A DNA stretch of 64,000 bases from Klenkia soli (GTDB taxonomy: Bacteria; Actinomycetota; Actinomycetes; Mycobacteriales; Geodermatophilaceae), in the NCBI RefSeq assembly GCF_900103975.1, contig NZ_FNIR01000002.1, forward strand, positions 1-64,000, read 5' to 3'. This document shows, one piece after another, positions 1 to 64,000 of this stretch. The notes beneath the pieces are model-generated. The model was given only the letters and a program-made list of their open reading frames with translations. It made no database searches and was not told the origin of the DNA. Position 1 is the first letter of the stretch. Each line of letters opens with the position of its first letter. A program made the position numbers and the translations under genes.

Positions 1-1175
1 ACAAGTCCCTGTGCCTGCACGACCCGGTCTGGTACGACCACCTGCCCTACCTGCCGTTCCCGGACAACTGGCCGGTGTTCGCGCCCAAGGACAAGATCGG
101 CGACTGGCTGGAGATGTACACCAAGGTCATGGAGCTCAACTACTGGAGCTCCACCACCGTCGAGTCCGCCTCCTTCGACGAGGCCGCCGGGCACTGGGAC
201 GTCCAGGTCACCCGGGACGGCGAGCGGCTCACCCTGCACCCCACCGAGCTGGTCTTCGCCACCGGCATGAGCGGCAAGGCCCGCATGCCGCAGTTCCCCG
301 GCATGGACCGCTTCCGCGGCGAGCAGCAGCACTCCTCGGCCCACCCCGGACCCGAGGCCTACCGGGACAAGAAGGTCGTCGTCGTCGGGAGCAACAACTC
401 CGCGCACGACATCTGCGCCGCCCTCTGGGAGAACGGCGCCGACGTCACCATGGTGCAGCGCAGCTCCACCCTCGTGGTGCGCTCCGAGGCCGTGCTGCAG
501 TCGATGGCCGGCACCTACTCCGAGGCCGCGGTCGCCGCCGGCACGACCACCGCACGGGCCGACCTGGTGGGGGCGTCGGTCCCCATGGCGCTGCTCGGGC
601 GCTTCCAGAAGCCGGTCTACGACCGCATCCGGGTGCAGGACGCCGACTTCTACGCCCGCCTCGAGGCGGCCGGCTTCGCGCTCGACTTCGGTGAGGACGA
701 CACCGGGATGTCGCTGAAGTACCTCCGCCGGGGCTCGGGCTACTACATCGACGTGGGGGCCTCCGGGTTGGTCGCCGACGGCTCGGTCGCCCTGGCGCGC
801 GGGCAGGTCCAGGAGCTCACCGAGGACGCCGTCGTGCTGGCGGACGGGACGGCGCTGCCCGCCGACCTGGTCGTCTACGCCACCGGCTACGAACCGGCGA
901 ACGGCTGGGTGGCCGACCTGGTCGACCAGGAGACGGCCGACCGGCTGGGCCGGGTCTGGGGTCTGGGCTCGGGCACGACCGGCGACCCGGGACCGTGGGA
1001 GGGCGAGCTGCGCAACGTCTGGAAGCCGACCGCGGTCCCCCAGCTGTGGTTCCACGGCGGCAACCTGGCCCTGTCGCGGCACTACTCCCTCTACCTGGCC
1101 CTGCAGCTCAAGGCCCGGTACGAGGGCATCCCCACCCCGGTCAGCGAGCGTGCGCCGGTGCACCACCCGCGCTGA
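1..1175 (+). CDS. Flavin-containing monooxygenase / NAD(P)-binding flavoprotein, C-terminal part
   Basis: The reading frame is open from the first complete codon at base 3 to TGA at 1173-1175; the start lies before the window, so the N-terminal FAD-binding GxGxxG is missing. Seen: a second Rossmann motif VVVVGSNNSA near 375-405, which matches the NADP-binding GxGxSA of group B monooxygenases, and YATGYEP near 870-895, the ATG(Y) motif typical of FMO/BVMO enzymes. These enzymes oxidise N, S or ketone carbon using NADPH, FAD and O2. The substrate cannot be told. It converges with the TetR gene after only 4 bases. FMO-like class is solid; a Baeyer-Villiger activity is possible but not shown. Confidence 0.88.
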   Translation, partial: KSLCLHDPVWYDHLPYLPFPDNWPVFAPKDKIGDWLEMYTKVMELNYWSSTTVESASFDEAAGHWDVQVTRDGERLTLHPTELVFATGMSGKARMPQFPGMDRFRGEQQHSSAHPGPEAYRDKKVVVVGSNNSAHDICAALWENGADVTMVQRSSTLVVRSEAVLQSMAGTYSEAAVAAGTTTARADLVGASVPMALLGRFQKPVYDRIRVQDADFYARLEAAGFALDFGEDDTGMSLKYLRRGSGYYIDVGASGLVADGSVALARGQVQELTEDAVVLADGTALPADLVVYATGYEPANGWVADLVDQETADRLGRVWGLGSGTTGDPGPWEGELRNVWKPTAVPQLWFHGGNLALSRHYSLYLALQLKARYEGIPTPVSERAPVHHPR

Positions 1176-1179
1176 GGGG

Positions 1180-1779
1180 TCAGCGGGCGGTGCGGGCGAT
1201 CCGCTCCAGGAACCGGTCGACCAGGAGCACCTGGTGGTCCGGGGTCATGTGGCCCGGGTCGACGATCGCCTGGATCGACAGCGAGTCGACCATGCCCACG
1301 ACGTCGTCGACCAGCCGCGGCAGGTCGGCGTCGTCGGCCAGCTCGCCCGCGGCCGAGGCCTGGTCGAGGAAGCCGCGCCACAGCCGGCGCGACCCCTCGT
1401 AGGACGCGCTGCGGATCCCGCGCAGGTACGCGTTGCCCACCGACTGGCCCAGGAAGCTGACGTCGACCTGGGCCTCGACGAACCGCTCGTCGTCCAGCGG
1501 CAGCGCCTCGAGCATGGCCAGCCGCAGGGCCGTGGTCCCGGTGCACTCCCGGGTGGCAGCCAGGATCCGGTCGCGCGCACGGGCGAAGGCGAGCCGGTGC
1601 GCCGAGACCAGGATGTCCTGCTTGTCGCTGAAGTAGTGCGTCAGCACCCCGATGGAGTACCCGGCCTCCTCGGCGATCGCCCGGGTGGTGGCGGTGTCCA
1701 GACCCGACCGCGCGATCACCCGCCAGGTGGCGTCCAGCACCTCCCGTCGCCGCTCGGCGTGGTCGACGATCTTCGGCAC
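1180..1779 (-). CDS. TetR-family transcriptional regulator
   Basis: A 199-residue protein with an N-terminal TetR helix-turn-helix (about residues 10-55, including TRAIAEEAGYSIGVLTHYF) and a variable helical ligand domain. The start is taken as GTG at 1779 because GAGGAG lies about 4 bases upstream; the frame stays open further upstream but that part runs through the AT-rich intergenic region. It is divergent from the aminotransferase-transporter genes and convergent with the monooxygenase. By usual TetR logic it represses itself and the divergent operon. The C-terminal half resembles the BetI/TetR_C subgroup only loosely, so the ligand is unknown. Confidence 0.9.
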   Translation of the reverse strand: MPKIVDHAERRREVLDATWRVIARSGLDTATTRAIAEEAGYSIGVLTHYFSDKQDILVSAHRLAFARARDRILAATRECTGTTALRLAMLEALPLDDERFVEAQVDVSFLGQSVGNAYLRGIRSASYEGSRRLWRGFLDQASAAGELADDADLPRLVDDVVGMVDSLSIQAIVDPGHMTPDHQVLLVDRFLERIARTAR

Positions 1780-1927
1780 GGAGCTCCTCGCTGACGGCCC
1801 GGGGGTGGTGACCCCGGTCACGGAAATCGCCGGTGGGGTCTTTACAGCAGCGTAGTCGGAATCTAACTTATCTCGAACATCCGACATAAATAGTTCGGAC
1901 GTCGCACCACCCCCCTGGAGGCCTGCC
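1780..1927. promoter_or_regulatory. Divergent promoter region with 14-bp palindrome at 1808-1821
   Basis: The 148-base gap between the TetR gene and the aminotransferase is clearly AT-richer than its flanks (about 1840-1900). It contains a perfect inverted repeat, GTGACC and GGTCAC separated by CC, at 1808-1821, about 30 bases from the TetR start. This is a plausible TetR operator. Shorter TCGGA/TCCGA words also occur at 1856-1884. No convincing -35/-10 pair was identified. The assignment is inferred from position and symmetry. Confidence 0.4.
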
Positions 1928-3184
1928 GTGACCGTCGCCGACGAACGCCTGACCGAGACGCGGACGCGCGACGCCGAGCTGCGTGCCCGGGCCGCCCGGG
2001 TCATCCCCGGTGGCATGTACGGCCACATGCTGGTCAACGAGCACACGATGCCGCCGTCCTACCCGCAGTTCTACGAGCGCGGCGAGGGCGCCCTGACCTG
2101 GGACGTCGACGGCAACCGCTACATCGACTTCCTGTGCGCCTTCGGGCCGATGCTGCTCGGGCACCGCAACCCCCGGGTCGACGCCGCGGCGGCCGCCCAG
2201 CAGGCCCTCGGCGACACCCTCACCGGGCCCTCGGCCCGGATGGTGGAGCTCGCCGAGGTGCTCACCGGGACCATCGCGCACGCCGACTGGGCGATGTTCG
2301 CCAAGAACGGCACGGACGCGACCTCGATGGGGATCCGGATCACCCGCGCCGCCACCGGCAAGGCCAAGTTCCTCAAGGCCGCCGTCGCCTACCACGGGGC
2401 CAACGACTGGTTCACCCCGCGCACGGCCGGTGTCACCGACGCCGACCGGGCCAACATCGTCGAGTTCGAGTACAACGACGTCGCCTCGCTGCGGGCCGCC
2501 GTCGCAGCGCACTCCGGGGACATCGCGGCGATCATCGTCACGCCGTTCCGGCACGACGCCTTCGTCCCCCAGGAGCTGGTCGACCCGGCGTTCGCCCGGG
2601 CCGCCCGCGAGTCGGCCACGGCCGAGGGCGCCGCGCTGCTGCTGGACGAGGTGCGGACCGGGTTCCGGCTCGACGTCCGCGGCGCCTGGGAGTCCCTCGG
2701 CGTGCGACCGGACCTCACCGCGTTCTCCAAGGCGCTGGCCAACGGCTACGCGATCGCCGCCCTGGTGGGCACCGACGCGCTGTCGGCCGCGGCGTCCGAG
2801 GTCTACGTCACCGGCTCGTTCTGGTCCTCCGCCGTGTCGATGGCGGCGGGCATCGCCACGGTCCGCGAGGCGATCGCGGTCGACGCCCCGGCGCTCACGC
2901 GGTCGGCCGGCGCCCGCTTCAAGGCCGGGTTGGAGGCCCAGTCGATCGCCGCCGGACTGCCGCTCGAGCTCACCGGGCCCACGCAGATGCCGCTGCTGGT
3001 CTTCGCCGACGACGTGCACAAGAAGCGCGCCTTCGCCTTCACCGACGCCGCGGTCAGGCGCGGGGTGCTGCTGCACCCCTGGCACAACATGTTCCTCTCC
3101 ACGGCCCACACCGACGAGGTCGTCGACGAGGCGTTGCTGCGCACGCAGGACGCCTTCGACGAGCTCGCCGCGCTCGACGTCTGA
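1928..3184 (+). CDS. Class III PLP-dependent aminotransferase (glutamate-1-semialdehyde aminotransferase-like)
   Basis: A 418-residue fold-type I aminotransferase. Seen: the cofactor aspartate in LLDEVRTGFR (D240) and the Schiff-base lysine in FSKALANGY (K268), both at the expected spacing, plus the GSA-type N-terminal motif VIPGGMYG. GTG at 1928 is chosen because GGAGG sits 6 bases upstream. The family includes HemL, beta-amino-acid and other omega-aminotransferases. A HemL role is unlikely, since it heads an uptake operon rather than a heme cluster. With the peptide-type ABC genes behind it (39-base gap) it probably deaminates the imported compound. The substrate is unknown. Confidence 0.88.
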   Translation: MTVADERLTETRTRDAELRARAARVIPGGMYGHMLVNEHTMPPSYPQFYERGEGALTWDVDGNRYIDFLCAFGPMLLGHRNPRVDAAAAAQQALGDTLTGPSARMVELAEVLTGTIAHADWAMFAKNGTDATSMGIRITRAATGKAKFLKAAVAYHGANDWFTPRTAGVTDADRANIVEFEYNDVASLRAAVAAHSGDIAAIIVTPFRHDAFVPQELVDPAFARAARESATAEGAALLLDEVRTGFRLDVRGAWESLGVRPDLTAFSKALANGYAIAALVGTDALSAAASEVYVTGSFWSSAVSMAAGIATVREAIAVDAPALTRSAGARFKAGLEAQSIAAGLPLELTGPTQMPLLVFADDVHKKRAFAFTDAAVRRGVLLHPWHNMFLSTAHTDEVVDEALLRTQDAFDELAALDV

Positions 3185-3223
3185 TCCCCCACCCCACCCC
3201 ACCCGGCACGGCAGAGGAGACCC

Positions 3224-4837
3224 ATGAGCACCGCCCGCCCGAAGGCCCGCCACCGTCGTCGCACCGCAGTACGGGCAGGGGTCGTGGTCCTGGCCGCGAC
3301 GGCCCTGGCGGCGTGCTCCTCGACCGGACCGGCCACCACCGACCGGACCGGCATCATCATCGGCCGGGCGATGGACGTGAACTCCCTCGACATCTCGCGG
3401 TCGCTGTGCGACACCTGCCAGATCTACAACTCCGCCGTGTACGAGACGGTCGTGCGGGCCACCCCCGACGGCGAGCTCGAGCCGTTGCTGGCGGAGTCGT
3501 GGGAGGCCAACGAGGACTCCACCCAGTTCACCTTCACCCTCGACCCGGACGCCGTCTTCGCCGACGGCTCGCCGGTCGAGGCGAAGGACGTCGCCTGGTC
3601 GTGGCTGCGGGTGCAGAACCTGCAGGGTCTGCCCAGCTACTTCATGCAGGGCATCACCGGGGTGGAGGCCACCGACGACCGCACCGTCGTGGTGACGTCG
3701 GCGGCGCCGAACTCGGCCTTCCTCAACATCACCTCGGCCTCCTACATGGGGGTCGTGAACTCCGACCTGGCCGCGGAGAACGGCGCGACCGCCGACGCCG
3801 ACGCCGCCAGCACCGACACCGCGGAGCAGTGGTTCCTGGAGAACTCGGCCGGCTCGGGCCAGTACGTGCTGGACTCCTACAGCGAGGGGTCGGAGATCGT
3901 GCTGTCGGCCAACGACTCGTACTGGGGCGAGGAGCCCAACTTCTCCAGCGTGACCATCAAGGAGGTCACGGACGCCTCGGCGCAGCTGCAGCAGCTGCAG
4001 CAGGGCGACATCGACCTGGCCATGCAGATCAGCTTCGACGCCCTGGACCAGATCGAGGGGGACTCCTCGCTGACCACGGACGTCGTCCCCTCGTACAACT
4101 TCCTGTACCTGGCGCTGTCCCCCGGGGTGGCCGGGGGCGAGGCCCTGCAGGACGTGCGGGTGCGCGACGCCATCCGGATGGGCATCGACTACGACTCCGT
4201 CATCGACGCCACCCTGGCCGGCAACGGCGAGCGGCAGTCCACCGGCATCCCCAACGGCTTCGAGGGCAGCGACGACCTGCCGATCCCCGACTTCGACCCC
4301 GAGGGCGCGAAGGCGTTGCTCGCCGAGGCCGGGTACCCCGACGGGCTGACCCTCGACGCCACCTACCCGACGTTCTCCGCCTACGGCGTCAGCTCCAACA
4401 CCGAGATGCAGTCGATCCAGCAGAGCCTGGCCCAGATCGGCGTGACGCTGAACCTGGCCCCGGTGGACTTCTCCACCTGGGGCGAGCAGATCGACAGCAC
4501 CGGCTACCCGGTCACCGCGATCTACTTCGCCCCCGACCACCCCGACACCGTCCAGTACTTCCAGTACTTCTCCCTGATCGACGGGTCGGTCTGGGCGGGC
4601 CGGGCCCGGATGCCGGTCAACCCGGAGGAGAACTCCCTGGTGGCCGCCGCACTGGCGCAGTCCGGCGACGAGCGGACGGCGACCTACACCGAGCTGGGCC
4701 AGCTGATGTACGACGACGCGATCATCCTGCCGATCGTCAACCCGAAGTACATCCTGGCCAGCTCGGCCGAGCTCGAGGGCAACAACTACGACATCACCCG
4801 GAACCTGGACCTGACCCGGCTGACGTTCGCAGACTGA
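3224..4837 (+). CDS. ABC importer solute-binding lipoprotein, family 5 (peptide/opine/nickel type)
   Basis: A 537-residue extracellular binding protein. The N-terminus has a basic stretch, a hydrophobic segment and a lipobox LAAC with lipidated Cys31, so it is membrane-anchored outside the cell. The rest matches SBP_bac_5 (DppA/OppA-type): the signature region around IYNSAVYETVV and the long C-terminal half with FAPDHPDTVQYF. GAGGAG lies just before the ATG. It is followed by two permeases and a double ATPase, giving a complete importer. The aminotransferase upstream suggests an amine or amino-acid-like ligand, but family 5 ligands range from dipeptides to sugars. Confidence 0.92.
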   Translation: MSTARPKARHRRRTAVRAGVVVLAATALAACSSTGPATTDRTGIIIGRAMDVNSLDISRSLCDTCQIYNSAVYETVVRATPDGELEPLLAESWEANEDSTQFTFTLDPDAVFADGSPVEAKDVAWSWLRVQNLQGLPSYFMQGITGVEATDDRTVVVTSAAPNSAFLNITSASYMGVVNSDLAAENGATADADAASTDTAEQWFLENSAGSGQYVLDSYSEGSEIVLSANDSYWGEEPNFSSVTIKEVTDASAQLQQLQQGDIDLAMQISFDALDQIEGDSSLTTDVVPSYNFLYLALSPGVAGGEALQDVRVRDAIRMGIDYDSVIDATLAGNGERQSTGIPNGFEGSDDLPIPDFDPEGAKALLAEAGYPDGLTLDATYPTFSAYGVSSNTEMQSIQQSLAQIGVTLNLAPVDFSTWGEQIDSTGYPVTAIYFAPDHPDTVQYFQYFSLIDGSVWAGRARMPVNPEENSLVAAALAQSGDERTATYTELGQLMYDDAIILPIVNPKYILASSAELEGNNYDITRNLDLTRLTFAD

Positions 4838-4848
4838 CCCCCTGGACC

Positions 4849-4878
4849 TCCCGGGGGGCGCTCACCCGCCTCCCGGGA
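4849..4878 (+). terminator. Stem-loop between binding-protein and permease genes
   Basis: TCCCGGG (4849-4855) pairs with CCCGGGA (4872-4878). The stem continues inward through about five more pairs, one of them G-U, to a six-base loop around 4861-4866. There is no T-run. In the 73-base gap after the binding-protein stop it probably acts as a partial terminator or 3' stabiliser, so that the lipoprotein is made in excess over the permeases. That pattern is common for ABC importers; its role here is inferred. Confidence 0.5.
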
Positions 4879-4910
4879 CCCGGACGCCACCCCCACCCAG
4901 GGAGCAGCCC

Positions 4911-5924
4911 GTGCTTCGCTTCACCCTCCGCCGCCTGGCGCTGATCCCCCTCCTGCTGTGGGGCATCGTGACCATCGCGTTCTTCCTGTCCCGCTCGGTC
5001 TCCAGCAACCCGCTGGTGACCATCGTGGGCGAGCGCAACCTCGGCAACCCCGACGTCGTGGCCGCGGCCACCCGCCGGTGGGGCCTGGACAAGAGCCTGC
5101 CCGAGCAGTACTGGGTGTACCTGTCCAACCTGGTCCACGGTGACCTGGGAACCTCGTTCCGGACCAAGTCCCCCGTGCTGGACGACCTGGGCGCCCGGTT
5201 GCCGGCCACCCTCGAGCTGGCGTTCACCGCCCTGGTCATCGCGGTCGTGCTCGGCACCCTGGGCGGGGTGGTCGCCGCCCGGAACAAGGGGCGGGCCGCC
5301 GACGGCGTGCTGCGGGTCGCCGCGCTGGCCGGGTCCTCCCTGCCGGTGTTCTGGGTCGGCCTGATCTTCCTGTTCGTCTTCTACGCGACGCTGGGCATCG
5401 CGCCCTCCCCCGGCCGGCTGTCGGCCCGCGTCATCCCGCCCCCGGACGTCACCGGCTTCTACACGGTGGACTCCCTGCTGGCCGGGGACTGGCCGCTGTT
5501 CACCGACGCCTTCGCGCACCTGCTGATGCCGGCGTTCATCATGAGCCTGGCCCTGCTGGGCACGGTGATCCGGCTGGTGCGCTCGCAGATGCTGGAGGAG
5601 CAGGGCGCCGACTACGTCCGCACCGCCCGGGCGAAGGGCATGGCCCGCGGCCAGGTGCTCAACCGGCACGTGCTCAAGAACGCGATCACCCCGGTGGTCA
5701 CCCTGATCGGCGTCTCGGTCGGCTTGCTGATCATGGGTGCGGTGCTGATCGAGACGATCTTCTCCTGGAACGGCATCGGCACCTACGCGGTCGAGTCGTC
5801 CCGGGGCCTGGACTTCCCGGCCATCACCGGCGTCTGCCTGGTGGGCGGGGTGCTCTTCCTGCTCGGCAACCTGCTCACCGACATCGCCTACGCGACCATC
5901 GACCCCAGGGTGCGGCTGTCATGA
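4911..5924 (+). CDS. ABC importer permease, DppB type
   Basis: A 337-residue inner-membrane subunit. It begins with the typical RFTLRRLALIPLLLWGI first helix, has about six hydrophobic segments, and carries the ATPase-contacting EAA-loop region around DYVRTARAKGMARGQV in the C-terminal half. Length and order match DppB/OppB. GTG at 4911 is preceded by GGGAG. It overlaps the next permease by the 4-base ATGA. It should pair with that permease to form the channel fed by the lipoprotein at 3224-4837. Confidence 0.92.
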   Translation: MLRFTLRRLALIPLLLWGIVTIAFFLSRSVSSNPLVTIVGERNLGNPDVVAAATRRWGLDKSLPEQYWVYLSNLVHGDLGTSFRTKSPVLDDLGARLPATLELAFTALVIAVVLGTLGGVVAARNKGRAADGVLRVAALAGSSLPVFWVGLIFLFVFYATLGIAPSPGRLSARVIPPPDVTGFYTVDSLLAGDWPLFTDAFAHLLMPAFIMSLALLGTVIRLVRSQMLEEQGADYVRTARAKGMARGQVLNRHVLKNAITPVVTLIGVSVGLLIMGAVLIETIFSWNGIGTYAVESSRGLDFPAITGVCLVGGVLFLLGNLLTDIAYATIDPRVRLS

Positions 5925-6835
5925 CCATCACCGCAGGCGCCCTCCCCGAGACCGGACCGTTCGGCGGCGCCGGTCTCCCGCAGACCCCGCTCGACGACGA
6001 GAAGCTGCCCTTCCGGGTGCGGATGCGGCGGTTCGCCCGACCGCAGATCGTGGTCGGCGCCGTCGTCGTCCTGGTGTGGGTGGGCGTCATCGCCCTGGCC
6101 GGCGTGCTGGCCCCGCACGACCCGTTCGCGTCGTCGGGTGGCCGGCTGCTCCCGCCGTCGGCCGAGCACCTGTTCGGCACCGACTCCCTGGGCCGGGACG
6201 TGTTCTCCCGCGTGCTGCACGGCGCCCGCCTGTCGTTGCCGATCGCCGTGCTGGCCATCGTGCTGTCGGTGGCGGTGGGCAGCGTGGTGGGCGCGGTGGC
6301 CGGCTTCTTCGGCGGCTGGGTGGATGCGGTGCTGATGCGCACCGCCGACATCACCATGGCCTTCCCCTCGATCCTGCTGGCCATGGCGGTGGCCGCCGCG
6401 CTCGGGCCGGGTCTGACGAACGCGTTCCTGGCCATCGTCGCGGTCTGGTGGCCGATCTACGCCCGGCTGGTCCGCGGGCAGATCCTGTCGATCAAGGAGC
6501 GCGAGCACGTGCTCGCGGCCCGGGCGATCGGCATGAGCCGGACGGCGATCCTGCGCAAGCACGTGCTGCCGCACTCGCTGACCCCGGTCTCGGTCAACGC
6601 CACGATGGACCTGGGCTCGATCATCATCCTGGTCGCCTCGTTGAGCTTCCTGGGCCTGGGCGCCCTGCCGCCCTCGCCCGAGTGGGGCGCGATGATCACC
6701 GACGGCGCGGCGAACTTCTACCAGTGGTGGATCGCCGCGGGGCCCGGCATCGCGATGATCACGGTGGTGCTGGCGGTCAACTTCCTGGGCGACGGCCTGC
6801 GCGACGTGTTCGACGTCAAGAACAGAGGACGCTGA
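5921..6835 (+). CDS. ABC importer permease, DppC type
   Basis: A 304-residue membrane protein with a long cytoplasmic N-terminus and a first helix near residues 45-70. The periplasmic motif HLFGTDSLGRDVFSRVLHGA is a DppC/OppC hallmark, and the EAA-like loop REHVLAARAIGMSRTAILRKH follows. It starts inside the stop of the upstream permease (ATGA), so translation is probably coupled. One base separates its stop from the start of the ATPase gene. Confidence 0.93.
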   Translation: MTITAGALPETGPFGGAGLPQTPLDDEKLPFRVRMRRFARPQIVVGAVVVLVWVGVIALAGVLAPHDPFASSGGRLLPPSAEHLFGTDSLGRDVFSRVLHGARLSLPIAVLAIVLSVAVGSVVGAVAGFFGGWVDAVLMRTADITMAFPSILLAMAVAAALGPGLTNAFLAIVAVWWPIYARLVRGQILSIKEREHVLAARAIGMSRTAILRKHVLPHSLTPVSVNATMDLGSIIILVASLSFLGLGALPPSPEWGAMITDGAANFYQWWIAAGPGIAMITVVLAVNFLGDGLRDVFDVKNRGR

Positions 6836-6836
6836 C

Positions 6837-8456
6837 ATGACCGATGCCCTGCTCGAGGTCCGCGACCTGTCGGTGGCCTTCCGCACCGACCGCGGCGACG
6901 TCGAGGCCGTGTCCGGTGCCTCGCTGACCGTGCACGCCGGGCAGACCGTCGCGGTGGTCGGCGAGTCGGGGTCGGGCAAGTCCACGCTGACCGCAGCGGT
7001 CAACCGGTTGCTGGCCCCCAACGGACGGGTGACCGGGGGGTCGGTGACCTTCGACGGGGTCGACCTGCTGGCCCGGTCCGAGAAGCAGATGAACGGCGTC
7101 CGGGGCAAGCGGATCGGCCTGGTGCCGCAGGACCCGATGTCGAACCTGAACCCGCTGCGCTCGGTCGGGTCGCAGATCGCCGAGGTGTTCACCGTGCACC
7201 GCGAGGCCCGGGGCCGGGAGGCGAAGAAGAAGGCGACCGAGCTGCTGGAGCGGGTGGGCATCGCCGACGCCGGCCGCCGCTACGCCCAGTACCCCCACGA
7301 GTTCTCCGGGGGCATGCGCCAGCGGGTGCTCATCGCGATGGGCCTGGCCCTGCGCCCGCAGCTGCTGATCGCCGACGAGCCGACCTCCGCGCTGGACGTC
7401 ACCGTGCAGAAGACCGTGCTCGACCAGCTCGCCGAGCTCACCGCGACGATGGGCACCGCTGTCCTGCTGGTCACCCACGACCTCGCGCTGGCCGCCGAGC
7501 GGGCCGACCACGTGGTGGTCATGCGCAAGGGGCGGGTCGTCGAGGAGGGCTCCGCCCGGACCGTCCTCACCTCCCCCACGGCCGACTACACCCGGCTGCT
7601 GATCTCCGCTGCGCCCAGCCTGGCCACCTCCTCGATGGTGACGCCGCCGGAGGGCACCCCCGAGCCGATCATCGAGGTCACCGGCCTGCGCAAGGACTAC
7701 CCCGTGCGCACCGGCGCCCTGGGCCGGCGCACCCCGTTCACCGCGGCCGACGACGTCACCTTCACCATCCCGCGCGGGACCACGGTCGGGATCGTCGGCG
7801 AGAGCGGTTCGGGCAAGTCGACGGTGGCCAAGATGGTGCTGAAGCTGGAGCAGCCCACGGCCGGCGAGCTGGCCTTCGAGGGCACGTCGGTCACCGGCAT
7901 CGGCGGCAAGGAGCTCTTCGCGTTCCGGCGCCGGGTGCAGCCGGTGTTCCAGAACCCCTACGCCGCGCTGGACTCCCGCTACACCGTCGGCGACGCCGTC
8001 CGCGAACCGCTGGACGTGCACGAGGTCGGCACCCCCGCGCAGCGCCGGGCGAAGGTCGCCGAGCTGCTGCAGCAGGTCGCGCTGGACCCCGAGCTGGCCC
8101 GTCGCTACCCGCACGAGCTGTCCGGCGGGCAACGGCAGCGGGTCGCCATCGCCCGGGCCCTGGCCCTGGACCCCGACGTCGTCGTGCTGGACGAGGCGGT
8201 CTCGGCGCTGGACGTGCTGGTCCAGGCCCAGATCCTCGAGCTGCTGGTCTCGCTGCAGCAGCGGCTGGGGCTGAGCTTCCTGTTCATCAGCCACGACCTG
8301 GCGGTCGTCCGGATGATCTGCCACGTCGTGCACGTGATGAAGGGCGGTCGCATCCTCGAGAGCGGCAGCCCGGCCGAGTTGTTCGACCACCCGCAGCACG
8401 CCTACACGCAGGCGCTGCTGGCGGCCATCCCGGTGGGCGAGGCCGCTCCGGCCTGA
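6837..8456 (+). CDS. Fused double ABC ATPase (DppD-DppF type)
   Basis: A 539-residue protein containing two complete nucleotide-binding domains. Walker [10 protein letters not shown] occurs at about residues 42-50 and again near 321; signature motifs are FSGGMRQRV and LSGGQRQRV; Walker B stretches are [12 protein letters not shown] and [12 protein letters not shown]; each half ends with a switch histidine (THD, SHD). It is twice normal size because the two ATPases that are separate in E. coli Dpp are fused, as is frequent in actinobacteria. It powers the permeases encoded immediately upstream. Its stop is 6 bases from the convergent hydrolase. Confidence 0.94.
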
Positions 8457-8462
8457 ACTCGC

Positions 8463-9287
8463 TCAGCCGCGGTGCGCGTCCAGCCAACCGACGACGTCGT
8501 CCAGGACCTGCTCCTGCTCGGGCTCGTTGTGCGGCTCGTGGAACAGGCCCGGGTGGACGGTGTGGGTGACGTCGGCCGAGGAGACCGTGGACGCCACGAA
8601 CTCGCTGGCCGCCGGCGGGACCAGCCGGTCGGCGCCGCCGTGGACCACCAGCACCGGCATGGTCAGCCGGCGCAGCCGCTCGGGCATGGCGGCGACCGTG
8701 GTGATCATCTCGGCCCCGGTGCGGGCCCGGACCTTGCCCATCCGGTTGAGCGGGTCGGCCCGGTAGGCAGCCACCACGGCGGGATCGCGGCTCACGGCGT
8801 CGGAGTCGAGGGTGAGGACGCCCAGGTCGGGCAGCAGCCGGCCCAGCACCGGCGCCACCTTCTGCTGGAGGGCGTTGGCGGCGCCGAGGTCCAGCGCGGC
8901 CGCCGAGAGGACGGCGCCGCGCACCGGTACCGACGGCGAGCCGGTCAGGTGCTGCGCGGCGACCAGCCCGCCCATGCTGTGCCCGTACACGAACACCGGG
9001 ACGTCGGGGTGCCGGCGGGCGGCCAGCACGGCGGTCTCGTCCACGCCGGTGACGGTCGCGGCCATCGACCCGATGTTCCCGCGGGTGCCCGGCGAGCGGC
9101 CGTGCCCCGGGTGGTCGACGGCGTAGGTGGCGTACCCGGACCGGGCCAGCCGTTGCGCGACGTGGGCGTACCGGCCACCGTGCTCGTGCAGGCCGTGCAC
9201 CAGGACGACGACACCGGTCACCTCGTCGGGCGCCCAGCCCTGCCAGTACTGGCCCGTGGAGAGGTGTCCGTCGGCGTGGCTCGTCAT
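8463..9287 (-). CDS. Alpha/beta hydrolase, monoacylglycerol-lipase-like
   Basis: A 274-residue hydrolase. The oxyanion motif HGLHEHGGRY is near residues 31-40 and the nucleophile elbow GHSMGG has Ser104. The acid lies in VVHGGADRLVPP, with a C-terminal histidine in GLFHEPHNE. The HG(x)HEH(S/G)GRY signature is typical of monoglyceride lipase and lysophospholipase L2 (Hydrolase_4). There is no signal peptide, so it is cytoplasmic. It stands alone between the transporter operon and the membrane gene at 9396. The exact ester substrate is unknown. Confidence 0.87.
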   Translation of the reverse strand: MTSHADGHLSTGQYWQGWAPDEVTGVVVLVHGLHEHGGRYAHVAQRLARSGYATYAVDHPGHGRSPGTRGNIGSMAATVTGVDETAVLAARRHPDVPVFVYGHSMGGLVAAQHLTGSPSVPVRGAVLSAAALDLGAANALQQKVAPVLGRLLPDLGVLTLDSDAVSRDPAVVAAYRADPLNRMGKVRARTGAEMITTVAAMPERLRRLTMPVLVVHGGADRLVPPAASEFVASTVSSADVTHTVHPGLFHEPHNEPEQEQVLDDVVGWLDAHRG

Positions 9288-9326
9288 CGCCGCAGGTTAG
9301 ACCCGCTCGCCGGTAGGGGAGTCTTC

Positions 9327-9354
9327 GGACGTCTAGGGGAGCAGCTAGACATCC
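9327..9354. promoter_or_regulatory. 10-bp inverted repeat upstream of the small membrane gene
   Basis: GGACGTCTAG and CTAGACATCC are separated by eight bases, with one mismatch between arms. They lie about 40 bases before the gene at 9396 and 40 bases before the divergent hydrolase start, next to another GTAGAC word at 9355-9360. CTAG-containing words are rare in such GC-rich DNA, which makes chance less likely. Candidate operator for one or both divergent genes; the binding protein is unknown. Confidence 0.4.
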
Positions 9355-9395
9355 GTAGACGAGCCGATGGAGGGCGGCGCCGCTACCTTGCCACC

Positions 9396-9782
9396 GTGTC
9401 CACCGTCGTGAGGTTCGCGCTCCGCGTCGTCGTCCTGGCCGTGATCATCTACGTGGTCACCCGGCTGGTCAGCGGCATCACCGTCGTCGGCAACACCGAG
9501 GGGACCTTCGGGGTGGCCGGCACCTACCTCTGGGTCGCCCTGCTGTTCGCCGTGGTCAACACGATCGTCGGCCCGGTGGTGCGGTTGCTGTCGCTGCCGT
9601 TCGTCGTCCTGACCCTGGGGTTGTTCCTGCTGGTCGTCAACGCGGCCCTGCTGGGCATCACCGCGGCGATCAGCGACCGCCTGGAGGTCGACGGCTTCTG
9701 GACGGCGGTCGCCGGTGGCTTCCTCATCGCCCTGTTCAGCTGGATCGCCGAGCTGCTGCTCCCGCTCGAGGTCAAGAGCTGA
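9396..9782 (+). CDS. Small four-helix membrane protein, phage-holin-4 superfamily (YvlD-like)
   Basis: A 128-residue protein that is almost entirely hydrophobic. It has helices around residues 5-25, 40-58, 60-85 and 100-122, with conserved small-residue patches such as FAVVNTIVGPVVRLLSLP. This matches the family often annotated as mycobacterial 4-TMS phage holin superfamily IV. In free-living actinobacteria these are chromosomal membrane proteins of unknown function, and nothing nearby is phage-like. GTG at 9396 is chosen because the protein begins directly with the first helix; upstream codons run through the divergent promoter. Confidence 0.82.
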   Translation: MSTVVRFALRVVVLAVIIYVVTRLVSGITVVGNTEGTFGVAGTYLWVALLFAVVNTIVGPVVRLLSLPFVVLTLGLFLLVVNAALLGITAAISDRLEVDGFWTAVAGGFLIALFSWIAELLLPLEVKS

Positions 9783-9835
9783 ACACTCCGTGCGCCGGAT
9801 GACGTCCAGGACGTCTGCCCACTAGCGTCGGGGTC

Positions 9836-12800
9836 ATGGCTCGTCCCGGGACCGTCCCCAGCTCCGCCACCACCACCCGGGACGCCGCCCCGGCCGACGA
9901 GATGGCCGCGCTCGAGGCGGCCCGCACCGAGAAGGCGAACCTGCTCGACCTGGCCGGCGAGGCGCTGGCCACCGAGGAGGTGCCCGACCTGCCGGCCGGG
10001 CTGACCGACGACGACGTCCCCGCGGTGGTGCACTCCTACTTCCGCGGCGAGCCCGCCGCCGAGGTGGTCGGGCACGACCCCGGCTCGCTGGCCCGCCTGG
10101 CGCTGGACCACCTGGCCCTGGCCGCGACCCGGCCGCAGGGGGCGGCGGTGGTGGCGGTCGACCGCACGCAGAACGGCTCCTCCGTGCTGCGCGTGGTCAC
10201 CGACGACATGCCGTTCCTGGTCGACTCCGTCGCCGCCGAGGTCGTGCGGCAGAAGGTGGTGCTCGACCACGTCGTCCACCCGGTGGTGCACGTGCGCCGC
10301 GACATCACCGGCACCCTGCTGCAGTTCTGCGACGGCACCGACCCCGCCGACGCCATCGCCGAGTCCTGGATCGCGGTCGTGCTGGCCGGCACCATCGACG
10401 ACGAGGCAGCCGATGACCTGGTCGCCGGCCTGCGCACCGTGCTCGCCGACGTCCGCGGGGTGCACGAGGACGCCGAGAAGCTCAAGGCCCGCGCCCTGGA
10501 CCTCGCCCACTTCCTCGAGCGGGAGCCGGCGAGCACCAGCACCGACCCCGCCGACGACCCGCACGAGGCCGCCGCGCTGCTGCGCTGGATGGTCGAGGGC
10601 AACTTCGTCTTCCTCGGCGCCCGCGACGTCGACCTGGTCGAGACCGACGGCGAGCCCGCCACCGCCGCGGTGCCGGCCAGCGGCCTGGGCGTGCTGCGCG
10701 ACGACACCGACATGAGCACCCCGGTGGTGCCGGTCAGCGCCGCCGCCCGGGGCGCGCTGGGCCGGCGGGTGCTGGTCACCAAGGCCGACGTCCGCTCGAC
10801 CGTGCACCGCCCGGCGTGGTTGGACGTCGTCGCCATCTCGCTGCCCGGGCCGAAGGGGTCGCGGATCCGGCAGCACCGCATCGTCGGGCTGTTCCCCACC
10901 GGCGCGTACACGGCCAGCGTCACCGAGGTGCCGCTGGTGCGCCGCACGGCGGCGGCGGTGCTGGCCCGCTCCGGCGTGGAGGCCGAGAGCCACACCGGCA
11001 AGGAGCTGCTCGACGTCCTCGAGACCTACCCGCGCGACGAGCTGCTGCAGGTCGACGTCGAGGAGCTGCTGCCGGTCGCGCTGGCGGTGCTGCACCTGCG
11101 CGAGCGCCGGCAGACCCGGTTGTTCCTGCGCCGCGACCCGTTCGGCCGGTTCTTCTCCGCGCTGGTCTACCTGCCCCGCGACCGGTACACCACCGAGGTC
11201 CGGCTGGCGATGCAGCGGCTGCTGCTGGAGACCCTGGGCGGGTCCTCCATCGAGTACACCGCGCGCTCCACCGAGTCGGTGCTCACCCGCATCCACTTCG
11301 TCGTGCGGGTGCAGGCCCGCCGCGGGGTCGCCGCGCTGCCCGAGGTCGACGTCCAGGAGCTCGAGCGGCAGCTGGCCGCCGCGGCCCGCAGCTGGACCGA
11401 CGACCTGGGCGACGTCCTCGCCGCCGAGTACGGGCGCGACGCCGAGCGTCGCCTGGCCCAGGTCGCCGATGCGTTCCCGCCCGCCTACCAGGCCGACTTC
11501 CCCGCCTCCACCGCCGTGGGCGACCTGGACCGGCTGGAGTCCCTGCAGCCCGGTGAGCTGTCGCTGCGGCTGTGGACCCCCCGCGACGCCGCCCCCGGCG
11601 AGCGCCGGCTGACGGTGTTCCGGGTGGGCGAGCGCCTGCTGCTCAGCCAGGTGCTGCCCGTGCTCCAGCACCTCGGCGTCGACGTCGTCGACGAGCGGCC
11701 CTACGAGATCGACCGGATCGGCGCCCCGCTGGCGTGGGTGTACGACTTCGGCCTGGCGCTGCCGGCGCAGATCGAGATCCCGGCCACCGACACCCTCCCC
11801 CGCCGGTTCACCGACGCGATCGCCGCCGTGTGGCGCGGCGACGCCGAGGACGACGGTCTCGGTGCGCTGGTGCTGGTCGCCGGGCTGACCTGGCAGCAGG
11901 TCGCCGTGGTGCGGGCCTACGTGCAGTGGCTGCGCCAGGGCGGGCTGCCGTTCTCGGCGCGGTACGTGGAGACGGTGCTGGCCGAGCACCCCGATCTGGT
12001 CGCGATCGTCCTCGAGCTGTTCGCGGTGCGGTTCGACCCGCGGCAGACCGGTGACCGGGCCGGCGCCGAGAACGCGCTGGTCGAGCGGCTGACCGACGGG
12101 ATCGGCGCCGTCTCCTCGCTGGACGCCGACCGCGTGCTCACCGCGCTGCTGGCCGCCGTCCGGGCCACCCAGCGCACGACCGCCTACACCGCGGGTGCCT
12201 TCACCGACGGCACCCCGCTGGCCATCAAGCTGGACCCGCACGCCGTCCCCGACCTGCCCGAACCGCGCCCGGCCCGCGAGGTCTGGGTCTCCTCCCCCCG
12301 CGTCACCGGCGTGCACCTGCGCTTCGGCGCAGTGGCCCGCGGCGGGCTGCGCTGGTCCGACCGGCGCGAGGACCTCCGCACAGAGATCCTCGGCCTGGTC
12401 AAGGCGCAGACGGTGAAGAACACCGTCATCGTGCCCACCGGCGCGAAGGGCGGCTTCGTGCTGCTGCGCCCGCCGGCCGACCGCGAGGCGTGGCTGGCCG
12501 AGGGCAAGGCCTGCTACCGGCTGTTCATCGGCGCCCTGCTGTCGCTGACCGACAACCTGGTCGACGGCGCCGTCGTCCCCGCCGAGGGCGTGGTGCGGCA
12601 CGACGGCGACGACACCTACCTCGTCGTCGCGGCCGACAAGGGGACGGCGACCTTCTCCGACCTGGCCAACTCGGTGTCGATCGAGCGCGGCTTCTGGCTG
12701 GGCGACGCCTTCGCCTCGGGCGGGTCGGTCGGCTACGACCACAAGGCCATGGGCATCACCGCCCGCGGCGCCTGGGAGTCGGTGACCCGGCACTTCCGCG

Positions 12801-14737
12801 AGCTGGGCATCGACACCCAGACGCAGGAGATCACCGTCGTCGGCGTCGGCGACATGAGCGGCGACGTGTTCGGCAACGGGATGCTGCTGTCCGAGCACCT
12901 GCGGGTGGTGGCGGCGTTCGACCACCGGCACGTGTTCGTCGACCCCACCCCGGACGCCGCGACCTCGTTCGCCGAGCGGCAGCGGCTGTTCGCCCTCCCC
13001 CGGTCCAGCTGGGCCGACTACGACCCGATGCTGATCAGCGCCGGCGGTGGCGTGTGGCCCCGCACGGCGAAGTCCGTGCCGGTCAGCGAGCCGGTGCGCA
13101 CCGCGCTCGGGCTGGCCGCCGACGTCGACCACCTCACCCCGGCCGAGCTGATCCGCGCGGTCCTGCTGGCCCCGGTCGACCTGCTGTTCAACGGCGGCAT
13201 CGGCACCTACGTCAAGGCGTCGACCGAGAGCGCGCTGGACGTCGGGGACAAGGCCAACGACGCCGTGCGGGTGAACGGCGAGGACCTCCGGGTGCGGGTG
13301 GTCGGCGAGGGCGGCAACCTGGGGCTGACCCAGCGCGGCCGCATCGAGTACGCGCTGGCCGGCGGACGGGTCAACACCGACGCCATCGACAACTCGGCCG
13401 GGGTGGACACCTCCGACCACGAGGTCAACCTCAAGATCGCGCTGGGCGCCGTGCAGCTGGACGCCGAGGGCCGGGCCGCGCTGCTGGCCTCGATGACCGA
13501 CGAGGTCGCCGCCCAGGTCCTCACCGACAACTACGCGCAGAACGCCACCCTGGCCGCCGAGTCCGCCTCCGCGCGCAGCCTGCTCGACGCCCACACCCGG
13601 TTCATGCGGGCCCTGGAGCGCTCGGGCCGGCTGGACCGGGCGGTCGAGGCCCTCCCCGACGGCCGGGCGCTGTCCGAGCGCCGCCGCGACGGCCAGGCGC
13701 TGACCTCCCCCGAGCTGTCGGTGCTGCTGGCCTACGCCAAGCTCGAGGCCGACGCCGCCGTGCTGCACTCCACGCTGCCCGACGACCCCGCGCTGGGCCG
13801 GCTGCTCACCGAGTACGCCCCGGCCCCGCTGCGCGAGCGCTTCCCCGAGGCGGTCGAGCAGCACCCGCTGCGCCGGGAGATCATCGCCACCGCGCTGGTC
13901 AACCGGGCGGTGAACGTCGCGGGGGTCACCGGGTTGTTCCGGCTGTCCGAGGAGACCGGTGCGCCGCTGGTGGCCGTCGTCCGGGCGCACGCGGTTGCTC
14001 GTGCGGTCTTCGACGTCGACCGGTTCTGGGACGCCGCCCGCCCGCTGGACAACCGGGTGCCGGCCGCCGTCCAGGTGCAGCTGCGCACCGAGGCGACCCG
14101 GTTGGCCGAGCGGGCCGCCCGCTGGCTGCTGCACCTGCCCGAGCTGGCCGCCGAGCCCGGTGAGTCGATCGCCGCGTCGGCCGCCCGGTTCGCCGGGCCG
14201 GCCGCGACCGTCGCCCGCGAGCTGCCGCAGTGGCTGCTGGGCGCCGACGCCGAGGCCTACGCCGAGCGCGCGGCGGGGTTCCGGGCCGCCGGGGTGCCCG
14301 CGGAGCTCGCCGCCACCGCGGCGGTCGCCCCGCTGCTGCCCGGCGCGCTGGACCTCACCCGGGTGTGCGAGGAGACCGGGGCGCCGATCCCGCTGGCCGG
14401 CCGGGTCTGGGAGTGCGTCGCCGCCCGGCTGGACCTCGTGCCGCTGCGCGAGCTGGTCATCGGTCTCCCCCGTGACCGTCGCTGGCCCTCGATGGCCCGG
14501 GCCGCGCTCCGCGACGACCTCACCGCCGAGCAGGCCGCGCTCACGGCCGAGGTGCTGCGCGGGCGCGCCGGCGACGACGAGGACCCCGACACCCTCGTCG
14601 CCCGCTGGGCCGACCGCTGGGACACCGCGCAGCGCCGGGCGGCCGCCCAGCTGGCCGAGCTGGCCGCGGGCGAGGCGCACGAGCTGGCCGAGCTGGTGGT
14701 CGCCGTCCGCACCCTGCGCGGCCTGCGGAGGGGCTGA
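9836..14737 (+). CDS. gdh2: NAD-specific glutamate dehydrogenase, large 180-kDa class
   Basis: A 1633-residue enzyme that deaminates L-glutamate to 2-oxoglutarate with NAD+. The length fits the L-GDH180 class described from Streptomyces, Pseudomonas and Mycobacterium. The N-terminal half holds ACT-like regulatory segments (for example DDMPFLVDSV near 10205). The catalytic core follows, with GAKGGFVL near 12440 and GVGDMSGDVFGNGML near 12840-12890 for NAD binding. A long helical C-terminal region follows. It stands alone, with its stop 13 bases from the convergent membrane gene. ATG at 9836 lacks a good Shine-Dalgarno. In mycobacteria this enzyme is inhibited by the FHA protein GarA; whether that holds here is unknown. 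Confidence 0.95.
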   Translation: MARPGTVPSSATTTRDAAPADEMAALEAARTEKANLLDLAGEALATEEVPDLPAGLTDDDVPAVVHSYFRGEPAAEVVGHDPGSLARLALDHLALAATRPQGAAVVAVDRTQNGSSVLRVVTDDMPFLVDSVAAEVVRQKVVLDHVVHPVVHVRRDITGTLLQFCDGTDPADAIAESWIAVVLAGTIDDEAADDLVAGLRTVLADVRGVHEDAEKLKARALDLAHFLEREPASTSTDPADDPHEAAALLRWMVEGNFVFLGARDVDLVETDGEPATAAVPASGLGVLRDDTDMSTPVVPVSAAARGALGRRVLVTKADVRSTVHRPAWLDVVAISLPGPKGSRIRQHRIVGLFPTGAYTASVTEVPLVRRTAAAVLARSGVEAESHTGKELLDVLETYPRDELLQVDVEELLPVALAVLHLRERRQTRLFLRRDPFGRFFSALVYLPRDRYTTEVRLAMQRLLLETLGGSSIEYTARSTESVLTRIHFVVRVQARRGVAALPEVDVQELERQLAAAARSWTDDLGDVLAAEYGRDAERRLAQVADAFPPAYQADFPASTAVGDLDRLESLQPGELSLRLWTPRDAAPGERRLTVFRVGERLLLSQVLPVLQHLGVDVVDERPYEIDRIGAPLAWVYDFGLALPAQIEIPATDTLPRRFTDAIAAVWRGDAEDDGLGALVLVAGLTWQQVAVVRAYVQWLRQGGLPFSARYVETVLAEHPDLVAIVLELFAVRFDPRQTGDRAGAENALVERLTDGIGAVSSLDADRVLTALLAAVRATQRTTAYTAGAFTDGTPLAIKLDPHAVPDLPEPRPAREVWVSSPRVTGVHLRFGAVARGGLRWSDRREDLRTEILGLVKAQTVKNTVIVPTGAKGGFVLLRPPADREAWLAEGKACYRLFIGALLSLTDNLVDGAVVPAEGVVRHDGDDTYLVVAADKGTATFSDLANSVSIERGFWLGDAFASGGSVGYDHKAMGITARGAWESVTRHFRELGIDTQTQEITVVGVGDMSGDVFGNGMLLSEHLRVVAAFDHRHVFVDPTPDAATSFAERQRLFALPRSSWADYDPMLISAGGGVWPRTAKSVPVSEPVRTALGLAADVDHLTPAELIRAVLLAPVDLLFNGGIGTYVKASTESALDVGDKANDAVRVNGEDLRVRVVGEGGNLGLTQRGRIEYALAGGRVNTDAIDNSAGVDTSDHEVNLKIALGAVQLDAEGRAALLASMTDEVAAQVLTDNYAQNATLAAESASARSLLDAHTRFMRALERSGRLDRAVEALPDGRALSERRRDGQALTSPELSVLLAYAKLEADAAVLHSTLPDDPALGRLLTEYAPAPLRERFPEAVEQHPLRREIIATALVNRAVNVAGVTGLFRLSEETGAPLVAVVRAHAVARAVFDVDRFWDAARPLDNRVPAAVQVQLRTEATRLAERAARWLLHLPELAAEPGESIAASAARFAGPAATVARELPQWLLGADAEAYAERAAGFRAAGVPAELAATAAVAPLLPGALDLTRVCEETGAPIPLAGRVWECVAARLDLVPLRELVIGLPRDRRWPSMARAALRDDLTAEQAALTAEVLRGRAGDDEDPDTLVARWADRWDTAQRRAAAQLAELAAGEAHELAELVVAVRTLRGLRRG

Positions 14738-14750
14738 CCGGACCGGCCGC

Positions 14751-15296
14751 TCAGCGCAGGCGGGACAGGCGCACCAGAGCGACCACCACGGTGGCGATCC
14801 CGGTGGACGCGGCCAGCACCAGCAGCACCCCGCCGACGGCGATGGTGGTGCCGGCGCCGTTCTCCAGGGCCGACTGCAGCAGGCCCAGGGCGGTTCCGCC
14901 GCCCTGCTCCACGAACATCCCGGCCCCCACCAGTGCCAGGCCGGCGCCGACCCCGGCCCGTGCGCGCTGGACCACGGCGCCGACCACGAGCAGCGCCACC
15001 CCGACCAGCAGCACCAGACCCGCGGCCTGGAAGATCGACTCCTGGTCGCCGAAGCGCTGCAGGACCGGGCTGAAGTACCCGGTGCCGTCGGCGAAGGTGT
15101 AGGTCGGCAGGACCGTGCCCAGCGCCCCGAGGACGGCGGTCACCAGGGCGAGCACCAGAACCGGGGTGCCGCCCCCGGCGGCCGGCCGCGCCGCCGGGGT
15201 GCCCCACGCGGCCTGCCGGGCCTGGGGTGCCCACTGCTGCTGACCTCCCCACGCGGGCTGCGGCTGGTCCCAGGGCGGCTGCGGTGGCTGGCTCAC
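14751..15296 (-). CDS. Predicted membrane protein with Pro/Gln/Trp-rich N-terminus
   Basis: A 181-residue protein I do not recognise beyond its shape. The first 50 residues are rich in P, Q, W and A (QPPQPPWDQP, WGGQQQW), as in many actinobacterial envelope proteins. Hydrophobic helices then fall at about residues 60-80, 95-120, 125-145 and 155-178. GTG at 15296 forms a GTGA overlap with the upstream TetR stop, so it is read as the last gene of a four-gene leftward run. A longer form starting at 15317 is possible but would overlap TetR further. Function unknown. Confidence 0.72.
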   Translation of the reverse strand: MSQPPQPPWDQPQPAWGGQQQWAPQARQAAWGTPAARPAAGGGTPVLVLALVTAVLGALGTVLPTYTFADGTGYFSPVLQRFGDQESIFQAAGLVLLVGVALLVVGAVVQRARAGVGAGLALVGAGMFVEQGGGTALGLLQSALENGAGTTIAVGGVLLVLAASTGIATVVVALVRLSRLR

Positions 15297-15865
15297 GCCG
15301 GTGATCCTGCCGGGCACCCGGCGTACCTGCGCAGCAGCCGGCGCAGCGCGGTGACGGCGCGGCCGGTGCGTTCGGCGCCGCCGAATGCGGTCTGGTGGAG
15401 CACCAGGGCGTCCAGGGTGAGGAAGACCAGCTCGGCGAGGTCGGGGTCGTCCAGGCCGTTGCGCAGCAGCTCCTGGCTCACCGCGGCGCGGTAGCGGGCG
15501 TTGACCCGCTCCATGACGGCGGCGATCCCCGGTCGCCGGCGACCCTCGAGGTACAGCTCGAACTGGAAGGCCTGCGCCTCGGGGTGCAGGGTGACCATCT
15601 CGACGATGCCGGAGGCCAGGGACCCGAAGCCGGGGTCGGGGGAGCCCAGGTGGATCTCGGCGAGGCTCCGGGTGACGCAGTGCTGCAGTGCTTCCTCGAC
15701 CAGGACGTCCCAGCTGCCGAAGTGGTACCGCACCGAGCCGTGGGTGACCCCCGCCTCGGCGGCGACCGACCGGTAGGTCAGGCCGCGCAGGCCCCGCGTG
15801 GCCGCGACGGTGACCGCGGCCTGCAGCAGCGCCTCCTTCGCCGTCCCGTACGGCACGCTCCTCAC
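15293..15865 (-). CDS. TetR-family transcriptional regulator
   Basis: A 190-residue protein with the TetR helix-turn-helix at about residues 12-58 (YRSVAAEAGVTHGSVRYHF) and a C-terminal TetR_C-type helical domain. GTG at 15865 overlaps the stop of the dioxygenase as GTGA, suggesting coupled translation; a second GTG nine bases later is a possible alternative but would sit too close to GAGGAG. A regulator in the middle of the run, after the enzymes it may control, hints at feedback by an aromatic compound. This is inferred from position only. Confidence 0.85.
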   Translation of the reverse strand: MRSVPYGTAKEALLQAAVTVAATRGLRGLTYRSVAAEAGVTHGSVRYHFGSWDVLVEEALQHCVTRSLAEIHLGSPDPGFGSLASGIVEMVTLHPEAQAFQFELYLEGRRRPGIAAVMERVNARYRAAVSQELLRNGLDDPDLAELVFLTLDALVLHQTAFGGAERTGRAVTALRRLLRRYAGCPAGSPA

Positions 15866-16731
15866 ACCGGCAGCAGGGACAGGTCGAAGGTCAGGGTGCG
15901 GAAGGGGTTGGCGAGCCCGACCTGCGCGGCGCGCGCGGGGTCGTCGACCACGGGCACCTCGCGGACCAGGGAGTCCTTGACGCCGAAGACCGCGTCGGAG
16001 TCCAGGTAGGGGCTGTCGGCGACGAACACGTGGGTGGTGACGGACCGGTACCCCTCGGCCTGCGCGATGAAGTGCAGGTGCGCCGGCCGGTTCGGGTGCC
16101 GGCCGGTGGCGGCCAGCAGTTGCCCGACCGGGCCGTCGTCCGGGATCGGGTAGTAGCGGGGGACCACCGACCGGAACCAGAACCGGCCCTCGTCGTCGGT
16201 GGTGAAGATCCCCCGCAGGTTGCCCGCGGGCTGGACGTCGGGTTGCTGGACGTCGTAGAACCCGTCCTCGTTGGTCTGCCAGACGTCGACCGTGGCCCCG
16301 GGCAGGGGGTCGCCGTCGGGGCCGGTGACCTGGCCCGAGACCAGGCAGGGGGTGCCCTTGCCGTCGAGGGCGATGTCGTCGCCGAGCTCGCGGGCGGGGG
16401 AGACCACCATGTGGAACGGTCCCAGCACGGTGGACTCGGTCGCCGTCCCGCCGGTGCGGTGGTTGATCGTCTCCACCAGCATCGACAGCCCCAGGACGTC
16501 GGACAGCAGGATGAACTCCTGCCGGGTCGGGGTGCAGGTCTGGCCGGTGTCGGTGAGGAACCCGATCGCGGTCTCCCACTCGGCCTCGGTGAGCTCGACG
16601 TCCTTGACGAAGTCGTGCAGGTGCCGCACCAACGAGGTGAGCACCTGGCGCAACCGCGGGTCGGGGGTGCCGGCGAAGCTCTCGGCGACCACCTCGGCCG
16701 AGCGCTCCTCGCTGAACAGCTCGCCGGTCAT
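15862..16731 (-). CDS. Intradiol ring-cleavage dioxygenase (hydroxyquinol/catechol 1,2-dioxygenase)
   Basis: A 289-residue non-heme Fe(III) enzyme that opens an aromatic diol between the hydroxyls. Seen: the N-terminal helical dimerisation domain (residues 1-95, with TRQEFILLSDVLG). The beta-sandwich follows, with the four iron ligands recognisable as Tyr in DEDGFYDVQ-like NEDGFYDVQ, Tyr in RYYPIPDDG, and the two His of HLHF. The N-terminal domain and HRTGGTATESTVLGPFH favour hydroxyquinol 1,2-dioxygenase (BenB/DxnF-like) over protocatechuate dioxygenase. It starts within the stop of the GH13 gene (ATGA). No maleylacetate reductase is near, so the pathway must be completed elsewhere. Confidence 0.88.
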   Translation of the reverse strand: MTGELFSEERSAEVVAESFAGTPDPRLRQVLTSLVRHLHDFVKDVELTEAEWETAIGFLTDTGQTCTPTRQEFILLSDVLGLSMLVETINHRTGGTATESTVLGPFHMVVSPARELGDDIALDGKGTPCLVSGQVTGPDGDPLPGATVDVWQTNEDGFYDVQQPDVQPAGNLRGIFTTDDEGRFWFRSVVPRYYPIPDDGPVGQLLAATGRHPNRPAHLHFIAQAEGYRSVTTHVFVADSPYLDSDAVFGVKDSLVREVPVVDDPARAAQVGLANPFRTLTFDLSLLPV

Positions 16732-18437
16732 CGAGCGGTCCGCAGGATGCGGGCGTCCCAGGGGCCGAGGACGGCGGGGTCGTGGTCGGGGAGGTGGTCG
16801 CGGTTGCCCAGCAGCACCTCGGCCTCGACCGCCTCGGGCAGCAGCTCCGCCAGCGGGTGGGGGATGCCGGACACGTTGCAGACCACCAGCAGGGTCTCGT
16901 CGTCCGAGGTCCGGGTGTAGGCGTACACGTCCTCGTGGTCGGGGAGCAGCATGTCGAACGCCCCCAGCTGGACCGTCCGGTTCTCGTGGCGGAGGGCGAT
17001 GAGCGCCCGGTGGTGGGCCAGCACCGAGTGCGGGTCGTCGCGTTGTGCGGCGACGTTCCAGTCGACGTGGTCGGGGTTGACCGCCAGCCAGGGTTCACCG
17101 GTGGTGAAGCCGGCGTGGGGGGAGTCGTCCCACTGCACGGGGGTGCGGGCGTTGTCCCGGCTGGTCGGGCGGAGCGCGGCGAGCACGTCGTCGGGGTCCT
17201 GACCGCGGGCGGTGGCGTCGGCGAAGTGGTTCAGCGACTCGATGTCCCGGAAGTCCCGGACGTCGGCCCAGGTCGAGTTGGCCATGCCGATCTCCTCGCC
17301 CTGGTAGACGTAGGGCGTGCCGCGGTGGCCGTGCAGCAGCGTGGCCAGGCAGGTCGCCGAGTCCCGGCGGTGGGCGGGGGAGTCGTCGCCGAACCGGGAG
17401 ACCGCCCGCGGCTGGTCGTGGTTGTCCCAGTAGAGGGAGTTCCAGCCGACGTCGGCGAGCCCGGCCTGCCAGCGGCCCAGCGAGGCCTTGAGGTCGGTCA
17501 GCCGCAGCGGGCGGCGGTCCCACTTCGAGTCGCCCTGGTCGAGCTGGACGTGCTCGAACTGGAACACCATGTCCAGCTCGGCGCGGGCCGGGTCGGTGAC
17601 CAGCCGGGCCTGCTCGACGGTGGCGCCGGGCATCTCGCCGACGGTGATCAGGTCGGCGTCCCTCCCCGCGAACACCTCGCGGTGCATCTCGGCGAGGAAC
17701 TCGTGCAACCGCGGGCCGAAGAAGGTGGCCACCGTGCCGTCGCCGTAGGGCGTGCCGGGGATCGGCGGGCCGTCGGGCAGGTCGGGGACCTTGCTGATCA
17801 TGTTGATGACGTCCATGCGGAAGCCGTCGACCCCGCGGTCCAGCCACCACCGCATCATCTCGTGGACCGCCTGCCTGACCTGCGGGTTCTCCCAGTTGAG
17901 GTCGGGCTGCTTGCGGCTGAACAGGTGCAGGTAGTACTGCCCGGTGGTCTCGTCGAGCTCCCAGGCGGGGCCGGAGAAGAAGGACTCCCAGTTGGTCGGC
18001 TGGGCGCCCGGGTCGCCGGCGTCCATGCCCTCGCGGGCGTCGCGCCACCAGTACCAGTCGCGCTTGGGGTTGGTCGTCGAGCTGCGGGACTCGACGAACC
18101 AGGGGTGCTCGTCGCTGGTGTGGTTGACCACCAGGTCCATGACGACCTTGATGCCGCGGGCATGCGCGTCGGCGATCAGGCCGTCCATGTCGGCGAGCGT
18201 GCCGAAGGCCGGGTCGATGTCCTGGTAGTCGCTGATGTCGTAGCCGTTGTCGTCCTGCGGCGAGCGGTACACCGGCGACAGCCAGACGACGTCGACGCCC
18301 AGGTCGGCCAGGTGGTCCAGCCTGCCCCGGATGCCGGGGAGGTCACCGATGCCGTCGCCGTCGGAGTCGGCGAACGAGCGCGGGTAGATCTGGTAGACGA
18401 CGGCGGAGGTCCACCACGCCGGGTTCTCGACGGTCAC
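16728..18437 (-). CDS. GH13 alpha-glucosidase / oligo-1,6-glucosidase
   Basis: A 569-residue glycoside hydrolase with a full (beta/alpha)8 domain and C-terminal beta domain. Conserved regions: DLVVNHTSDEHPW, GFRMDVINM with the nucleophile Asp209, VGEMPG with the acid/base Glu268, and WDNHDQPR with Asp341. Length and the opening TSAVVYQIYPRSFADSDGDG match the GH13 subfamily of alpha-glucosidases, oligo-1,6-glucosidases and trehalose-6-phosphate hydrolases. There is no signal peptide, so it acts on imported maltose- or isomaltose-type sugars. The start is GTG at 18437. It is the first gene of a leftward run that unexpectedly continues into aromatic catabolism. Confidence 0.92.
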   Translation of the reverse strand: MTVENPAWWTSAVVYQIYPRSFADSDGDGIGDLPGIRGRLDHLADLGVDVVWLSPVYRSPQDDNGYDISDYQDIDPAFGTLADMDGLIADAHARGIKVVMDLVVNHTSDEHPWFVESRSSTTNPKRDWYWWRDAREGMDAGDPGAQPTNWESFFSGPAWELDETTGQYYLHLFSRKQPDLNWENPQVRQAVHEMMRWWLDRGVDGFRMDVINMISKVPDLPDGPPIPGTPYGDGTVATFFGPRLHEFLAEMHREVFAGRDADLITVGEMPGATVEQARLVTDPARAELDMVFQFEHVQLDQGDSKWDRRPLRLTDLKASLGRWQAGLADVGWNSLYWDNHDQPRAVSRFGDDSPAHRRDSATCLATLLHGHRGTPYVYQGEEIGMANSTWADVRDFRDIESLNHFADATARGQDPDDVLAALRPTSRDNARTPVQWDDSPHAGFTTGEPWLAVNPDHVDWNVAAQRDDPHSVLAHHRALIALRHENRTVQLGAFDMLLPDHEDVYAYTRTSDDETLLVVCNVSGIPHPLAELLPEAVEAEVLLGNRDHLPDHDPAVLGPWDARILRTAR

Positions 18438-18465
18438 ACCCCCATCCTGCCGGAGGCGGAGCGGA

Positions 18466-19881
18466 CTACCCCATCTCAGGCCGGCGCTGCCCGTGGCCTG
18501 TGGCCTGCTCGAAGGCGTGGCCGACCTCGAGCACCCGGCGGTCGGCGCGGGGGGCGGCGACGACCTGCAGGCCCACCGGCAGGCCGTCGGGGGTGAAGCC
18601 GCCCGGGACGCTCAGCGCCGGGCAACCGGTGGCGCTGATCAGCGTGCAGGAGCGCATCCAGCCCAGGTAGTCGTCGAACTCCACGCCGGCCACCGAGGTC
18701 GGGTACTCCTGCTCGACCGGGAACGGCAGCACCTGGGTGACCGGGGCCAGCAGCACGTCGTACCGGGTGAAGAACTCGACCACCCGCTCGTAGAGCTTCG
18801 TGTGCGCGACCTCGGCCCGACCGACGTCGGCACCGGTGAGGGCCGCGCCCTTCGCCGCGTTCCACTTGATGGTGTCCTTGACCAGGTCGGGGGAGCGGCG
18901 CACCGCGTCGCCGAACGACGCCTCGAACAGCCAGGCGCGGAGCACCCCGAACGCCTCGTCGGCGCCGGTGAGGTCGGGGCAGTCCTCGTCGACCGTGGCG
19001 CCCAGGTCGCGGAAGACCTGCAGCTGGGCCGTCAGCACCTCGGTGATGGCCGGGTCGACCGGCACCCGGCCCCCGAGGTCCGGCGTCCAGGCGATGCGCA
19101 GCCCGGTCAGCTCGGTGGGCAGCGGGTCGGCGAAGGCGGCAGCCGGGTCGGTCAACGAGATCGGCACCCGCGGGTCGGGGCCGGCCAGCACCGACAGGCC
19201 CAGCGCGACGTCGGAGACGGTGCGGGCCATCGGGCCCTGCACCGACAGCTGCGACCAGCCGATCGCGGTGGGGTGCGAGGGCACCCGACCGGGTGTGGGT
19301 CGCAGGCCGACCACGTTGTTGAACGCGGCGGGGTTGCGCAGCGAGCCGCCCATGTCGCTGCCCTCGGCCAGCGGCACGAAGCCCGCGGCCAGCGCGGCGG
19401 CGGCCCCGCCCGAGGACCCACCCGCGGAGAGCCCGTGCCGGTACGGGTTGTGGGTGGCGCCGAAGAGGGTGTTGAACGTGTGCGACCCGGCCGCGAACTC
19501 GGGCACGTTGGTCTTGCCGACCCGGATCGCCCCGGCGGCCTTCAGCCGGGCCACCACCAGCTCGTCGCGGGCAGGCACGGTGTCCCGGTGGAGGGGTGAG
19601 CCCCAGGTGGTGCGCATGCCGCCGGTCTGGTGGGTGTCCTTGTGCGCGACCGGCACGCCGTGCAGCGGGCCGACCGCCTCCCCGGCCGCCAGCCGCGCGT
19701 CGGCGTCGTCCGCGGCGTCGCGGGCCGCGTCGTCGTCCCGGGTGACGATCGCGTTGACCCGGCCGTCGTACCGGTCGATGCGGGCCAGGTGCGCCTCCAG
19801 CACCTCGCGGGCGCTGACCTCGCGGGTGCGGATGAGGGCAGCCAGCTCGGTGGCGGGACGGGTGCACAGCTCGTCGGTCAC
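18466..19881 (-). CDS. Amidase-signature hydrolase
   Basis: A 471-residue amidase of the Ser-cisSer-Lys class. Seen: Lys81 in PVAHKDTHQTGG, the Gly/Ser signature GLSAGGSSGG with cis-Ser156, and GSDMGGSLRNPA with nucleophile Ser180, at the expected 24-residue spacing. GTG at 19881 is chosen; the open frame extends upstream over the divergent promoter and acetyltransferase. No GatB or GatC lies nearby and no tRNA-binding C-terminal feature is visible, so it is a free-standing amidase rather than GatA. The substrate is unknown. It ends 28 bases before the GH13 start on the same strand, so the two may be co-transcribed. Confidence 0.9.
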   Translation of the reverse strand: MTDELCTRPATELAALIRTREVSAREVLEAHLARIDRYDGRVNAIVTRDDDAARDAADDADARLAAGEAVGPLHGVPVAHKDTHQTGGMRTTWGSPLHRDTVPARDELVVARLKAAGAIRVGKTNVPEFAAGSHTFNTLFGATHNPYRHGLSAGGSSGGAAAALAAGFVPLAEGSDMGGSLRNPAAFNNVVGLRPTPGRVPSHPTAIGWSQLSVQGPMARTVSDVALGLSVLAGPDPRVPISLTDPAAAFADPLPTELTGLRIAWTPDLGGRVPVDPAITEVLTAQLQVFRDLGATVDEDCPDLTGADEAFGVLRAWLFEASFGDAVRRSPDLVKDTIKWNAAKGAALTGADVGRAEVAHTKLYERVVEFFTRYDVLLAPVTQVLPFPVEQEYPTSVAGVEFDDYLGWMRSCTLISATGCPALSVPGGFTPDGLPVGLQVVAAPRADRRVLEVGHAFEQATGHGQRRPEMG

Positions 19882-19947
19882 CGAGCGACCGTAGCGCGGA
19901 AAGTACCTCAGCGGTGAGATAGTTCTGGACGACGTCAGACTCCCCGG

Positions 19948-20436
19948 GTGACCGTGCGACCCGCCACCGCCGAGGACGCCGCGGCGATCACCGCCGTCTA
20001 CGCCCACCACGTGCTGCACACCCTGGCCACCTTCGACCTGGTGCCGCCGACGGTCGAGCAGCGGCTCGCCTGGCTGGCCGAGCACCCCGGTGGCCGGCAC
20101 CGCGCCCTGGTGGCCGAGCGCGACGGCATGGTCGTCGGCTTCGCCGCCAGCGGTCCCTTCCGTCCGCGGCCGGCCTACGACGCCACCGTCGAGACCAGCG
20201 TCTACCTGGCACCCGACGCCGTCGGCCAGGGGCTCGGCAGGGAGCTGTACACGGCGTTGTTCGAGGTGCTGGCGGGGGAGGGGGTGCACCGGGCGCTCGC
20301 GGTCATCGCCCAGCCGAATCCGGCGTCCGAGGCCCTGCACCGGGCGTTCGGGTTCACCCGCGTGGGCACCTTCGGCGAGGTCGGGCACAAGTTCGGCCGC
20401 TGGGTCGACGTCGCCTGGTTCCAGAAGGAGATGTGA
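19948..20436 (+). CDS. GNAT N-acetyltransferase, phosphinothricin-acetyltransferase-like
   Basis: A 162-residue GNAT protein. The start VTVRPATAEDAAAITAVYAHHV, the ETSVYLAPDAVGQGLGREL acetyl-CoA loop (V/Q-x-x-G-x-G) and the ending GFTRVGTFGEVGHKFGRWVD follow the Pat/Bar/YncA family, which acetylates phosphinothricin, methionine sulfone or similar amino-acid analogues. It is divergent from the amidase (66-base gap). Family is clear; the natural substrate is not. Confidence 0.88.
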   Translation: MTVRPATAEDAAAITAVYAHHVLHTLATFDLVPPTVEQRLAWLAEHPGGRHRALVAERDGMVVGFAASGPFRPRPAYDATVETSVYLAPDAVGQGLGRELYTALFEVLAGEGVHRALAVIAQPNPASEALHRAFGFTRVGTFGEVGHKFGRWVDVAWFQKEM

Positions 20437-20449
20437 CCCACCTCGCCAC

Positions 20450-20469
20450 ATGCATCGCGTGCAATGCAT
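20450..20469. promoter_or_regulatory. Repeated ATGCAT palindromes before the alcohol dehydrogenase
   Basis: The 6-bp palindrome ATGCAT occurs at 20450-20455 and again at 20464-20469, with a further TGCA between them, inside the 116-base gap before the dehydrogenase. Such AT-containing words are rare in this DNA. The 14-base spacing suggests a binding site or part of a promoter for the gene at 20553. No known regulator can be assigned. Confidence 0.3.
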
Positions 20470-20552
20470 CTGGTTCCGGGTAGGTGGTGAGGGCGCCGCC
20501 GGGTCCCCGTGATCCCGGCGCTCCCCCGACCGCCAGACCCGAGGAGAACCAC

Positions 20553-21593
20553 GTGCCCACCACCGTGACCGCCCGGTCCACCGCCTCCGCCGGCGGCTCC
20601 TTCGAGCGCACCACCATCGAGCGCCGCGACGTGCGCCCGCACGACGTCCGGATCGAGATCGCCTTCGCCGGCATCTGCCACTCCGACATCCACACCGCCC
20701 GCGACGAGTGGGGTGCCGCCAACTACCCGCTGGTGCCCGGCCACGAGATCGCCGGCACCGTCGCCGAGGTCGGCGCCGAGGTCACCAAGTACCAGGTCGG
20801 CGACCGGGTCGGCGTCGGCTGCTTCATCGACTCCTGCCGCGAGTGCGAGAACTGCAAGGCCGGCGAGGAGCAGTACTGCCTGAAGGGCGAGACCGGCACC
20901 TACGGCGGCATGCAGGACGGCAAGCCCACCGACGGCGGCTACTCCGAGCAGATCGTCGTCGACGAGAACTACGTGCTGGGCATCCCCGAGGGCATCTCGC
21001 TCGACGAGGCCGCCCCGCTGCTGTGCGCCGGCATCACCCTGTACTCCCCGCTGAAGCACTGGGGTGCCGGCCCGGGCAAGAAGGTCGCGATCGTCGGCCT
21101 CGGCGGGCTGGGCCACATGGGCGTCAAGATCGCTGCCGCTCTGGGCGCCGAGGTCACCGTGCTCTCGCAGTCGCTGAAGAAGCAGGAGGACGGCCTCCGC
21201 TTCGGCGCGCAGCACTACTACGCCACCAGTGACCCGGAGACCTTCGAGAAGCTCGCCGGTGAGTTCGACCTGATCGTCAACACCGTCTCGGCGAACCTGG
21301 ACCTCGACGCCTACCTGGGCATGCTGCGGGTCAACGGCACCCTGGTCGAGGTCGGCGCCCCCGAGCAGCCGATGACCGAGGCCGCGTTCTCCCTCATCCA
21401 GAACCGGCGCTCGCTGGCCGGCTCGAAGATCGGCGGCATCCGCGAGACCCAGGAGATGCTCGACTTCTGCGCCGAGCACCACCTGGGTGCCGACGTCGAG
21501 GTCATCGGCGGCGACCAGATCGACGAGGCCTACGAGCGCGTCGTCCACTCCGACGTCCGCTACCGCTTCGTCATCGACACCGCGAAGCTCTGA
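20553..21593 (+). CDS. Zinc-dependent NAD(P) alcohol dehydrogenase (AdhC / YahK-like)
   Basis: A 346-residue medium-chain dehydrogenase. Catalytic zinc ligands are seen in [10 protein letters not shown] (Cys) and GHEIAG (His-Glu). The structural zinc has four cysteines in [15 protein letters not shown], and the Rossmann motif is GLGGLGHMG. The pattern GEQYCxxGxxxTY(G) and the overall order fit the cinnamyl-alcohol dehydrogenase / YahK group, which reduces aldehydes broadly, usually with NADPH. GTG at 20553 has GAGGAG six bases upstream; an upstream in-frame start at 20484 lacks one. It stands alone and ends at a strong stem-loop. Confidence 0.92.
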
Positions 21594-21602
21594 CGCCCTG
21601 AC

Positions 21603-21637
21603 CGCGTGCCCCCGACCCATCGGGTCGGGGGCACGCG
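21603..21637. terminator. Bidirectional stem-loop terminator
   Basis: A perfect 16-bp stem: 21603-21618 pairs with 21622-21637 around the three-base loop ATC. The core is CCCCCGACCC pairing with GGGTCGGGGG. It lies between convergent genes (alcohol dehydrogenase ending 21593, monooxygenase ending 21643). No T-tract follows, as is usual for actinobacterial terminators. Confidence 0.85.
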
Positions 21638-21642
21638 TGCGT

Positions 21643-21963
21643 TCAGGAGACGGTGAACTCGCCGAGGTCGTCCCAGTGGTCGCCCTCGATGAGCATGTTG
21701 CGCACCTTCGGGGTGCGGACCAGGTACTGCGGCAGCTCGGCCTGGGCCGTCCTGAAGTGGTCGCTCGTCACGTGGGCCTCGGCGGCGTCGTCCTGGAAGC
21801 CCTCGACCACGATGTACTCGTTCGGGTCCTCGACGTTGCGGGACCAGTCGAAGAAGAGGTTGCCGGGCTCGGCCCGGGTGCCCTCGGTGAACGCGCGGGT
21901 GAGCTCGGGCCACTGGTCGGCGTACTCGGGCTTCACCGGGAATCGGACGCAGATGAAGATCAT
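21643..21963 (-). CDS. Antibiotic-biosynthesis-monooxygenase (ABM) domain protein
   Basis: A 106-residue single-domain ferredoxin-like protein: IFICVRFPVKPEYADQW, then FFDWSRNVEDPNEYIVVEGF, then AHVTSDHFRTA. This is the ABM/YgiN pattern, including the conserved His near HVTSDHF. Members act as cofactor-free quinol monooxygenases or bind small hydrophobic molecules, usually as dimers. ATG at 21963 is the natural start. It sits alone between YaaA and the terminator; the substrate is unknown. Confidence 0.85.
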   Translation of the reverse strand: MIFICVRFPVKPEYADQWPELTRAFTEGTRAEPGNLFFDWSRNVEDPNEYIVVEGFQDDAAEAHVTSDHFRTAQAELPQYLVRTPKVRNMLIEGDHWDDLGEFTVS

Positions 21964-22028
21964 GCGCCCAGTCTGCGGGGAGCCGGACCGGTCCGCCCCC
22001 GGGCGGCTGTCTCGATCTGCGACAGGGC

Positions 22029-22778
22029 TCAGGCCGGGACGACGAGGGTCAGCGCACTCGACCCCCGCGCCCGTTCCACGTGGAACCCGCCCCGGCGGAG
22101 CAGCCCCACGAGGGCGGTGGCGTCGGCCGGCTCGGCCCGGCTGGTCACCAGGTGCCGGGCCAGCCGGCCCTTGTGCGCCTTGTTGAAGTGGCTGACCACG
22201 GCCCGCGACCCGTCGGCCCGCTCGCTGAGCACGTCGACGGTCACCGCACCCGGCACCGGCGCCAGCGCCTGGTAGCCGCCCGAGCGCAGGTCGACGACCA
22301 GCCCCTCGTGCGCGGCCAGCACGGGGGGCAGCACCGGCTTCCACAGCGTGCGCAGCGTGGGCAGGCCGGGCAGCTGCGACCCCGACGACAGCCGGTAGGC
22401 CGGGATCGGGTCCCCGGCCCGGACGACGCCGAACAGCGCCGAGCCCACGGCGAGCCGGGCGTCGGCCTTCGCGCGCTGCACCTTCGTCAGCGAGCCGACG
22501 TCGAGGGCGTCGTAGAGCACGCCGGTGTACCGCTGGATCGCCGGCAGCGTGGGGGAGTGCCGGAGGGCGGCGTTCCGCGCGATCTCGCCGTCCAGACCGG
22601 GGGACAGGCCCAGCGCGGCCCGGGACGCCGGGACGTCGCCGGCCAGCTCCACCACCGCGTCGACCAGCCGCGCCCGCACCTCCGTCAGCTCGTCCGGCGC
22701 GGTCAGCGCGGCGAGGTCCAGCGGCGGCCCGCTGCCTCCCGCGTGCTTGGTCTCCGAGGGCGGCAGCAGGACGAGCAC
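22029..22778 (-). CDS. yaaA: YaaA family peroxide-stress protein (DUF328)
   Basis: A 249-residue protein beginning LVLLPPSETK, the family's near-invariant start. It ends with the basic motif SHFNKAHKGRLAR, where YaaA proteins carry their DNA-binding-like K/R cluster. Length is normal. E. coli YaaA lowers free intracellular iron during H2O2 stress and binds DNA; the role here is inferred from family. GTG at 22778 lies 11 bases after the stop of the radical SAM gene, so both are probably one transcript, which would put two DNA-damage or oxidative-stress genes together. Confidence 0.88.
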   Translation of the reverse strand: MLVLLPPSETKHAGGSGPPLDLAALTAPDELTEVRARLVDAVVELAGDVPASRAALGLSPGLDGEIARNAALRHSPTLPAIQRYTGVLYDALDVGSLTKVQRAKADARLAVGSALFGVVRAGDPIPAYRLSSGSQLPGLPTLRTLWKPVLPPVLAAHEGLVVDLRSGGYQALAPVPGAVTVDVLSERADGSRAVVSHFNKAHKGRLARHLVTSRAEPADATALVGLLRRGGFHVERARGSSALTLVVPA

Positions 22779-22789
22779 GAGGAGCGAGG

Positions 22790-23872
22790 CTACGTCCAGT
22801 ACAGGAAGCGGGCCCCGGGCAGGCGGTGCTCGACCGCGTCGGTGAACCAGCCGCGCAGCTCGGCCATCACGTCCTTCGGGTAGACGTGCTTGACCGCGCC
22901 GAACTTCCCGCGTTTCTGCACCCGCAGGTCCTCGTCCATCTCCAGCTTGGTGCGCGGGTACCACTCGGTCAGCGTGGCCTTGGAGTTCGGCGTGAACCGG
23001 TGGGTGATGCACTCGACGGTCAGGTCGGCGCCGGGCGGCAGCACCGCGGCCACGGAGTCCAGCAGCTCGCCGTACTCGGTGTGCCAGTCCTCGACCGGCA
23101 TGATCGGCGCGATGGTCAGGCCCACCGGGTACCCGGCCTCGGCGACCCGGCCCAGCGCGGCCACCCGGGCGGCGATCGGCGAGGTGGCGCCCTCGAAGCG
23201 ACGGCCGACGGTAGCGGCGTTGACGGAGAACCGCAGCCGGGTGCGGCCGCGGTGGGGCAGGTCCAGCAGCGGGCCGACGTCGTCGAACTTCGTCGTCGCC
23301 CGCAGCTGCACCGGGCCGGGCCATTCGTGCGTGCCGAAGTGCTCGATCGCCGTGGCGAGGCCACCCGTGAGGTGCTCGATCGCCAGCGGGTCGGTGTAGC
23401 AGGAGGCCTCGAACGTCGTCCCCTCGTGGCCGCGCTCGAGCGTGCCCGACGTGATCGACCCGTGGCCGACGTAGCCGTCGAGGGAGGCCAGCACGTCGGG
23501 CAGGTCGGCGAACACCCGGGTGATCGGCGGGCCGGTCAGCGAGCCGGCGAGGTAGCAGTACTGGCAGTGCGCCGGGCAGCCCTCGGCCAGATCGAACCGC
23601 CAGTCCGCCGAGGGCGGGATCGGCTGCAGCTTGCGCTTGGACGGCGCGCCCACGACCACGGCGAGGGTGTCCTTGGCGGCCATGAAGGCGGCGCGGTCGC
23701 CGTCCCCGCGCAGGTTGGGCAGCCGGTCGCCGGGCAGCACCCGGACGTCGGCCACGCCGGCGGCCTGCACCCGCTCGAGCACCGAGCGGCCGTACGGCAA
23801 CGCTGCGGCGGAGCGGGTCACCAGGACCCTTGACGGCGTCCACACGCGGGTGGGGGCAGGGGCGGTGGTCAT
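22790..23872 (-). CDS. Spore photoproduct lyase-like radical SAM protein
   Basis: A 360-residue radical SAM enzyme with the SPL-type cluster CPAHCQYCY (C-x3-C-x2-C) about 110 residues in, preceded by WRFDLAEG. It is followed by SYTDPLAIEHLTG-like ASCYTDPLAIEHLTG, RFSVNAATV and HRFTPNSK, as in the SPL family. Spore photoproduct lyase repairs 5-thyminyl-5,6-dihydrothymine in Bacillus endospores. Actinobacteria make no endospores, so the function is either repair of the same lesion in dry cells or something different. ATG at 23872 is chosen over further upstream starts that run into the intergenic region; its ribosome site is weak. It is followed closely by yaaA. Confidence 0.88.
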   Translation of the reverse strand: MTTAPAPTRVWTPSRVLVTRSAAALPYGRSVLERVQAAGVADVRVLPGDRLPNLRGDGDRAAFMAAKDTLAVVVGAPSKRKLQPIPPSADWRFDLAEGCPAHCQYCYLAGSLTGPPITRVFADLPDVLASLDGYVGHGSITSGTLERGHEGTTFEASCYTDPLAIEHLTGGLATAIEHFGTHEWPGPVQLRATTKFDDVGPLLDLPHRGRTRLRFSVNAATVGRRFEGATSPIAARVAALGRVAEAGYPVGLTIAPIMPVEDWHTEYGELLDSVAAVLPPGADLTVECITHRFTPNSKATLTEWYPRTKLEMDEDLRVQKRGKFGAVKHVYPKDVMAELRGWFTDAVEHRLPGARFLYWT

Positions 23873-23951
23873 CACCAGGGAGAACCCCAGGGGGTGGGGG
23901 CTCGCTTCCCCATCTGTTGACGAACGGCCCCGCAGCCAGGATCTTCGTGCC

Positions 23952-24359
23952 ATGACGGTGCCGGCAGTGACGCGCATGGGGTCGTGGGTGCTGGACCGCC
24001 GCGGTCAGGGCCGGGGCGTGCGCATCACCCGGCACCCCGAGATGCACGCCATCAACCTCAGCATCTGGCGCGACAGCGTGTGCGCCGGCACGGTCCACCT
24101 CACGCCGGCCGACGCCGCCGACGTCGTGCACGCGATCACCGTGCAGCTGGCGGCGCTCGCCGTGCCGGCCCCGGCGGTGCGCGCCGCCGGCCGAGTGGAC
24201 GAGCTCGAGGCCCGCATCGCCCAGCTGGAGCAGCAGGCGAAGCCGCGCCCGCCGGTCTGGCGGCGAGCGGTCGACAAGCTGGTCGCGGTCAGCGCCGCGC
24301 ACCCGTTCGGCACGCCCGGGCCGCCGACGCCGACCGGGCCGATCGGCGTCGTCCGCTAG
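23952..24359 (+). CDS. Conserved actinobacterial protein of unknown function
   Basis: A 135-residue soluble protein I do not recognise. Residues 1-75 form an alpha/beta-looking domain with ITRHPEMHAINLSIWRDSVCAGTVHLTP and AADVVHAI. Residues 82-100 are a short predicted coiled coil (VDELEARIAQLEQQ), and the tail is proline-rich (GTPGPPTPTGP). ATG at 23952 is preceded by the AT-richer divergent region shared with the SPL-like gene. Its TAG stop overlaps the stop of exonuclease III on the other strand within one CTAG. The N-terminal half could be a small nucleic-acid or ligand-binding fold; this is not established. Confidence 0.7.
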   Translation: MTVPAVTRMGSWVLDRRGQGRGVRITRHPEMHAINLSIWRDSVCAGTVHLTPADAADVVHAITVQLAALAVPAPAVRAAGRVDELEARIAQLEQQAKPRPPVWRRAVDKLVAVSAAHPFGTPGPPTPTGPIGVVR

Positions 24360-25147
24360 TCGGTCAGCTCCACGACCACGGGGGCGTGGTCGCTGGCGCC
24401 CTTGCCCTTGCGCTCCTGCCGGTCGATCGACGCACCGGTGACCCGGGCGGCCAGGGCGGGGGAGCAGAGCGCGAAGTCGATCCGCATGCCCTCGCGGCGC
24501 GGGAAGCGCAGCTGGGTGTAGTCCCAGTACGTGAACTCACCGGGTGTGTACGGGCGGACGACGTCGGCGTAGCCGGCCTCGACCACCGCGGCGAACGCGG
24601 CGCGCTCGGGCGGGCTGACGTGGGTGGAGTGGGCGAAGACCGCCATGTCCCACACGTCGCCGTCCTCGGGGGCGATGTTCCAGTCGCCGGTCAGCGCGAT
24701 CTGGGCGTCGTCGGTGAGCCAGCCCGCGGCCGCCGTCCGCAACGCCTCGAGCCACTCCAGCTTGTAGGCCAGGTGCGGGTCGCTCAGCTGCCGGCCGTTG
24801 GGCACGTACAGCGACCAGGTCCGCACCCCGCCGCAGGTGGCGCCGATCGCCCGCGCCTCGGGGGCGGGGTCCACACCCTCCTTGCTCGACCACGAGGGCA
24901 TGCCGTCGAAGCCGACCTGCACGTCCTCGATGCCCACCCGCGACACGATCGCGACGCCGTTCCACTGGTTCAGCCCGACGTGGGCGACCTCGTAGCCGAT
25001 CGCCTCGAACGGCAGGTGCGGGAACTGGTCGTCCCGGCACTTGGTCTCCTGGATCGCCAGGACGTCGACCTCGCTGCGCTCCAGGAACGCGGTGACCCGG
25101 TCGACCCGGGTCCGGACGGAGTTCACGTTCCAGGTCGCCAGGCGCAC
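24356..25147 (-). CDS. xthA: Exodeoxyribonuclease III (AP endonuclease)
   Basis: A 263-residue EEP-fold nuclease for base-excision repair. It begins RLATWNVNSVRTR, contains the metal ligand Glu in AIQETK, the active-site LTGDWNIAP, and ends with the catalytic pair in KGASDHAPVV. Length and motif order are those of XthA. GTG at 25147 is chosen because MRLATWNVNS is the invariant N-terminus. Its stop shares the palindrome CTAG (24356-24359) with the convergent gene. Confidence 0.93.
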   Translation of the reverse strand: MRLATWNVNSVRTRVDRVTAFLERSEVDVLAIQETKCRDDQFPHLPFEAIGYEVAHVGLNQWNGVAIVSRVGIEDVQVGFDGMPSWSSKEGVDPAPEARAIGATCGGVRTWSLYVPNGRQLSDPHLAYKLEWLEALRTAAAGWLTDDAQIALTGDWNIAPEDGDVWDMAVFAHSTHVSPPERAAFAAVVEAGYADVVRPYTPGEFTYWDYTQLRFPRREGMRIDFALCSPALAARVTGASIDRQERKGKGASDHAPVVVELTD

Positions 25148-25211
25148 GCCGTCGACCCTAAGGACGACGCCGTCCGGCGGCCGGGCCGGGGGTGGACCTG
25201 GCCCCCGGCCG

Positions 25212-26174
25212 TCAGGCCTGGGCGAGAGGGGCGATCTCGGTGTCCTGCCTCGCCTGCACCCGGGCGCGCATGCGGTCGCGGGACTCCACGAACTTGGTCG
25301 CCTGCGCGTCGAGGCCGGTCATGAACTGCGCCAGCTCCTCGCGGGCCTGCTCGCCCTGCGCGCCGAAGCCGGTGCGCTCGAACACCTTCCAGTGCCGCAG
25401 GATCGGGGCGACGACGTCGTCGTGGTGCAGCCGCAGGTCGTAGATGCCGGCCTTGGCGATGATCGTGGAGTTCTTGCGGAAGCCGGCCATCGTGGCGCCG
25501 GGCATCTCGAAGCCGATGACCTCGTCGGCGATGGCCCGCATCGTCTCGTCGGGGGCGATCTCCAGCGCCGCGGCCACGATGTTCCGGTAGAAGACCATGT
25601 GCAGGTTCTCGTCCTTGGCGATCCGGGCGAGCATCTGGTCGGCGATCGGGTCGTTCGTGGCCTTGCCGGTGTTGCGGTGGCTGACCCGGGTGGCCAGCTC
25701 CTGGAAGGACACGTAGGTGACGGCCTCGAGCGGGGTCTTGTCGCCGGAGTCGTAGCCGGAGGTCATGTAGTCCATGCGGGCCCGCTCGAGCTCGACCGGG
25801 TCGACGCCGCGGGTGACCACCAGGTAGTCGCGGATGGCGATGCCGTGCCGGTTCTCCTCGGCGGTCCAGCGGCCCACCCAGGTGCCCCACGCGCCGTCCC
25901 GGCTGAACCGGGTGGCGATCTCGCGGTGGTAGCTCGGGAGGTTGTCCTCGGTGAGCAGGTTGGTGATCATCGCGGCCTTGGCGGTGGCGTCGAGCCGGGA
26001 CTGCTCGGGCGCCCAGTCCTCGCCGCCCAGGAACGCGAAGTCGCGGCCCTGCGACCACGGCACGTAGTCGTGCGGGTGCCACTCCTGGGCCATCTTCTCG
26101 TGCCGGTTCAGGTTCTCCTCGACGACCGGCTCGAGCTCGGCGAGCAGGGCTGCCGTGGCGGGGGTCTGGGACAC
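25212..26174 (-). CDS. Acyl-ACP desaturase, di-iron type (DesA-like)
   Basis: A 320-residue soluble desaturase of the plant stearoyl-ACP type that places a cis double bond in acyl chains bound to acyl carrier protein. Both di-iron ExxH motifs are intact: EENRH (Glu107-His110) and DENLH (Glu189-His192), with lone Glu76 and Glu159 as the remaining ligands. It closely follows mycobacterial DesA1/DesA2 in layout. GTG at 26174 has GGAGG six bases upstream. It is divergent from the acetyltransferase at 26242, with 67 bases of shared promoter. Confidence 0.93.
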   Translation of the reverse strand: MSQTPATAALLAELEPVVEENLNRHEKMAQEWHPHDYVPWSQGRDFAFLGGEDWAPEQSRLDATAKAAMITNLLTEDNLPSYHREIATRFSRDGAWGTWVGRWTAEENRHGIAIRDYLVVTRGVDPVELERARMDYMTSGYDSGDKTPLEAVTYVSFQELATRVSHRNTGKATNDPIADQMLARIAKDENLHMVFYRNIVAAALEIAPDETMRAIADEVIGFEMPGATMAGFRKNSTIIAKAGIYDLRLHHDDVVAPILRHWKVFERTGFGAQGEQAREELAQFMTGLDAQATKFVESRDRMRARVQARQDTEIAPLAQA

Positions 26175-26232
26175 CGTGCACCTCCAGTGGGACGACGGGT
26201 CCGACGCTACTCGCCGTCGTCCTGTGGCACCC

Positions 26233-26253
26233 TGTTGCCTGATGCTCGCAACA
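26233..26253. promoter_or_regulatory. Inverted repeat over the acetyltransferase start codon
   Basis: TGTTGC (26233-26238) and GCAACA (26248-26253) are perfect complements separated by nine bases, and the ATG of the acetyltransferase (26242-26244) lies in the spacer. It sits in the short divergent gap with the desaturase gene, so a protein bound here could block both promoters or initiation of the acetyltransferase. Candidate operator; no regulator is next to it. Confidence 0.35.
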
Positions 26254-26805
26254 AGCACCCACGTGGACCTGGCCGGCCCCGCCGACGTCGACGCCGCGCG
26301 GACGCTGATGATGCGCGTCCTCGCCGAGGACCTCGGCTACGGCTTCCGCCCCGAGTGGCACGCCGACCTCGCCGACCCGGCCACCGCCTACCTGCACACC
26401 CCGGGGCAGGCGCTGTTCCTGGCCCGCGACCCCGACGGCACCCTGCTGGGCACCACCGCGGTCAAGGCCGGTGGCCCGCGCAGCCCGCAGCTGCTGGTCG
26501 ACCACTACGCCGGCCGGCCGGTCGCCCAGCTGGCCCGGGTCTGGGTGCTGGCCGAGCACCGCCGGCGCGGGGTGGCGCGGGCCCTGGTGCACGCCGCGGC
26601 CCGCTGGGCGGTGGCCGAGGGCGGGTACCGCACCGTCTACCTGCACACCGATGCCGCCGTCCCCGGCGCCGAGGCGTTCTGGCGGTCGATGCCGGTCCGC
26701 GAGGTCCTCGACGAGCGGGCACCGGGCGAGCTGCTGCAGACCATCCACTTCGAGCTGGACGTCACAGCGCTGCCCGGGAACCCCGCGCGGCCCGCGCGCG
26801 ACTGA
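26242..26805 (+). CDS. GNAT family N-acetyltransferase
   Basis: A 187-residue protein with a C-terminal GNAT fold: LARVWVLAEHRRRGVARALVHAAARW is the beta4 plus acetyl-CoA loop (RRRGVA at the R-x-x-G-x-A position), and GYRTVYLHTDAAVPGAEAFWRSM is motif B. The first 70 residues (DAARTLMMRVLAEDLGYGF) form the substrate side. ATG at 26242 is in the centre of an inverted repeat. It ends six bases before the P450 start, so the two are probably co-transcribed. The substrate is unknown. Confidence 0.84.
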   Translation: MLATSTHVDLAGPADVDAARTLMMRVLAEDLGYGFRPEWHADLADPATAYLHTPGQALFLARDPDGTLLGTTAVKAGGPRSPQLLVDHYAGRPVAQLARVWVLAEHRRRGVARALVHAAARWAVAEGGYRTVYLHTDAAVPGAEAFWRSMPVREVLDERAPGELLQTIHFELDVTALPGNPARPARD

Positions 26806-26811
26806 GGGACC

Positions 26812-28008
26812 GTGCCCGACCTCGCGATCGACGACGTCTTCGCCCCGCTGACCCGGGTGGACGTCGACCCGGTGCCGTGGCTGGCCGACCGCCGCGAGGA
26901 GGGCCCGGTCACCCGGCTGGACCTGTTCGGCAACCCGGTGTGGCTGGTGACCCGGCACGCCGACGTCCGCGCCGTGCTCGCCGACACCGCCGCCTTCAGC
27001 AACGACTTCGCCCACCTGGCCGCCGCCGGCGGGGACGACGACGGCGACCTCGGGCTGGCCGACCCGGGCGGCCTCGGGTTCCGCGACCCGCCCGACCACA
27101 CCCGGCTGCGCCGCATGCTGGCGCCGGCCTTCACCGCCCGCCGCCTGGCCGCGCTGGCCCCCGCGGTCGAACGGGTGGTGCACGAGCGCCTGGACGCCCT
27201 CGCCGCCGCCGGCCCGGGCGCCGACCTGGTCGCCGAGTTCGCCACCCCGGTGCCGGCCATGGTGATCGGCGAGCTGCTCGGGGTCTCGCGGGCCGACCAG
27301 GAGTCCTTCGCCGACATCGCCACCGGCCGGTTCGACCTGCTGTCCTCGATCGTGGCGCCGCTGGACTCCGCGGCCGAGGGGCTGGCCCACCTGCGCGACC
27401 TGGTCGCCCGCGAGCGCGCGCACCCGGGGCCCGGGCTGCTCGGCGACCTCGTGCGCGACCACGGCGACCACGTGGACGACGTCGAGCTGGCCGGGCTGGT
27501 CGACGGCCTGCTGGTGGGTGGCCACGAGACGACGGCCAGCATGCTCGCCCTGGGCAGCCTCCTGCTGCTGCGCGACCCGGCCCGCGCCGCCCTGGTCCGC
27601 GACGAGCCGGGGGCGGTGGCCGGTGCGGTCGAGGAGCTGCTGCGGCACCTGACCGTCGTCCAGGTGGCGTTCCCGCGGTTCGCCCGGGCCGACGTCGAGC
27701 TCGGCGGGCAGCAGGTGGCGGCCGGCGACCTGGTGCTGTGCTCGCTGGCCGGTGCCGACCGCGACCCCCGGCTGGCCGCCGACCTGGACCGCCTCGACCT
27801 GCGCCGGGCGCCCACCCAGCACGTGGCCTTCGGGCACGGCATCCACCACTGCCTCGGTGCCCCGCTGGCCCGCCTCGAGCTGCAGATCGCCTTCCCGGCG
27901 CTGCTGCGCCGGTTCCCCGGCCTGGCCGTCGACGCCGCCCCCGAGATGCTGACGTTCCGTCAGCGGTCGATCGTGTTCGGTCTGGACGCGCTGCCGGTCC
28001 GCTGGTGA
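26812..28008 (+). CDS. Cytochrome P450
   Basis: A 398-residue bacterial class I P450. Seen: I-helix GGHETTAS with the acid-Thr pair (Glu239, Thr240-Thr241), K-helix ELLR (ExxR), and the heme loop FGHGIHHCLG with ligand Cys347. RDPPDHTRLRRMLAPAFT is the usual C-helix region. No ferredoxin or reductase gene is adjacent, so electrons must come from elsewhere. GTG at 26812 directly follows the acetyltransferase. It groups by eye with CYP107-like enzymes, but the substrate cannot be assigned. Confidence 0.94.
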   Translation: MPDLAIDDVFAPLTRVDVDPVPWLADRREEGPVTRLDLFGNPVWLVTRHADVRAVLADTAAFSNDFAHLAAAGGDDDGDLGLADPGGLGFRDPPDHTRLRRMLAPAFTARRLAALAPAVERVVHERLDALAAAGPGADLVAEFATPVPAMVIGELLGVSRADQESFADIATGRFDLLSSIVAPLDSAAEGLAHLRDLVARERAHPGPGLLGDLVRDHGDHVDDVELAGLVDGLLVGGHETTASMLALGSLLLLRDPARAALVRDEPGAVAGAVEELLRHLTVVQVAFPRFARADVELGGQQVAAGDLVLCSLAGADRDPRLAADLDRLDLRRAPTQHVAFGHGIHHCLGAPLARLELQIAFPALLRRFPGLAVDAAPEMLTFRQRSIVFGLDALPVRW

Positions 28009-28127
28009 TCCTCCCGCCAACGGGTGGTCTTGATCGCTGACCGGCGACCCGGCCGGGCCGCGGTGGGACGATGGGTCGATGTGCCGACGGGAGAGCGAGC
28101 GGGCGAGAGCGTGCAGGTGACCGGCTG

Positions 28128-29930
28128 ATGGGTCCCACCGACCCGCAGGACCCGATCGACAGCACGGCCCGCATCCCGCGCCGCGAGCTCGACGCCGGTC
28201 GCCCGCCTGCCCCGGGCACCCGGCGCAGCCGACGGGCCGAGGGGAAGACCGACCCGGAGCTGGCCGCCCGGGCGCGGGCCGCGGCCGGGCTGCCCCCGGT
28301 CACGCCGGAGCCCCCCGTGCGCACCCACCCCACCACCCACGAGGACGACGTCGAGACCGCCTGGGTGGCCCCGGTGGTCGACGTCGAGCCCGCGGACCGG
28401 CCCACCCCGTCCGGCCACCGTCGTCGTCCGTCCCGCAGCTTCGGCCGGGCAGCCGGGCTGACCGTCCTGGGCGCGGTGGTCCCGGGCGCCGGGCTGCTGG
28501 CCGCGGGCTGGCGGCGGACCGGGGCCGTCGTCCTCGCGGTGTTCGTGCTGCTGCTGGGCGGACTGGTCTGGCTGGTGACGGCGGGGCAGCGCACCGCCGT
28601 GCGGGCCGCGGTCGACCCGGGCCTGCTGCTCGGCGTGATGGTCGGCGTCGGCGTGCTCGCCCTGCTGTGGATCATCGTGGTCGTGCTGGGCTACCGGCTG
28701 CTCGTGCCCCGGCGGTTGTCCCGGGTGCAGCAGGTGGCCGGGGCGCTGCTGGTCCTGGTGCTGGTCGGCGGGGTCGCCGCACCGGCGGTGACCGCCGTCC
28801 GGCTGGCCGGCGCGCAGCGCGACCTGGTCGACACCGTCTTCGCCGACACCGACAGCGCGACGGTGGTCGAACCCGCCGACCCGGTGAACCCCTTCGGCGA
28901 CCAGGAGCGGGTCAACGTGCTGCTGCTGGGCGGGGACGGCGGCGACGGCCGCGAGGGCGTGCGCACCGACACCGTGATCGTGGCCAGCATCGAGACCGCG
29001 ACCGGCGCCACCACGCTGTTCAGCCTGCCGCGCAACCTGGAGAACCTGCCGTTCCCCGCGGGCACCGAGCTCGCCGACCTGTTCCCCGACGGGTTCGACA
29101 CGGGCGAGGAGAGCGAGAGCCTGCTCAACGCCGTCTACCGCAACGGCCCGGCGCTGTACCCCGACGCCCTGGGCGCCCCCAGCGACAACCCGGGTGCCGA
29201 CTGGCTCAAGCTCGGGGTGGGCGAGGCCCTGGGGTTGCCGATCGACTACTACGTGCTGGTCAACCTGGACGGCTTCAGCCAGCTGGTCGACGCCCTGGGC
29301 GGCATCACGGTCAACGTCAACTACTACGTGCCGGTCGGCGGCGAGCCGAACGTCTCGCTGCCCGACTCCTACATCGCGCCGGGCCCCGACCAGGAGATGG
29401 ACGGCGCGACCGCGCTGGCCTTCGCCCGGGGGCGCATCGGGCTGTCGGACTACCTGCGGATGGACCGCCAGCGCTGCGTGCTGGACTCCATCGTCGCGGC
29501 CGCCGACCCGGTCACCCTGCTCACCCGCTACCAGCAGCTGGCCGCGACCACCTCGGACATCGTGAGCACCGACATCCCGCAGTCGGTGCTGGACGACTTC
29601 GTGGACCTGGCCTTCCTGGTCAAGGACGCCGGCATCCGCAGCGTGGTCTTCGACAACACGGTGATCGAGCCCGCCTACCCGGACTACGACCAGATCCGGC
29701 TGCTGGTCCAGCAGGCCCTGGGCACCGCGCCCCCGACGACCACCGGCAGCGCACCGTCGTCGGCGGCCCCCACCACGGCCCCCACCACGACTCCCGCGCC
29801 CACCACCGACGCGGGCCCGACCACCGCAGCGCCCACGGGTGCCGTGGCGGACGTCGCCGACGCCTGCGCCTACGACCCCGCAGCTGCGCAGGCGGCCCTG
29901 GACGCCGGCGAGCCGCCGACCCGCGGCTGA
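28128..29930 (+). CDS. LytR-CpsA-Psr (LCP) cell-wall glycopolymer ligase
   Basis: A 600-residue membrane protein. A long cytoplasmic N-terminus (about 100 residues, charged and Pro-rich) leads to four hydrophobic helices between about residues 105 and 230. An extracellular LCP domain follows: RVNVLLLGGDGGDGREGVRTD, SLPRN with the phosphate-binding arginine, then GLPIDYYVLVNLDGF and FARGRIGLSDYLRMDRQR. The tail is a Thr/Ser/Pro-rich stretch (about residues 535-575). LCP enzymes attach glycopolymers such as arabinogalactan or teichoic acids to peptidoglycan. Four helices before the domain instead of one is the multi-TM actinobacterial variant. ATG at 28128 is favoured; an upstream in-frame start exists at 28071. 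Confidence 0.9.
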   Translation: MGPTDPQDPIDSTARIPRRELDAGRPPAPGTRRSRRAEGKTDPELAARARAAAGLPPVTPEPPVRTHPTTHEDDVETAWVAPVVDVEPADRPTPSGHRRRPSRSFGRAAGLTVLGAVVPGAGLLAAGWRRTGAVVLAVFVLLLGGLVWLVTAGQRTAVRAAVDPGLLLGVMVGVGVLALLWIIVVVLGYRLLVPRRLSRVQQVAGALLVLVLVGGVAAPAVTAVRLAGAQRDLVDTVFADTDSATVVEPADPVNPFGDQERVNVLLLGGDGGDGREGVRTDTVIVASIETATGATTLFSLPRNLENLPFPAGTELADLFPDGFDTGEESESLLNAVYRNGPALYPDALGAPSDNPGADWLKLGVGEALGLPIDYYVLVNLDGFSQLVDALGGITVNVNYYVPVGGEPNVSLPDSYIAPGPDQEMDGATALAFARGRIGLSDYLRMDRQRCVLDSIVAAADPVTLLTRYQQLAATTSDIVSTDIPQSVLDDFVDLAFLVKDAGIRSVVFDNTVIEPAYPDYDQIRLLVQQALGTAPPTTTGSAPSSAAPTTAPTTTPAPTTDAGPTTAAPTGAVADVADACAYDPAAAQAALDAGEPPTRG

Positions 29931-29932
29931 CG

Positions 29933-30409
29933 TCAGTCGGCGGCGACGGCGGCGAGCACGACCGGGTCCGCGCAGCCCGCGGCGAAGCCGGCGATCCGGC
30001 GGCGGATGTCCCGGCCCAGCACCAGCACCCCGAGGCGCTCGACGGCCGGGGCGGCCCACCGCGGGCGGCACCGGAAGACGTAGCGCCAGACCGCGCGGGT
30101 GCCGCCGTCCCCGGTCGGGGTGAATCGCCAGCTCCCGGCGAACACCTCGAAGAACCAGGGCCCCTCGGTCATCCGCATGCCCACGTGCGATCCCGGGGCC
30201 CAGCTCACGTACTCGCTGACCATGTGCAGGTGGTGCCGGGACGTGGTCGACGTCCGCACCCCCTTGCCGGGGGCCGTGGCGCCGTCCAGGAAGTGCTGCT
30301 CGGCGACGAAGGGGTCCCACCGGTAGCGGGTGGGACCGGTCGTCTGCGAGACGGCGAAGGCGACGTCGGGGCTGACCGGGACGACCGCCTCGGCGGTCAC
30401 CTGGGCCAC
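29933..30409 (-). CDS. SRPBCC (START-like) domain protein
   Basis: A 158-residue single-domain protein of the polyketide-cyclase / SRPBCC ligand-binding fold. It starts VTAEAVVPVSPDVAFAVSQ, continues with YRWDPFVAEQHFLDG, and contains the strands SYVSWAPGSHVGMRM-like VSWAPGSHVGMRM and SWRFTPTGDGGTRAVWRYVF before a final long helix. GTG at 30409 is two bases after the stop of the EIIB gene, so both are in one transcript. It binds a hydrophobic ligand or acts as a small cyclase by family; the ligand is unknown. Confidence 0.8.
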   Translation of the reverse strand: MAQVTAEAVVPVSPDVAFAVSQTTGPTRYRWDPFVAEQHFLDGATAPGKGVRTSTTSRHHLHMVSEYVSWAPGSHVGMRMTEGPWFFEVFAGSWRFTPTGDGGTRAVWRYVFRCRPRWAAPAVERLGVLVLGRDIRRRIAGFAAGCADPVVLAAVAAD

Positions 30410-30411
30410 GG

Positions 30412-30753
30412 TCAGGCGGAGATGGGCTCGCCGGCGCGGATGGCGCGGACCATCTCGGCGACGGCCGGGTCGCCGATCACCTGGTCGTAGGAGATGACCG
30501 GCCGGTCGCCGGCGGTCTCGCGGACCCGGTCGGCCAGCTTGCCGTGGGTGAGGACGACGTCGGCGTCGGCGGGGATGGCGTCGAGCGGGCTGTGCTCCAC
30601 CACGACCCCACCGAGGCTCTTGCGCAGCTGCACGCTCATCAGCACGCTGCTGGCCATCCCCGCATCGCAGGCGATGACGAGCTTGCGGACGGCGGTTCCC
30701 TCGATCGTGGGCATGGGGGTGCGGAACTCCTCGCTGGGTGGACGAACCTTCAT
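30412..30753 (-). CDS. PTS EIIB component, mannitol/lactose-type fold, orphan
   Basis: A 113-residue cytoplasmic EIIB domain. KLVIACDAGMASSVLMS carries the phospho-acceptor Cys followed by the A-G-M-x-S-S P-loop typical of mannitol-type EIIB. The rest (ADADVVLTHGKLADRV, PVISYDQVIGDP) keeps the EIIB order. ATG at 30753 is chosen since GGAGGGG lies just upstream; 13-40 residues before the domain would be short linker. No EIIA, EIIC, HPr or EI gene is in the window, so it cannot transport sugar alone. It may partner a distant permease or serve in regulation. Confidence 0.85.
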   Translation of the reverse strand: MKVRPPSEEFRTPMPTIEGTAVRKLVIACDAGMASSVLMSVQLRKSLGGVVVEHSPLDAIPADADVVLTHGKLADRVRETAGDRPVISYDQVIGDPAVAEMVRAIRAGEPISA

Positions 30754-30839
30754 TCTCCCCTCCAACGGCAGGTGTGACCGTGTTCTCAACGGTGATCACC
30801 ATCACCCCGCGTGCGTCGGAGGACTGGCAGAGTGCGGCC

Positions 30840-32393
30840 ATGACGACGACGTCGCTCCACGTGAAACCCGGCACCGAGTGGGCCGCCGTCCTCGGCCGCG
30901 CTGCGGAGCGCGCCCCGGACGCCTTCGGCACCGACCGGCTGCACAACCTGGTCGACGGCACCTGGCGCCCGATCGGCGACCCCGAGACGCTGGTGTCGCC
31001 GGTGGACGGGTCGCGGTTGACCGGGCTGCCCAAGGTGAGCGCCGGCGAGGCGCAGCACGCCGTGCTGGCCTCGGCCGCCGCGCACCGCGAGTGGGCCACG
31101 ACGCCGGTCGCCGAGCGCAAGGCCCGGGTGACGGCCGCCGTCGAGGCGCTGGCCGATGCCCGCGACGACCTGGCGCTGCTGCTGGCCTGGGAGATCGGCA
31201 AGCCGTGGAAGCTGGCCTGCGCCGACGTCGACCGGGCCCTGGACGGCGTCCGCTGGTACGTCGAGGAGATCGACGCGATGCTCGGCGAGCGGACGCCGCT
31301 GGACGGCCCGGTCTCGAACATCGCCAGCTGGAACTACCCGATGTCGGTGCTGGTGCACGCCGAGCTGGTGCAGCTGCTGGCCGGCAACGCGGTCATCGCG
31401 AAGACGCCCTCGCAGGGTGGGGCGACCTGCCTGACCCTGGCGCACGCGCTGATGGCCCGGGAGGGCCTGCCGGTCACGCTGCTCTCGGGCGGGGGAGCCG
31501 AGCTGTCCAGCGTGCTGGTGCGCTCGCCCGAGATCGGCGCGCTGGCCTTCGTCGGCGGGCGCTCGAACGGCGGCAAGGTCGCCGCCGGGCTGCTGGACAC
31601 CGGCAAGCGGCACATGCTCGAGCAGGAGGGCCTCAACGCGTGGGGCATCTGGGAGTTCTCCGACTGGGACGGCCTGGCCGCGCACCTGAAGAAGGGCTTC
31701 GAGTACGGCAAGCAGCGCTGCACCGCCTACCCGCGCTACGTCGTGCAGCGCGAGCTGGTGGACCAGTTCCTGGCCACCTACCTGCCCGTCGTGCAGTCGC
31801 TGCGGTTCGGCCACCCGCTGGCCGTGGAGCACGACGACGACGAGCTGCCGACCCTGGACTTCGGGCCGGTGATCAGCGCCGGCAAGGCCACCGAGCTGCG
31901 CGACCGGGTGTCCGACGCGATGCACCGCGGCGCGGTCCCGCTCTGGCGGGGGTCGCTGGCCGACGGCCGGTTCATCGCCGGGCAGGACACCTCGGCCTAC
32001 GTCGCCCCCGCCGCGCTGCTCTCGCCCGGCGGGGCCTCGGCGCTGATGCACTCCGAGCCCTTCGGGCCGGTGGACACCATCGTGGTGGTCGACAGCGAGG
32101 CCGAGCTGCTGGCCCAGATGAACGCGTCGAACGGGGCGCTGGTCGCCTCGCTGGCCTGCGACGACGAGGCCAAGGCGCACCGGCTGGCCCGCGAGGTGCA
32201 GGCGTTCAAGGTCGGCATCAACAAGCCCCGCTCGCGCGGTGACCGGGCCGAGCCCTTCGGCGGGCGCGGTGCCTCGTGGCTGGGCTGCTTCGTCGGCGGC
32301 GAGCTGCTCGTGCAGGCCGTCACCCAGGGCCCGGAGAACGAGCTGCTGTTCGGCAACTTCCCCGAGCACTCGCGCTACCCGGCCGCCATCTGA
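30840..32393 (+). CDS. Aldehyde dehydrogenase family protein, divergent subgroup
   Basis: A 517-residue NAD(P)-dependent aldehyde dehydrogenase. Catalytic Asn in SNIASWNYP, general base Glu in HMLEQEG, and nucleophile Cys in GKQRCTAYPR are all placeable, so it should be active. It is unusual in motif detail: the common ELGGK reads EQEGL, and the usual F-T-G-S-T reads FVGGRSNGG. The end keeps PRSRGDRAEPFGGRGASW. ATG at 30840 follows a GGAGG about 20 bases upstream. It is divergent from the EIIB gene and its stop is 3 bases from the convergent GH127 gene. The substrate is unknown. Confidence 0.87.
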   Translation: MTTTSLHVKPGTEWAAVLGRAAERAPDAFGTDRLHNLVDGTWRPIGDPETLVSPVDGSRLTGLPKVSAGEAQHAVLASAAAHREWATTPVAERKARVTAAVEALADARDDLALLLAWEIGKPWKLACADVDRALDGVRWYVEEIDAMLGERTPLDGPVSNIASWNYPMSVLVHAELVQLLAGNAVIAKTPSQGGATCLTLAHALMAREGLPVTLLSGGGAELSSVLVRSPEIGALAFVGGRSNGGKVAAGLLDTGKRHMLEQEGLNAWGIWEFSDWDGLAAHLKKGFEYGKQRCTAYPRYVVQRELVDQFLATYLPVVQSLRFGHPLAVEHDDDELPTLDFGPVISAGKATELRDRVSDAMHRGAVPLWRGSLADGRFIAGQDTSAYVAPAALLSPGGASALMHSEPFGPVDTIVVVDSEAELLAQMNASNGALVASLACDDEAKAHRLAREVQAFKVGINKPRSRGDRAEPFGGRGASWLGCFVGGELLVQAVTQGPENELLFGNFPEHSRYPAAI

Positions 32394-32396
32394 CGG

Positions 32397-34313
32397 CTAC
32401 GCGGTGGGGAGCCAGACGCGCATCGTGGAGCTGCCGGCCCGGCCCCAGCGGCGGTAGGGCACCAACGTCGCGGGCCGCTGCTCGGCGTCGGCGGCGGGGT
32501 GCGGCGCCTCGCCGTAGGGCAGGCCGTCGCCGTCCCGCGGGCCGGCGTCCGGGCGCACCTGCAGGGTGATCCCGACGCCGCCGTCGGCGGTCGCGGTGAG
32601 GCCGGCCGCCACGTCCACGGCGACCCGGTCGAGGTCCAGGCCCTGGTCGGCGGTGGCGTCCAGGCAGAGCACGTCGGGCCCGCGCTGGACGGTCACGCAC
32701 CCGCGCACCGCGTCGATGCGCGCGTCGGGGTGGGACCACCGCGGGGTGGTGTTCAGCACCAGCTCGATCGTCGTCCCGGCCGGGAGCGCGCCGTGCAGGA
32801 CGGCGGTGTCGTGCCCGACCGCCTGCTCAACGCCGTCGACCGTGACCCGGGCCCGCCCGCGGGACCAGCTCGGCACGCGCAGCGACAGCGTCCAGTCCCA
32901 GCCGGGCGCCTCGGTGACGGTGAGGACGACGGTGCCCTCGTCCGGGTAGCGGGTGCGCACCTGCAGCCCCACCCGGCCGGCGGGCAGGTCGGTGGCGATG
33001 TCGCACGAGGCGTACTGGTGCACCTGCAGGCCCTGGTCGTCGGCGGTGGCCAGGTAGCCGTCGAGGGAGGCCAGCAACCGGGCCACGTTGGGCAGGCAGC
33101 AGGAGACCTCGAACCAGGGCTGCCGCCCGCCGCCGCCGAAGGCCAGGGCCTCGCCGTCGGGGTCGGTGTCCGCGGTGGGGGTGCGCTGGTGCAGCGTGTT
33201 GGCGTAGAAGAACGACCGGCCGTCGTCCCCGGGCGAGGTGGCGACGACGTTGTAGAGCAGCCGCTCGACGACGTCGGCGTGCCGGGCGTCGCCGGTGGCC
33301 AGCAGCAGCCGCCAGGCCAGCATCACCCCGGCCACCCCGGCGCAGGTCTCGGCGTAGGCCCGGTCGGCGGGCAGCACCCAGTCGTCGGAGAACGCCTCGT
33401 CCTGGTGCCGCGAGCCCATGCCGCCGGTGACGTAGGTGCGCCGGGCCAGGGTGGTGTCCCACTGGGTGAGCACGGCCTGCAGCAGCTCGGCGTCGTCGGT
33501 CTCGACCGCGACGTCCACGGCGCCGGCGGCCAGGTACAGCGCCCGGACGGCGTGCCCGCGCAGCACCTGCGCCTCGCGGACCGGCTGGTCGTCGAGGAAG
33601 TAGGCGGCCCCGAACTCGTGCGGTGGCAGGGTGCCCCGGCCGCGGCGCTCCACGAACATCGCGGCCTGCTGCAGGTAGCGGGGCTCGCCGGTGGTGCGGT
33701 GCAGCTCGACCAGCGCCGTCTCGATCTCGGGGTGGCCGCAGACGGCGGCGACGCCGGCGGGGCCGAAGCGGTCGCACACCTGGTCGGCGACCCGGCGGGC
33801 GATCTGCAGCCACGCGTCGCCGGCCCCGGACCGGGCGTGCGCGACGGCGGCCTGCAGCAGGTGGCCGGCGCAGTACAGCTCGTGGCCGAAGGCGAGGTCG
33901 CTGTAGCGCTCGGGCTGGCCCGGTCGGCCGAAGGCGGTGTGCAGGTAGCCGTCCTCGGCCTGGGCCGAGCCCACCGTGGCGGCCAGCTTCTCCAGGTGCT
34001 CGAGCAGCTCCGGCGAGCCGGTGCGGGCGGCCTCCCAGGCCACCGCCTCGGCGTACTTGTAGATCTCGGAGTCGGTGAACTCCCGGCCGCGCCGGTCGGC
34101 GGGGGTGCCGGCGGCCGAGGCGTCGGTGAAGGCCTGCACCCAGCCCAGCCGCTCGGTCCAGCTGCGCAGGTGGTCCAGGGTCGCCGCACCGTTGACCGCC
34201 TGGAGCTCGTGCCACAGCCCACCGGTGAGGTGGACCTCGTCGAGGGTCAGCGGTCGCAGCCGGCCCCGTCCGGGCAGGGCCGGGGCGGCGGTCCGCGAGG
34301 TGGCAGCAGGCAC
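32397..34313 (-). CDS. GH127 beta-L-arabinofuranosidase (DUF1680)
   Basis: A 638-residue enzyme releasing beta-linked L-arabinofuranose. Seen: N-terminal (alpha/alpha)6 part with FTDSEIYKYAEAVAWEA, the Glu-x-Cys of YAETCAG (Glu322, Cys324) and the Cys pair in SCCLPN (Cys405, Cys406). These four residues correspond to the zinc site of Bifidobacterium HypBA1, in which one of the paired cysteines is the nucleophile. The C-terminus is beta-sandwich. There is no signal peptide, so it acts on imported oligosaccharides. The start is GTG at 34313. It is divergent from the sugar ABC importer, which probably feeds it. Confidence 0.9.
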   Translation of the reverse strand: MPAATSRTAAPALPGRGRLRPLTLDEVHLTGGLWHELQAVNGAATLDHLRSWTERLGWVQAFTDASAAGTPADRRGREFTDSEIYKYAEAVAWEAARTGSPELLEHLEKLAATVGSAQAEDGYLHTAFGRPGQPERYSDLAFGHELYCAGHLLQAAVAHARSGAGDAWLQIARRVADQVCDRFGPAGVAAVCGHPEIETALVELHRTTGEPRYLQQAAMFVERRGRGTLPPHEFGAAYFLDDQPVREAQVLRGHAVRALYLAAGAVDVAVETDDAELLQAVLTQWDTTLARRTYVTGGMGSRHQDEAFSDDWVLPADRAYAETCAGVAGVMLAWRLLLATGDARHADVVERLLYNVVATSPGDDGRSFFYANTLHQRTPTADTDPDGEALAFGGGGRQPWFEVSCCLPNVARLLASLDGYLATADDQGLQVHQYASCDIATDLPAGRVGLQVRTRYPDEGTVVLTVTEAPGWDWTLSLRVPSWSRGRARVTVDGVEQAVGHDTAVLHGALPAGTTIELVLNTTPRWSHPDARIDAVRGCVTVQRGPDVLCLDATADQGLDLDRVAVDVAAGLTATADGGVGITLQVRPDAGPRDGDGLPYGEAPHPAADAEQRPATLVPYRRWGRAGSSTMRVWLPTA

Positions 34314-34376
34314 GGTGGGATCCGTTCGGGAGCGGGGCGGGTGTCAGCAGCGGGAACGTAACAGCGCCGCGCCGTT

Positions 34377-34461
34377 ATCGAAAGAACCCAGTACCAGCCG
34401 AAGAAAGTTTCCGAAAACATGCCAGAAACCGTTGACGGGTGGGTGGCACCGCTCACACACT
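34377..34461 (+). promoter_or_regulatory. Promoter and candidate LacI operators before the sugar ABC genes
   Basis: The 204-base divergent gap contains an AT-rich island. A near-palindrome GTTTCCGAAAAC (34407-34418, 10 of 12 symmetric, CG-centred as in LacI operators) is followed by a possible -35 TTGACG (34432-34437) and, 18 bases on, CACACT (34456-34461) as a weak -10. The word ATCGAAAG lies at 34377-34384. The complements of ATCGAAAG and CGAAAAC recur in front of the LacI gene at 38824-39831. Transcription toward the binding-protein gene is inferred. Confidence 0.42.
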
Positions 34462-34517
34462 CTCGCTCGACCACCTGTCGCACCCGGCAGGGAGCCACAC
34501 CACAGAGAGGGACCTCC

Positions 34518-35771
34518 ATGTCCGCACGCGTCACCTCGAGGGGCACCGCCGCCGGCCTCCTGGCGCTCGCCCTCGTCACCAGCCTGTCGGCCTGCTCCAA
34601 CGGGAGCTCCGACGACTCGGCATCGGGCGGCGAGGGTTCGTCGTCGCTGACCCTGTGGGACCCGTACCCGCAGTTCGACGAGTCCGACGCCTGGCCCCAG
34701 CTGGTCCAGAAGTGCGGCGAGGAGAACGGGGTGACGATCGAGCGGACGGGCTACGACACCACCGACCTCACCAACCAGGTGCTGCGTGCGGCCCAGCAGG
34801 GCAACGCCCCCAGCGTGCTGGTGGTCGACAACCCCGTCGTCTCCACGCTGGCCGACGGCGGCGTGCTGGCCGACAACGACACCACCGGCCTGGACGCCTC
34901 GGGCGTCGAGGACAACATCCTGGCCGCCGGCGAGGTGGACGGGCAGACCTACGGGGTGCCGATCGGGGCCAACACCCTGGCGCTCTACTACAACAAGACG
35001 GTGCTCTCCGCGGCCGGTGTCGACCCCTCGACCATCACCGACTGGGACAGCCTCACCGATGCCCTGCAGAAGGTGGAGGACTCGGGGAAGAACGGCATCA
35101 CCTTCTCCGCGATCGGCACCGAGGAGGGCTCCTTCCAGTTCCTCCCGTGGTTCTGGGGCTCCGGCGCCGAGCTGACCGACCTCGCCAGCAGCGACGCGCA
35201 GTCGGCCCTGTCGCTGTGGAGCGGCTGGGTGCAGCAGGGCCTCGCCCCGCAGACGGTGATCAGCAACAACCAGCAGTCGGCGTGGGAGGAGTTCCTCACC
35301 GGCGACTACGGCTTCGTCGAGAACGGCACCTGGCAGCTCGGCCCGGTCAAGGAGAGCGGCCTGGACTGGGGCGTCATCCCGATCCCCGGTCGCGACGGCG
35401 GCACGGCCCCGGCGCCCACGGGTGGTGAGTTCGTGACCATCCCGACCCAGGCCGACACCGCCAGCTACGACAAGTCCGCGGCCGTCGTCCAGTGCCTCAC
35501 CTCGGCCGACAACGCCCTGGAGACCGACACCACGCTGTCCTACGTCTCGGCGCTGGCCGACGTGCAGGAGCAGCAGGTCTCGGCCGACGCCGACCTCCAG
35601 CCCTGGGTCGAGGCCGTCTCGGCCGCCCGCGGCCGCACGTCGGACGGCCTGGGCACCGACTACCCGGGCATCTCCGAGCAGCTCTGGAACGCCGTGCAGG
35701 CTGCGCTCAGCGGTTCGCAGTCCCCGCAGGCCGCCCTCGAGGCCGCCCAGCAGGCGGCGGGCAGCAACTGA
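34518..35771 (+). CDS. Sugar ABC importer solute-binding lipoprotein, family 1
   Basis: A 417-residue extracellular binding protein. The signal region ends in a lipobox with Cys at LVTSLSAC (about residue 32), followed by a Ser/Gly/Asp linker and the SBP_bac_1 start SLTLWDPYPQ. VPIGANTLALYYNKTVL and the paired-lobe layout are typical of ABC-type oligosaccharide importers (CUT1). GAGAGGG lies before the ATG at 34518. With the two permeases downstream it forms an importer, probably for arabinose- or xylose-containing oligosaccharides because of its neighbours. The ligand is not proven. Confidence 0.92.
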   Translation: MSARVTSRGTAAGLLALALVTSLSACSNGSSDDSASGGEGSSSLTLWDPYPQFDESDAWPQLVQKCGEENGVTIERTGYDTTDLTNQVLRAAQQGNAPSVLVVDNPVVSTLADGGVLADNDTTGLDASGVEDNILAAGEVDGQTYGVPIGANTLALYYNKTVLSAAGVDPSTITDWDSLTDALQKVEDSGKNGITFSAIGTEEGSFQFLPWFWGSGAELTDLASSDAQSALSLWSGWVQQGLAPQTVISNNQQSAWEEFLTGDYGFVENGTWQLGPVKESGLDWGVIPIPGRDGGTAPAPTGGEFVTIPTQADTASYDKSAAVVQCLTSADNALETDTTLSYVSALADVQEQQVSADADLQPWVEAVSAARGRTSDGLGTDYPGISEQLWNAVQAALSGSQSPQAALEAAQQAAGSN

Positions 35772-35776
35772 CCCGG

Positions 35777-35812
35777 GACCGGCCGGGGCTGCCCCCTGCG
35801 CCCCGGCCGGTC
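35777..35812 (+). terminator. Stem-loop between sugar-binding and permease genes
   Basis: A perfect 12-bp stem, GACCGGCCGGGG at 35777-35788 pairing with CCCCGGCCGGTC at 35801-35812, with a 12-base loop. It lies six bases after the binding-protein stop and 48 before the permease start. It probably lets most transcripts end or be protected here, giving more binding protein than permease. No T-run. Confidence 0.65.
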
Positions 35813-35860
35813 TCGCACCACCCGGCACCACTGCACAGAGCACGACAGGAGGAGCGGTAG

Positions 35861-36823
35861 ATGGCCAGCACACTGACCCCCGTGGCGGACCCCGCGCGCG
35901 CGTCGGCCCCCAGCCAGGTGTCGGCTCCCCGGCCCCGCCGCCGGCGGCGGCCCGAACGCTGGGCGGCCGCAGCCTTCCTGGCGCCGCTGGTGGTCTACCT
36001 GGTGGCGTTCTACGCCTACCCGCTGTACCGCAACGTCGAGCTGAGCCTGCGCAACTACACCGTGGCCAGCTTCGTCAACGGCGGCGCGCAGTTCACCGGC
36101 TTCGACAACTACCGCACGGTGCTGTCGGACCCCGTGTTCGTGCAGGCCCTGTGGCACACCGCGGTGTTCACCCTCGGCTCCCTGGCCGTGCAGTTCACCC
36201 TCGGCATGGCCCTGGCGGTGTTCTTCTCCGCGCACTTCCGGCTCTCGGGCCTGCTCCGGGCGCTGTTCCTCGTGCCGTGGCTGCTGCCTCTCATCGTCTC
36301 CAGCTCCACCTGGGCGTGGATGCTCAACGGCCAGTCCGGCGTGGTCAACGCCGGCCTGCACGCGGTCGGGTTGCCCGAGCCGCAGTGGCTGTCCTCCCCG
36401 ACGTGGTCCCTGGTCGCGGTGCTGATCGCCAACATCTGGATCGGCGTCCCGTTCAACCTGGTGCTGCTGCACTCGGGGCTGCAGGCCATCAGCAGCGACG
36501 TGAACGAGGCGGCGGCGCTGGACGGCGCGGGCGCCTGGCAGCGGTTCCGCCACATCACCTTCCCGCTGCTGCGCCCGGTCTCGGCGATCACCCTGCTGCT
36601 CGGCCTCGTGTACACGCTGAAGGTCTTCGACATCATCTGGATCATGACCCGGGGCGGGCCGTCGAACTCCTCCACGACGCTGGCGACCTGGTCCTACCAG
36701 CTGTCCTTCGGCGGGCTCATCCCGAAGTTCGGCCCCGGCGCCGCCGTGGGCAACCTGCTCATCGTCGTGGCGTTCCTGGCCGGCCTCCTCTACCTGCGCT
36801 ACCAGCGGAAGGCCGAGCTGTGA
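35861..36823 (+). CDS. Sugar ABC importer permease, MalF/UgpA type
   Basis: A 320-residue membrane subunit. A cytoplasmic Arg-rich N-terminus (RPRRRRRPERW) precedes six hydrophobic segments, and the EAA loop NEAAALDGAGAWQRFRHITFP lies in the C-terminal third. This is the CUT1 MalF/UgpA pattern. AGGAGGAG lies nine bases before the ATG. It overlaps the next permease by GTGA. No ATPase gene is in this cluster. Confidence 0.93.
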   Translation: MASTLTPVADPARASAPSQVSAPRPRRRRRPERWAAAAFLAPLVVYLVAFYAYPLYRNVELSLRNYTVASFVNGGAQFTGFDNYRTVLSDPVFVQALWHTAVFTLGSLAVQFTLGMALAVFFSAHFRLSGLLRALFLVPWLLPLIVSSSTWAWMLNGQSGVVNAGLHAVGLPEPQWLSSPTWSLVAVLIANIWIGVPFNLVLLHSGLQAISSDVNEAAALDGAGAWQRFRHITFPLLRPVSAITLLLGLVYTLKVFDIIWIMTRGGPSNSSTTLATWSYQLSFGGLIPKFGPGAAVGNLLIVVAFLAGLLYLRYQRKAEL

Positions 36824-37677
36824 CCACCACGACCCCCACCACAACCTCCGCCAGCACCCGGCGGGCCCGGCGGGGCACCGGCCGCACCGTCCTCGGGGTC
36901 GTCGCGACCCTGGTGATGCTGTTCCCGGTCTACTGGATGGTCAACGTCTCGCTGACCCCCCAGGACCGCATGCGCAAGTCGCCGCCGGACCTGTTCCCGT
37001 TCCACCCCTCGCTGGAGGGCTACCGCACCGTCATCGCCGACCAGGGCCCCTACCTGGCGACGTCCCTGGTGATCTCGCTGGCCACCGTCGTCCTCACCCT
37101 GCTGATCAGCGCCCCGGCCGGGTTCGCGCTGGCCAAGCTGCGGCCCCGGGGTGCCGGCGCGCTGACCTTCGTCGTGCTGATCTCGCAGATGATCCCCGGG
37201 GTCATCATGGCCATGGGCTTCTACGCCGTGTTCCTCAACGCCGGGCTGCTGGACAACCCGGTGGGGCTGGTCATCGCCGACTCCACCATCGCCGTGCCGT
37301 TCGGGGTGCTGATCTTCTCGGCGTTCATGTCCGGCGTGCCCGACGAGATCATGCAGGCCGCGAAGATGGACGGCGCCGGCACCTTCCGCACCTTCTGGGC
37401 CATCGTGCTGCCGGTGTCGCGCAACGCCGCGGTCACCGTCTCGCTGTTCACGTTCCTGTGGGCCTGGTCGGACTTCCTCTACGCCAACACCCTGGCCCGC
37501 AGCTCCGACTACCAGCCGATCACGCTGGGCATCTACAAGTACATCGGGAACAACAGCTCCGACTGGAACGCCATCCTGGCCACCGCGGTCGTCGCCTCCA
37601 TCCCGGCCGCCGTCCTCCTCGTCGCCGCCCAGCGCTACGTCTCGGCCGGCGTCACCGCCGGCGCGGTCAAGGACTGA
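36820..37677 (+). CDS. Sugar ABC importer permease, MalG/UgpE type
   Basis: A 285-residue membrane subunit with a Thr-rich N-terminus, first helix at about residues 25-45 ending in VYWMVNVSLTP, and the EAA loop DEIMQAAKMDGAGTFRTFWAIVLP. These are CUT1 MalG/UgpE hallmarks. GTG at 36820 overlaps the upstream stop (GTGA). The importer lacks its own ATPase. Actinobacteria often share one MsiK-type ATPase among such importers, which is the likely explanation. The regulator-dehydrogenase fusion follows after nine bases, on the same transcript. Confidence 0.92.
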   Translation: MTTTTPTTTSASTRRARRGTGRTVLGVVATLVMLFPVYWMVNVSLTPQDRMRKSPPDLFPFHPSLEGYRTVIADQGPYLATSLVISLATVVLTLLISAPAGFALAKLRPRGAGALTFVVLISQMIPGVIMAMGFYAVFLNAGLLDNPVGLVIADSTIAVPFGVLIFSAFMSGVPDEIMQAAKMDGAGTFRTFWAIVLPVSRNAAVTVSLFTFLWAWSDFLYANTLARSSDYQPITLGIYKYIGNNSSDWNAILATAVVASIPAAVLLVAAQRYVSAGVTAGAVKD

Positions 37678-37686
37678 GGCCCGCAC

Positions 37687-38817
37687 ATGTCGACCGCCGC
37701 CCCCGCCGAGCCGCCCCGCCCGGCGGTGATCGGCGACGTCGCCCTGCTGGCCGGGGTCTCGCGCCAGACGGTGTCGCGGGTGCTCAACGGCAGCGGGAGC
37801 GTCAGCGCCGAGGCCCGGCGCCGGGTGCAGGACGCCGTGGTCCGGCTGGGCTACGAGCCCGACGCCAGCGCCCGTGCCCTGGGTGCCCGGCGGCGGTCGT
37901 CCGCGGGCCGGGTGGTGCCGGCCGCACCGACGGGCGGGGTCGTCGAGCGGGTCGCCCCGGTCGCCCGGCACGTCCTGGTCACCGGCGGCAGCGGCAAGCT
38001 CGGCCGCGCGGTCGTGGCGCAGCTGGTCGAGGACGGCGACCGGGTCTCGGTGGTGGACCTCGCCCACCCCGGCCGGGACGACGTCGCCTGGACCCGCGCC
38101 GACCTCACCGACTACGGCCAGGCGGTCGGCGTCCTCACCGGCGTCGACGACCGCTGGGGGCGGCCGGACGCCGTCGTCCACCTGGCCGCCCTGCCGGCCC
38201 CGGGGCTGCGGCCGGACGCGACCACCTTCGCCGCCAACGTGACAACCACCTACAACGTCTTCTCGGCCTGCCGGGTGGCCGGCGTCGACACCGTCGTCTG
38301 GGCGTCCAGCGAGACGGTGCTGGGGTTGCCCTTCGACGTTCCGCCGCCCTACCTCCCCCTGGACGAGGGGTGCGGGCCGGCGCCGACCACCTCCTACTCG
38401 CTGTCCAAGACGCTGGAGGAGGAGATGGCCCGGCAGTTCGCCCGCTGGCGGCCCGAGCTGTCGATCACCGGGCTGCGGTTCTCCAACGTGATGGAGCCCG
38501 CCGACTACGCCGCGTTCCCCGGCTTCGACGCCGACCCCGCCGGCCGCCGCTGGAACGCGTGGGCCTACGTCGACGCCCGGGACGGCGCCCGGGCGGTCAC
38601 CGCCGCGCTGGCCGCCCGGTTGCCCGGGGCCGAGCTGTTCGTGGTCGCCAACGACGACACCGTCATGGGCCGGCCCAGCGCGGAGCTCGCCGCCGGCTGG
38701 TTCCCCGGGGTGCCGGTGCGCGGGCAGGTCAGCGGCCACCGGGCGCTGATGAGCTCGGCCCGGGCGCAGCGGTTGCTGGGCTGGGTGCCCCGGCACAGCT
38801 GGCGCGACGAGGTCTGA
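37687..38817 (+). CDS. LacI-type DNA-binding domain fused to a short-chain dehydrogenase/epimerase
   Basis: A single uninterrupted 376-residue frame joining two families. Residues 14-70 form a complete LacI headpiece: IGDVALLAGVSRQTVSRVLN, then the hinge-helix pattern LGYEPDASARALGARRR. After a 25-residue linker, residues 95-376 are an extended SDR with the dinucleotide motif TGGSGKLG (99-106), Asp124 at the end of strand 2 (suggesting NAD), Ser in WASSET (207-208) and the catalytic YSLSK (Tyr237, Lys241). The usual LacI sugar-binding domain is absent. It is last in the sugar importer operon. SDRs of this look act on sugars or sugar acids, so it may be an enzyme that also reports sugar or NAD state to DNA. 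Both halves appear intact; the function is inferred. Confidence 0.9.
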   Translation: MSTAAPAEPPRPAVIGDVALLAGVSRQTVSRVLNGSGSVSAEARRRVQDAVVRLGYEPDASARALGARRRSSAGRVVPAAPTGGVVERVAPVARHVLVTGGSGKLGRAVVAQLVEDGDRVSVVDLAHPGRDDVAWTRADLTDYGQAVGVLTGVDDRWGRPDAVVHLAALPAPGLRPDATTFAANVTTTYNVFSACRVAGVDTVVWASSETVLGLPFDVPPPYLPLDEGCGPAPTTSYSLSKTLEEEMARQFARWRPELSITGLRFSNVMEPADYAAFPGFDADPAGRRWNAWAYVDARDGARAVTAALAARLPGAELFVVANDDTVMGRPSAELAAGWFPGVPVRGQVSGHRALMSSARAQRLLGWVPRHSWRDEV

Positions 38818-38823
38818 ACCCGC

Positions 38824-39831
38824 TCAGCCGCCGCCGAGGGTGGACTCGCGCAGCACCAGCCGGCAGGGCAGCCGCTGCACGCCGCGCTGCGGGCTGCCGT
38901 TGATCGCCTCGAACAGCGCCCGCGCCGCGGTCTGGCCCACCACCTCGAGGTTGAGGTCGATGCTGGTCAGCGGCGGCCGGGCGGCCACGGTGATGACCTC
39001 CCAGTTGTCGTAGCCGACCACCGCGACGTCGTGCGGGATGCGCACACCGCGGTCGCGCAGGGTGTCGCAGACCCCGCGGGCGATGTTGTCGTTGCCGCAG
39101 AAGATGGCGTCGACGTCGGGGTCCTGGCGCAGCACCATCTCGGCGGCCACCCGGCCCCACTGCTCGGTCCAGTCGCCGGTGAGCGGGCTGCGGCCCGACA
39201 GCGCCAGGTCGTGCTCGGCGAGGACCCGCTCGGTGGCCGTGGCCCGACGCCGGGTGGCGACGAAGTCGTCGGGGCCGGTGACGTGGGCGATGCGGCGGCG
39301 GCCCAGGGCCAGCAGGTGCTCGACCGCGGTGACCGCCCCGGCGTCCTCGTCGGGGACGACCGAGAAGTCGTCGGGGGAGGTCGACGCCCCGTAGGCGTAG
39401 ACCACGGGGACGCCCAGGTCGCCGAGGGAGGGCTGGTCGTCGGTGGTGGCCCCCAGCGCGATCAGCCCGTCGATGCCGTGGTCGAGCAGGGTCTGCAGGT
39501 GGTGCCGCTTGCGGATGTCGTCACCGCGGGAGTCGCAGAGGACGACGGACATGCTCTCGGCACCCACGGCGTCGCCGGCGCCCAGCAGCACCGGGGTGCT
39601 GAACCGCCCCACGCTGTCGCTGGTGAGCAGCCCGACGGTGCGGGTCGAGCCGGCCCGCGGACGGCGCGTGCTGCTGGCCGACCGGTACCCCATCTCCTCG
39701 GCCAGCGCCCGCACCCGGGCGCGGGTGGCCGAGCTGATGTCCTGGCCGGACCCCAACGCCTTGGACACCGTGGCGATCGAGACCCCGGCGGCGTCGGCCA
39801 CGTCGGTGAGACGGATGGGCACCGCGCTCAC
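38824..39831 (-). CDS. LacI-family transcriptional regulator
   Basis: A 335-residue standard LacI repressor. The HTH and hinge are IRLTDVADAAGVSIATVSKAL with GYRSASSTRR. The periplasmic-binding-like domain runs from STRTVGLLTSDSVGRF through IDGLIALGATTDD, IFCGNDNIARG and VAVVGYDNWE to the final RLVLRESTLGG. The ligand is most likely a pentose or oligosaccharide, from context. It converges with the fusion gene after six bases. GTG at 39831 is taken; GTG at 39822 (three codons later) is equally possible as neither has a good ribosome site. It probably controls the importer and itself. Confidence 0.92.
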   Translation of the reverse strand: MSAVPIRLTDVADAAGVSIATVSKALGSGQDISSATRARVRALAEEMGYRSASSTRRPRAGSTRTVGLLTSDSVGRFSTPVLLGAGDAVGAESMSVVLCDSRGDDIRKRHHLQTLLDHGIDGLIALGATTDDQPSLGDLGVPVVYAYGASTSPDDFSVVPDEDAGAVTAVEHLLALGRRRIAHVTGPDDFVATRRRATATERVLAEHDLALSGRSPLTGDWTEQWGRVAAEMVLRQDPDVDAIFCGNDNIARGVCDTLRDRGVRIPHDVAVVGYDNWEVITVAARPPLTSIDLNLEVVGQTAARALFEAINGSPQRGVQRLPCRLVLRESTLGGG

Positions 39832-39860
39832 GCGGCCGGACGGATGGTGGCGGGCACAGG

Positions 39861-39930
39861 GTTTTCGTACGCCTTTCGATCCCTCGACGCAAGGGTCCTG
39901 GCCGTGGGCCGAGGCGCTTCTCGAAATCGT
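39861..39930 (-). promoter_or_regulatory. AT-rich promoter region of the LacI gene
   Basis: The 125-base gap upstream of LacI holds GTTTTCG (39861-39867) and CTTTCGAT (39873-39880). Their complements CGAAAAC and ATCGAAAG stand in front of the sugar importer. Further upstream, TCGAAA occurs twice near 39923-39940 flanked by CTTCTCG words. These CG-centred words are candidates for LacI autoregulation. Promoter hexamers were not identified with confidence. Confidence 0.35.
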
Positions 39931-39956
39931 CGAAACTTCTCGACCTCCGCGGTCGG

Positions 39957-40412
39957 TCAGTGCCGGGGTGGCTCGGTGTCCATGCCGGCGGTGAACCGGT
40001 CGAACAGCTCGGCGAGGCGGGCCCGGTCGGCGGCCCGCCAGCCGGCGGCCAGCCCGTCGACGACCTGCGCGCCGTGCCCGTCGACGGCCTCCCGCAGCTC
40101 CTGGCCGGTCGTGCTGACCGTGAGCAGCACCACCCGACCGTCGGCGGGGTCCGGCGTGCGGACGACGAGGCCGCGCTCCTCCAGTCGGCGCAGCTGCACC
40201 GTGATGGTCGAGCGGTCGACGCCCTGCCACGCGGCCAGGTCGCTCGAGCGCACCGGGCCGTAGCGGGTGACCCCGTCGAGCAGCCACAGGTCGGTGGGGG
40301 TCAGGCCGGCGGCGGCCGGGCCGGCGCGGTCCTCGATCGAGCCCGGTCGGGTGGCCCAGCGCAGCAGCCGGGTCAGGGCCGCCTGCAGGCGGACGGCGTC
40401 GTCGTCGGGCAC
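39957..40412 (-). CDS. MarR-family transcriptional regulator
   Basis: A 151-residue winged-helix protein. GLTPTDLWLLDGV and RSSDLAAWQGVDRSTITVQLRRLEERGLVVR are the MarR recognition region, and RTPDPADGRVVLLTVS is the wing. ARLAELFDRFTAGMD is the C-terminal dimerisation helix. The start is GTG at 40412. It is divergent from the stress-protein-like gene at 40507, its probable target. It ends 125 bases from the LacI start. No cysteine in a redox-sensing position is apparent, so the ligand is unknown. Confidence 0.9.
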   Translation of the reverse strand: MPDDDAVRLQAALTRLLRWATRPGSIEDRAGPAAAGLTPTDLWLLDGVTRYGPVRSSDLAAWQGVDRSTITVQLRRLEERGLVVRTPDPADGRVVLLTVSTTGQELREAVDGHGAQVVDGLAAGWRAADRARLAELFDRFTAGMDTEPPRH

Positions 40413-40427
40413 GGCTGGTGAGACTAG

Positions 40428-40479
40428 TCCAACTTCTTGTTTGACTTCTCAAGCACGTGGGCATCTCGAAGTCGTTGGA
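40428..40479. promoter_or_regulatory. Candidate MarR operator in the divergent gap
   Basis: The 94-base gap between the MarR gene and the gene at 40507 is distinctly AT-rich. It has two nested inverted repeats: CTTG (40436-40439) with CAAG (40450-40453), and outside them TCCAAC (40428-40433) with GTTGGA (40474-40479). TTGACT (40441-40446), a possible -35 toward 40507, lies within. MarR proteins usually bind short imperfect palindromes overlapping their own divergent promoter, which fits this placing. Confidence 0.45.
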
Positions 40480-40506
40480 CACGTACAACCACCCAGGGAG
40501 CCCCCG

Positions 40507-40986
40507 ATGACCACGATCGACACCACCGTCCCCGCCGCCACCCCCACCCCGACCGGCCTGGTGACCCTCGCCCGCTTCGGCGACTACGCCTCCGCGCAGC
40601 GTCTGGTCGACCGCCTCTCCGACGAGCGGGTGCCGGTCGAGAACACCCGGATCGTCGGCCACGGGCTGACCAGCGTCGAGATCGTGACCGGTCGGCTGAC
40701 CGTCGCCCGTGCGGCCCTCTACGGCGCCGGGTCGGGCGCCTGGTTCGGGTTCTTCATCGCCCTGCTGTTCGCGATCTTCACCATCGGCCCGGCCTGGCTC
40801 GGCGTGCTGCTGACCACCGTGGTGCTCGGCGCGGTGTTCGGCGGGCTGGCCGGCGCCATCGGGCACTGGGCCACCCGCGGCCGCCGCGACTTCTCCAGCG
40901 TCTCGACGATGCAGGCCGCCGAGTACGAGGTGCTGGTCGAGGCCGCCGTGCACGCCCAGGCCGCGCGCATCGCCGCGACCGCCTGA
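40507..40986 (+). CDS. General-stress-protein-17M-like membrane protein
   Basis: A 159-residue protein. Residues 17-55 resemble the GsiB/YflT-type domain (LARFGDYASAQRLVDRLSDE, then VENTRIVGHGLTSVE). A glycine-rich pair of membrane helices follows at about residues 75-120 (GSGAWFGFFIALLFAIF, VVLGAVFGGLAGAIG), then a soluble tail ending in EYEVLVEA. This architecture is common in actinobacteria as general stress protein (DUF1269-like). ATG at 40507 has AGGGAG upstream. Control by the divergent MarR is likely. Biochemical role unknown. Confidence 0.8.
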   Translation: MTTIDTTVPAATPTPTGLVTLARFGDYASAQRLVDRLSDERVPVENTRIVGHGLTSVEIVTGRLTVARAALYGAGSGAWFGFFIALLFAIFTIGPAWLGVLLTTVVLGAVFGGLAGAIGHWATRGRRDFSSVSTMQAAEYEVLVEAAVHAQAARIAATA

Positions 40987-40992
40987 CCGCCC

Positions 40993-41028
40993 ACCGGACC
41001 GACCGCCGGGCTCAGCGGTCGGTCCGGT
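40993..41028. terminator. Bidirectional stem-loop terminator
   Basis: A perfect 14-bp stem: ACCGGACCGACCGC (40993-41006) pairs with GCGGTCGGTCCGGT (41015-41028) around an eight-base loop that contains the xylulokinase stop codon. It lies seven bases after the end of the stress-protein gene. It serves the two convergent genes; the right arm encodes the last residues of the kinase. Confidence 0.82.
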
Positions 41029-42397
41029 CCTGCACCTCGGCGTAGCGCTCGCGGACGGCCGGGGTCGGGGCGGCCTCGACCGTGCGGGAGCCACCCGCTG
41101 CCCAGGTCGGCAGGTCGCCGGTGAGCACCCAGGCAGCCTGCCGGGCGGCACCGTCGGCCACCGCCTCACCGGGCTCGGGGACGACGACCGGGCGGCCCAG
41201 CACCGCCGGGGCGATCTGCTGCACCGCCCGCGACCGGGCCCCTCCGCCCACGAGCAGCACGCGGTCGACCGCGGCACCCTGCGCGACCAGGGCGTCGATG
41301 CCGTCGGCCAACCCGCACAGCAGGCCCTCGACGGCGGCCCGGGCCCAGTGCGCCGGGGTCGAGGTGGCCAGGGTGAGGCCGTGCACCGAGCCGGTGGCGC
41401 GGGGGAGGTCCGGGGTGCGCTCGCCCTCCAGGTAGGGCACCAGCACCAACCCGCCGGCACCGGCCGGAGCCGACAGGGCCAGCTCGGCCAACTCGTCGAG
41501 GGACACCCGCAGCATCGCCGCGGCGGCGTCCAGCACGCGGGCGGCGTTGAGCGTGCAGACCAGCGGCAGGTGTCGGCCGGTGGCGTCGGCGAACCCGGCC
41601 ACCGCGCCGGAGGGGTCGCACGCGGGGACGTCGGACACCGCGGTGGCCACGCCCGACGTCCCGATCGAGACGACGACGTCGCCGGGACCGGCGCCCAGGC
41701 CCAGCGCCGCGGCGGCGTTGTCCCCGGCGCCCGGGCCCAGGAGGACGTCCCCGTGCATGCCGACCCGCTCGGCCGGACCAGCCACCCGCGGGACCCGGGG
41801 GCTGCGCCCGCGCAGCGCCAGCTCGAGCAGGTCGCGGCGGTACTCGCCGGTGCGGGCCGACCAGTAGGCGGTGCCGCTGGCGTCGGACCGGTCCGTCACC
41901 AGCGAGTCCAGCCCGACCGCGCCGGACAGCTGCCAGGTCAGCCAGTCGTGCGGCAGGCAGACGGCCGCCGTGCGGTCGGCGTTGCCGGGCTCGGCGTCGG
42001 CCAGCCAGCGCAGCTTGGCGCCGGTGAACGAGGCGACCGGGACGACGCCCACGACGTCGGCCCACGCCTGCCCGCCACCCAGCTCGTCGACCAGGGCCGC
42101 GGCGGCGTCGGCGGAGCGGGTGTCGTTCCACAGCAGGGCCGGGCGGACCACCTCGCCGCCGTCGTCCAGGCAGACCATGCCGTGCTGCTGACCGCCCACG
42201 GAGAGGGCGGAGACGTCGGCGAGCCCGCCGGCCTGCGCCAGGGCGTCGGTGAGGGCGGCCTCCCAGGCGGCCGGGTCGACCTCGGTGCCCGCCGGGTGCG
42301 CGGCGCGGCCCTGGCGGACCAGCTCGCCGGTGTCGGCGTCGCGGACGACGACCTTGCAGGCCTGGGTCGAGCTGTCCACACCGGCGACGAGCGGCAC
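41012..42397 (-). CDS. xylB: Xylulokinase
   Basis: A 461-residue FGGY sugar kinase that phosphorylates D-xylulose to enter the pentose phosphate pathway. It begins [16 protein letters not shown] (phosphate-1), has the xylulokinase motif [20 protein letters not shown], and the adenosine region [17 protein letters not shown]. Length is normal. It is divergent from the ROK repressor and xylose isomerase genes, with palindromic operators in the gap. The start is ATG at 42397 in the context ATGCCGCTCGTC. Confidence 0.94.
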
Positions 42398-42467
42398 GGT
42401 GGCCTCCTGGGCTTGACGGGATGACGTGACGCAGACAATAGTCCAGCGACCGAACGAATAGCCACAT

Positions 42468-42489
42468 CCCAGGAACCACGGTTCCTGGG
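42468..42489. promoter_or_regulatory. 22-bp perfect palindrome, probable XylR (ROK) operator 1
   Basis: CCCAGGAACC (42468-42477) and GGTTCCTGGG (42480-42489) are perfect inverted arms around AC. It lies in the 134-base gap between xylB and the ROK repressor, about 70 bases from xylB. ROK-family xylose repressors bind such long palindromes to block xylA and xylB. A second copy follows 29 bases away centre to centre. Confidence 0.75.
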
Positions 42490-42496
42490 CCGGGAT

Positions 42497-42518
42497 CCCG
42501 CAAACCGCGGTTCCCGGG
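42497..42518. promoter_or_regulatory. 22-bp imperfect palindrome, probable XylR (ROK) operator 2
   Basis: CCCGCAAACC (42497-42506) and GGTTCCCGGG (42509-42518) around GC match on 8 of 10 pairs and share most positions with operator 1 (consensus arms near CCCrsrAACC). It ends 13 bases before the ROK start, so bound repressor would block its own operon. The 29-base centre spacing with operator 1 puts the two sites near the same face of the helix. Confidence 0.7.
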
Positions 42519-42531
42519 ACGAGGGGGGCCG

Positions 42532-43707
42532 GTGCAGACGCAAGGACAGGTGCGCAGCGCCAACCTCGCCGCCGTCCTGGCCTGCCTGCGGGACGACGGG
42601 CCCCGCAGCCGGGCCCAGCTGGCCGCCGGCACGGGGTTGACCAAGGCCACCGTGTCCAGCCTGGTCGGCGAGCTGGTCGACCGAGGCCTGGTGTCGGAGG
42701 GCGGGCTGCTCCGGCCCGGGTCGGTGGGCCGGCCGGGCACGCTGGTCGAGCTCGCCGGGCGCGGCACCTGCGGCATCGGGGTCGAGATCAACGTCGACTA
42801 CCTCGCCGTGCTCGTGCTGGACGTCGCCGGGGAGGTGCGCCGGCAGGCGCGGGTCGCCCTGGACACCGCCGCGCTCGAGCCCGCCGAGGTGCTCGCCCGG
42901 GCCTCGGCGATGACCGCGGCGGCCCACGCCGAGCACCCCGCCGTCGGGGTCACCGTCGCCTTCCCGGGCGGGGTGCAGGGCAGCGTCGTCCGCACCGCCC
43001 CGAACCTGCCGCGCTGGGTGGGCACGGACGTCGCCGCCGGGTTCGCCGAGCTGGCGCTGCCGGTGCGGGTGGCCAACGACGCCGACCTGTCCGCGCTCGC
43101 CGAGTGGTCGGCCGGCCCGCACGCGCACGTCCCGGACCTGGTCTACCTGACCGGCGAGGTCGGGGTCGGCGGCGGTGTCATCACCGGCGGGCAGCTGCTG
43201 CGCGGCAGCACCGGACTCGGCGGCGAGGTCGGCCACCTGGCGCTGACCCCCGGCGACGCGGCGTGCGGGTGCGGTCGCACCGGCTGCTGGGAGACCGTCG
43301 TCGGGCTGGCCGCGCTGCTGCGCGCCGCGGCCGACCCCGGGGACCCGCTGCGCGACCCGGGCCGGGACCTCGAGGACCGGCTCGCCGAGGTCGCCGACCG
43401 TGCCAGGGACGGCGACGCCCGCACCCTGGCCGCGCTGGCCGACATCGGCACCGGCCTGGGGGTGGGCGCCGCCGTCCTGGTGTCGCTGTTCGACCCCGCG
43501 GTCGTCGTCCTCGGCGGGTACTTCGCCCAGCTCGGGGAGTTCCTGCTCGACCCGCTCACGCAGGCGCTGGGCGCCCGCGTCGCCGACCCGCACCGGGTGG
43601 TCCTGTCGACCCTCGGTTTCACCGCAGCCGTCCGGGGTGGCGCGCACGTCGCGCTGCAGCCGGTGTTCACCGATCCCACCACCGTGCCCTTGGAGGCCTC
43701 CGCATGA
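42532..43707 (+). CDS. xylR: ROK-family transcriptional repressor (XylR-like)
   Basis: A 391-residue ROK repressor. The winged HTH is [23 protein letters not shown] with wing [14 protein letters not shown]. The sugar-kinase-like domain contains [13 protein letters not shown] (DxD region), [23 protein letters not shown] and the ROK zinc site [13 protein letters not shown] at 42532 has GAGGGG upstream. It overlaps xylA by ATGA and is divergent from xylB, the classical xylose arrangement, so xylose is the expected inducer. Specificity is inferred from position. Confidence 0.92.
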
Positions 43708-44849
43708 CCCGTACCCCGACGCCCGCCGACCGCTTCTCCTTCGGCCTCTGGACCGTCGGCTGGCAGGGCGTCGACGTGTTCGGCGGCGCCGTCCGCCCGC
43801 CGATGGACCCGGTCGAGGCCGTGCACCGCCTCGCCGAGCTGGGCGCCGCCGCGGTGACCTTCCACGACGACGACCTGGTGCCCGACGACACCACCCGCGA
43901 CGCCACCCTCGCCCGCTTCAAGGACGCCCTGACCGAGACCGGCATGGGCGTGGAGATGGCCACCACCAACCTGTTCGGGCACGCGGTGTTCAAGGACGGC
44001 GCGTTCACCGCCAACGACCGCGACGTCCGCCGGTACGCCCTGGCCAAGGCTGCCCGCAACATCGACCTGGCCGCCGAGCTGGGTGCCACCACCTACGTGT
44101 TCTGGGGTGGCCGCGAGGGTGCCGAGTCCGGTGCCGCCAAGGACATCGGCGCCGCGCTCGAGCGCTACAAGGAGGGTCTGGACACCCTCTGCGGCTACGT
44201 GCAGGAGCAGGGCTACGACCTGCGCTTCGCCATCGAGCCCAAGCCGAACGAGCCCCGCGGTGACATCCTGCTGCCGACCATCGGCCACGCGCTGGCGCTG
44301 ATCAACGAGCTCGACCACAGCGAGATGGTCGGGCTGAACCCCGAGGTCGGGCACGAGGAGATGGCCGGGCTGAACTTCGCCGCGGGCATCGCCCAGGCGA
44401 TGTGGCACGGCAAGCTGTTCCACGTGGACCTGAACGGGCAGCACGGGCCGCGCTTCGACCAGGACCTCCGCTTCGGCGCCGGCAACCTGCGCGGGGCGTT
44501 CTGGACCGTGGACACCCTGGAGCAGGGCGGCTACGACGGCTACCTGCACTTCGACTACAAGCCCCCGCGCACCGAGGACGTCGCCGGTGTGTGGGAGTCC
44601 GCGCGCGGCTGCATGGCCAACTACCTCGTGCTCAAGGAGAAGGCCGCGGCGTTCCGGGCCGACCCCGAGGTGCACGAGGCCCTGGCGGCGTCGCGGGTGG
44701 CCGAGCTGTCGCAGTCGACGCTGGCCGCGGGGGAGACGCTGGCGACCGTGCGGGCCGAGTCCTTCGACGTCGCCGCGATGGCCGCCCGCGGGATGGCCTT
44801 CGAGCGGCTGGACCAGCTGGCGATGGACCACCTCCTCGGCGTCCGCTGA
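43704..44849 (+). CDS. xylA: Xylose isomerase
   Basis: A 381-residue TIM-barrel enzyme converting D-xylose to D-xylulose (also glucose to fructose). It is the short class I form typical of actinobacteria, starting [12 protein letters not shown]. Catalytic His in [17 protein letters not shown](A/S) in [10 protein letters not shown], metal ligand Glu in [12 protein letters not shown], and HVDLNGQ are all present, ending in the family's [17 protein letters not shown] at 43704 lies in the stop of the ROK gene (ATGA), so repressor and enzyme are co-translated. xylB on the other side completes the pathway. Confidence 0.96.
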
Positions 44850-44854
44850 CCCGC

Positions 44855-44901
44855 CGGGTGCGGGGCTCCTAGGCTGCAGGCATGGCCGAGCCCCGCACCC
44901 G
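44855..44901 (+). terminator. Stem-loop spanning the next start codon
   Basis: A perfect 14-bp stem: 44855-44868 (core GGGTGCGGGGCTC) pairs with 44888-44901 (GAGCCCCGCACCC), and the 19-base loop holds the ATG of the small membrane gene (44882-44884). It starts six bases after the xylA stop. It may end xylA transcripts, or control translation of the downstream gene, or both. Its right arm is coding sequence. Confidence 0.5.
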
Positions 44902-45082
44902 CAACGCCCGCCGCGAGCGCCTGGTGGGGTTGCTCCTGCTGGGCATCGCCGTCGTCCTGCTGCTGTCGTCGCCGACCTGGTTCTCCCGCGACGAGTCCGC
45001 GGTCGCGATCGCCCAGATCGTCGTCGCCCTGGTGCTCGGCGGCATCGGCGGCTTCCTGGTCAAGCGGGCGCAGACGCCGTGA
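44882..45082 (+). CDS. Small two-helix membrane protein of unknown function
   Basis: A 66-residue protein with a basic N-terminus (RTRNARRERL) and two hydrophobic helices at about residues 14-30 and 42-58, separated by SSPTWFSRDES, and a basic end (VKRAQTP). No Shine-Dalgarno is seen; TAGGCT lies about 10 bases before the ATG, so a leaderless transcript is possible. The start codon is in the loop of a 14-bp hairpin. Its TGA overlaps the start of the VOC gene (GTGA), which supports it as real. Function unknown. Confidence 0.68.
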   Translation: MAEPRTRNARRERLVGLLLLGIAVVLLLSSPTWFSRDESAVAIAQIVVALVLGGIGGFLVKRAQTP

Positions 45083-45429
45083 GCGGGTGGGTCACCGGCG
45101 TGCTCGCGCGCGTCGAGGTGGCCGACCTCGACGCCGCCCTCCCGCTCTACCGGGAGCTGGCCGGCACCGACGAGGTGCGCCGGTTCCGCGCCGGACCGGT
45201 CGAGCTCGCCTGGGTCGGGGACTTCCTGCTGCTGCAGGGCGCGCCGGCCGACCTCGAGCGGGTCCGCCGGGTGGCCACGGTGCTGGTCACCGACGCCGAG
45301 GCGGTGGCCGCGGCCGTGACCGCGGTCGGCGGTGAGCTGCTGGAGGGCCCCGCCCCCGGGCCGAACGGCCCGCGGCTGGTCGCCCGGCACCCCGACGGCG
45401 CGGTCGTGGAGTACGTCCAGCCGGCGTGA
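45079..45429 (+). CDS. VOC/glyoxalase-fold protein
   Basis: A 116-residue single VOC domain: VTGVLARVEVADLDAALPLYRELAG opens as in glyoxalase/bleomycin-resistance proteins. AVAAAVTAVGGELLEGP and ARHPDGAVVEYVQ form the second beta-alpha-beta unit with a terminal Glu that could bind metal. The first His/Gln metal ligand is not obvious (RVEV). GTG overlaps the upstream stop. Probably a small-molecule binding or lyase protein; the ligand is unknown. Confidence 0.78.
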   Translation: MSGWVTGVLARVEVADLDAALPLYRELAGTDEVRRFRAGPVELAWVGDFLLLQGAPADLERVRRVATVLVTDAEAVAAAVTAVGGELLEGPAPGPNGPRLVARHPDGAVVEYVQPA

Positions 45430-45495
45430 CTCGTGGGGGCAGTTCGGAAGAGCAGGACAACGGGACCTGCGTAGGCGAGGGCGGTGCTCGCAGTC

Positions 45496-46680
45496 CTACT
45501 CGGCCGCCACAGACCCGGCGGACGAGCTGGGGACTCGCCCGATCTCGTCCATCAGACCGGGGAACGGGTCGATGACCGCACGACGGGCGGAGCGGACAGA
45601 TGCACGTAGTTCGCGGAGCTCGTCGCCTGCAACGTAGTAGCGACCCCGCGTCTGGCCCACGGCGTCGAGCAATCCCCGTTCGGTGAGGAGGGCCAGATCG
45701 CGGGTAGCGGTGCGCTTCTCCAGCTCGGTGTGCTTGATGTAGGTGCTGCGCTGGACGCGGAGGCCGAGGGCAGCCTCGAACAGCAGGTTGGTGACCCGGT
45801 CGGGGAGTCGGTGCTGCGCGGTCAGTTGATCCAGCGCAACCCAGGTCCGCTCAGCCTCGTCGAACCTCCGCTGCAGGGTCTGGGCCTGCATGTGGTGTGC
45901 GCGGACGTTGAACTTCACCCAGAGGTGGGAGTCGTTCTCCGGGTGCCATGCGCCCTGTCCCGTGGCGCTCAGCACGCGGTAGTAGTCACCCGTGTTGGCG
46001 CCCAGCCATTCCTCGATGCTGGAGAAGACGGGTTCGATGACGTCGTCCTGGGCCAGGGCCATGGTCTGCAGGGCTCGTGCCATGCGCCCGTTGCCGTCGC
46101 GGAACGGGTGGATCATCACCAGGTTCAGGTGGGCGAGGGCGCCGCGGACGAGTGGGTCGGCGTCCCGGTCCTCGTCCAGGCTGAGGATGAGCGACGCCAT
46201 CAGTGCGGGGACGTCGTCGCTGTCTGGCCCCTCGTACACGGTGACGTCGCGGACGTCGTCCCGTACGTAGATCGCCCGTTGTCGGTACTGCCCGGGCCCC
46301 TTGCCGAGGTCGTGCTCGAGGAGCATGAAGTGCAGAGCCTTCACCGTGGCCTCGTCGATGCGGAAGCCGGGCTGGGTGGCGACGTTCAGGACATACGTGA
46401 GCACTCGGCGGTAGCCCAGGATCTCGGCCCAGGTCTTCTGGTCCGCGGTCAGTGGCGCCTCGTCCTCGACAGCGGCTGCGGCGTCCTGGTTGCTGACGGA
46501 GTAGCCCTCGATGCTGTTGGAACCCTGGATGGCTCGAGCCTGGCTGGTCTTGCGCAGTCCTCCCTGCCACCGTCGAGGGGCGCGGAGGACAGAGGCCAGA
46601 TCGGACCGCATCTGGTGGACGCCGTCGATGGCTGCTTGGTCGTCGAGATCCAGATCGGGTAGTTCGTAGAGGCGAGGCAT
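45496..46680 (-). CDS. Fic-domain AMP-transferase with N-terminal inhibitory helix and C-terminal winged helix
   Basis: A 394-residue Fic protein. The inhibitory helix is GSNSIEG, fitting (S/T)xxxE(G/N) with Ser54 and Glu58. The Fic core is HPFRDGNGRMAR (His191, Asn197, Arg199, Arg202), the full catalytic motif for AMP transfer. The C-terminal 120 residues contain a winged HTH (KHTELEKRTATRDLALLTERGLL). This is the class II, self-inhibited layout seen in Bacteroides and Shewanella Fic proteins. Codon choice looks a little less GC-rich than the neighbours and it stands alone, so it may have been acquired. Targets are unknown; no separate antitoxin gene is next to it. Confidence 0.9.
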   Translation of the reverse strand: MPRLYELPDLDLDDQAAIDGVHQMRSDLASVLRAPRRWQGGLRKTSQARAIQGSNSIEGYSVSNQDAAAAVEDEAPLTADQKTWAEILGYRRVLTYVLNVATQPGFRIDEATVKALHFMLLEHDLGKGPGQYRQRAIYVRDDVRDVTVYEGPDSDDVPALMASLILSLDEDRDADPLVRGALAHLNLVMIHPFRDGNGRMARALQTMALAQDDVIEPVFSSIEEWLGANTGDYYRVLSATGQGAWHPENDSHLWVKFNVRAHHMQAQTLQRRFDEAERTWVALDQLTAQHRLPDRVTNLLFEAALGLRVQRSTYIKHTELEKRTATRDLALLTERGLLDAVGQTRGRYYVAGDELRELRASVRSARRAVIDPFPGLMDEIGRVPSSSAGSVAAE

Positions 46681-46686
46681 GTCCCA

Positions 46687-46750
46687 ATGTCCTTATGAAG
46701 AGGACATCATCCTAGCCCCTGTCGGCTTCATGTCTCAACGATTGAGACAT
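46687..46750 (-). promoter_or_regulatory. Fic promoter with two palindromes
   Basis: Reading toward fic: -35 TTGAGA (complement of 46733-46738), an 18-base spacer, and -10 TAGGAT (complement of 46709-46714). A perfect 9-bp inverted repeat, ATGTCTCAA and TTGAGACAT around CGA (46730-46750), covers the -35. A perfect 7-bp repeat, ATGTCCT and AGGACAT seven bases apart (46687-46707), covers the predicted transcription start. Both share ATGTC half-sites. This is one of the AT-richest stretches of the window. Confidence 0.65.
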
Positions 46751-46771
46751 AGGGACATGTGCTGGACGCCG

Positions 46772-47983
<1,212 letters not shown>

Positions 47984-48008
47984 GCCCGCGACCGTAGCCG
48001 GGGTCACC

Positions 48009-49646
48009 TCAGGCGGCGCGGGGCCGCAGCAGGTCGTGCTCCCGGACGGCGGCCAGCACCAGCGTCTTGTAGCCGGCCCGGTCGAACAGGACGACGACCC
48101 GGTCGCCCTCGGTGCGCATGACCACGCCGGGGCCCCACTCGGTGTGCTCGACGGCGGTGTCCACCGCGAACTCGCCGTCCTCGTGCTGGACGACGACGGC
48201 GGTGCCGGCCGAGCAGGTGTCGCAGTTGCCGCAGGGCTGGGTCAGCTCCTCGCCGAAGTAGCCCAGCAGGTACTGGCGCCGGCAGCCGGTCGTGTCGGCC
48301 AGGCCGCGCATCATCTCCACCCGGCTGGTGTCCACCCGCTGGCGGTGCTCGGCGAGCTCCCGGGCGGCCGTCGCGGCGGGGCCCGGTGCCGGGCCCTCCG
48401 GGGCGGGGGTGACGGTGCCGTCGTCGGCGAGCACGACCGCGCCGACCTGGTCGAGCAGGTTCAGGTCCTTGGTGAGCGGGCTGGCGCCGCGGCCGGTCTC
48501 GTCGCGCAGCGCGGTGACGTCGACCCGGGCGCCGGCCGCGGCGCCGGCGCGGACGAGCCCGGCCACCTGCTGGAGGTCCTCCTCGGCGGGCACACCGGCG
48601 GCGAAGAAGGTGCGCAGCCCGAGGTCCTCCTGCCGGAAGAAGAGGACGGCGACCGCGGGCCGGCCGTCGCGCCCGGCCCGGCCGATCTCCTGGTACCAGC
48701 TGTCCACGGAGTCGGCCGGCTCGGCGTGGAGCACGAAGCGGACGTCGGGCTTGTCGATGCCCATGCCGAACGCGGTGGTGGCCACGACGACGTCCAGCTC
48801 GTCGGCCATGAACGCCCGCTGCACGTCCTCGCGCTCGGCCTTGCGGAGCCCCGCGTGGTAGGCCCGGGCCCGCAGTCCGCGGTCGACCAGGGCCTCGGCC
48901 AGCTCGACCGTGCCCTTGCGGGTGGCGGCGTAGACGATGCCGGTGCCGTCCTCGGCGACGGCGCGGTCCAGGAGCGCGGCCCGCTTGCCGTCGGCGTCGG
49001 CGTGGTGCTCGACCTCCAGGCGGATCTCCGGGCGGTCGAACCCGGCCACGACGACGGCGGGATCGGTCATCCGGAGCCGCTCGACGACCTCGGCGCGCAC
49101 CGGGGGAGCGGCCGTGGCGGTCAGCGCGAGCACCGTGGGCGAACCCAGCTGCTCGACGACGGCCCCCAGCCGCAGGTAGTCGGGGCGGAAGTCGTGTCCC
49201 CACGCCGACACGCAGTGCGCCTCGTCGACCACGAACAACGCCGGTGCGGTCGCGGCCAGCGCGGCGACGACCTCGGCGCGGGCCAGCTGCTCGGGGGCCA
49301 GGAACAGGTAGCGGACCGATCCGTCCCGCAGGCCGTCCAGTGCCGCCTGCTGGTCGGTGGCGGACTCCGCGGAGTTGAGCAGGGCGGCGGTCAGGCCGAG
49401 GGTGGTCAGCCGGCCGACCTGGTCCCGCTGCAGCGCGATCAGCGGGGAGACCACCACGACCGGGCCGTCGAGCAGCTCGCCGGCGACGGTGAAGACCAGC
49501 GACTTGCCGGCGCCGCTGGGGAGCACTGCGAGGGTGTCCTGGCCGGCGCAGACGGCCTGGAGAGCGGCCTCCTGGCCGGGGCGGAAGACGGCCTCCGGAT
49601 CACCCAACACCTCGCGGGCGCGCTCCCGGATGCGGCGGGTGCGCAC
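48009..49646 (-). CDS. RecQ-like ATP-dependent DNA helicase with C-terminal Tudor-like domain
   Basis: About 545 residues. The motif 0 stretch FRPGQEAAL is followed by Walker A PSGAGKS (around residue 45), [17 protein letters not shown], and [12 protein letters not shown]. The RecQ aromatic loop [23 protein letters not shown] and a four-Cys zinc site (C...CGNCDTC) come next. No winged-helix-plus-HRDC tail follows. Instead the last 60 residues ([23 protein letters not shown]) look like the Tudor-like C-terminus of UvrD/PcrA. GTG at 49646 is chosen since homology starts there; the frame is open to a TTG at 49757 through lower-GC, non-coding-looking sequence. Confidence 0.88.
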
Positions 49647-49794
49647 GGCGGCGGTGGCTCCCGCAGTGGCCCGTCGCGAAACGGTGCTGGCGCTGGTCAA
49701 CGGTGAGTTCCGCAGTCGGTCACGAGATCCTGCTGCCCCGGTGGGCGAGATCGTCAAACAGGTTGCAGGTCAGCGGTCGCATTCGTTCCGTAGC

Positions 49795-50247
49795 TCAACC
49801 CAGATCGCGACCCCGGGGTGCCGGGCAGGCGTCGAGCCAGGCCTGCTCGCCGGCGTCGAAGACCCGGCTGCGGGTGAGGAACCGGACGCCCTCGGGTGCC
49901 TCCAGGCTGAACCCGGCCCCGCGGCCCGGGACGACGTCCAGCAGCAGCTGGGTGTGCCGCCACAGCGCGAACTGCGGCCCCGAGATCCACACCGGAGACA
50001 GGTCGTCCGGGATCGCCGTGCCCGGCTGCAGGACCGGTGCCGGTGCGCCGGGGTGGGCGTCGTCCAGCAGGCCGAGCAGCACGTCGTCGTCGCCCACCAG
50101 GAAGTCCCCCCGGGGGTAGCACATCGGGGCCGACCCGTCGCAGCAGCCGCCGGACTGGTGGAACATCAGCGGGCCGTGCGTCGCCCGGAGGCGGCGGACC
50201 ACCTCCGCCGCCTCCGGGGTGAGCGACACCCGTTCGACCGCGTCCAC
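49795..50247 (-). CDS. DUF779 protein, aldehyde-dehydrogenase partner
   Basis: A 150-residue protein with the DUF779 signature: THGPLMFHQSGGCCDGSAPMCYP, a Cys-rich likely metal site, then DLSPVWISGPQFALWRHTQL and GRGAGFSLEAPEGVRFLTRS. The family is almost always next to ExaC/AldB-type aldehyde dehydrogenases, as here: GTG at 50247 lies two bases after the ALDH stop. The function is not known; the two paired cysteines and conserved His suggest metal or redox chemistry. Confidence 0.87.
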   Translation of the reverse strand: MDAVERVSLTPEAAEVVRRLRATHGPLMFHQSGGCCDGSAPMCYPRGDFLVGDDDVLLGLLDDAHPGAPAPVLQPGTAIPDDLSPVWISGPQFALWRHTQLLLDVVPGRGAGFSLEAPEGVRFLTRSRVFDAGEQAWLDACPAPRGRDLG

Positions 50248-50249
50248 GG

Positions 50250-51773
<1,524 letters not shown>

Positions 51774-51803
51774 CGGGTCCTCCTCGAACGGGGCGGTGCC
51801 GGA

Positions 51804-51874
51804 GGTGACCGGCGTCACCCCAGGGTGGGAGGGCCGGGGTTGCAACCGGGTGGCACCGGCAACGTCGGGGCAAC
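51804..51874 (-). promoter_or_regulatory. Palindromes and GCAAC repeats upstream of the acetaldehyde dehydrogenase
   Basis: Within the 256-base gap, GGTGAC and GTCACC surround CGGC (51804-51819), 30 bases before the ALDH start. The perfect palindrome GGTTGCAACC is at 51838-51847. GCAAC half-sites recur at 51859-51863 and 51870-51874. AcoR/ExaE-type activators use upstream repeats, so these are candidates for the GAF activator encoded nearby. The rest of the gap to 52029 shows nothing clear. Confidence 0.42.
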
Positions 51875-52029
51875 GACCAGCGGTCGGCACGTGTCTTCGG
51901 TCACACCGCGACCCGGTCTGCGGATCGTCGTCCGAGGCCCGCGCCGCTCGTGCGGCCGGACGGGAACCGGCAGCTCAGCGGCGCCCTAGCCTCGGTCGCG
52001 ACATCCCGTCCCGACCTGAGGAGCCCCCT

Positions 52030-52239
52030 GTGCGCCTGTCCACCCGCAACCAGCTCGCCGGCACCGTCACCGCCATCAACGTCGGCTCCGTGATGACCAC
52101 GGTGAAGATCGACGTCTCCGGCCAGGAGGTCACCGCCGCCGTCACCAAGGAGGCCGTCGAGGAGCTGGGCCTGACCGTCGGGTCCCCCGTCGTCGCCCTG
52201 GTGAAGTCGACCGAGGTCATGCTGGGCGTCGAGGACTGA
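52030..52239 (+). CDS. Molbindin: single Mop (TOBE) domain protein
   Basis: A 69-residue single Mop domain: LSTRNQLAGTVTAINVGSVMTTVKID is the molybdate-binding strand pair with the N-Q-L-x-G-x-V signature, followed by VTAAVTKEAVEELGL and ALVKSTEVML. Such molbindins form hexamers that store oxyanions (molybdate or tungstate). GTG at 52030 has GAGGAG eight bases upstream. It lies 4 kb from the modABC genes, divergent from the acetaldehyde dehydrogenase and convergent with the GAF regulator. Confidence 0.9.
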   Translation: MRLSTRNQLAGTVTAINVGSVMTTVKIDVSGQEVTAAVTKEAVEELGLTVGSPVVALVKSTEVMLGVED

Positions 52240-52253
52240 CCTCGGCGCAGGGC

Positions 52254-53564
52254 TCAGCTGCCCAGCAGGGTCCGCTCGACCTCGTCGAGCCGTAGCAGCG
52301 CCGTCGTCCGCCGGGCCGAACCCACCGGCAGGCGGTCGACGAGCGCCTGCCAGGCCTCCGCGGCGTCGGCGCCCTCGGCCCGGTCGGCGTACTCCAGGAG
52401 CAGGTCCACGTGCGCGTGGGCGACCAGCGCCTGGCGCAGGTGGTCGGCCACCCGGCGACGGAGCTGCGCGGCGACCGGGGACGTCGAGGTCGGCAGCACC
52501 GGACCCCGGTGCACCTGGAGCGCCTGCCGGTGGGCCCCCCGGCGCAGCAGGGCCAGCAGCTCGACCGCGTCGACCTCGAGCGGCCGCTGCAGCCGGTAGG
52601 GGTGCTCGTCGCGCAGGACCCCGGGCGCGAGCCGGCGCAGCCGGTGCACCTCGGCCCGCACCGTGGTCGTCGGGGTCTCGCCGTCCCAGCAGTCGGCGGC
52701 CAGCTCCTCGGCGGTGCGTCCCCGGTCCTGCGCGCCGGCCAGCGCCAGGCTGAGCAGCAGGTCGGAGTGCTTCGGCGACAGGACGACGTCCCCGGTCGGC
52801 CCGTGGAGCACGGCCCGGTCCCTGCCCAGCACCCGCAGCTGCGTGCCGCCGGGCTCGGATCCCGCGTCCTCGGTGAGCTCGCGACCCAGTGCGTCGGCGA
52901 CGAACCGCACCAGCGCGAGCACCGCCGGCGTCGCCACGTGGTCACCACCGAGCAGCCCCACGGCACCGCGGACCCGGCCGGACCGGTCGCGCACCGGTGC
53001 TGCGGCGCCGGCGAACACCCGCGCCGCCACGAGGTGGTGCTCGGCCCGGAGCACCTGGGTGCACACCCCGGTCGCGAGGCACGTGCCGACCGCGTTGGTG
53101 CCGACGTCCGGCTCGGCCCACGAGGCCCCCGGCACCAGGCCGACCCGGGCGGTGCGGTGGCCCATCATCACCGAGCCGCCGGCCCACAGCACGACGCCCG
53201 CGGCATCGGCGAGCACCACCGACAGGGTGTCCGCTGCGGCGTCCTCGACCAGGTCGGCCTGCAGCCGCCCGACCGCGGGCGTCCACGGTCCACCGGCGAG
53301 CACCGCGGCGACCTCGCCCGGACCGCGCACCACCGCGGGCCGATCCAGCGCCGGGTCGACCCCGGCGGCGACCGACCGGCGCCACGAGGCCCAGACCTCG
53401 GGGCGCACGGCGGGCAGGGGAGGGTCGGCGGGGGCGTCGACCCCCATGGCCAGCAGCCAGGCACGCGCCTCCTCGACGGCGCGTCCGTCGTCCAGCGGCA
53501 GGTGCGGGGCCAGTGCGAAGCGCGGCCGGTGCGGCACCGGTCCGGGGCTGCTCCTGCTCACCAC
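52254..53564 (-). CDS. GAF-domain transcriptional regulator, AcoR-like without AAA+ domain
   Basis: A 436-residue protein. Residues 50-225 are a GAF sensor of the AcoR/ExaE type: VWASWRRSVAAGVDP, then SWAEPDVGTNAVGTCLATG (the GTNAxGT signature), then APVRDRSGRVRGAVGLLGG. No sigma54 AAA+ domain follows. The C-terminal 170 residues look like a winged-helix activator: HSDLLLSLALAGAQ, GRTAEELAADCWDG and TTVRAEVHRLRRLAPGVL. This actinobacterial form typically controls acetaldehyde dehydrogenase genes. Two adjacent GTG codons (53564, 53561) are possible starts after GAGGAGG. It lies between two ALDH genes. Confidence 0.86.
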   Translation of the reverse strand: MVSRSSPGPVPHRPRFALAPHLPLDDGRAVEEARAWLLAMGVDAPADPPLPAVRPEVWASWRRSVAAGVDPALDRPAVVRGPGEVAAVLAGGPWTPAVGRLQADLVEDAAADTLSVVLADAAGVVLWAGGSVMMGHRTARVGLVPGASWAEPDVGTNAVGTCLATGVCTQVLRAEHHLVAARVFAGAAAPVRDRSGRVRGAVGLLGGDHVATPAVLALVRFVADALGRELTEDAGSEPGGTQLRVLGRDRAVLHGPTGDVVLSPKHSDLLLSLALAGAQDRGRTAEELAADCWDGETPTTTVRAEVHRLRRLAPGVLRDEHPYRLQRPLEVDAVELLALLRRGAHRQALQVHRGPVLPTSTSPVAAQLRRRVADHLRQALVAHAHVDLLLEYADRAEGADAAEAWQALVDRLPVGSARRTTALLRLDEVERTLLGS

Positions 53565-53672
53565 GCCTCCTCGTCCGATCCGCTGCTGCGGTCGATCATG
53601 CCTGGTTTTTCCGACTGTGCGGAGCTCTGGGCTTCCCAGGACGGCGGATGCGTGCTCATGATGGCCGTGCCG

Positions 53673-53690
53673 CCGGTCACACCTGACCGG
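53673..53690. promoter_or_regulatory. 18-bp palindrome before the second aldehyde dehydrogenase
   Basis: CCGGTCA (53673-53679) and TGACCGG (53684-53690) are perfect inverted arms around CACC, about 48 bases before the ALDH ATG at 53738 and 110 bases from the divergent GAF regulator start. A GGGCCC repeat pair follows near 53700-53715. Candidate operator for the ALDH; no promoter hexamers are clear. Confidence 0.4.
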
Positions 53691-53737
53691 TCGCGCCCCG
53701 GGCCCACGGGCCCCGCAGCCGAGGAGTTGACGTCGAC

Positions 53738-55213
53738 ATGACGCTCATCGAGGAGAGTCGTACCGAGCTCGACCGCACCCGCTTCTTCATCGACGGGGAG
53801 TGGGTCGCGCCGCAGGGCAGCGAGCTGCACACCGCGATCGAGGCGCACACCGAGGAGGCCTTCGGCGTCGCCTCGCTGGGCACCGAGGCCGACATGGACG
53901 CCGCGGTGCGGGCCGCCCGGCGGGCCCTGGACGAGGGGCCGTGGGGCCGGACGACGGCGGCCGAGCGGGCCGACGTCATGGACCGGTTCGCCGCCGCGCT
54001 GTCGGCCCGCGCCGACGCCACGAGCACGCTGGTCACCCGCGAGAACGGCATGCCGATCACGCTGTCGAACGCGTTCAACGGCGCGGCCCCGGCCGGGCTG
54101 CTCCAGATGTACGCCCAGATCGCCCGGCAGACCGAGTTCGAGTCGGTACGACCCAGCATGAGCGGTGCGACGATCGTCCGCCGCGAGCCGGTCGGCGTGG
54201 TCGCGGCGATCACGCCGTGGAACTACCCCCAGGTGCTGGCGATGATGAAGATCGCCCCGGCCCTGGCCGCGGGGTGCACCATCGTGCTCAAGCCCTCGCC
54301 CGAGACCGCGCTGGACACCTACGTGTTCGCCGATGCCGCACAGGAGGCCGGGCTGCCCCCGGGTGTGCTCAACATCGTGCTGGCCGGGCGTGAGGCCGGT
54401 GCCGCCCTCGTCCGGCACCCGCTGGTGGACAAGGTGGCCTTCACGGGGTCCACCGCTGCCGGGCGGGCGATCGGAGCCGAGTGCGGTGGGCTGATCCGCC
54501 GCATGACCCTCGAGCTGGGCGGCAAGTCGGCGGCGATCGTGCTCGACGACGCCGACATGGACACCTTCCTGGCCAACCTGGACGGCGCCTCGTTCATGAA
54601 CAACGGCCAGACCTGCACCACGCAGTCGCGGATCCTGGCCCCGCGCAGCCGGTACGCCGAGGTGACCGATGCGCTGGCCGACTACTGCCGCAACCTGGTC
54701 GTGGGCAACCCGCTCGAGGAGTCGACCACCCTCGGCCCGATGGCCAGCGAGACGCACCTGAAGCGGGTGCAGGGCTACATCGACATCGGCAAGGCCTCCG
54801 GTGCCCGGCTGATCACCGGCGGTGGGCGCCCGGCCGGCCTGGACCGCGGCTGGTTCGTCGAGCCCACCGTCTTCGCCGACGTCGACAACGACGACCAGCT
54901 GGCCCGCGAAGAGGTGTTCGGGCCGGTCTACGCGGTCATGCCCTACGACTCCGAGGAGGACGCGATCCGCATCGCCAACGACAGCGAGTACGGGCTGGGC
55001 GGCTCGGTGTTCACCGCCGACGAGGGGCGCGGCATCGAGGTCGCGCGGAGGATCCGCACCGGCACGATCGGGGTGAACTACTACCAGCTCGACCTCGGCG
55101 CCCCGTTCGGCGGCATGAAGAACAGCGGCGTCGGCCGGGAGCTCGGACCCGAGGCGCTGAACGCCTACCTCGAGTACAAGTCGGTGTTCGTGAGCGCCGA
55201 CCAGCTGGGCTGA
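53738..55213 (+). CDS. Aldehyde dehydrogenase (betaine/geranial-type ALDH)
   Basis: A 491-residue NAD-dependent ALDH. Seen: ITPWNYPQVLAMMKIAPAL with catalytic Asn, [27 protein letters not shown] with the base Glu, and NNGQTCTTQSRIL with nucleophile Cys. FFIDGEWVAP opens it and MKNSGVGRELGPEAL closes it. The sequence style is that of the group acting on geranial, betaine or gamma-aminobutyraldehyde. ATG at 53738; GAGGAG lies about 10 bases upstream. It is divergent from the GAF regulator and precedes the PIG-L gene by 60 bases. Confidence 0.93.
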   Translation: MTLIEESRTELDRTRFFIDGEWVAPQGSELHTAIEAHTEEAFGVASLGTEADMDAAVRAARRALDEGPWGRTTAAERADVMDRFAAALSARADATSTLVTRENGMPITLSNAFNGAAPAGLLQMYAQIARQTEFESVRPSMSGATIVRREPVGVVAAITPWNYPQVLAMMKIAPALAAGCTIVLKPSPETALDTYVFADAAQEAGLPPGVLNIVLAGREAGAALVRHPLVDKVAFTGSTAAGRAIGAECGGLIRRMTLELGGKSAAIVLDDADMDTFLANLDGASFMNNGQTCTTQSRILAPRSRYAEVTDALADYCRNLVVGNPLEESTTLGPMASETHLKRVQGYIDIGKASGARLITGGGRPAGLDRGWFVEPTVFADVDNDDQLAREEVFGPVYAVMPYDSEEDAIRIANDSEYGLGGSVFTADEGRGIEVARRIRTGTIGVNYYQLDLGAPFGGMKNSGVGRELGPEALNAYLEYKSVFVSADQLG

Positions 55214-55240
55214 GCCGGGCGCCCGGGGCACGGGCGGGCA

Positions 55241-55276
55241 CACTGACGGGCCTCCCGACCGGAAGGCCCGCCAGTG
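55241..55276 (+). promoter_or_regulatory. Stem-loop covering the PIG-L start codon
   Basis: CACTGACGGGCCT (55241-55253) pairs with AGGCCCGCCAGTG (55264-55276) with one mismatch in 13. The GTG start of the PIG-L gene is 55274-55276 and its likely ribosome site GGAAGG (55261-55266) is in the loop and stem. It may be a terminator for the ALDH, a translational switch for the next gene, or both. Confidence 0.45.
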
Positions 55277-56095
55277 TCCCGCCCGCTCACCCTCATGGCC
55301 GTCCACGCCCACCCCGACGACGAGGCGACCTCGACCGGCGGCGTCCTCGCCAGGTACGCCGCCGAGGGCGTCACCACGGTGCTGGTCACCTGCACGGACG
55401 GGGCGCTGGGCGACGCCGGCACGGTCAAGCCCGGCGAGGAGGGCCACTCCACCGCGGAGGTCGTCGCGCTGCGCGCCGCCGAGCTGGCCGAGAGCTGCCG
55501 CATCCTGGGCATCACCCACGCCCACCAGCTGGGCTACCACGACAGCGGGATGATGGGCTGGCCGCAGAACGACGCCGAGGGCGCCTTCTGGACGACGCCG
55601 CTGGAGGAGCCGGTCGCCCGGCTGGCCGAGCTGATCCGCCGGCACCGGCCCGACGTCGTCGTCACCTACGACGAGAACGGCTTCTACGGGCACCCGGACC
55701 ACATCCAGGCCCACCGCATCACCGTCGCCGCCCTCGAGGCCACCGGCTCGGACGCCCGGTTGTACTACTCCACGATCCGGCGCAGCGACTTCGCCCGGTT
55801 CGGCGAGCTGATGCGGGAGGCCGGCGAGGAGTTCCCCGAGCCCGAGGAGGGCCAGGAGCAGCCCGGGTGGGGCGTGGACGACGACCAGGTCGCCGCCGAC
55901 GTCGACGTCACCGCGTTCGCGCAGGCCAAGCGCGATGCCCTGGCCGCGCACACCAGCCAGGTCGAGAACATCTTCTTCCTCAAGCTGCCGCTGGAGGTCT
56001 TCACCGCCGCCATGGGCCGGGAGGCCTTCGTGCAGGCCCGCCCCGCCCGCACCGACGCTGTGCTGCACGACGACCTCTTCCACGGCCTGCGCTGA
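55274..56095 (+). CDS. PIG-L family deacetylase (mycothiol MshB/Mca-like)
   Basis: A 273-residue zinc amidase. AVHAHPDDEAT gives two zinc ligands and the catalytic Asp, and YGHPDHIQAH gives the third ligand. TYDENGFYGHPDH and LGYHDSGM are as in the mycothiol enzymes MshB (deacetylates GlcNAc-Ins) and Mca (cleaves mycothiol conjugates). MAVHAHPDDE at the start is closer to Mca, while its length and GHPDH fit both, so I leave it unresolved. In either case it fits an actinomycete using mycothiol, and detoxification next to an ALDH would make sense. Confidence 0.88.
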   Translation: MSRPLTLMAVHAHPDDEATSTGGVLARYAAEGVTTVLVTCTDGALGDAGTVKPGEEGHSTAEVVALRAAELAESCRILGITHAHQLGYHDSGMMGWPQNDAEGAFWTTPLEEPVARLAELIRRHRPDVVVTYDENGFYGHPDHIQAHRITVAALEATGSDARLYYSTIRRSDFARFGELMREAGEEFPEPEEGQEQPGWGVDDDQVAADVDVTAFAQAKRDALAAHTSQVENIFFLKLPLEVFTAAMGREAFVQARPARTDAVLHDDLFHGLR

Positions 56096-56102
56096 CCCCG
56101 GA

Positions 56103-56126
56103 TCCCGGACACCGCGGTTTCCGGGA
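56103..56126 (+). terminator. Stem-loop after PIG-L gene, resembling the ROK operators
   Basis: TCCCGGACACC (56103-56113) and GGTTTCCGGGA (56116-56126) form an 11-bp stem with one mismatch around GC, starting eight bases after the PIG-L stop. GGATCC flanks it on both sides (56100 and 56131). Position suggests a terminator. The central words ACCGCGGTT and CCGGGA are nearly identical to xylose operator 2, so a protein-binding role is also possible. Confidence 0.5.
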
Positions 56127-56192
56127 ACGGGGATCCGCAGGTGCGGGCACCCGGGCGTTGCTGGTCCGCGGGTGCGTGTCTAGGGTGCGGCT

Positions 56193-56588
56193 GTGACCGC
56201 CACCTACCGGATCGCCGAGGCCGCCGAGCTGCTCGGGGTCAGCGACGACACCGTGCGGCGCTGGATCGACAGCGACCGGCTGGTCGCCCACCGCGGCGAC
56301 CACGGCCCCGCCCAGGTCGACGGCACCGACCTCGCCCGGGTGGCCAAGCAGCTGCACGAGGCGCCCGCGCCCGGCACGACCAGCGGCTCCAGCGCCCGCA
56401 ACCGGCTCACCGGCATCGTCACCCGCGTCGTGCGGGACACCGTGATGGCGCAGGTCGAGATCCAGTGCGGGCCCTACCGCATGGTCTCGCTGATGAGCCG
56501 CGAGGCCGCCGACGAGCTGGGCCTGGAGATCGGCGTCCGCGCGGTCGCCACGGTCAAGGCCACCCAGGTCAGCGTCGACGTCCCCTGA
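56193..56588 (+). CDS. HTH-Mop molybdate-responsive regulator
   Basis: A 131-residue two-domain protein. Residues 3-50 are a MerR/excisionase-type HTH (YRIAEAAELLGVSDDTVRRWID, then LVAHRGDHGPAQVDG). Residues 66-131 are a Mop/TOBE molybdate-binding domain (SARNRLTGIVTRVVRDTVMAQV, MSREAADELGLEIG). It plays the part of ModE with a different DNA-binding domain, as is usual in actinobacteria. GTG at 56193. It lies 28 bases before modA, so it probably senses molybdate and controls the following operon. Confidence 0.88.
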   Translation: MTATYRIAEAAELLGVSDDTVRRWIDSDRLVAHRGDHGPAQVDGTDLARVAKQLHEAPAPGTTSGSSARNRLTGIVTRVVRDTVMAQVEIQCGPYRMVSLMSREAADELGLEIGVRAVATVKATQVSVDVP

Positions 56589-56616
56589 TCCACCCACCCA
56601 CCGAGAGAAGGCACCC

Positions 56617-57435
56617 GTGCGTCTGCGCGCCCTCCCCGTCCTGGCCGTCGCCGGGCTGCTCACCCTGACCGCCTGCGGCGGCTCCTCGTCGTCGTCGGAC
56701 GCCGCGTCGTCGACCTCGGCCGCCGCCTCGAGCTCCGCGGGGGGCGGCGACCTCACCGGCACCCTCACCGTCTTCGCCGCGGCCTCGCTGACCGACGTCT
56801 TCACCGACCTCGGCGACCAGCTGATGGCCGACAACCCCGAGCTCACGATCACCTTCAACTTCGCCGGCAGCTCGGCGCTGGCCACCCAGATCACCCAGGG
56901 CGCGCCCGCCGACGTGTTCGCCAGCGCCAACCAGAAGCAGATGACGGTGGTCACCGACGCCGGGCTGGACGCCGACGACCCGACGGTGTTCACCGAGAAC
57001 GTGCTGGAGATCGCCGTGCCCCCGGGCAACCCGGGCGGCATCACCGGGCTGGCCGACTTCGGCGACGCCGACAAGACGCTGGCGATCTGCGCGCCCGACG
57101 TCCCGTGCGGCGCCGCCGCCGAGACGGTGTTCGCGGCCGCCGGCATCACCGCGCAGCCCGACACCCTCGAGGAGGACGTGCGCGCCGCGCTGACCAAGGT
57201 CGAGCTCGGCGAGGTCGACGCCGCCCTGGTCTACGCCTCCGACGTCCAGGCCGCCGGTGACGGCGTCGAGGGCATCGAGTTCCCCGAGGCCGAGGACGCC
57301 GTCAACGAGTACCCGATCTGCACGCTGACCGGGGCCAGCAACCCCGAGGCGGCCCAGGCGTTCCTCGACCTGGTCGAGTCCGACGAGGGCCAGCAGGCGC
57401 TCACCGACGCCGGTTTCCGGAGCCCGTCCAACTGA
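56617..57435 (+). CDS. modA: Molybdate ABC transporter binding lipoprotein
   Basis: A 272-residue extracellular protein with signal and lipobox LTAC (Cys20), a Ser-rich linker, and the ModA core: LTVFAAASLTDVFTDLG, FNFAGSSALATQI, GAPADVFASANQKQM and the later ALVYASDVQA. The two Ser loops (AAASL, AGSS) are the oxyanion-binding sites. GAGAGAAGG lies before the start at 56617. It belongs to modABC behind the HTH-Mop regulator. Confidence 0.94.
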   Translation: MRLRALPVLAVAGLLTLTACGGSSSSSDAASSTSAAASSSAGGGDLTGTLTVFAAASLTDVFTDLGDQLMADNPELTITFNFAGSSALATQITQGAPADVFASANQKQMTVVTDAGLDADDPTVFTENVLEIAVPPGNPGGITGLADFGDADKTLAICAPDVPCGAAAETVFAAAGITAQPDTLEEDVRAALTKVELGEVDAALVYASDVQAAGDGVEGIEFPEAEDAVNEYPICTLTGASNPEAAQAFLDLVESDEGQQALTDAGFRSPSN

Positions 57436-57488
57436 GCACCGCACTCCGCACACCGCCCCGGCGCCGACGACGGCCCCGGGGCGGTGGC

Positions 57489-58274
57489 GTGCCCGCACCC
57501 CTGCTGGTCCCGGCGCTGGTCGGCGTCGCGTTCCTGGTCCTGCCCCTGCTCGGGCTGCTGATCCGCGCGCCCTGGTCGGACCTGTGGCCGCAGCTGACCC
57601 AGCCCCAGGTCGGCCAGGCGCTGCGGTTGTCGCTGGTGAGCGCGACGCTGGCCACCCTGGTGTCGCTGGTCCTCGGGGTGCCGATCGCGTGGGTGCTCGC
57701 CCGCTCGACGCTGCCGGGCCGGTCGGTGCTGCGGGCGCTGGTCACCGTGCCGCTGGTGCTGCCGCCGGTCGTCGGCGGCGTCGCGCTGTTCCTGGTGCTG
57801 GGTCGGCAGGGGATCCTGGGCCGGTACCTGTACGAGGAGTTCGACTACACGATCCCGTTCACCACGACCGCGGTCGTCATCGCCGAGACGTTCGTGGCCA
57901 TGCCGTTCCTGGTGATCAGCGTCGAGGGCGCGCTGCGGGCCGCCGACGCCCGGTTCGAGGACGCCGCCGCCACCCTGGGCGCGAACCGGTGGACGACGTT
58001 CCGCCGGGTCACGCTGCCGCTGGTGGCCCCGGGCGTCGCCGCCGGCGCGGTGCTCTGCTGGGCCCGCGCGCTGGGCGAGTTCGGCGCGACCATCACCTTC
58101 GCCGGCAACTTCCCGGGGACCACGCAGACCATGCCGCTGGCGGTCTACCTGGCCCTGCAGAGCAACCCCGAGGGCGCGATCGTGCTCTCGCTGGTGCTGC
58201 TGTTCGTCTCCCTGGCCACCCTCCTGCTGCTGCGGGACCGCTGGCTGGGCCGGTCCGGGGCGCCGCTCGCGTGA
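57489..58274 (+). CDS. modB: Molybdate ABC transporter permease
   Basis: A 261-residue membrane protein with six hydrophobic segments. The permease EAA loop is DAAATLGANRWTTFRRVTLP, preceded by PLVLPPVVGGVALFLVLGR, which are ModB marks. GTG at 57489 is the first standard start. The frame is, however, open and protein-like back to a CTG overlapping the modA stop at 57432, giving an extra Arg-rich N-terminus (TPPRRRRRPRGGG) of the sort expected on the cytoplasmic side. The true start may be that CTG. It overlaps modC by GTGA. Confidence 0.92.
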   Translation: MPAPLLVPALVGVAFLVLPLLGLLIRAPWSDLWPQLTQPQVGQALRLSLVSATLATLVSLVLGVPIAWVLARSTLPGRSVLRALVTVPLVLPPVVGGVALFLVLGRQGILGRYLYEEFDYTIPFTTTAVVIAETFVAMPFLVISVEGALRAADARFEDAAATLGANRWTTFRRVTLPLVAPGVAAGAVLCWARALGEFGATITFAGNFPGTTQTMPLAVYLALQSNPEGAIVLSLVLLFVSLATLLLLRDRWLGRSGAPLA

Positions 58275-59329
58275 GCCTGCGTGCGCACGTCGTCGTCCAG
58301 CGGGGGGCGCTGCTGGTCGACGTCGACCTGACCGTCGCCGACGGCGAGGTGCTGGCCGTGCTGGGTCCCAACGGCGCCGGCAAGTCCACGGTGCTGCGGG
58401 TGCTGGCCGGGTTGCTGGCCCCCGACGGCGGCCGGGTGGCCATCGACGTCCCGGGTGGTGAGCTGGTGTGGGACGGCGACCAGCGGCACGTGCCCGCGCA
58501 CGAGCGGCCGCTGGGCATGGTGTTCCAGGACCACCTGCTCTTCCCGCACCTGAGCACCACCGACAACGTGGCCTTCGGCCTGCGGACCCGGGGCGTACGC
58601 AAGGCCCAGGCCCGGACGACGGCGGCCGCCTGGTTGGCGAGGGTCGGGTTGGCCGAGTTCGGCGACCGGCGGCCCACCCAGCTCTCCGGCGGCCAGGCGC
58701 AGCGGGCGGCGCTGGCCCGGGCGCTGGTGGGCGAGCCGCGGTTGCTGCTGCTCGACGAGCCGCTGAGCGCGCTGGACGCCCGCACCCGGCTGACCGTGCG
58801 GGCCGAGCTGCGCCGGCACCTGGCCGAGTTCGGCGGGTGCACCGTGCTGGTCAGCCACGACCCGGTCGACGCGATGGCGCTGGCCGACCGGGTCGTGGTG
58901 GTCGAGGACGGCGTCGTCGTGCAGGAGGGGACGCCGGCCGAGGTCGCCCGGATGCCGCGGACGGACTACGTCGCCCGGCTGGTCGGGCTGTCCCTGCTCC
59001 CGGGCACGGCGTCGGGCACGCGCGTGGACCTCGACGGCGGTGGCCTGGTGTGGACCGGGGAGGAGGCCGCGGGCGAGGTGTTCGTCGCCGTCCGGCCCGA
59101 GACCGTGTCGCTCTACCTCGCGCGGCCCGACGGCAGCCCGCGCAACGTCTGGGCCCTGACCCTGGTGGCGGCCACGCCGCACGGGTCGACGGTGCGCTGC
59201 GACCTCGACGGCGAGGTGCCGCTCACCGCGGACGTCACCGCGACGGCGTTCGCCGAGCTGGGCCTGGTGCCCGGTGCGCAGGTGTGGGCGAGCGTCAAGG
59301 CCTCGGAGATCGCGGTCTACCCCCGCTGA
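58271..59329 (+). CDS. modC: Molybdate ABC transporter ATPase with Mop domain
   Basis: A 352-residue ATPase. Walker A GPNGAGKST is near residue 37; GMVFQDHLLFPHLS is the Q-loop; LSGGQAQR, LLLLDEPLSALD and VSHDP complete the site. The C-terminal 70 residues are a single Mop/TOBE domain (VRPETVSLYL, LVPGAQVWASVKASEIAVY) that binds molybdate and may inhibit the transporter. GTG overlaps the modB stop. Last gene of the operon. Confidence 0.94.
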   Translation: MSLRAHVVVQRGALLVDVDLTVADGEVLAVLGPNGAGKSTVLRVLAGLLAPDGGRVAIDVPGGELVWDGDQRHVPAHERPLGMVFQDHLLFPHLSTTDNVAFGLRTRGVRKAQARTTAAAWLARVGLAEFGDRRPTQLSGGQAQRAALARALVGEPRLLLLDEPLSALDARTRLTVRAELRRHLAEFGGCTVLVSHDPVDAMALADRVVVVEDGVVVQEGTPAEVARMPRTDYVARLVGLSLLPGTASGTRVDLDGGGLVWTGEEAAGEVFVAVRPETVSLYLARPDGSPRNVWALTLVAATPHGSTVRCDLDGEVPLTADVTATAFAELGLVPGAQVWASVKASEIAVYPR

Positions 59330-59381
59330 CCGCCGCAGCCCGGCGGGGAGGACGCCCTCCCCGCCGACCTGCAGCAGCGGC

Positions 59382-59981
59382 TCAGGAAGTGATCTTGGCG
59401 CTGATCTCGGCGAGCCGGCGGCCCTGGTAGCGGGCGGCGGCGAGCGCGGCGTCCGAGGCGGCGTCGGCGTCCCCGCCCGAGGCGACGGAGGTGCCGTAGG
59501 GGTTGCCGCCCGCGGCGAACAGCAGCGGGTCGGTGTAGCCCGGCGGGACGATGACCGCACCGAAGTGCGAGAACACGTTGAACAGCGTCAGGATCGTGGA
59601 CTCGTTGCCGCCGTGGGTGTTCTGCGCGCTGGTGAACGCCGTCGCCCCGCGGTTCGCGAGCTTGCCGGTGGCCCACAGGCCGCCGAGGGTGTCGATGAAC
59701 CCCTTGAGCTGCGCGGACGGCGTGCCGAAGCGGGTCGGGGTGCCCAGCGCGTAGCCGTCGGCCCACTCCAGGTCGTCCGGGGTCGCCAGCGGGACGTCGG
59801 CCACCGAGTCGGCGTGCGCGCGCCAGGCCGGGTTCGCGTCGATCGCGGCGTCGGGGGCCGTCTCGGCGACGCGGCGGAGGCGGACCTCCGCGCCGGCGTC
59901 CTCGGCGCCCTGGGCGAGGGCCTGGGCGATCTGGTGCGTGTTGCCGGTGGACGAGTAGTAGACGACGGCGATCTTGGTCAT
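59382..59981 (-). CDS. wrbA: NAD(P)H:quinone oxidoreductase WrbA
   Basis: A 199-residue flavodoxin-fold enzyme. VVYYSSTGNTHQIAQAL binds the FMN phosphate. GTPTRFGTPSAQLKGFID and the long insert with FTSAQNTHGGNESTIL, then GGNPYGTSVASGGD, are the WrbA signature. It reduces quinones by two electrons, avoiding semiquinones. ATG at 59981 has GGAGG about nine bases upstream. It is divergent from the TetR gene at 60266, its likely regulator. The gap before it contains GACG-ATTG-CGTC (60006-60017) and two GGTAGAT words on the minus strand. Confidence 0.94.
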   Translation of the reverse strand: MTKIAVVYYSSTGNTHQIAQALAQGAEDAGAEVRLRRVAETAPDAAIDANPAWRAHADSVADVPLATPDDLEWADGYALGTPTRFGTPSAQLKGFIDTLGGLWATGKLANRGATAFTSAQNTHGGNESTILTLFNVFSHFGAVIVPPGYTDPLLFAAGGNPYGTSVASGGDADAASDAALAAARYQGRRLAEISAKITS

Positions 59982-60215
59982 GCGGGAGAAGCCTCCGGGG
60001 TGTGGACGATTGCGTCCTCAACCATCTACCCCGGTCGGCCAGATCTACCCGTCGCGCCCGGGGCGGACGACGGGCCGGCGCAGCGGCCACCGGAAGGGCG
60101 GCGTGCCGGGTCCGCCGGGCGGGACGGGGCGGCGGGTCCGGGTGGTGTGCGGCGGGACGGGGTGAGCGGGCACGACTGCTCCTCGGGTGGGGGTGGTTCC
60201 ACGGTCTCATACTTG

Positions 60216-60231
60216 CTTGTCAGCCGACAAG
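60216..60231. promoter_or_regulatory. TetR operator-like palindrome
   Basis: CTTGTC (60216-60221) and GACAAG (60226-60231) are perfect arms around AGCC, in the AT-rich part of the 284-base divergent gap and 35 bases before the TetR start. TACTTG just upstream and AAGTAA just after extend the symmetry loosely. This size and position are classical for TetR autoregulation. The rest of the gap (60020-60190) is GC-rich with no gene or clear signal. Confidence 0.6.
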
Positions 60232-60265
60232 TAAATGAGCTGAGCCGGGATGGGAGAGTGTCGGG

Positions 60266-60868
60266 GTGCCGGGACCGGTGGTGCGCAGGACGCAGGACCA
60301 GCGCCGTGCGGAGACCGAGCGCCGGGTGCTGGACGCCGCGGTGCAGCTCATCGCCCGCAAGGGCTCCCGCGCGGTGACGCTGGCCGAGGTGGGCCGGGCT
60401 GCCGGGTACAGCCGCGGCATCGTGCACTCGCACTTCGGCAGCCGCGAGCAGCTGATCGAGGCCGTCGTCCGCGACGCCCAGCGCTTCCCCGTCCCCGGCA
60501 CGACCGGGACCGGGCTGGACCGGCTCGCCACCCTGGTCGAGGCCTACCTCGGCAACGTGCACGCCCGCCGGCCGGCCACCGGGGCCTTCCTGCTGATGTG
60601 GGCCGAGTCGGTGGCCTCCGAACCGGTGCTCGGACCGCTCTACGCCGAGCGGGACCGGTCCTTCCGGCAGTCCCTGGCCGACGTCGTCCGCGACGGGATC
60701 GCCGACGGCTCGGTCCGGGCCGACGCCGACCCGGACGCCGTGGGGGTCCTCCTGCTGGGGTTGCTCCGCGGCATCGGCATGCAGCAGGTCTCCCCGGCCG
60801 GGGTGTCGGTCGACGCCGTCCTCGCCGAGCAGGTCGTCGAGCTGCTCCGGCGCGGCCTGGCGGCCTGA
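60266..60868 (+). CDS. TetR-family transcriptional regulator
   Basis: A 200-residue repressor with HTH at about residues 15-60 (VTLAEVGRAAGYSRGIVHSHF) and a TetR_C-type helical ligand domain. GTG at 60266. A good palindromic operator lies 35 bases upstream. It is divergent from wrbA, so a quinone or electrophile-like inducer is plausible but unproven. It converges with the light-sensor phosphatase after five bases. Confidence 0.91.
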   Translation: MPGPVVRRTQDQRRAETERRVLDAAVQLIARKGSRAVTLAEVGRAAGYSRGIVHSHFGSREQLIEAVVRDAQRFPVPGTTGTGLDRLATLVEAYLGNVHARRPATGAFLLMWAESVASEPVLGPLYAERDRSFRQSLADVVRDGIADGSVRADADPDAVGVLLLGLLRGIGMQQVSPAGVSVDAVLAEQVVELLRRGLAA

Positions 60869-60873
60869 GCGGC

Positions 60874-63147
60874 TCACCCGGGGCGGGGGACCCCCAGGCG
60901 CACCACGAGGACGGCGACGTCGTCCGAGCGGTCCACCACCAGGTCGTCGACGCCCCGGCAGGCGTCGTCCGGCGTCGCGGCGGCGGGCATGGCCGCCCAC
61001 CGCTCGTGCAGCCGGGCGATGCCCTCGTCGATGTCGCGGACCCGGCCACCGGCCAGGCTGGGCTGCTCGATGAGCCCGTCGGTGTAGAGCAGCAGCTGGC
61101 TGCCGGCGGGCAGCTCGCGGGTGGTGCAGGCGCGGGGCGGCCGCTCGTGGGACAGGCCGGTGCCCAGCAGCAGCCCGTGCTCGTCGCAGAAGACCTCCAC
61201 CGCCCCCTCGGGGGTGCGCACGAGCACCGGCGGGTGGCCGGCGTTCGCGCACTCGACCACCCAGGAGCCGCCGCCCTGCGGGTCCCCGGACGGGGTGGCG
61301 CGCATCAGCGCAGCGGTGGCCACGACCGGCAGCCCGAGGACGCCGAGCAACCGGTCCACCCGGGCCAGCACCGCGGCCGGGTCGGGGGCGTCGGTGGCCC
61401 AGGCCTCGGAGCGGATCAGCCCCCGCAGCTGGCCCATGGCGGCCGCCGCGGTGATGTCGTGGCCGGCGACGTCGCCGATCACGACGCCGACGGCACCCCC
61501 GGGCAGCGGCAGCAGGTCGTAGAAGTCCCCGCCCACGGCGGCCGCGGTCGAGGCGGCGGTGTAGTGCGCCGCCGCGGCCAGCCCGGGGATGGCGGGCAGC
61601 TCGGGGAGCAGCGCGTGCTGCAGGGTCTCGGCGACCGAGGCCTCCTGGCTGAACCGCCGGGCGTTGTCCAGCGCCTGGCCGGCCCGCCGGCCGAGGTCCC
61701 GGGCGACCTCGACGTCGTCCTGGTGGAAACCCGCCGGGTCCTCGCGGACCAGGACGAAGACACCCCACGTGCGGGAGCGCGAGGTCAGCGGGATGGCCAC
61801 CACCGAGCCGGTGCCCAGGGTGGCCAGGGTGTCGGTCCCGTGCAGCCGCCGGCTCCACGGCCGCATGCCCTCGTCGGTCAGCCCGGCCAGCACCACGGGC
61901 TGGCCGGTCGCCATGGCGACGGCGTTGGGTGAGGTGTCGGGGAAGCGTCGGCCCAGGTACTGCGCGGACATGGTGTCCAGCGCCTCGCGCGCGGCCTCGC
62001 CGGCGCGGTGCTCGGCGACCACCGAGGTGACCACGCCCTCGTCGTCCACCTCGGAGATGGCCACCCAGTCGGCCAGCAGCGGCACGCACAACCGGGCCGT
62101 GCGCTGCTGCAGCTCGGCCATGTCCAGGCTGGCGCCCAGCTGGGTCGTCGCCTCGGCCATCAGGGCCAGGCGTGCGCGGGCGGCCTCGGCGACCGCCCGG
62201 TCCCGCTCGGCCGCCCTCCGTGCCGACTGCTCGGCGGCCAGCGCGGCGTCGCGCTCGGCGTCGGCGACCACCCGGGCCGTGACGTCGGTCTGCACGCCGA
62301 CGAAGCTCACCAGCTCGCCCGCGCCGTCCCGGACCGGGCTGATCGCCACGTGGTTCCAGAAGGCGGTGCCGTCGGGGCGGTGGTTGAGCAGGGTGACCGC
62401 CGTCGACCGGCCCGCGTCCAGGTCGGCGACCATCTGCGCGACGGCGGCCGGGTCGGTGGCCGGGCCCTGCAGGAACTTGCAGTTGCGGCCGACCGACTGC
62501 TCGACGGTGTACCCGGTGACCCGGGTGAACGCGGGGTTGACCCAGACCAGCGGGTTCCCCGGCTGCCGGGGGTCGGAGATGGTGAAGCAGATGTCGGTGG
62601 CCAGGACGGCCCGCTCGCGCAGGGCCTGCATCACCTGGTCGGGGTCGGCGGCACCGCGGGGTTGCTCGACCGGGAGGAAGACCAGCAGCGACAGCTGGTC
62701 GCCGTCGGTGTCCAGCGGGAAGCCGGTGGCCCAGACGACCGGGCCGGGCTCGCCGTCCTCGTCGGTGCCCCGGACGCGGACGGGCTCCCCGGCCAGCGGG
62801 TCGCCGGCGGCGATGCGGCTCAGCGGCTCGCTCGTGGCGGCGAGCGGGGTGCCGTCGATGTCGGTGACCCCGGCCGCGGCGGCCCACCGGTCGGTGGCCA
62901 CCGGCAGTCGCACGTCACCGGCCAGGGCGAGGGCGGCGGTGTTGGCGTAGGTGACCTGGCCCGACGACCGGTCGACCAGCAGCACCGCGACGGGGGAGTC
63001 CCCCAGCACGCGGGACAGCAGGAGCGGTCCGGCGGCGTGCGACGCGCCGGTCAGCGCGTCGTTCGCCGGGCCGACCACCGAGGTCTGCAGCTGGTCCGTC
63101 GACGAGCTCGGCGAGGTGTCGCCGGACCCGCCGGCGCTGGTGTGCAC
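60874..63147 (-). CDS. Blue-light LOV-PAS-GAF-SpoIIE serine phosphatase
   Basis: A 757-residue four-domain protein. Residues 45-160 are a PAS domain without a cofactor motif. Residues 175-292 are a LOV domain with photoactive Cys223 in GRNCKFLQ, FMN contacts Asn255 (LLNHRPDG) and Asn265 (FWNH), and the signalling Gln286 (GVQTDVT). Residues 292-335 are an Ala/Arg/Glu coiled coil. Residues 336-500 are GAF. Residues 525-757 are a PPM/SpoIIE phosphatase with metal Asps in VGGDFYD and GDVAGHD. No transmembrane segment. By family, light relieves or drives dephosphorylation of an anti-anti-sigma factor. The RsbW-like kinase is divergent next door. ATG-equivalent start at 63147 (GTG). Confidence 0.93.
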   Translation of the reverse strand: MHTSAGGSGDTSPSSSTDQLQTSVVGPANDALTGASHAAGPLLLSRVLGDSPVAVLLVDRSSGQVTYANTAALALAGDVRLPVATDRWAAAAGVTDIDGTPLAATSEPLSRIAAGDPLAGEPVRVRGTDEDGEPGPVVWATGFPLDTDGDQLSLLVFLPVEQPRGAADPDQVMQALRERAVLATDICFTISDPRQPGNPLVWVNPAFTRVTGYTVEQSVGRNCKFLQGPATDPAAVAQMVADLDAGRSTAVTLLNHRPDGTAFWNHVAISPVRDGAGELVSFVGVQTDVTARVVADAERDAALAAEQSARRAAERDRAVAEAARARLALMAEATTQLGASLDMAELQQRTARLCVPLLADWVAISEVDDEGVVTSVVAEHRAGEAAREALDTMSAQYLGRRFPDTSPNAVAMATGQPVVLAGLTDEGMRPWSRRLHGTDTLATLGTGSVVAIPLTSRSRTWGVFVLVREDPAGFHQDDVEVARDLGRRAGQALDNARRFSQEASVAETLQHALLPELPAIPGLAAAAHYTAASTAAAVGGDFYDLLPLPGGAVGVVIGDVAGHDITAAAAMGQLRGLIRSEAWATDAPDPAAVLARVDRLLGVLGLPVVATAALMRATPSGDPQGGGSWVVECANAGHPPVLVRTPEGAVEVFCDEHGLLLGTGLSHERPPRACTTRELPAGSQLLLYTDGLIEQPSLAGGRVRDIDEGIARLHERWAAMPAAATPDDACRGVDDLVVDRSDDVAVLVVRLGVPRPG

Positions 63148-63265
63148 CTCGCAAGGCTAGAGCATTTACGCAGGTGGTCCTGGGGGGCCGTGCGCGGTGC
63201 CGGTGGTCGGCGGGTCGTCGGGCTGCGCCCGTGCCACACTCGCCGGGATCGAGCGAGGAGGATCC

Positions 63266-63754
63266 GTGGTCGACCGGGCTCGGCTCACCCCGCAGGAGCA
63301 CGCTGCCGCAGCGGCGTCCTGGGCGCACGACACCCCGGTGCCGCAGCCGCCGCAGGCCGACCGCCTCGTCCACCTCCTCGAGTCGATCCGGTCGCTGGGC
63401 GCGGTCCGCCGGCAGGTGCGCGCGTTCCTGCGGGCCGGGCTGCCCGACGACGCCGGCGAGGCCGCGGAGGACGCCGTCGAGCACGCCGTCCTGGTCATCG
63501 ACGAGCTCACCTCCAACGCGCTGCGGCACGGCCGGCCGCCGTCGCGGCTGCAGGTGTGCGACGAGCCCGACCGCTGGATCGTGGTCGTCAGCGACGCGGC
63601 CCCCGAGCGCATGCCCACCCCCGCGGTCGAGCGGCCGGCGGGGGCCGGCGGGTACGGCCTGCACCTGGTCGCCGACCTGACCGGCGCGCACGGGGTGCAC
63701 TACGAGACCGACCAAAAGCTGGTCTGGGCGTGCCTGGAGAAGCCCGGTCGCTGA
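63266..63754 (+). CDS. RsbW-like serine kinase / anti-sigma ATP-binding protein
   Basis: A 162-residue GHKL ATPase. The N-box is DELTSNALRHG (Glu79, Asn83, His87), the G1 box VVSDAAPE and the G2 lid GAGGYGLHLVADLTGAHG. The first 45 residues are a variable leader. In the partner-switching scheme such kinases hold a sigma factor and inactivate its antagonist by phosphorylation. No STAS antagonist or sigma gene is in the window. GTG at 63266 has GAGGAG five bases upstream. It is divergent from the LOV phosphatase with a 118-base gap, supporting a functional pair. Confidence 0.9.
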   Translation: MVDRARLTPQEHAAAAASWAHDTPVPQPPQADRLVHLLESIRSLGAVRRQVRAFLRAGLPDDAGEAAEDAVEHAVLVIDELTSNALRHGRPPSRLQVCDEPDRWIVVVSDAAPERMPTPAVERPAGAGGYGLHLVADLTGAHGVHYETDQKLVWACLEKPGR

Positions 63755-64000
63755 TCAGGCCGGCCGCCACGCGCTGCGGCGCAGCAGGCGGACCCCGTTC
63801 AGCGCCACCAGGATCGTCGAGCCCTCGTGCCCGGCCACGCCCAGCGGCAGCGGCAGGTGCGCCACGAGGTCCCAGGTGACCAGCCCGACGACGACCACCC
63901 CGGCGAGCACCAGGTTCTGCACCACGAGCCGCCGGGCCCGCCGCGCGAGGTCGAGGACGGCGGGCAAGGTGGCCAGGTCGTCGCGCACCACCACGACGTC
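63755..64000 (-). CDS. Heavy-metal P-type ATPase, C-terminal end
   Basis: The 82 codons at the edge of the window form the end of a P1B-type metal ATPase; the gene continues beyond 64000. DLATLPAVLDLARRARR follows the hinge region. Two closing membrane helices follow (QNLVLAGVVVVGLVTW, then LPLPLGVAGHEGSTILVALNG), and the G-H-E-G-S-T motif is typical of Cd/Zn/Co-type pumps. It converges with the kinase gene, stop to stop without a gap. The metal cannot be told from this part. Confidence 0.88.
   Translation of the reverse strand, partial: DVVVVRDDLATLPAVLDLARRARRLVVQNLVLAGVVVVGLVTWDLVAHLPLPLGVAGHEGSTILVALNGVRLLRRSAWRPA

Follow-up and report, generated by a model that had tools for sequence, protein, structure and literature searches.

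A LacI-type headpiece fused to an extended short-chain dehydrogenase in Klenkia and a related Modestobacter, a possible enzyme-regulator of arabinoside use

The window analyzed here is a 64,000-nucleotide stretch of Klenkia soli DNA (assembly GCF_900103975.1, contig NZ_FNIR01000002.1, positions 1 to 64,000). Positions 37687–38817 on its forward strand hold a single open frame of 376 codons and a stop. Translation and Pfam divide the 376-residue product into a LacI headpiece, a linker, and an extended short-chain dehydrogenase (SDR). The LacI helix-turn-helix (HTH) spans residues 15–59 (positions 37729–37863) and matches PF00356 with an E value of 2.9e-16 and 59.4 bits against a cut-off of 27. 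It has the recognition helix SRQTVSRV and is also supported by a whole-genome search and by modelled helices. It is followed by a putative hinge-helix region (residues 60–72, positions 37864–37902) and by a linker (positions 37903–37965) that is predicted to be disordered. The extended SDR domain occupies residues 94–376 (positions 37966–38814), as defined by Pfam, alignment, and model. Its match to Epimerase (PF01370) covers residues 96–272 with an E value of 2.4e-22 and 80 bits against a cut-off of 20.9.

In addition to the PF01370 match, the SDR part has the other features of its family: a glycine-rich dinucleotide loop (VTGGSGKLG, residues 98–106), the serine (Ser207/208), and the Tyr-x3-Lys pair (Tyr237 and Lys241). 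Gly100, Gly103, Gly106, Asp124, Ser207, Ser208, Tyr237, and Lys241 are invariant in an alignment of 35 fused and unfused sequences. An aspartate after the second strand goes with a preference for NAD, and Asp124 suggests NAD as the cofactor of the fused SDR. The fusion protein has no match to PF00532, PF13377, PF13407, or a Peripla_BP family at E ≤ 0.01 in the Pfam scan, unlike the facing LacI gene (positions 38824–39846), which has all of PF00532, PF13377, and PF13407. The sequence-only reading of this locus had described one unbroken frame joining a LacI headpiece to an extended SDR, with the active-site residues intact and the normal LacI sensor domain missing, and these points are borne out. 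The fused headpiece ranks sixth by PF00356 score among the 15 LacI matches in its own genome and keeps the LacI core residues. Third-codon-position GC is 0.96, 0.96, and 0.99 in the headpiece, linker, and SDR of the window gene, and ranges from 0.91 to 1.00 across all parts of the three fused genes described below.

The monomer model of the fusion protein has a mean pLDDT of 82 and predicts an ordered HTH, a disordered linker, and an ordered SDR. The HTH is modelled as helices at residues 15–22, 26–34, and 41–54. The modelled helix at residues 60–72 is partly confident, with pLDDT values below 50 at residues 64–66 and again at 68–91. In a fold search, which speaks to the SDR domain only, the best match was 4id9, a structural-genomics SDR, with Z 27.6 and an rmsd of 2.8 across 249 residues. 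GalE-type enzymes followed closely with tied scores. Among the best 60 of 114 PDB matches, no chain matched both halves, and the LacI chains extended at most to residue 115 of the fusion protein. By weak profile similarity and by fold, the fused SDR resembles GalE, Azf-type NAD glucose-6-phosphate dehydrogenase, and uronate dehydrogenase, the last through profile hits to the PDB entries 6mfh and 3rft. It lies far below the curated equivalog cut-offs of Azf (38 vs. 400 bits) and GalE (50.7 vs. 262.3 bits).

The fusion is the last gene of an operon on the forward strand, preceded by an ABC sugar-binding protein gene (SBP_bac_8, positions 34518–35771) and two ABC permease genes (both BPD_transp_1, positions 35861–36823 and 36823–37677, the latter with an approximate start). 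It ends 6 nucleotides from the end of the conventional LacI repressor gene, which lies on the reverse strand and is convergent with it. The gene order and Pfam assignments agree with the earlier description of a sugar-importer operon closed by the fusion and faced by a conventional LacI gene. Divergent from the operon is a reverse-strand gene for a GH127 beta-L-arabinofuranosidase (positions 32397–34313, Pfam).

The same fusion architecture is present in Klenkia marina DSM 45722 and Modestobacter sp. Leaf380, which belong to the same GTDB genus and are separate assemblies. The fusion is thus a real gene and not an artefact. Three of the nine genomes of the genus contain a close relative of the SDR, and it is fused in all three. 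GH127 is likewise present in three of the nine, exactly those with the fusion; one of the others (G006) is 73% complete. A separate, unfused SDR with 42–45% identity occurs in eight of the nine genomes (L002, L011–L017), the exception again being the 73% complete one.

The K. marina and Leaf380 fusions come after a run of genes for a sugar-binding protein, two permeases, and GH127. The Leaf380 run has an extra ATPase-like gene, judged from sequence only. The sugar-binding protein and GH127 of these two are 88% and 81% identical to each other, while those of the window are 25–27% and 53–54% identical to their counterparts, so the SDR keeps with GH127 and the transporter differs. The remainder of the K. 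marina locus is syntenic with the window (ALDH 96%, XylB 86%, ROK 84%, and XylA 93% identity; XylB alone was checked by Pfam, as an FGGY kinase, and the other names are labels).

The start of the fusion differs slightly among the three genomes. The window gene starts at an ATG 9 nucleotides past the permease stop. The likely start in Leaf380 is 4 nucleotides past the stop of the preceding operon gene, and in K. marina it overlaps that gene. Since the likely start codons abut or overlap the preceding gene in all three, the headpiece is probably translated. A convincing ribosome-binding site lies near the start of the window gene but not of the others: in Leaf380 and K. marina no clear site was seen at the likely start, and translational coupling to the preceding gene is therefore presumed there. 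The linkers contain GTG codons at which the SDR could restart internally, but these have no clear ribosome-binding site. By the domain boundaries used for the selection analysis, the three linkers are 24, 33, and 61 residues long.

The distribution of the fusion was surveyed in a family search of 112 genomes, an order sample of 397, and a class sample of 394. At E ≤ 1e-60, the SDR matched 90 genomes of the order sample and 51 of the class sample, 140 in total because the window genome is in both. Three of these 140 are fused, and two have too little upstream DNA to be tested. A profile built from six headpieces was used to look for a LacI HTH at 129 loci (with duplicates, paralogues, and four plasmid loci among them) and at a further 76, for which upstream stretches only were searched in six frames. 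An HTH in the frame of the SDR was found at seven loci, which represent the three fused genomes; the next best in-frame score in the 129-locus set had an E value of 0.21. As a control, the same profile recovered 44 of 45 LacI loci. Five loci (L096, L067, L073, L076, and L232) have less than 200 nucleotides of upstream sequence and are not fully testable, L096 and L232 being those of the two genomes mentioned above. The survey covers relatives of this SDR, so a LacI headpiece joined to a distant SDR would escape it. Among 645 plasmid records, none covered 80% or more of the protein, a judgement by coverage only apart from the four loci read and tested. The sequence-only reading had suggested a search for further single-chain LacI and SDR proteins and their gene neighbourhoods, and had allowed that homologs might always encode two separate proteins. 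Two more fusions were found, in related genomes, and the rest of the relatives tested stand alone.

The stand-alone relatives include proteins of four Geodermatophilus species that are 83–85% identical and share the SDR and its active-site residues, but lack the headpiece. Within the loci read, none of the Geodermatophilus SDR genes is accompanied by a relative of the sugar-operon genes of the window. A remnant of a headpiece ahead of these genes was considered and rejected, as a search of all frames within 1.5 kb gave no LacI HTH at E 0.01, and a short leader reading ahead of the SDR is not conserved between the four species. A match in Micromonospora parva beginning at residue 18 (L062) is not a fusion, its reading frame having no HTH. 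The same applies to 10 order- and class-level rows with matches starting before residue 60.

Two further observations concern relatives of the SDR. A phage-collection record from human faeces labelled Bacteriophage sp. (MT835996.1:13713-14346) contains pieces of the SDR at 55.6% identity and is possibly bacterial DNA filed as phage. On the Agrobacterium plasmid NZ_CP139999.1 (L135), an SDR relative lies in a run with a sugar ABC transporter and with 3-oxo-tetronate kinase and decarboxylase genes, which hints at a sugar-acid substrate there.

The class-level family f51 offers an unfused counterpart, in that 6 of its 17 matched genomes have a LacI gene immediately upstream of the SDR. Five of these pairs are divergent (G589, G533, G730, G571, and G783), and the four headpieces read among them are of the QTVSRV type. 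The sixth (G675, locus L248) is in tandem. Its LacI gene, which is cut off, has the sequence SHQTVSRV and is followed by a stop codon, 20 nucleotides, and the start of the SDR in another frame. LacI followed by SDR is the order that a fusion needs, and if such a tandem pair lost the LacI core, a fusion of the kind described here would result.

At two of these f51 loci (L272 and L275), the neighbours of the SDR are GH127, a sugar-binding protein, permeases, and a LacI that is 52% identical to the conventional LacI of the window. Their sugar-binding protein, GH127, and LacI share 62–64% identity with the K. marina and Leaf380 counterparts. The SDR is therefore tied to arabinoside use in separate arrangements. 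In L272, the genes after a QTVSRV-type LacI encode an L-ribulose-5-phosphate 4-epimerase (NF005123, 371 bits vs. 251) and, with a score below the cut-off, a XylB-like kinase. In L275, the QTVSRV-type LacI is followed by a XylB-like kinase, also below the cut-off. The sugar-binding protein beside the SDR in L274 resembles YtfQ, below the cut-off. No GH127 match was found in 12 kb at G675 or at L273 and L274. In the stored flanks of 36 named loci, a LacI HTH was present at four, two of them the fused ones, with about 0.05 per locus expected. The remaining 2 of 34 unfused loci are near background, so adjacency to LacI is not a general rule.

Selection on the three fused genes was estimated as dN/dS by a simple Nei-Gojobori count. 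Between Leaf380 and K. marina, both halves are constrained, with ratios of approximately 0.27 in the HTH and 0.23 in the SDR, and the linker, at 0.66, is less so. Between the window and K. marina, dN/dS is approximately 0.88 for the HTH, 0.46 for the SDR, and 2.2 for the linker. Against both other genes, the window headpiece is near 0.9 and the linker approximately 2. The window headpiece has therefore diverged freely or is of another source.

A tree of the SDR was constructed from 29 rows picked after a quick tree of 114. The window protein groups with the unfused Geodermatophilus proteins (97/97), and Leaf380 groups with K. marina (100/99). The three fused proteins form one group in 2% of 200 bootstrap trees, while a single fused clade is not rejected (AU p 0.168). 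Both two fusions and one fusion followed by a loss fit this tree. The window headpiece is 53–55% identical to the other two fused headpieces and up to 58% identical to ordinary LacI headpieces. Being no closer to its fused counterparts than to unrelated LacI headpieces, it favours two events. One event with fast-changing headpieces is favoured by the adjoining conventional LacI, which is 77% identical to the LacI directly downstream of the Leaf380 fusion (L046:9279-10268, in the opposite orientation), and by the headpieces of this pair, which share only 37 of 58 residues.

Two operator-like sequences lie ahead of the window operon. The first, TTTCCGAAAAC (positions 34408–34418, forward strand), has 1 exact match in the window, where 0.03 are expected at up to 1 mismatch. 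It also occurs in the promoter of the K. marina sugar-binding protein gene, with TCCGAAAAC in Leaf380. In both, the site is within a conserved 31-base block that contains the palindrome AAAACGTTTT. Because the LacI genes beside these promoters have the recognition helix SIATVSKA or SIATASKA, TTTCCGAAAAC is assigned to the conventional LacI type as a putative operator.

The second sequence, TGGCACCGCTCACA (positions 34444–34457, forward strand), agrees with TGTGACCGGTCACA at 11 of 14 positions and is a weak candidate operator for the fused headpiece. Sites of this type number 3 at up to 3 mismatches in the window, against 4.5 expected, so it is not above chance and proves nothing about the operator. 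A LacI in L272 has the same SRQTVSRV helix as the fusion, and the interval separating this LacI from araD contains the perfect palindrome CTGTGACCGGTCACAG. Sites with at most 1 mismatch from TGTGASCGSTCACA number 2, 2, and 7 in the three fused genomes of the genus and 3, 7, 2, 3, and 1 in the five unfused ones. Searches for central-CG palindromes and for lac- and ara-type sites gave no operator above chance for the fused headpiece. The sequence-only reading had suggested that the facing LacI and the fusion may compete for similar operators. This now looks less likely, because their recognition helices differ (SIATVSKA vs. SRQTVSRV). The ara-type LacI proteins with QTVSRV are a closer type to the fused headpiece than the facing LacI is.

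The palindromes beside ara-type LacI genes form a small natural specificity series, which seems to track the residue before QTVSRV (L272:7310, L273:7597, L274:7323, and L275:8863). Arginine goes with TGTGACCGGTCACA; threonine, alanine, and serine with TGTTACCGGTAACA; and histidine, as in the genus of the window, with TGTTAGCGCTAACA. The perfect palindrome TGTTAGCGCTAACA occurs before araB in all eight genus genomes read (L285–L292; G000–G005, G007, and G008), approximately 1 kb past the ara-type LacI headpiece. G000 has one exact copy and a second copy with one mismatch, which lies approximately 80 bp from another headpiece of the HQTVSRV type. A further sequence, TGCGAGCGCTCACA, is one base off the lac-type site TGTGAGCGCTCACA and lies within 9 kb of araA in seven of the eight genomes (G000:C15:180193, G002:C7:1000122, G001:C3:827542, G004:C3:19957, G005:C66:6845, G007:C7:816333, and G008:C4:2508527). 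In the eighth (G003), TGTTAGCGCTCACA is found at a similar distance. Perhaps TGCGAGCGCTCACA is the operator of an arabinose transporter operon.

The fusion can be compared with several known systems. A survey of 1281 LacI regulons defines the LacI family by the pairing of headpiece and sugar-binding domain and calls this domain structure rigid (PMC4052901). Like members of the LacI/GalR family, the fusion has an N-terminal PF00356 headpiece, a sugar operon, and a recognition helix of known type, and the region after its HTH may form a hinge helix. Unlike them, it has no periplasmic-binding-protein sensor, and by that definition it is therefore not a member of the family.

The nearest precedent is BzdR, in which an HTH-XRE domain is joined to a shikimate-kinase-like domain, together with chimera Q1, a laboratory-built bifunctional stage (PMC3602430). 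As in the fusion, a DNA-binding domain is linked to an enzyme fold. BzdR differs in having another HTH family and another enzyme; its authors held that BzdR could not have arisen without a loss of activity (PMC3602430), whereas the fusion keeps its catalytic residues. A further difference is that fused and unfused relatives occur side by side here. BtAraR consists of an enzyme-derived Nudix domain and a winged HTH, and its DNA-binding and enzyme folds differ from those of the fusion. It belongs to the NrtR family and regulates L-arabinose (PMC4666351). No LacI-SDR fusion regulator was found by title or start of abstract among the matches listed in the open-licence literature. The earlier statement that no regulator family of this build is described is too strong in general, since a DNA-binding domain combined with an enzyme or enzyme-derived domain was already known from BzdR (PMC3602430).

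The reading that we consider most likely is that a working enzyme and a working DNA-binding headpiece together control the arabinoside operon. The fusion would then be a bifunctional enzyme-regulator of arabinoside use, of the "trigger enzyme" type, to which we give a probability of approximately 0.5. The C-terminal extended SDR would be a catalytically competent NAD-type sugar oxidoreductase, and its substrate would be a sugar that the GH127 arabinofuranosidase sets free and the ABC transporter of the operon takes up. The LacI headpiece, on its flexible linker of 24–61 residues, would bind a palindromic operator once the SDR dimerises. Substrate and NAD(H) bound to the SDR would alter dimerisation or reach, and thereby how strongly the protein represses its own operon or an arabinose promoter. 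The fusion, its recurrence, its place in the operon, and the conservation of its two halves are observed. We infer the NAD preference (from Asp124), the sugar class, the dimer, the DNA binding, and the signal. With a flexible linker, dimerisation or occupancy would couple the two halves in place of a hinge of the LacI type, and the varying linker length speaks against a tight, LacI-like allosteric joint.

This enzyme-regulator reading is favoured by the three separate assemblies, the position of the likely starts against the preceding gene, the co-occurrence with GH127, the constraint on HTH and SDR between Leaf380 and K. marina, the invariant active site, the LacI neighbours in f51, and the model. 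Against it are the absence of an operator above chance, the diverged headpiece of the window, the variable linker, the near-background LacI adjacency of the unfused loci, and the lack of a clear ribosome-binding site in two of the three.

Some of these points would suit an SDR enzyme whose headpiece is a passenger, that is, a captured DNA-binding domain with weak or no function whose contact with DNA is non-specific tethering. The low identity of the window headpiece to the other two, its dN/dS near 0.9 against both, the failure to find an operator for the fused headpiece, and an SDR that stands alone nearly everywhere tested all fit such a passenger. However, between Leaf380 and K. marina the constraint on the HTH is similar to that on the enzyme and exceeds that on the linker, and the window headpiece keeps its LacI core residues and its sixth place among the LacI domains of the genome. 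We regard this explanation as unlikely.

It is quite unlikely that the headpiece is a sensorless competitor, occupying the operators of another LacI (AraR-type or facing) while the SDR serves only as dimeriser and enzyme. QTVSRV is common to the fusion and to the LacI ahead of araB in the eight genus genomes read (G006 was left out), and the TGTTAGCGCTAACA and TGCGAGCGCTCACA sites near araB and araA could offer such operators. The residue before the glutamine is R or Y in the fusions but H in those LacI proteins, sites elsewhere change with that residue, and the sites are equally common in genomes without the fusion.

That the SDR half is a pure ligand sensor which has lost turnover, as in BzdR, is very unlikely. 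It draws on a BzdR-type chimera that was catalytically inactive and responded to inducer in vivo, which the active one did not (PMC3602430). In the fusion, on the other hand, the cofactor and catalytic positions are all as in the stand-alone proteins, and the dN/dS of the SDR is low. That a LacI gene and an SDR gene were joined artificially, by a frameshift or in assembly, would fit the unfused state of nearly all tested relatives, but is ruled out for practical purposes by three separate assemblies with different operon orders and different linkers.

If the enzyme-regulator reading holds, the fusion may be an enzyme caught in the course of becoming a gene regulator. More specifically, and tentatively, it could be a naturally occurring halfway stage from enzyme to transcription factor that has kept its catalysis, in which an SDR given a LacI headpiece reports the flux or redox state of arabinoside catabolism to an operator. 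Stand-alone, LacI-adjacent (once in tandem, at 20 nucleotides), and fused forms are all found in present-day relatives, possibly after two fusion events. The fusion would then show that in nature a LacI headpiece can be attached to an enzyme whose active site is complete, a long flexible linker replacing the tight coupling of the hinge. Because the unfused SDR of Geodermatophilus and the two-gene arrangements survive, the evolution from enzyme to regulator could be tested on natural before-and-after proteins and not on built chimeras. If functional, the arrangement would also be a simple design for metabolite sensors.
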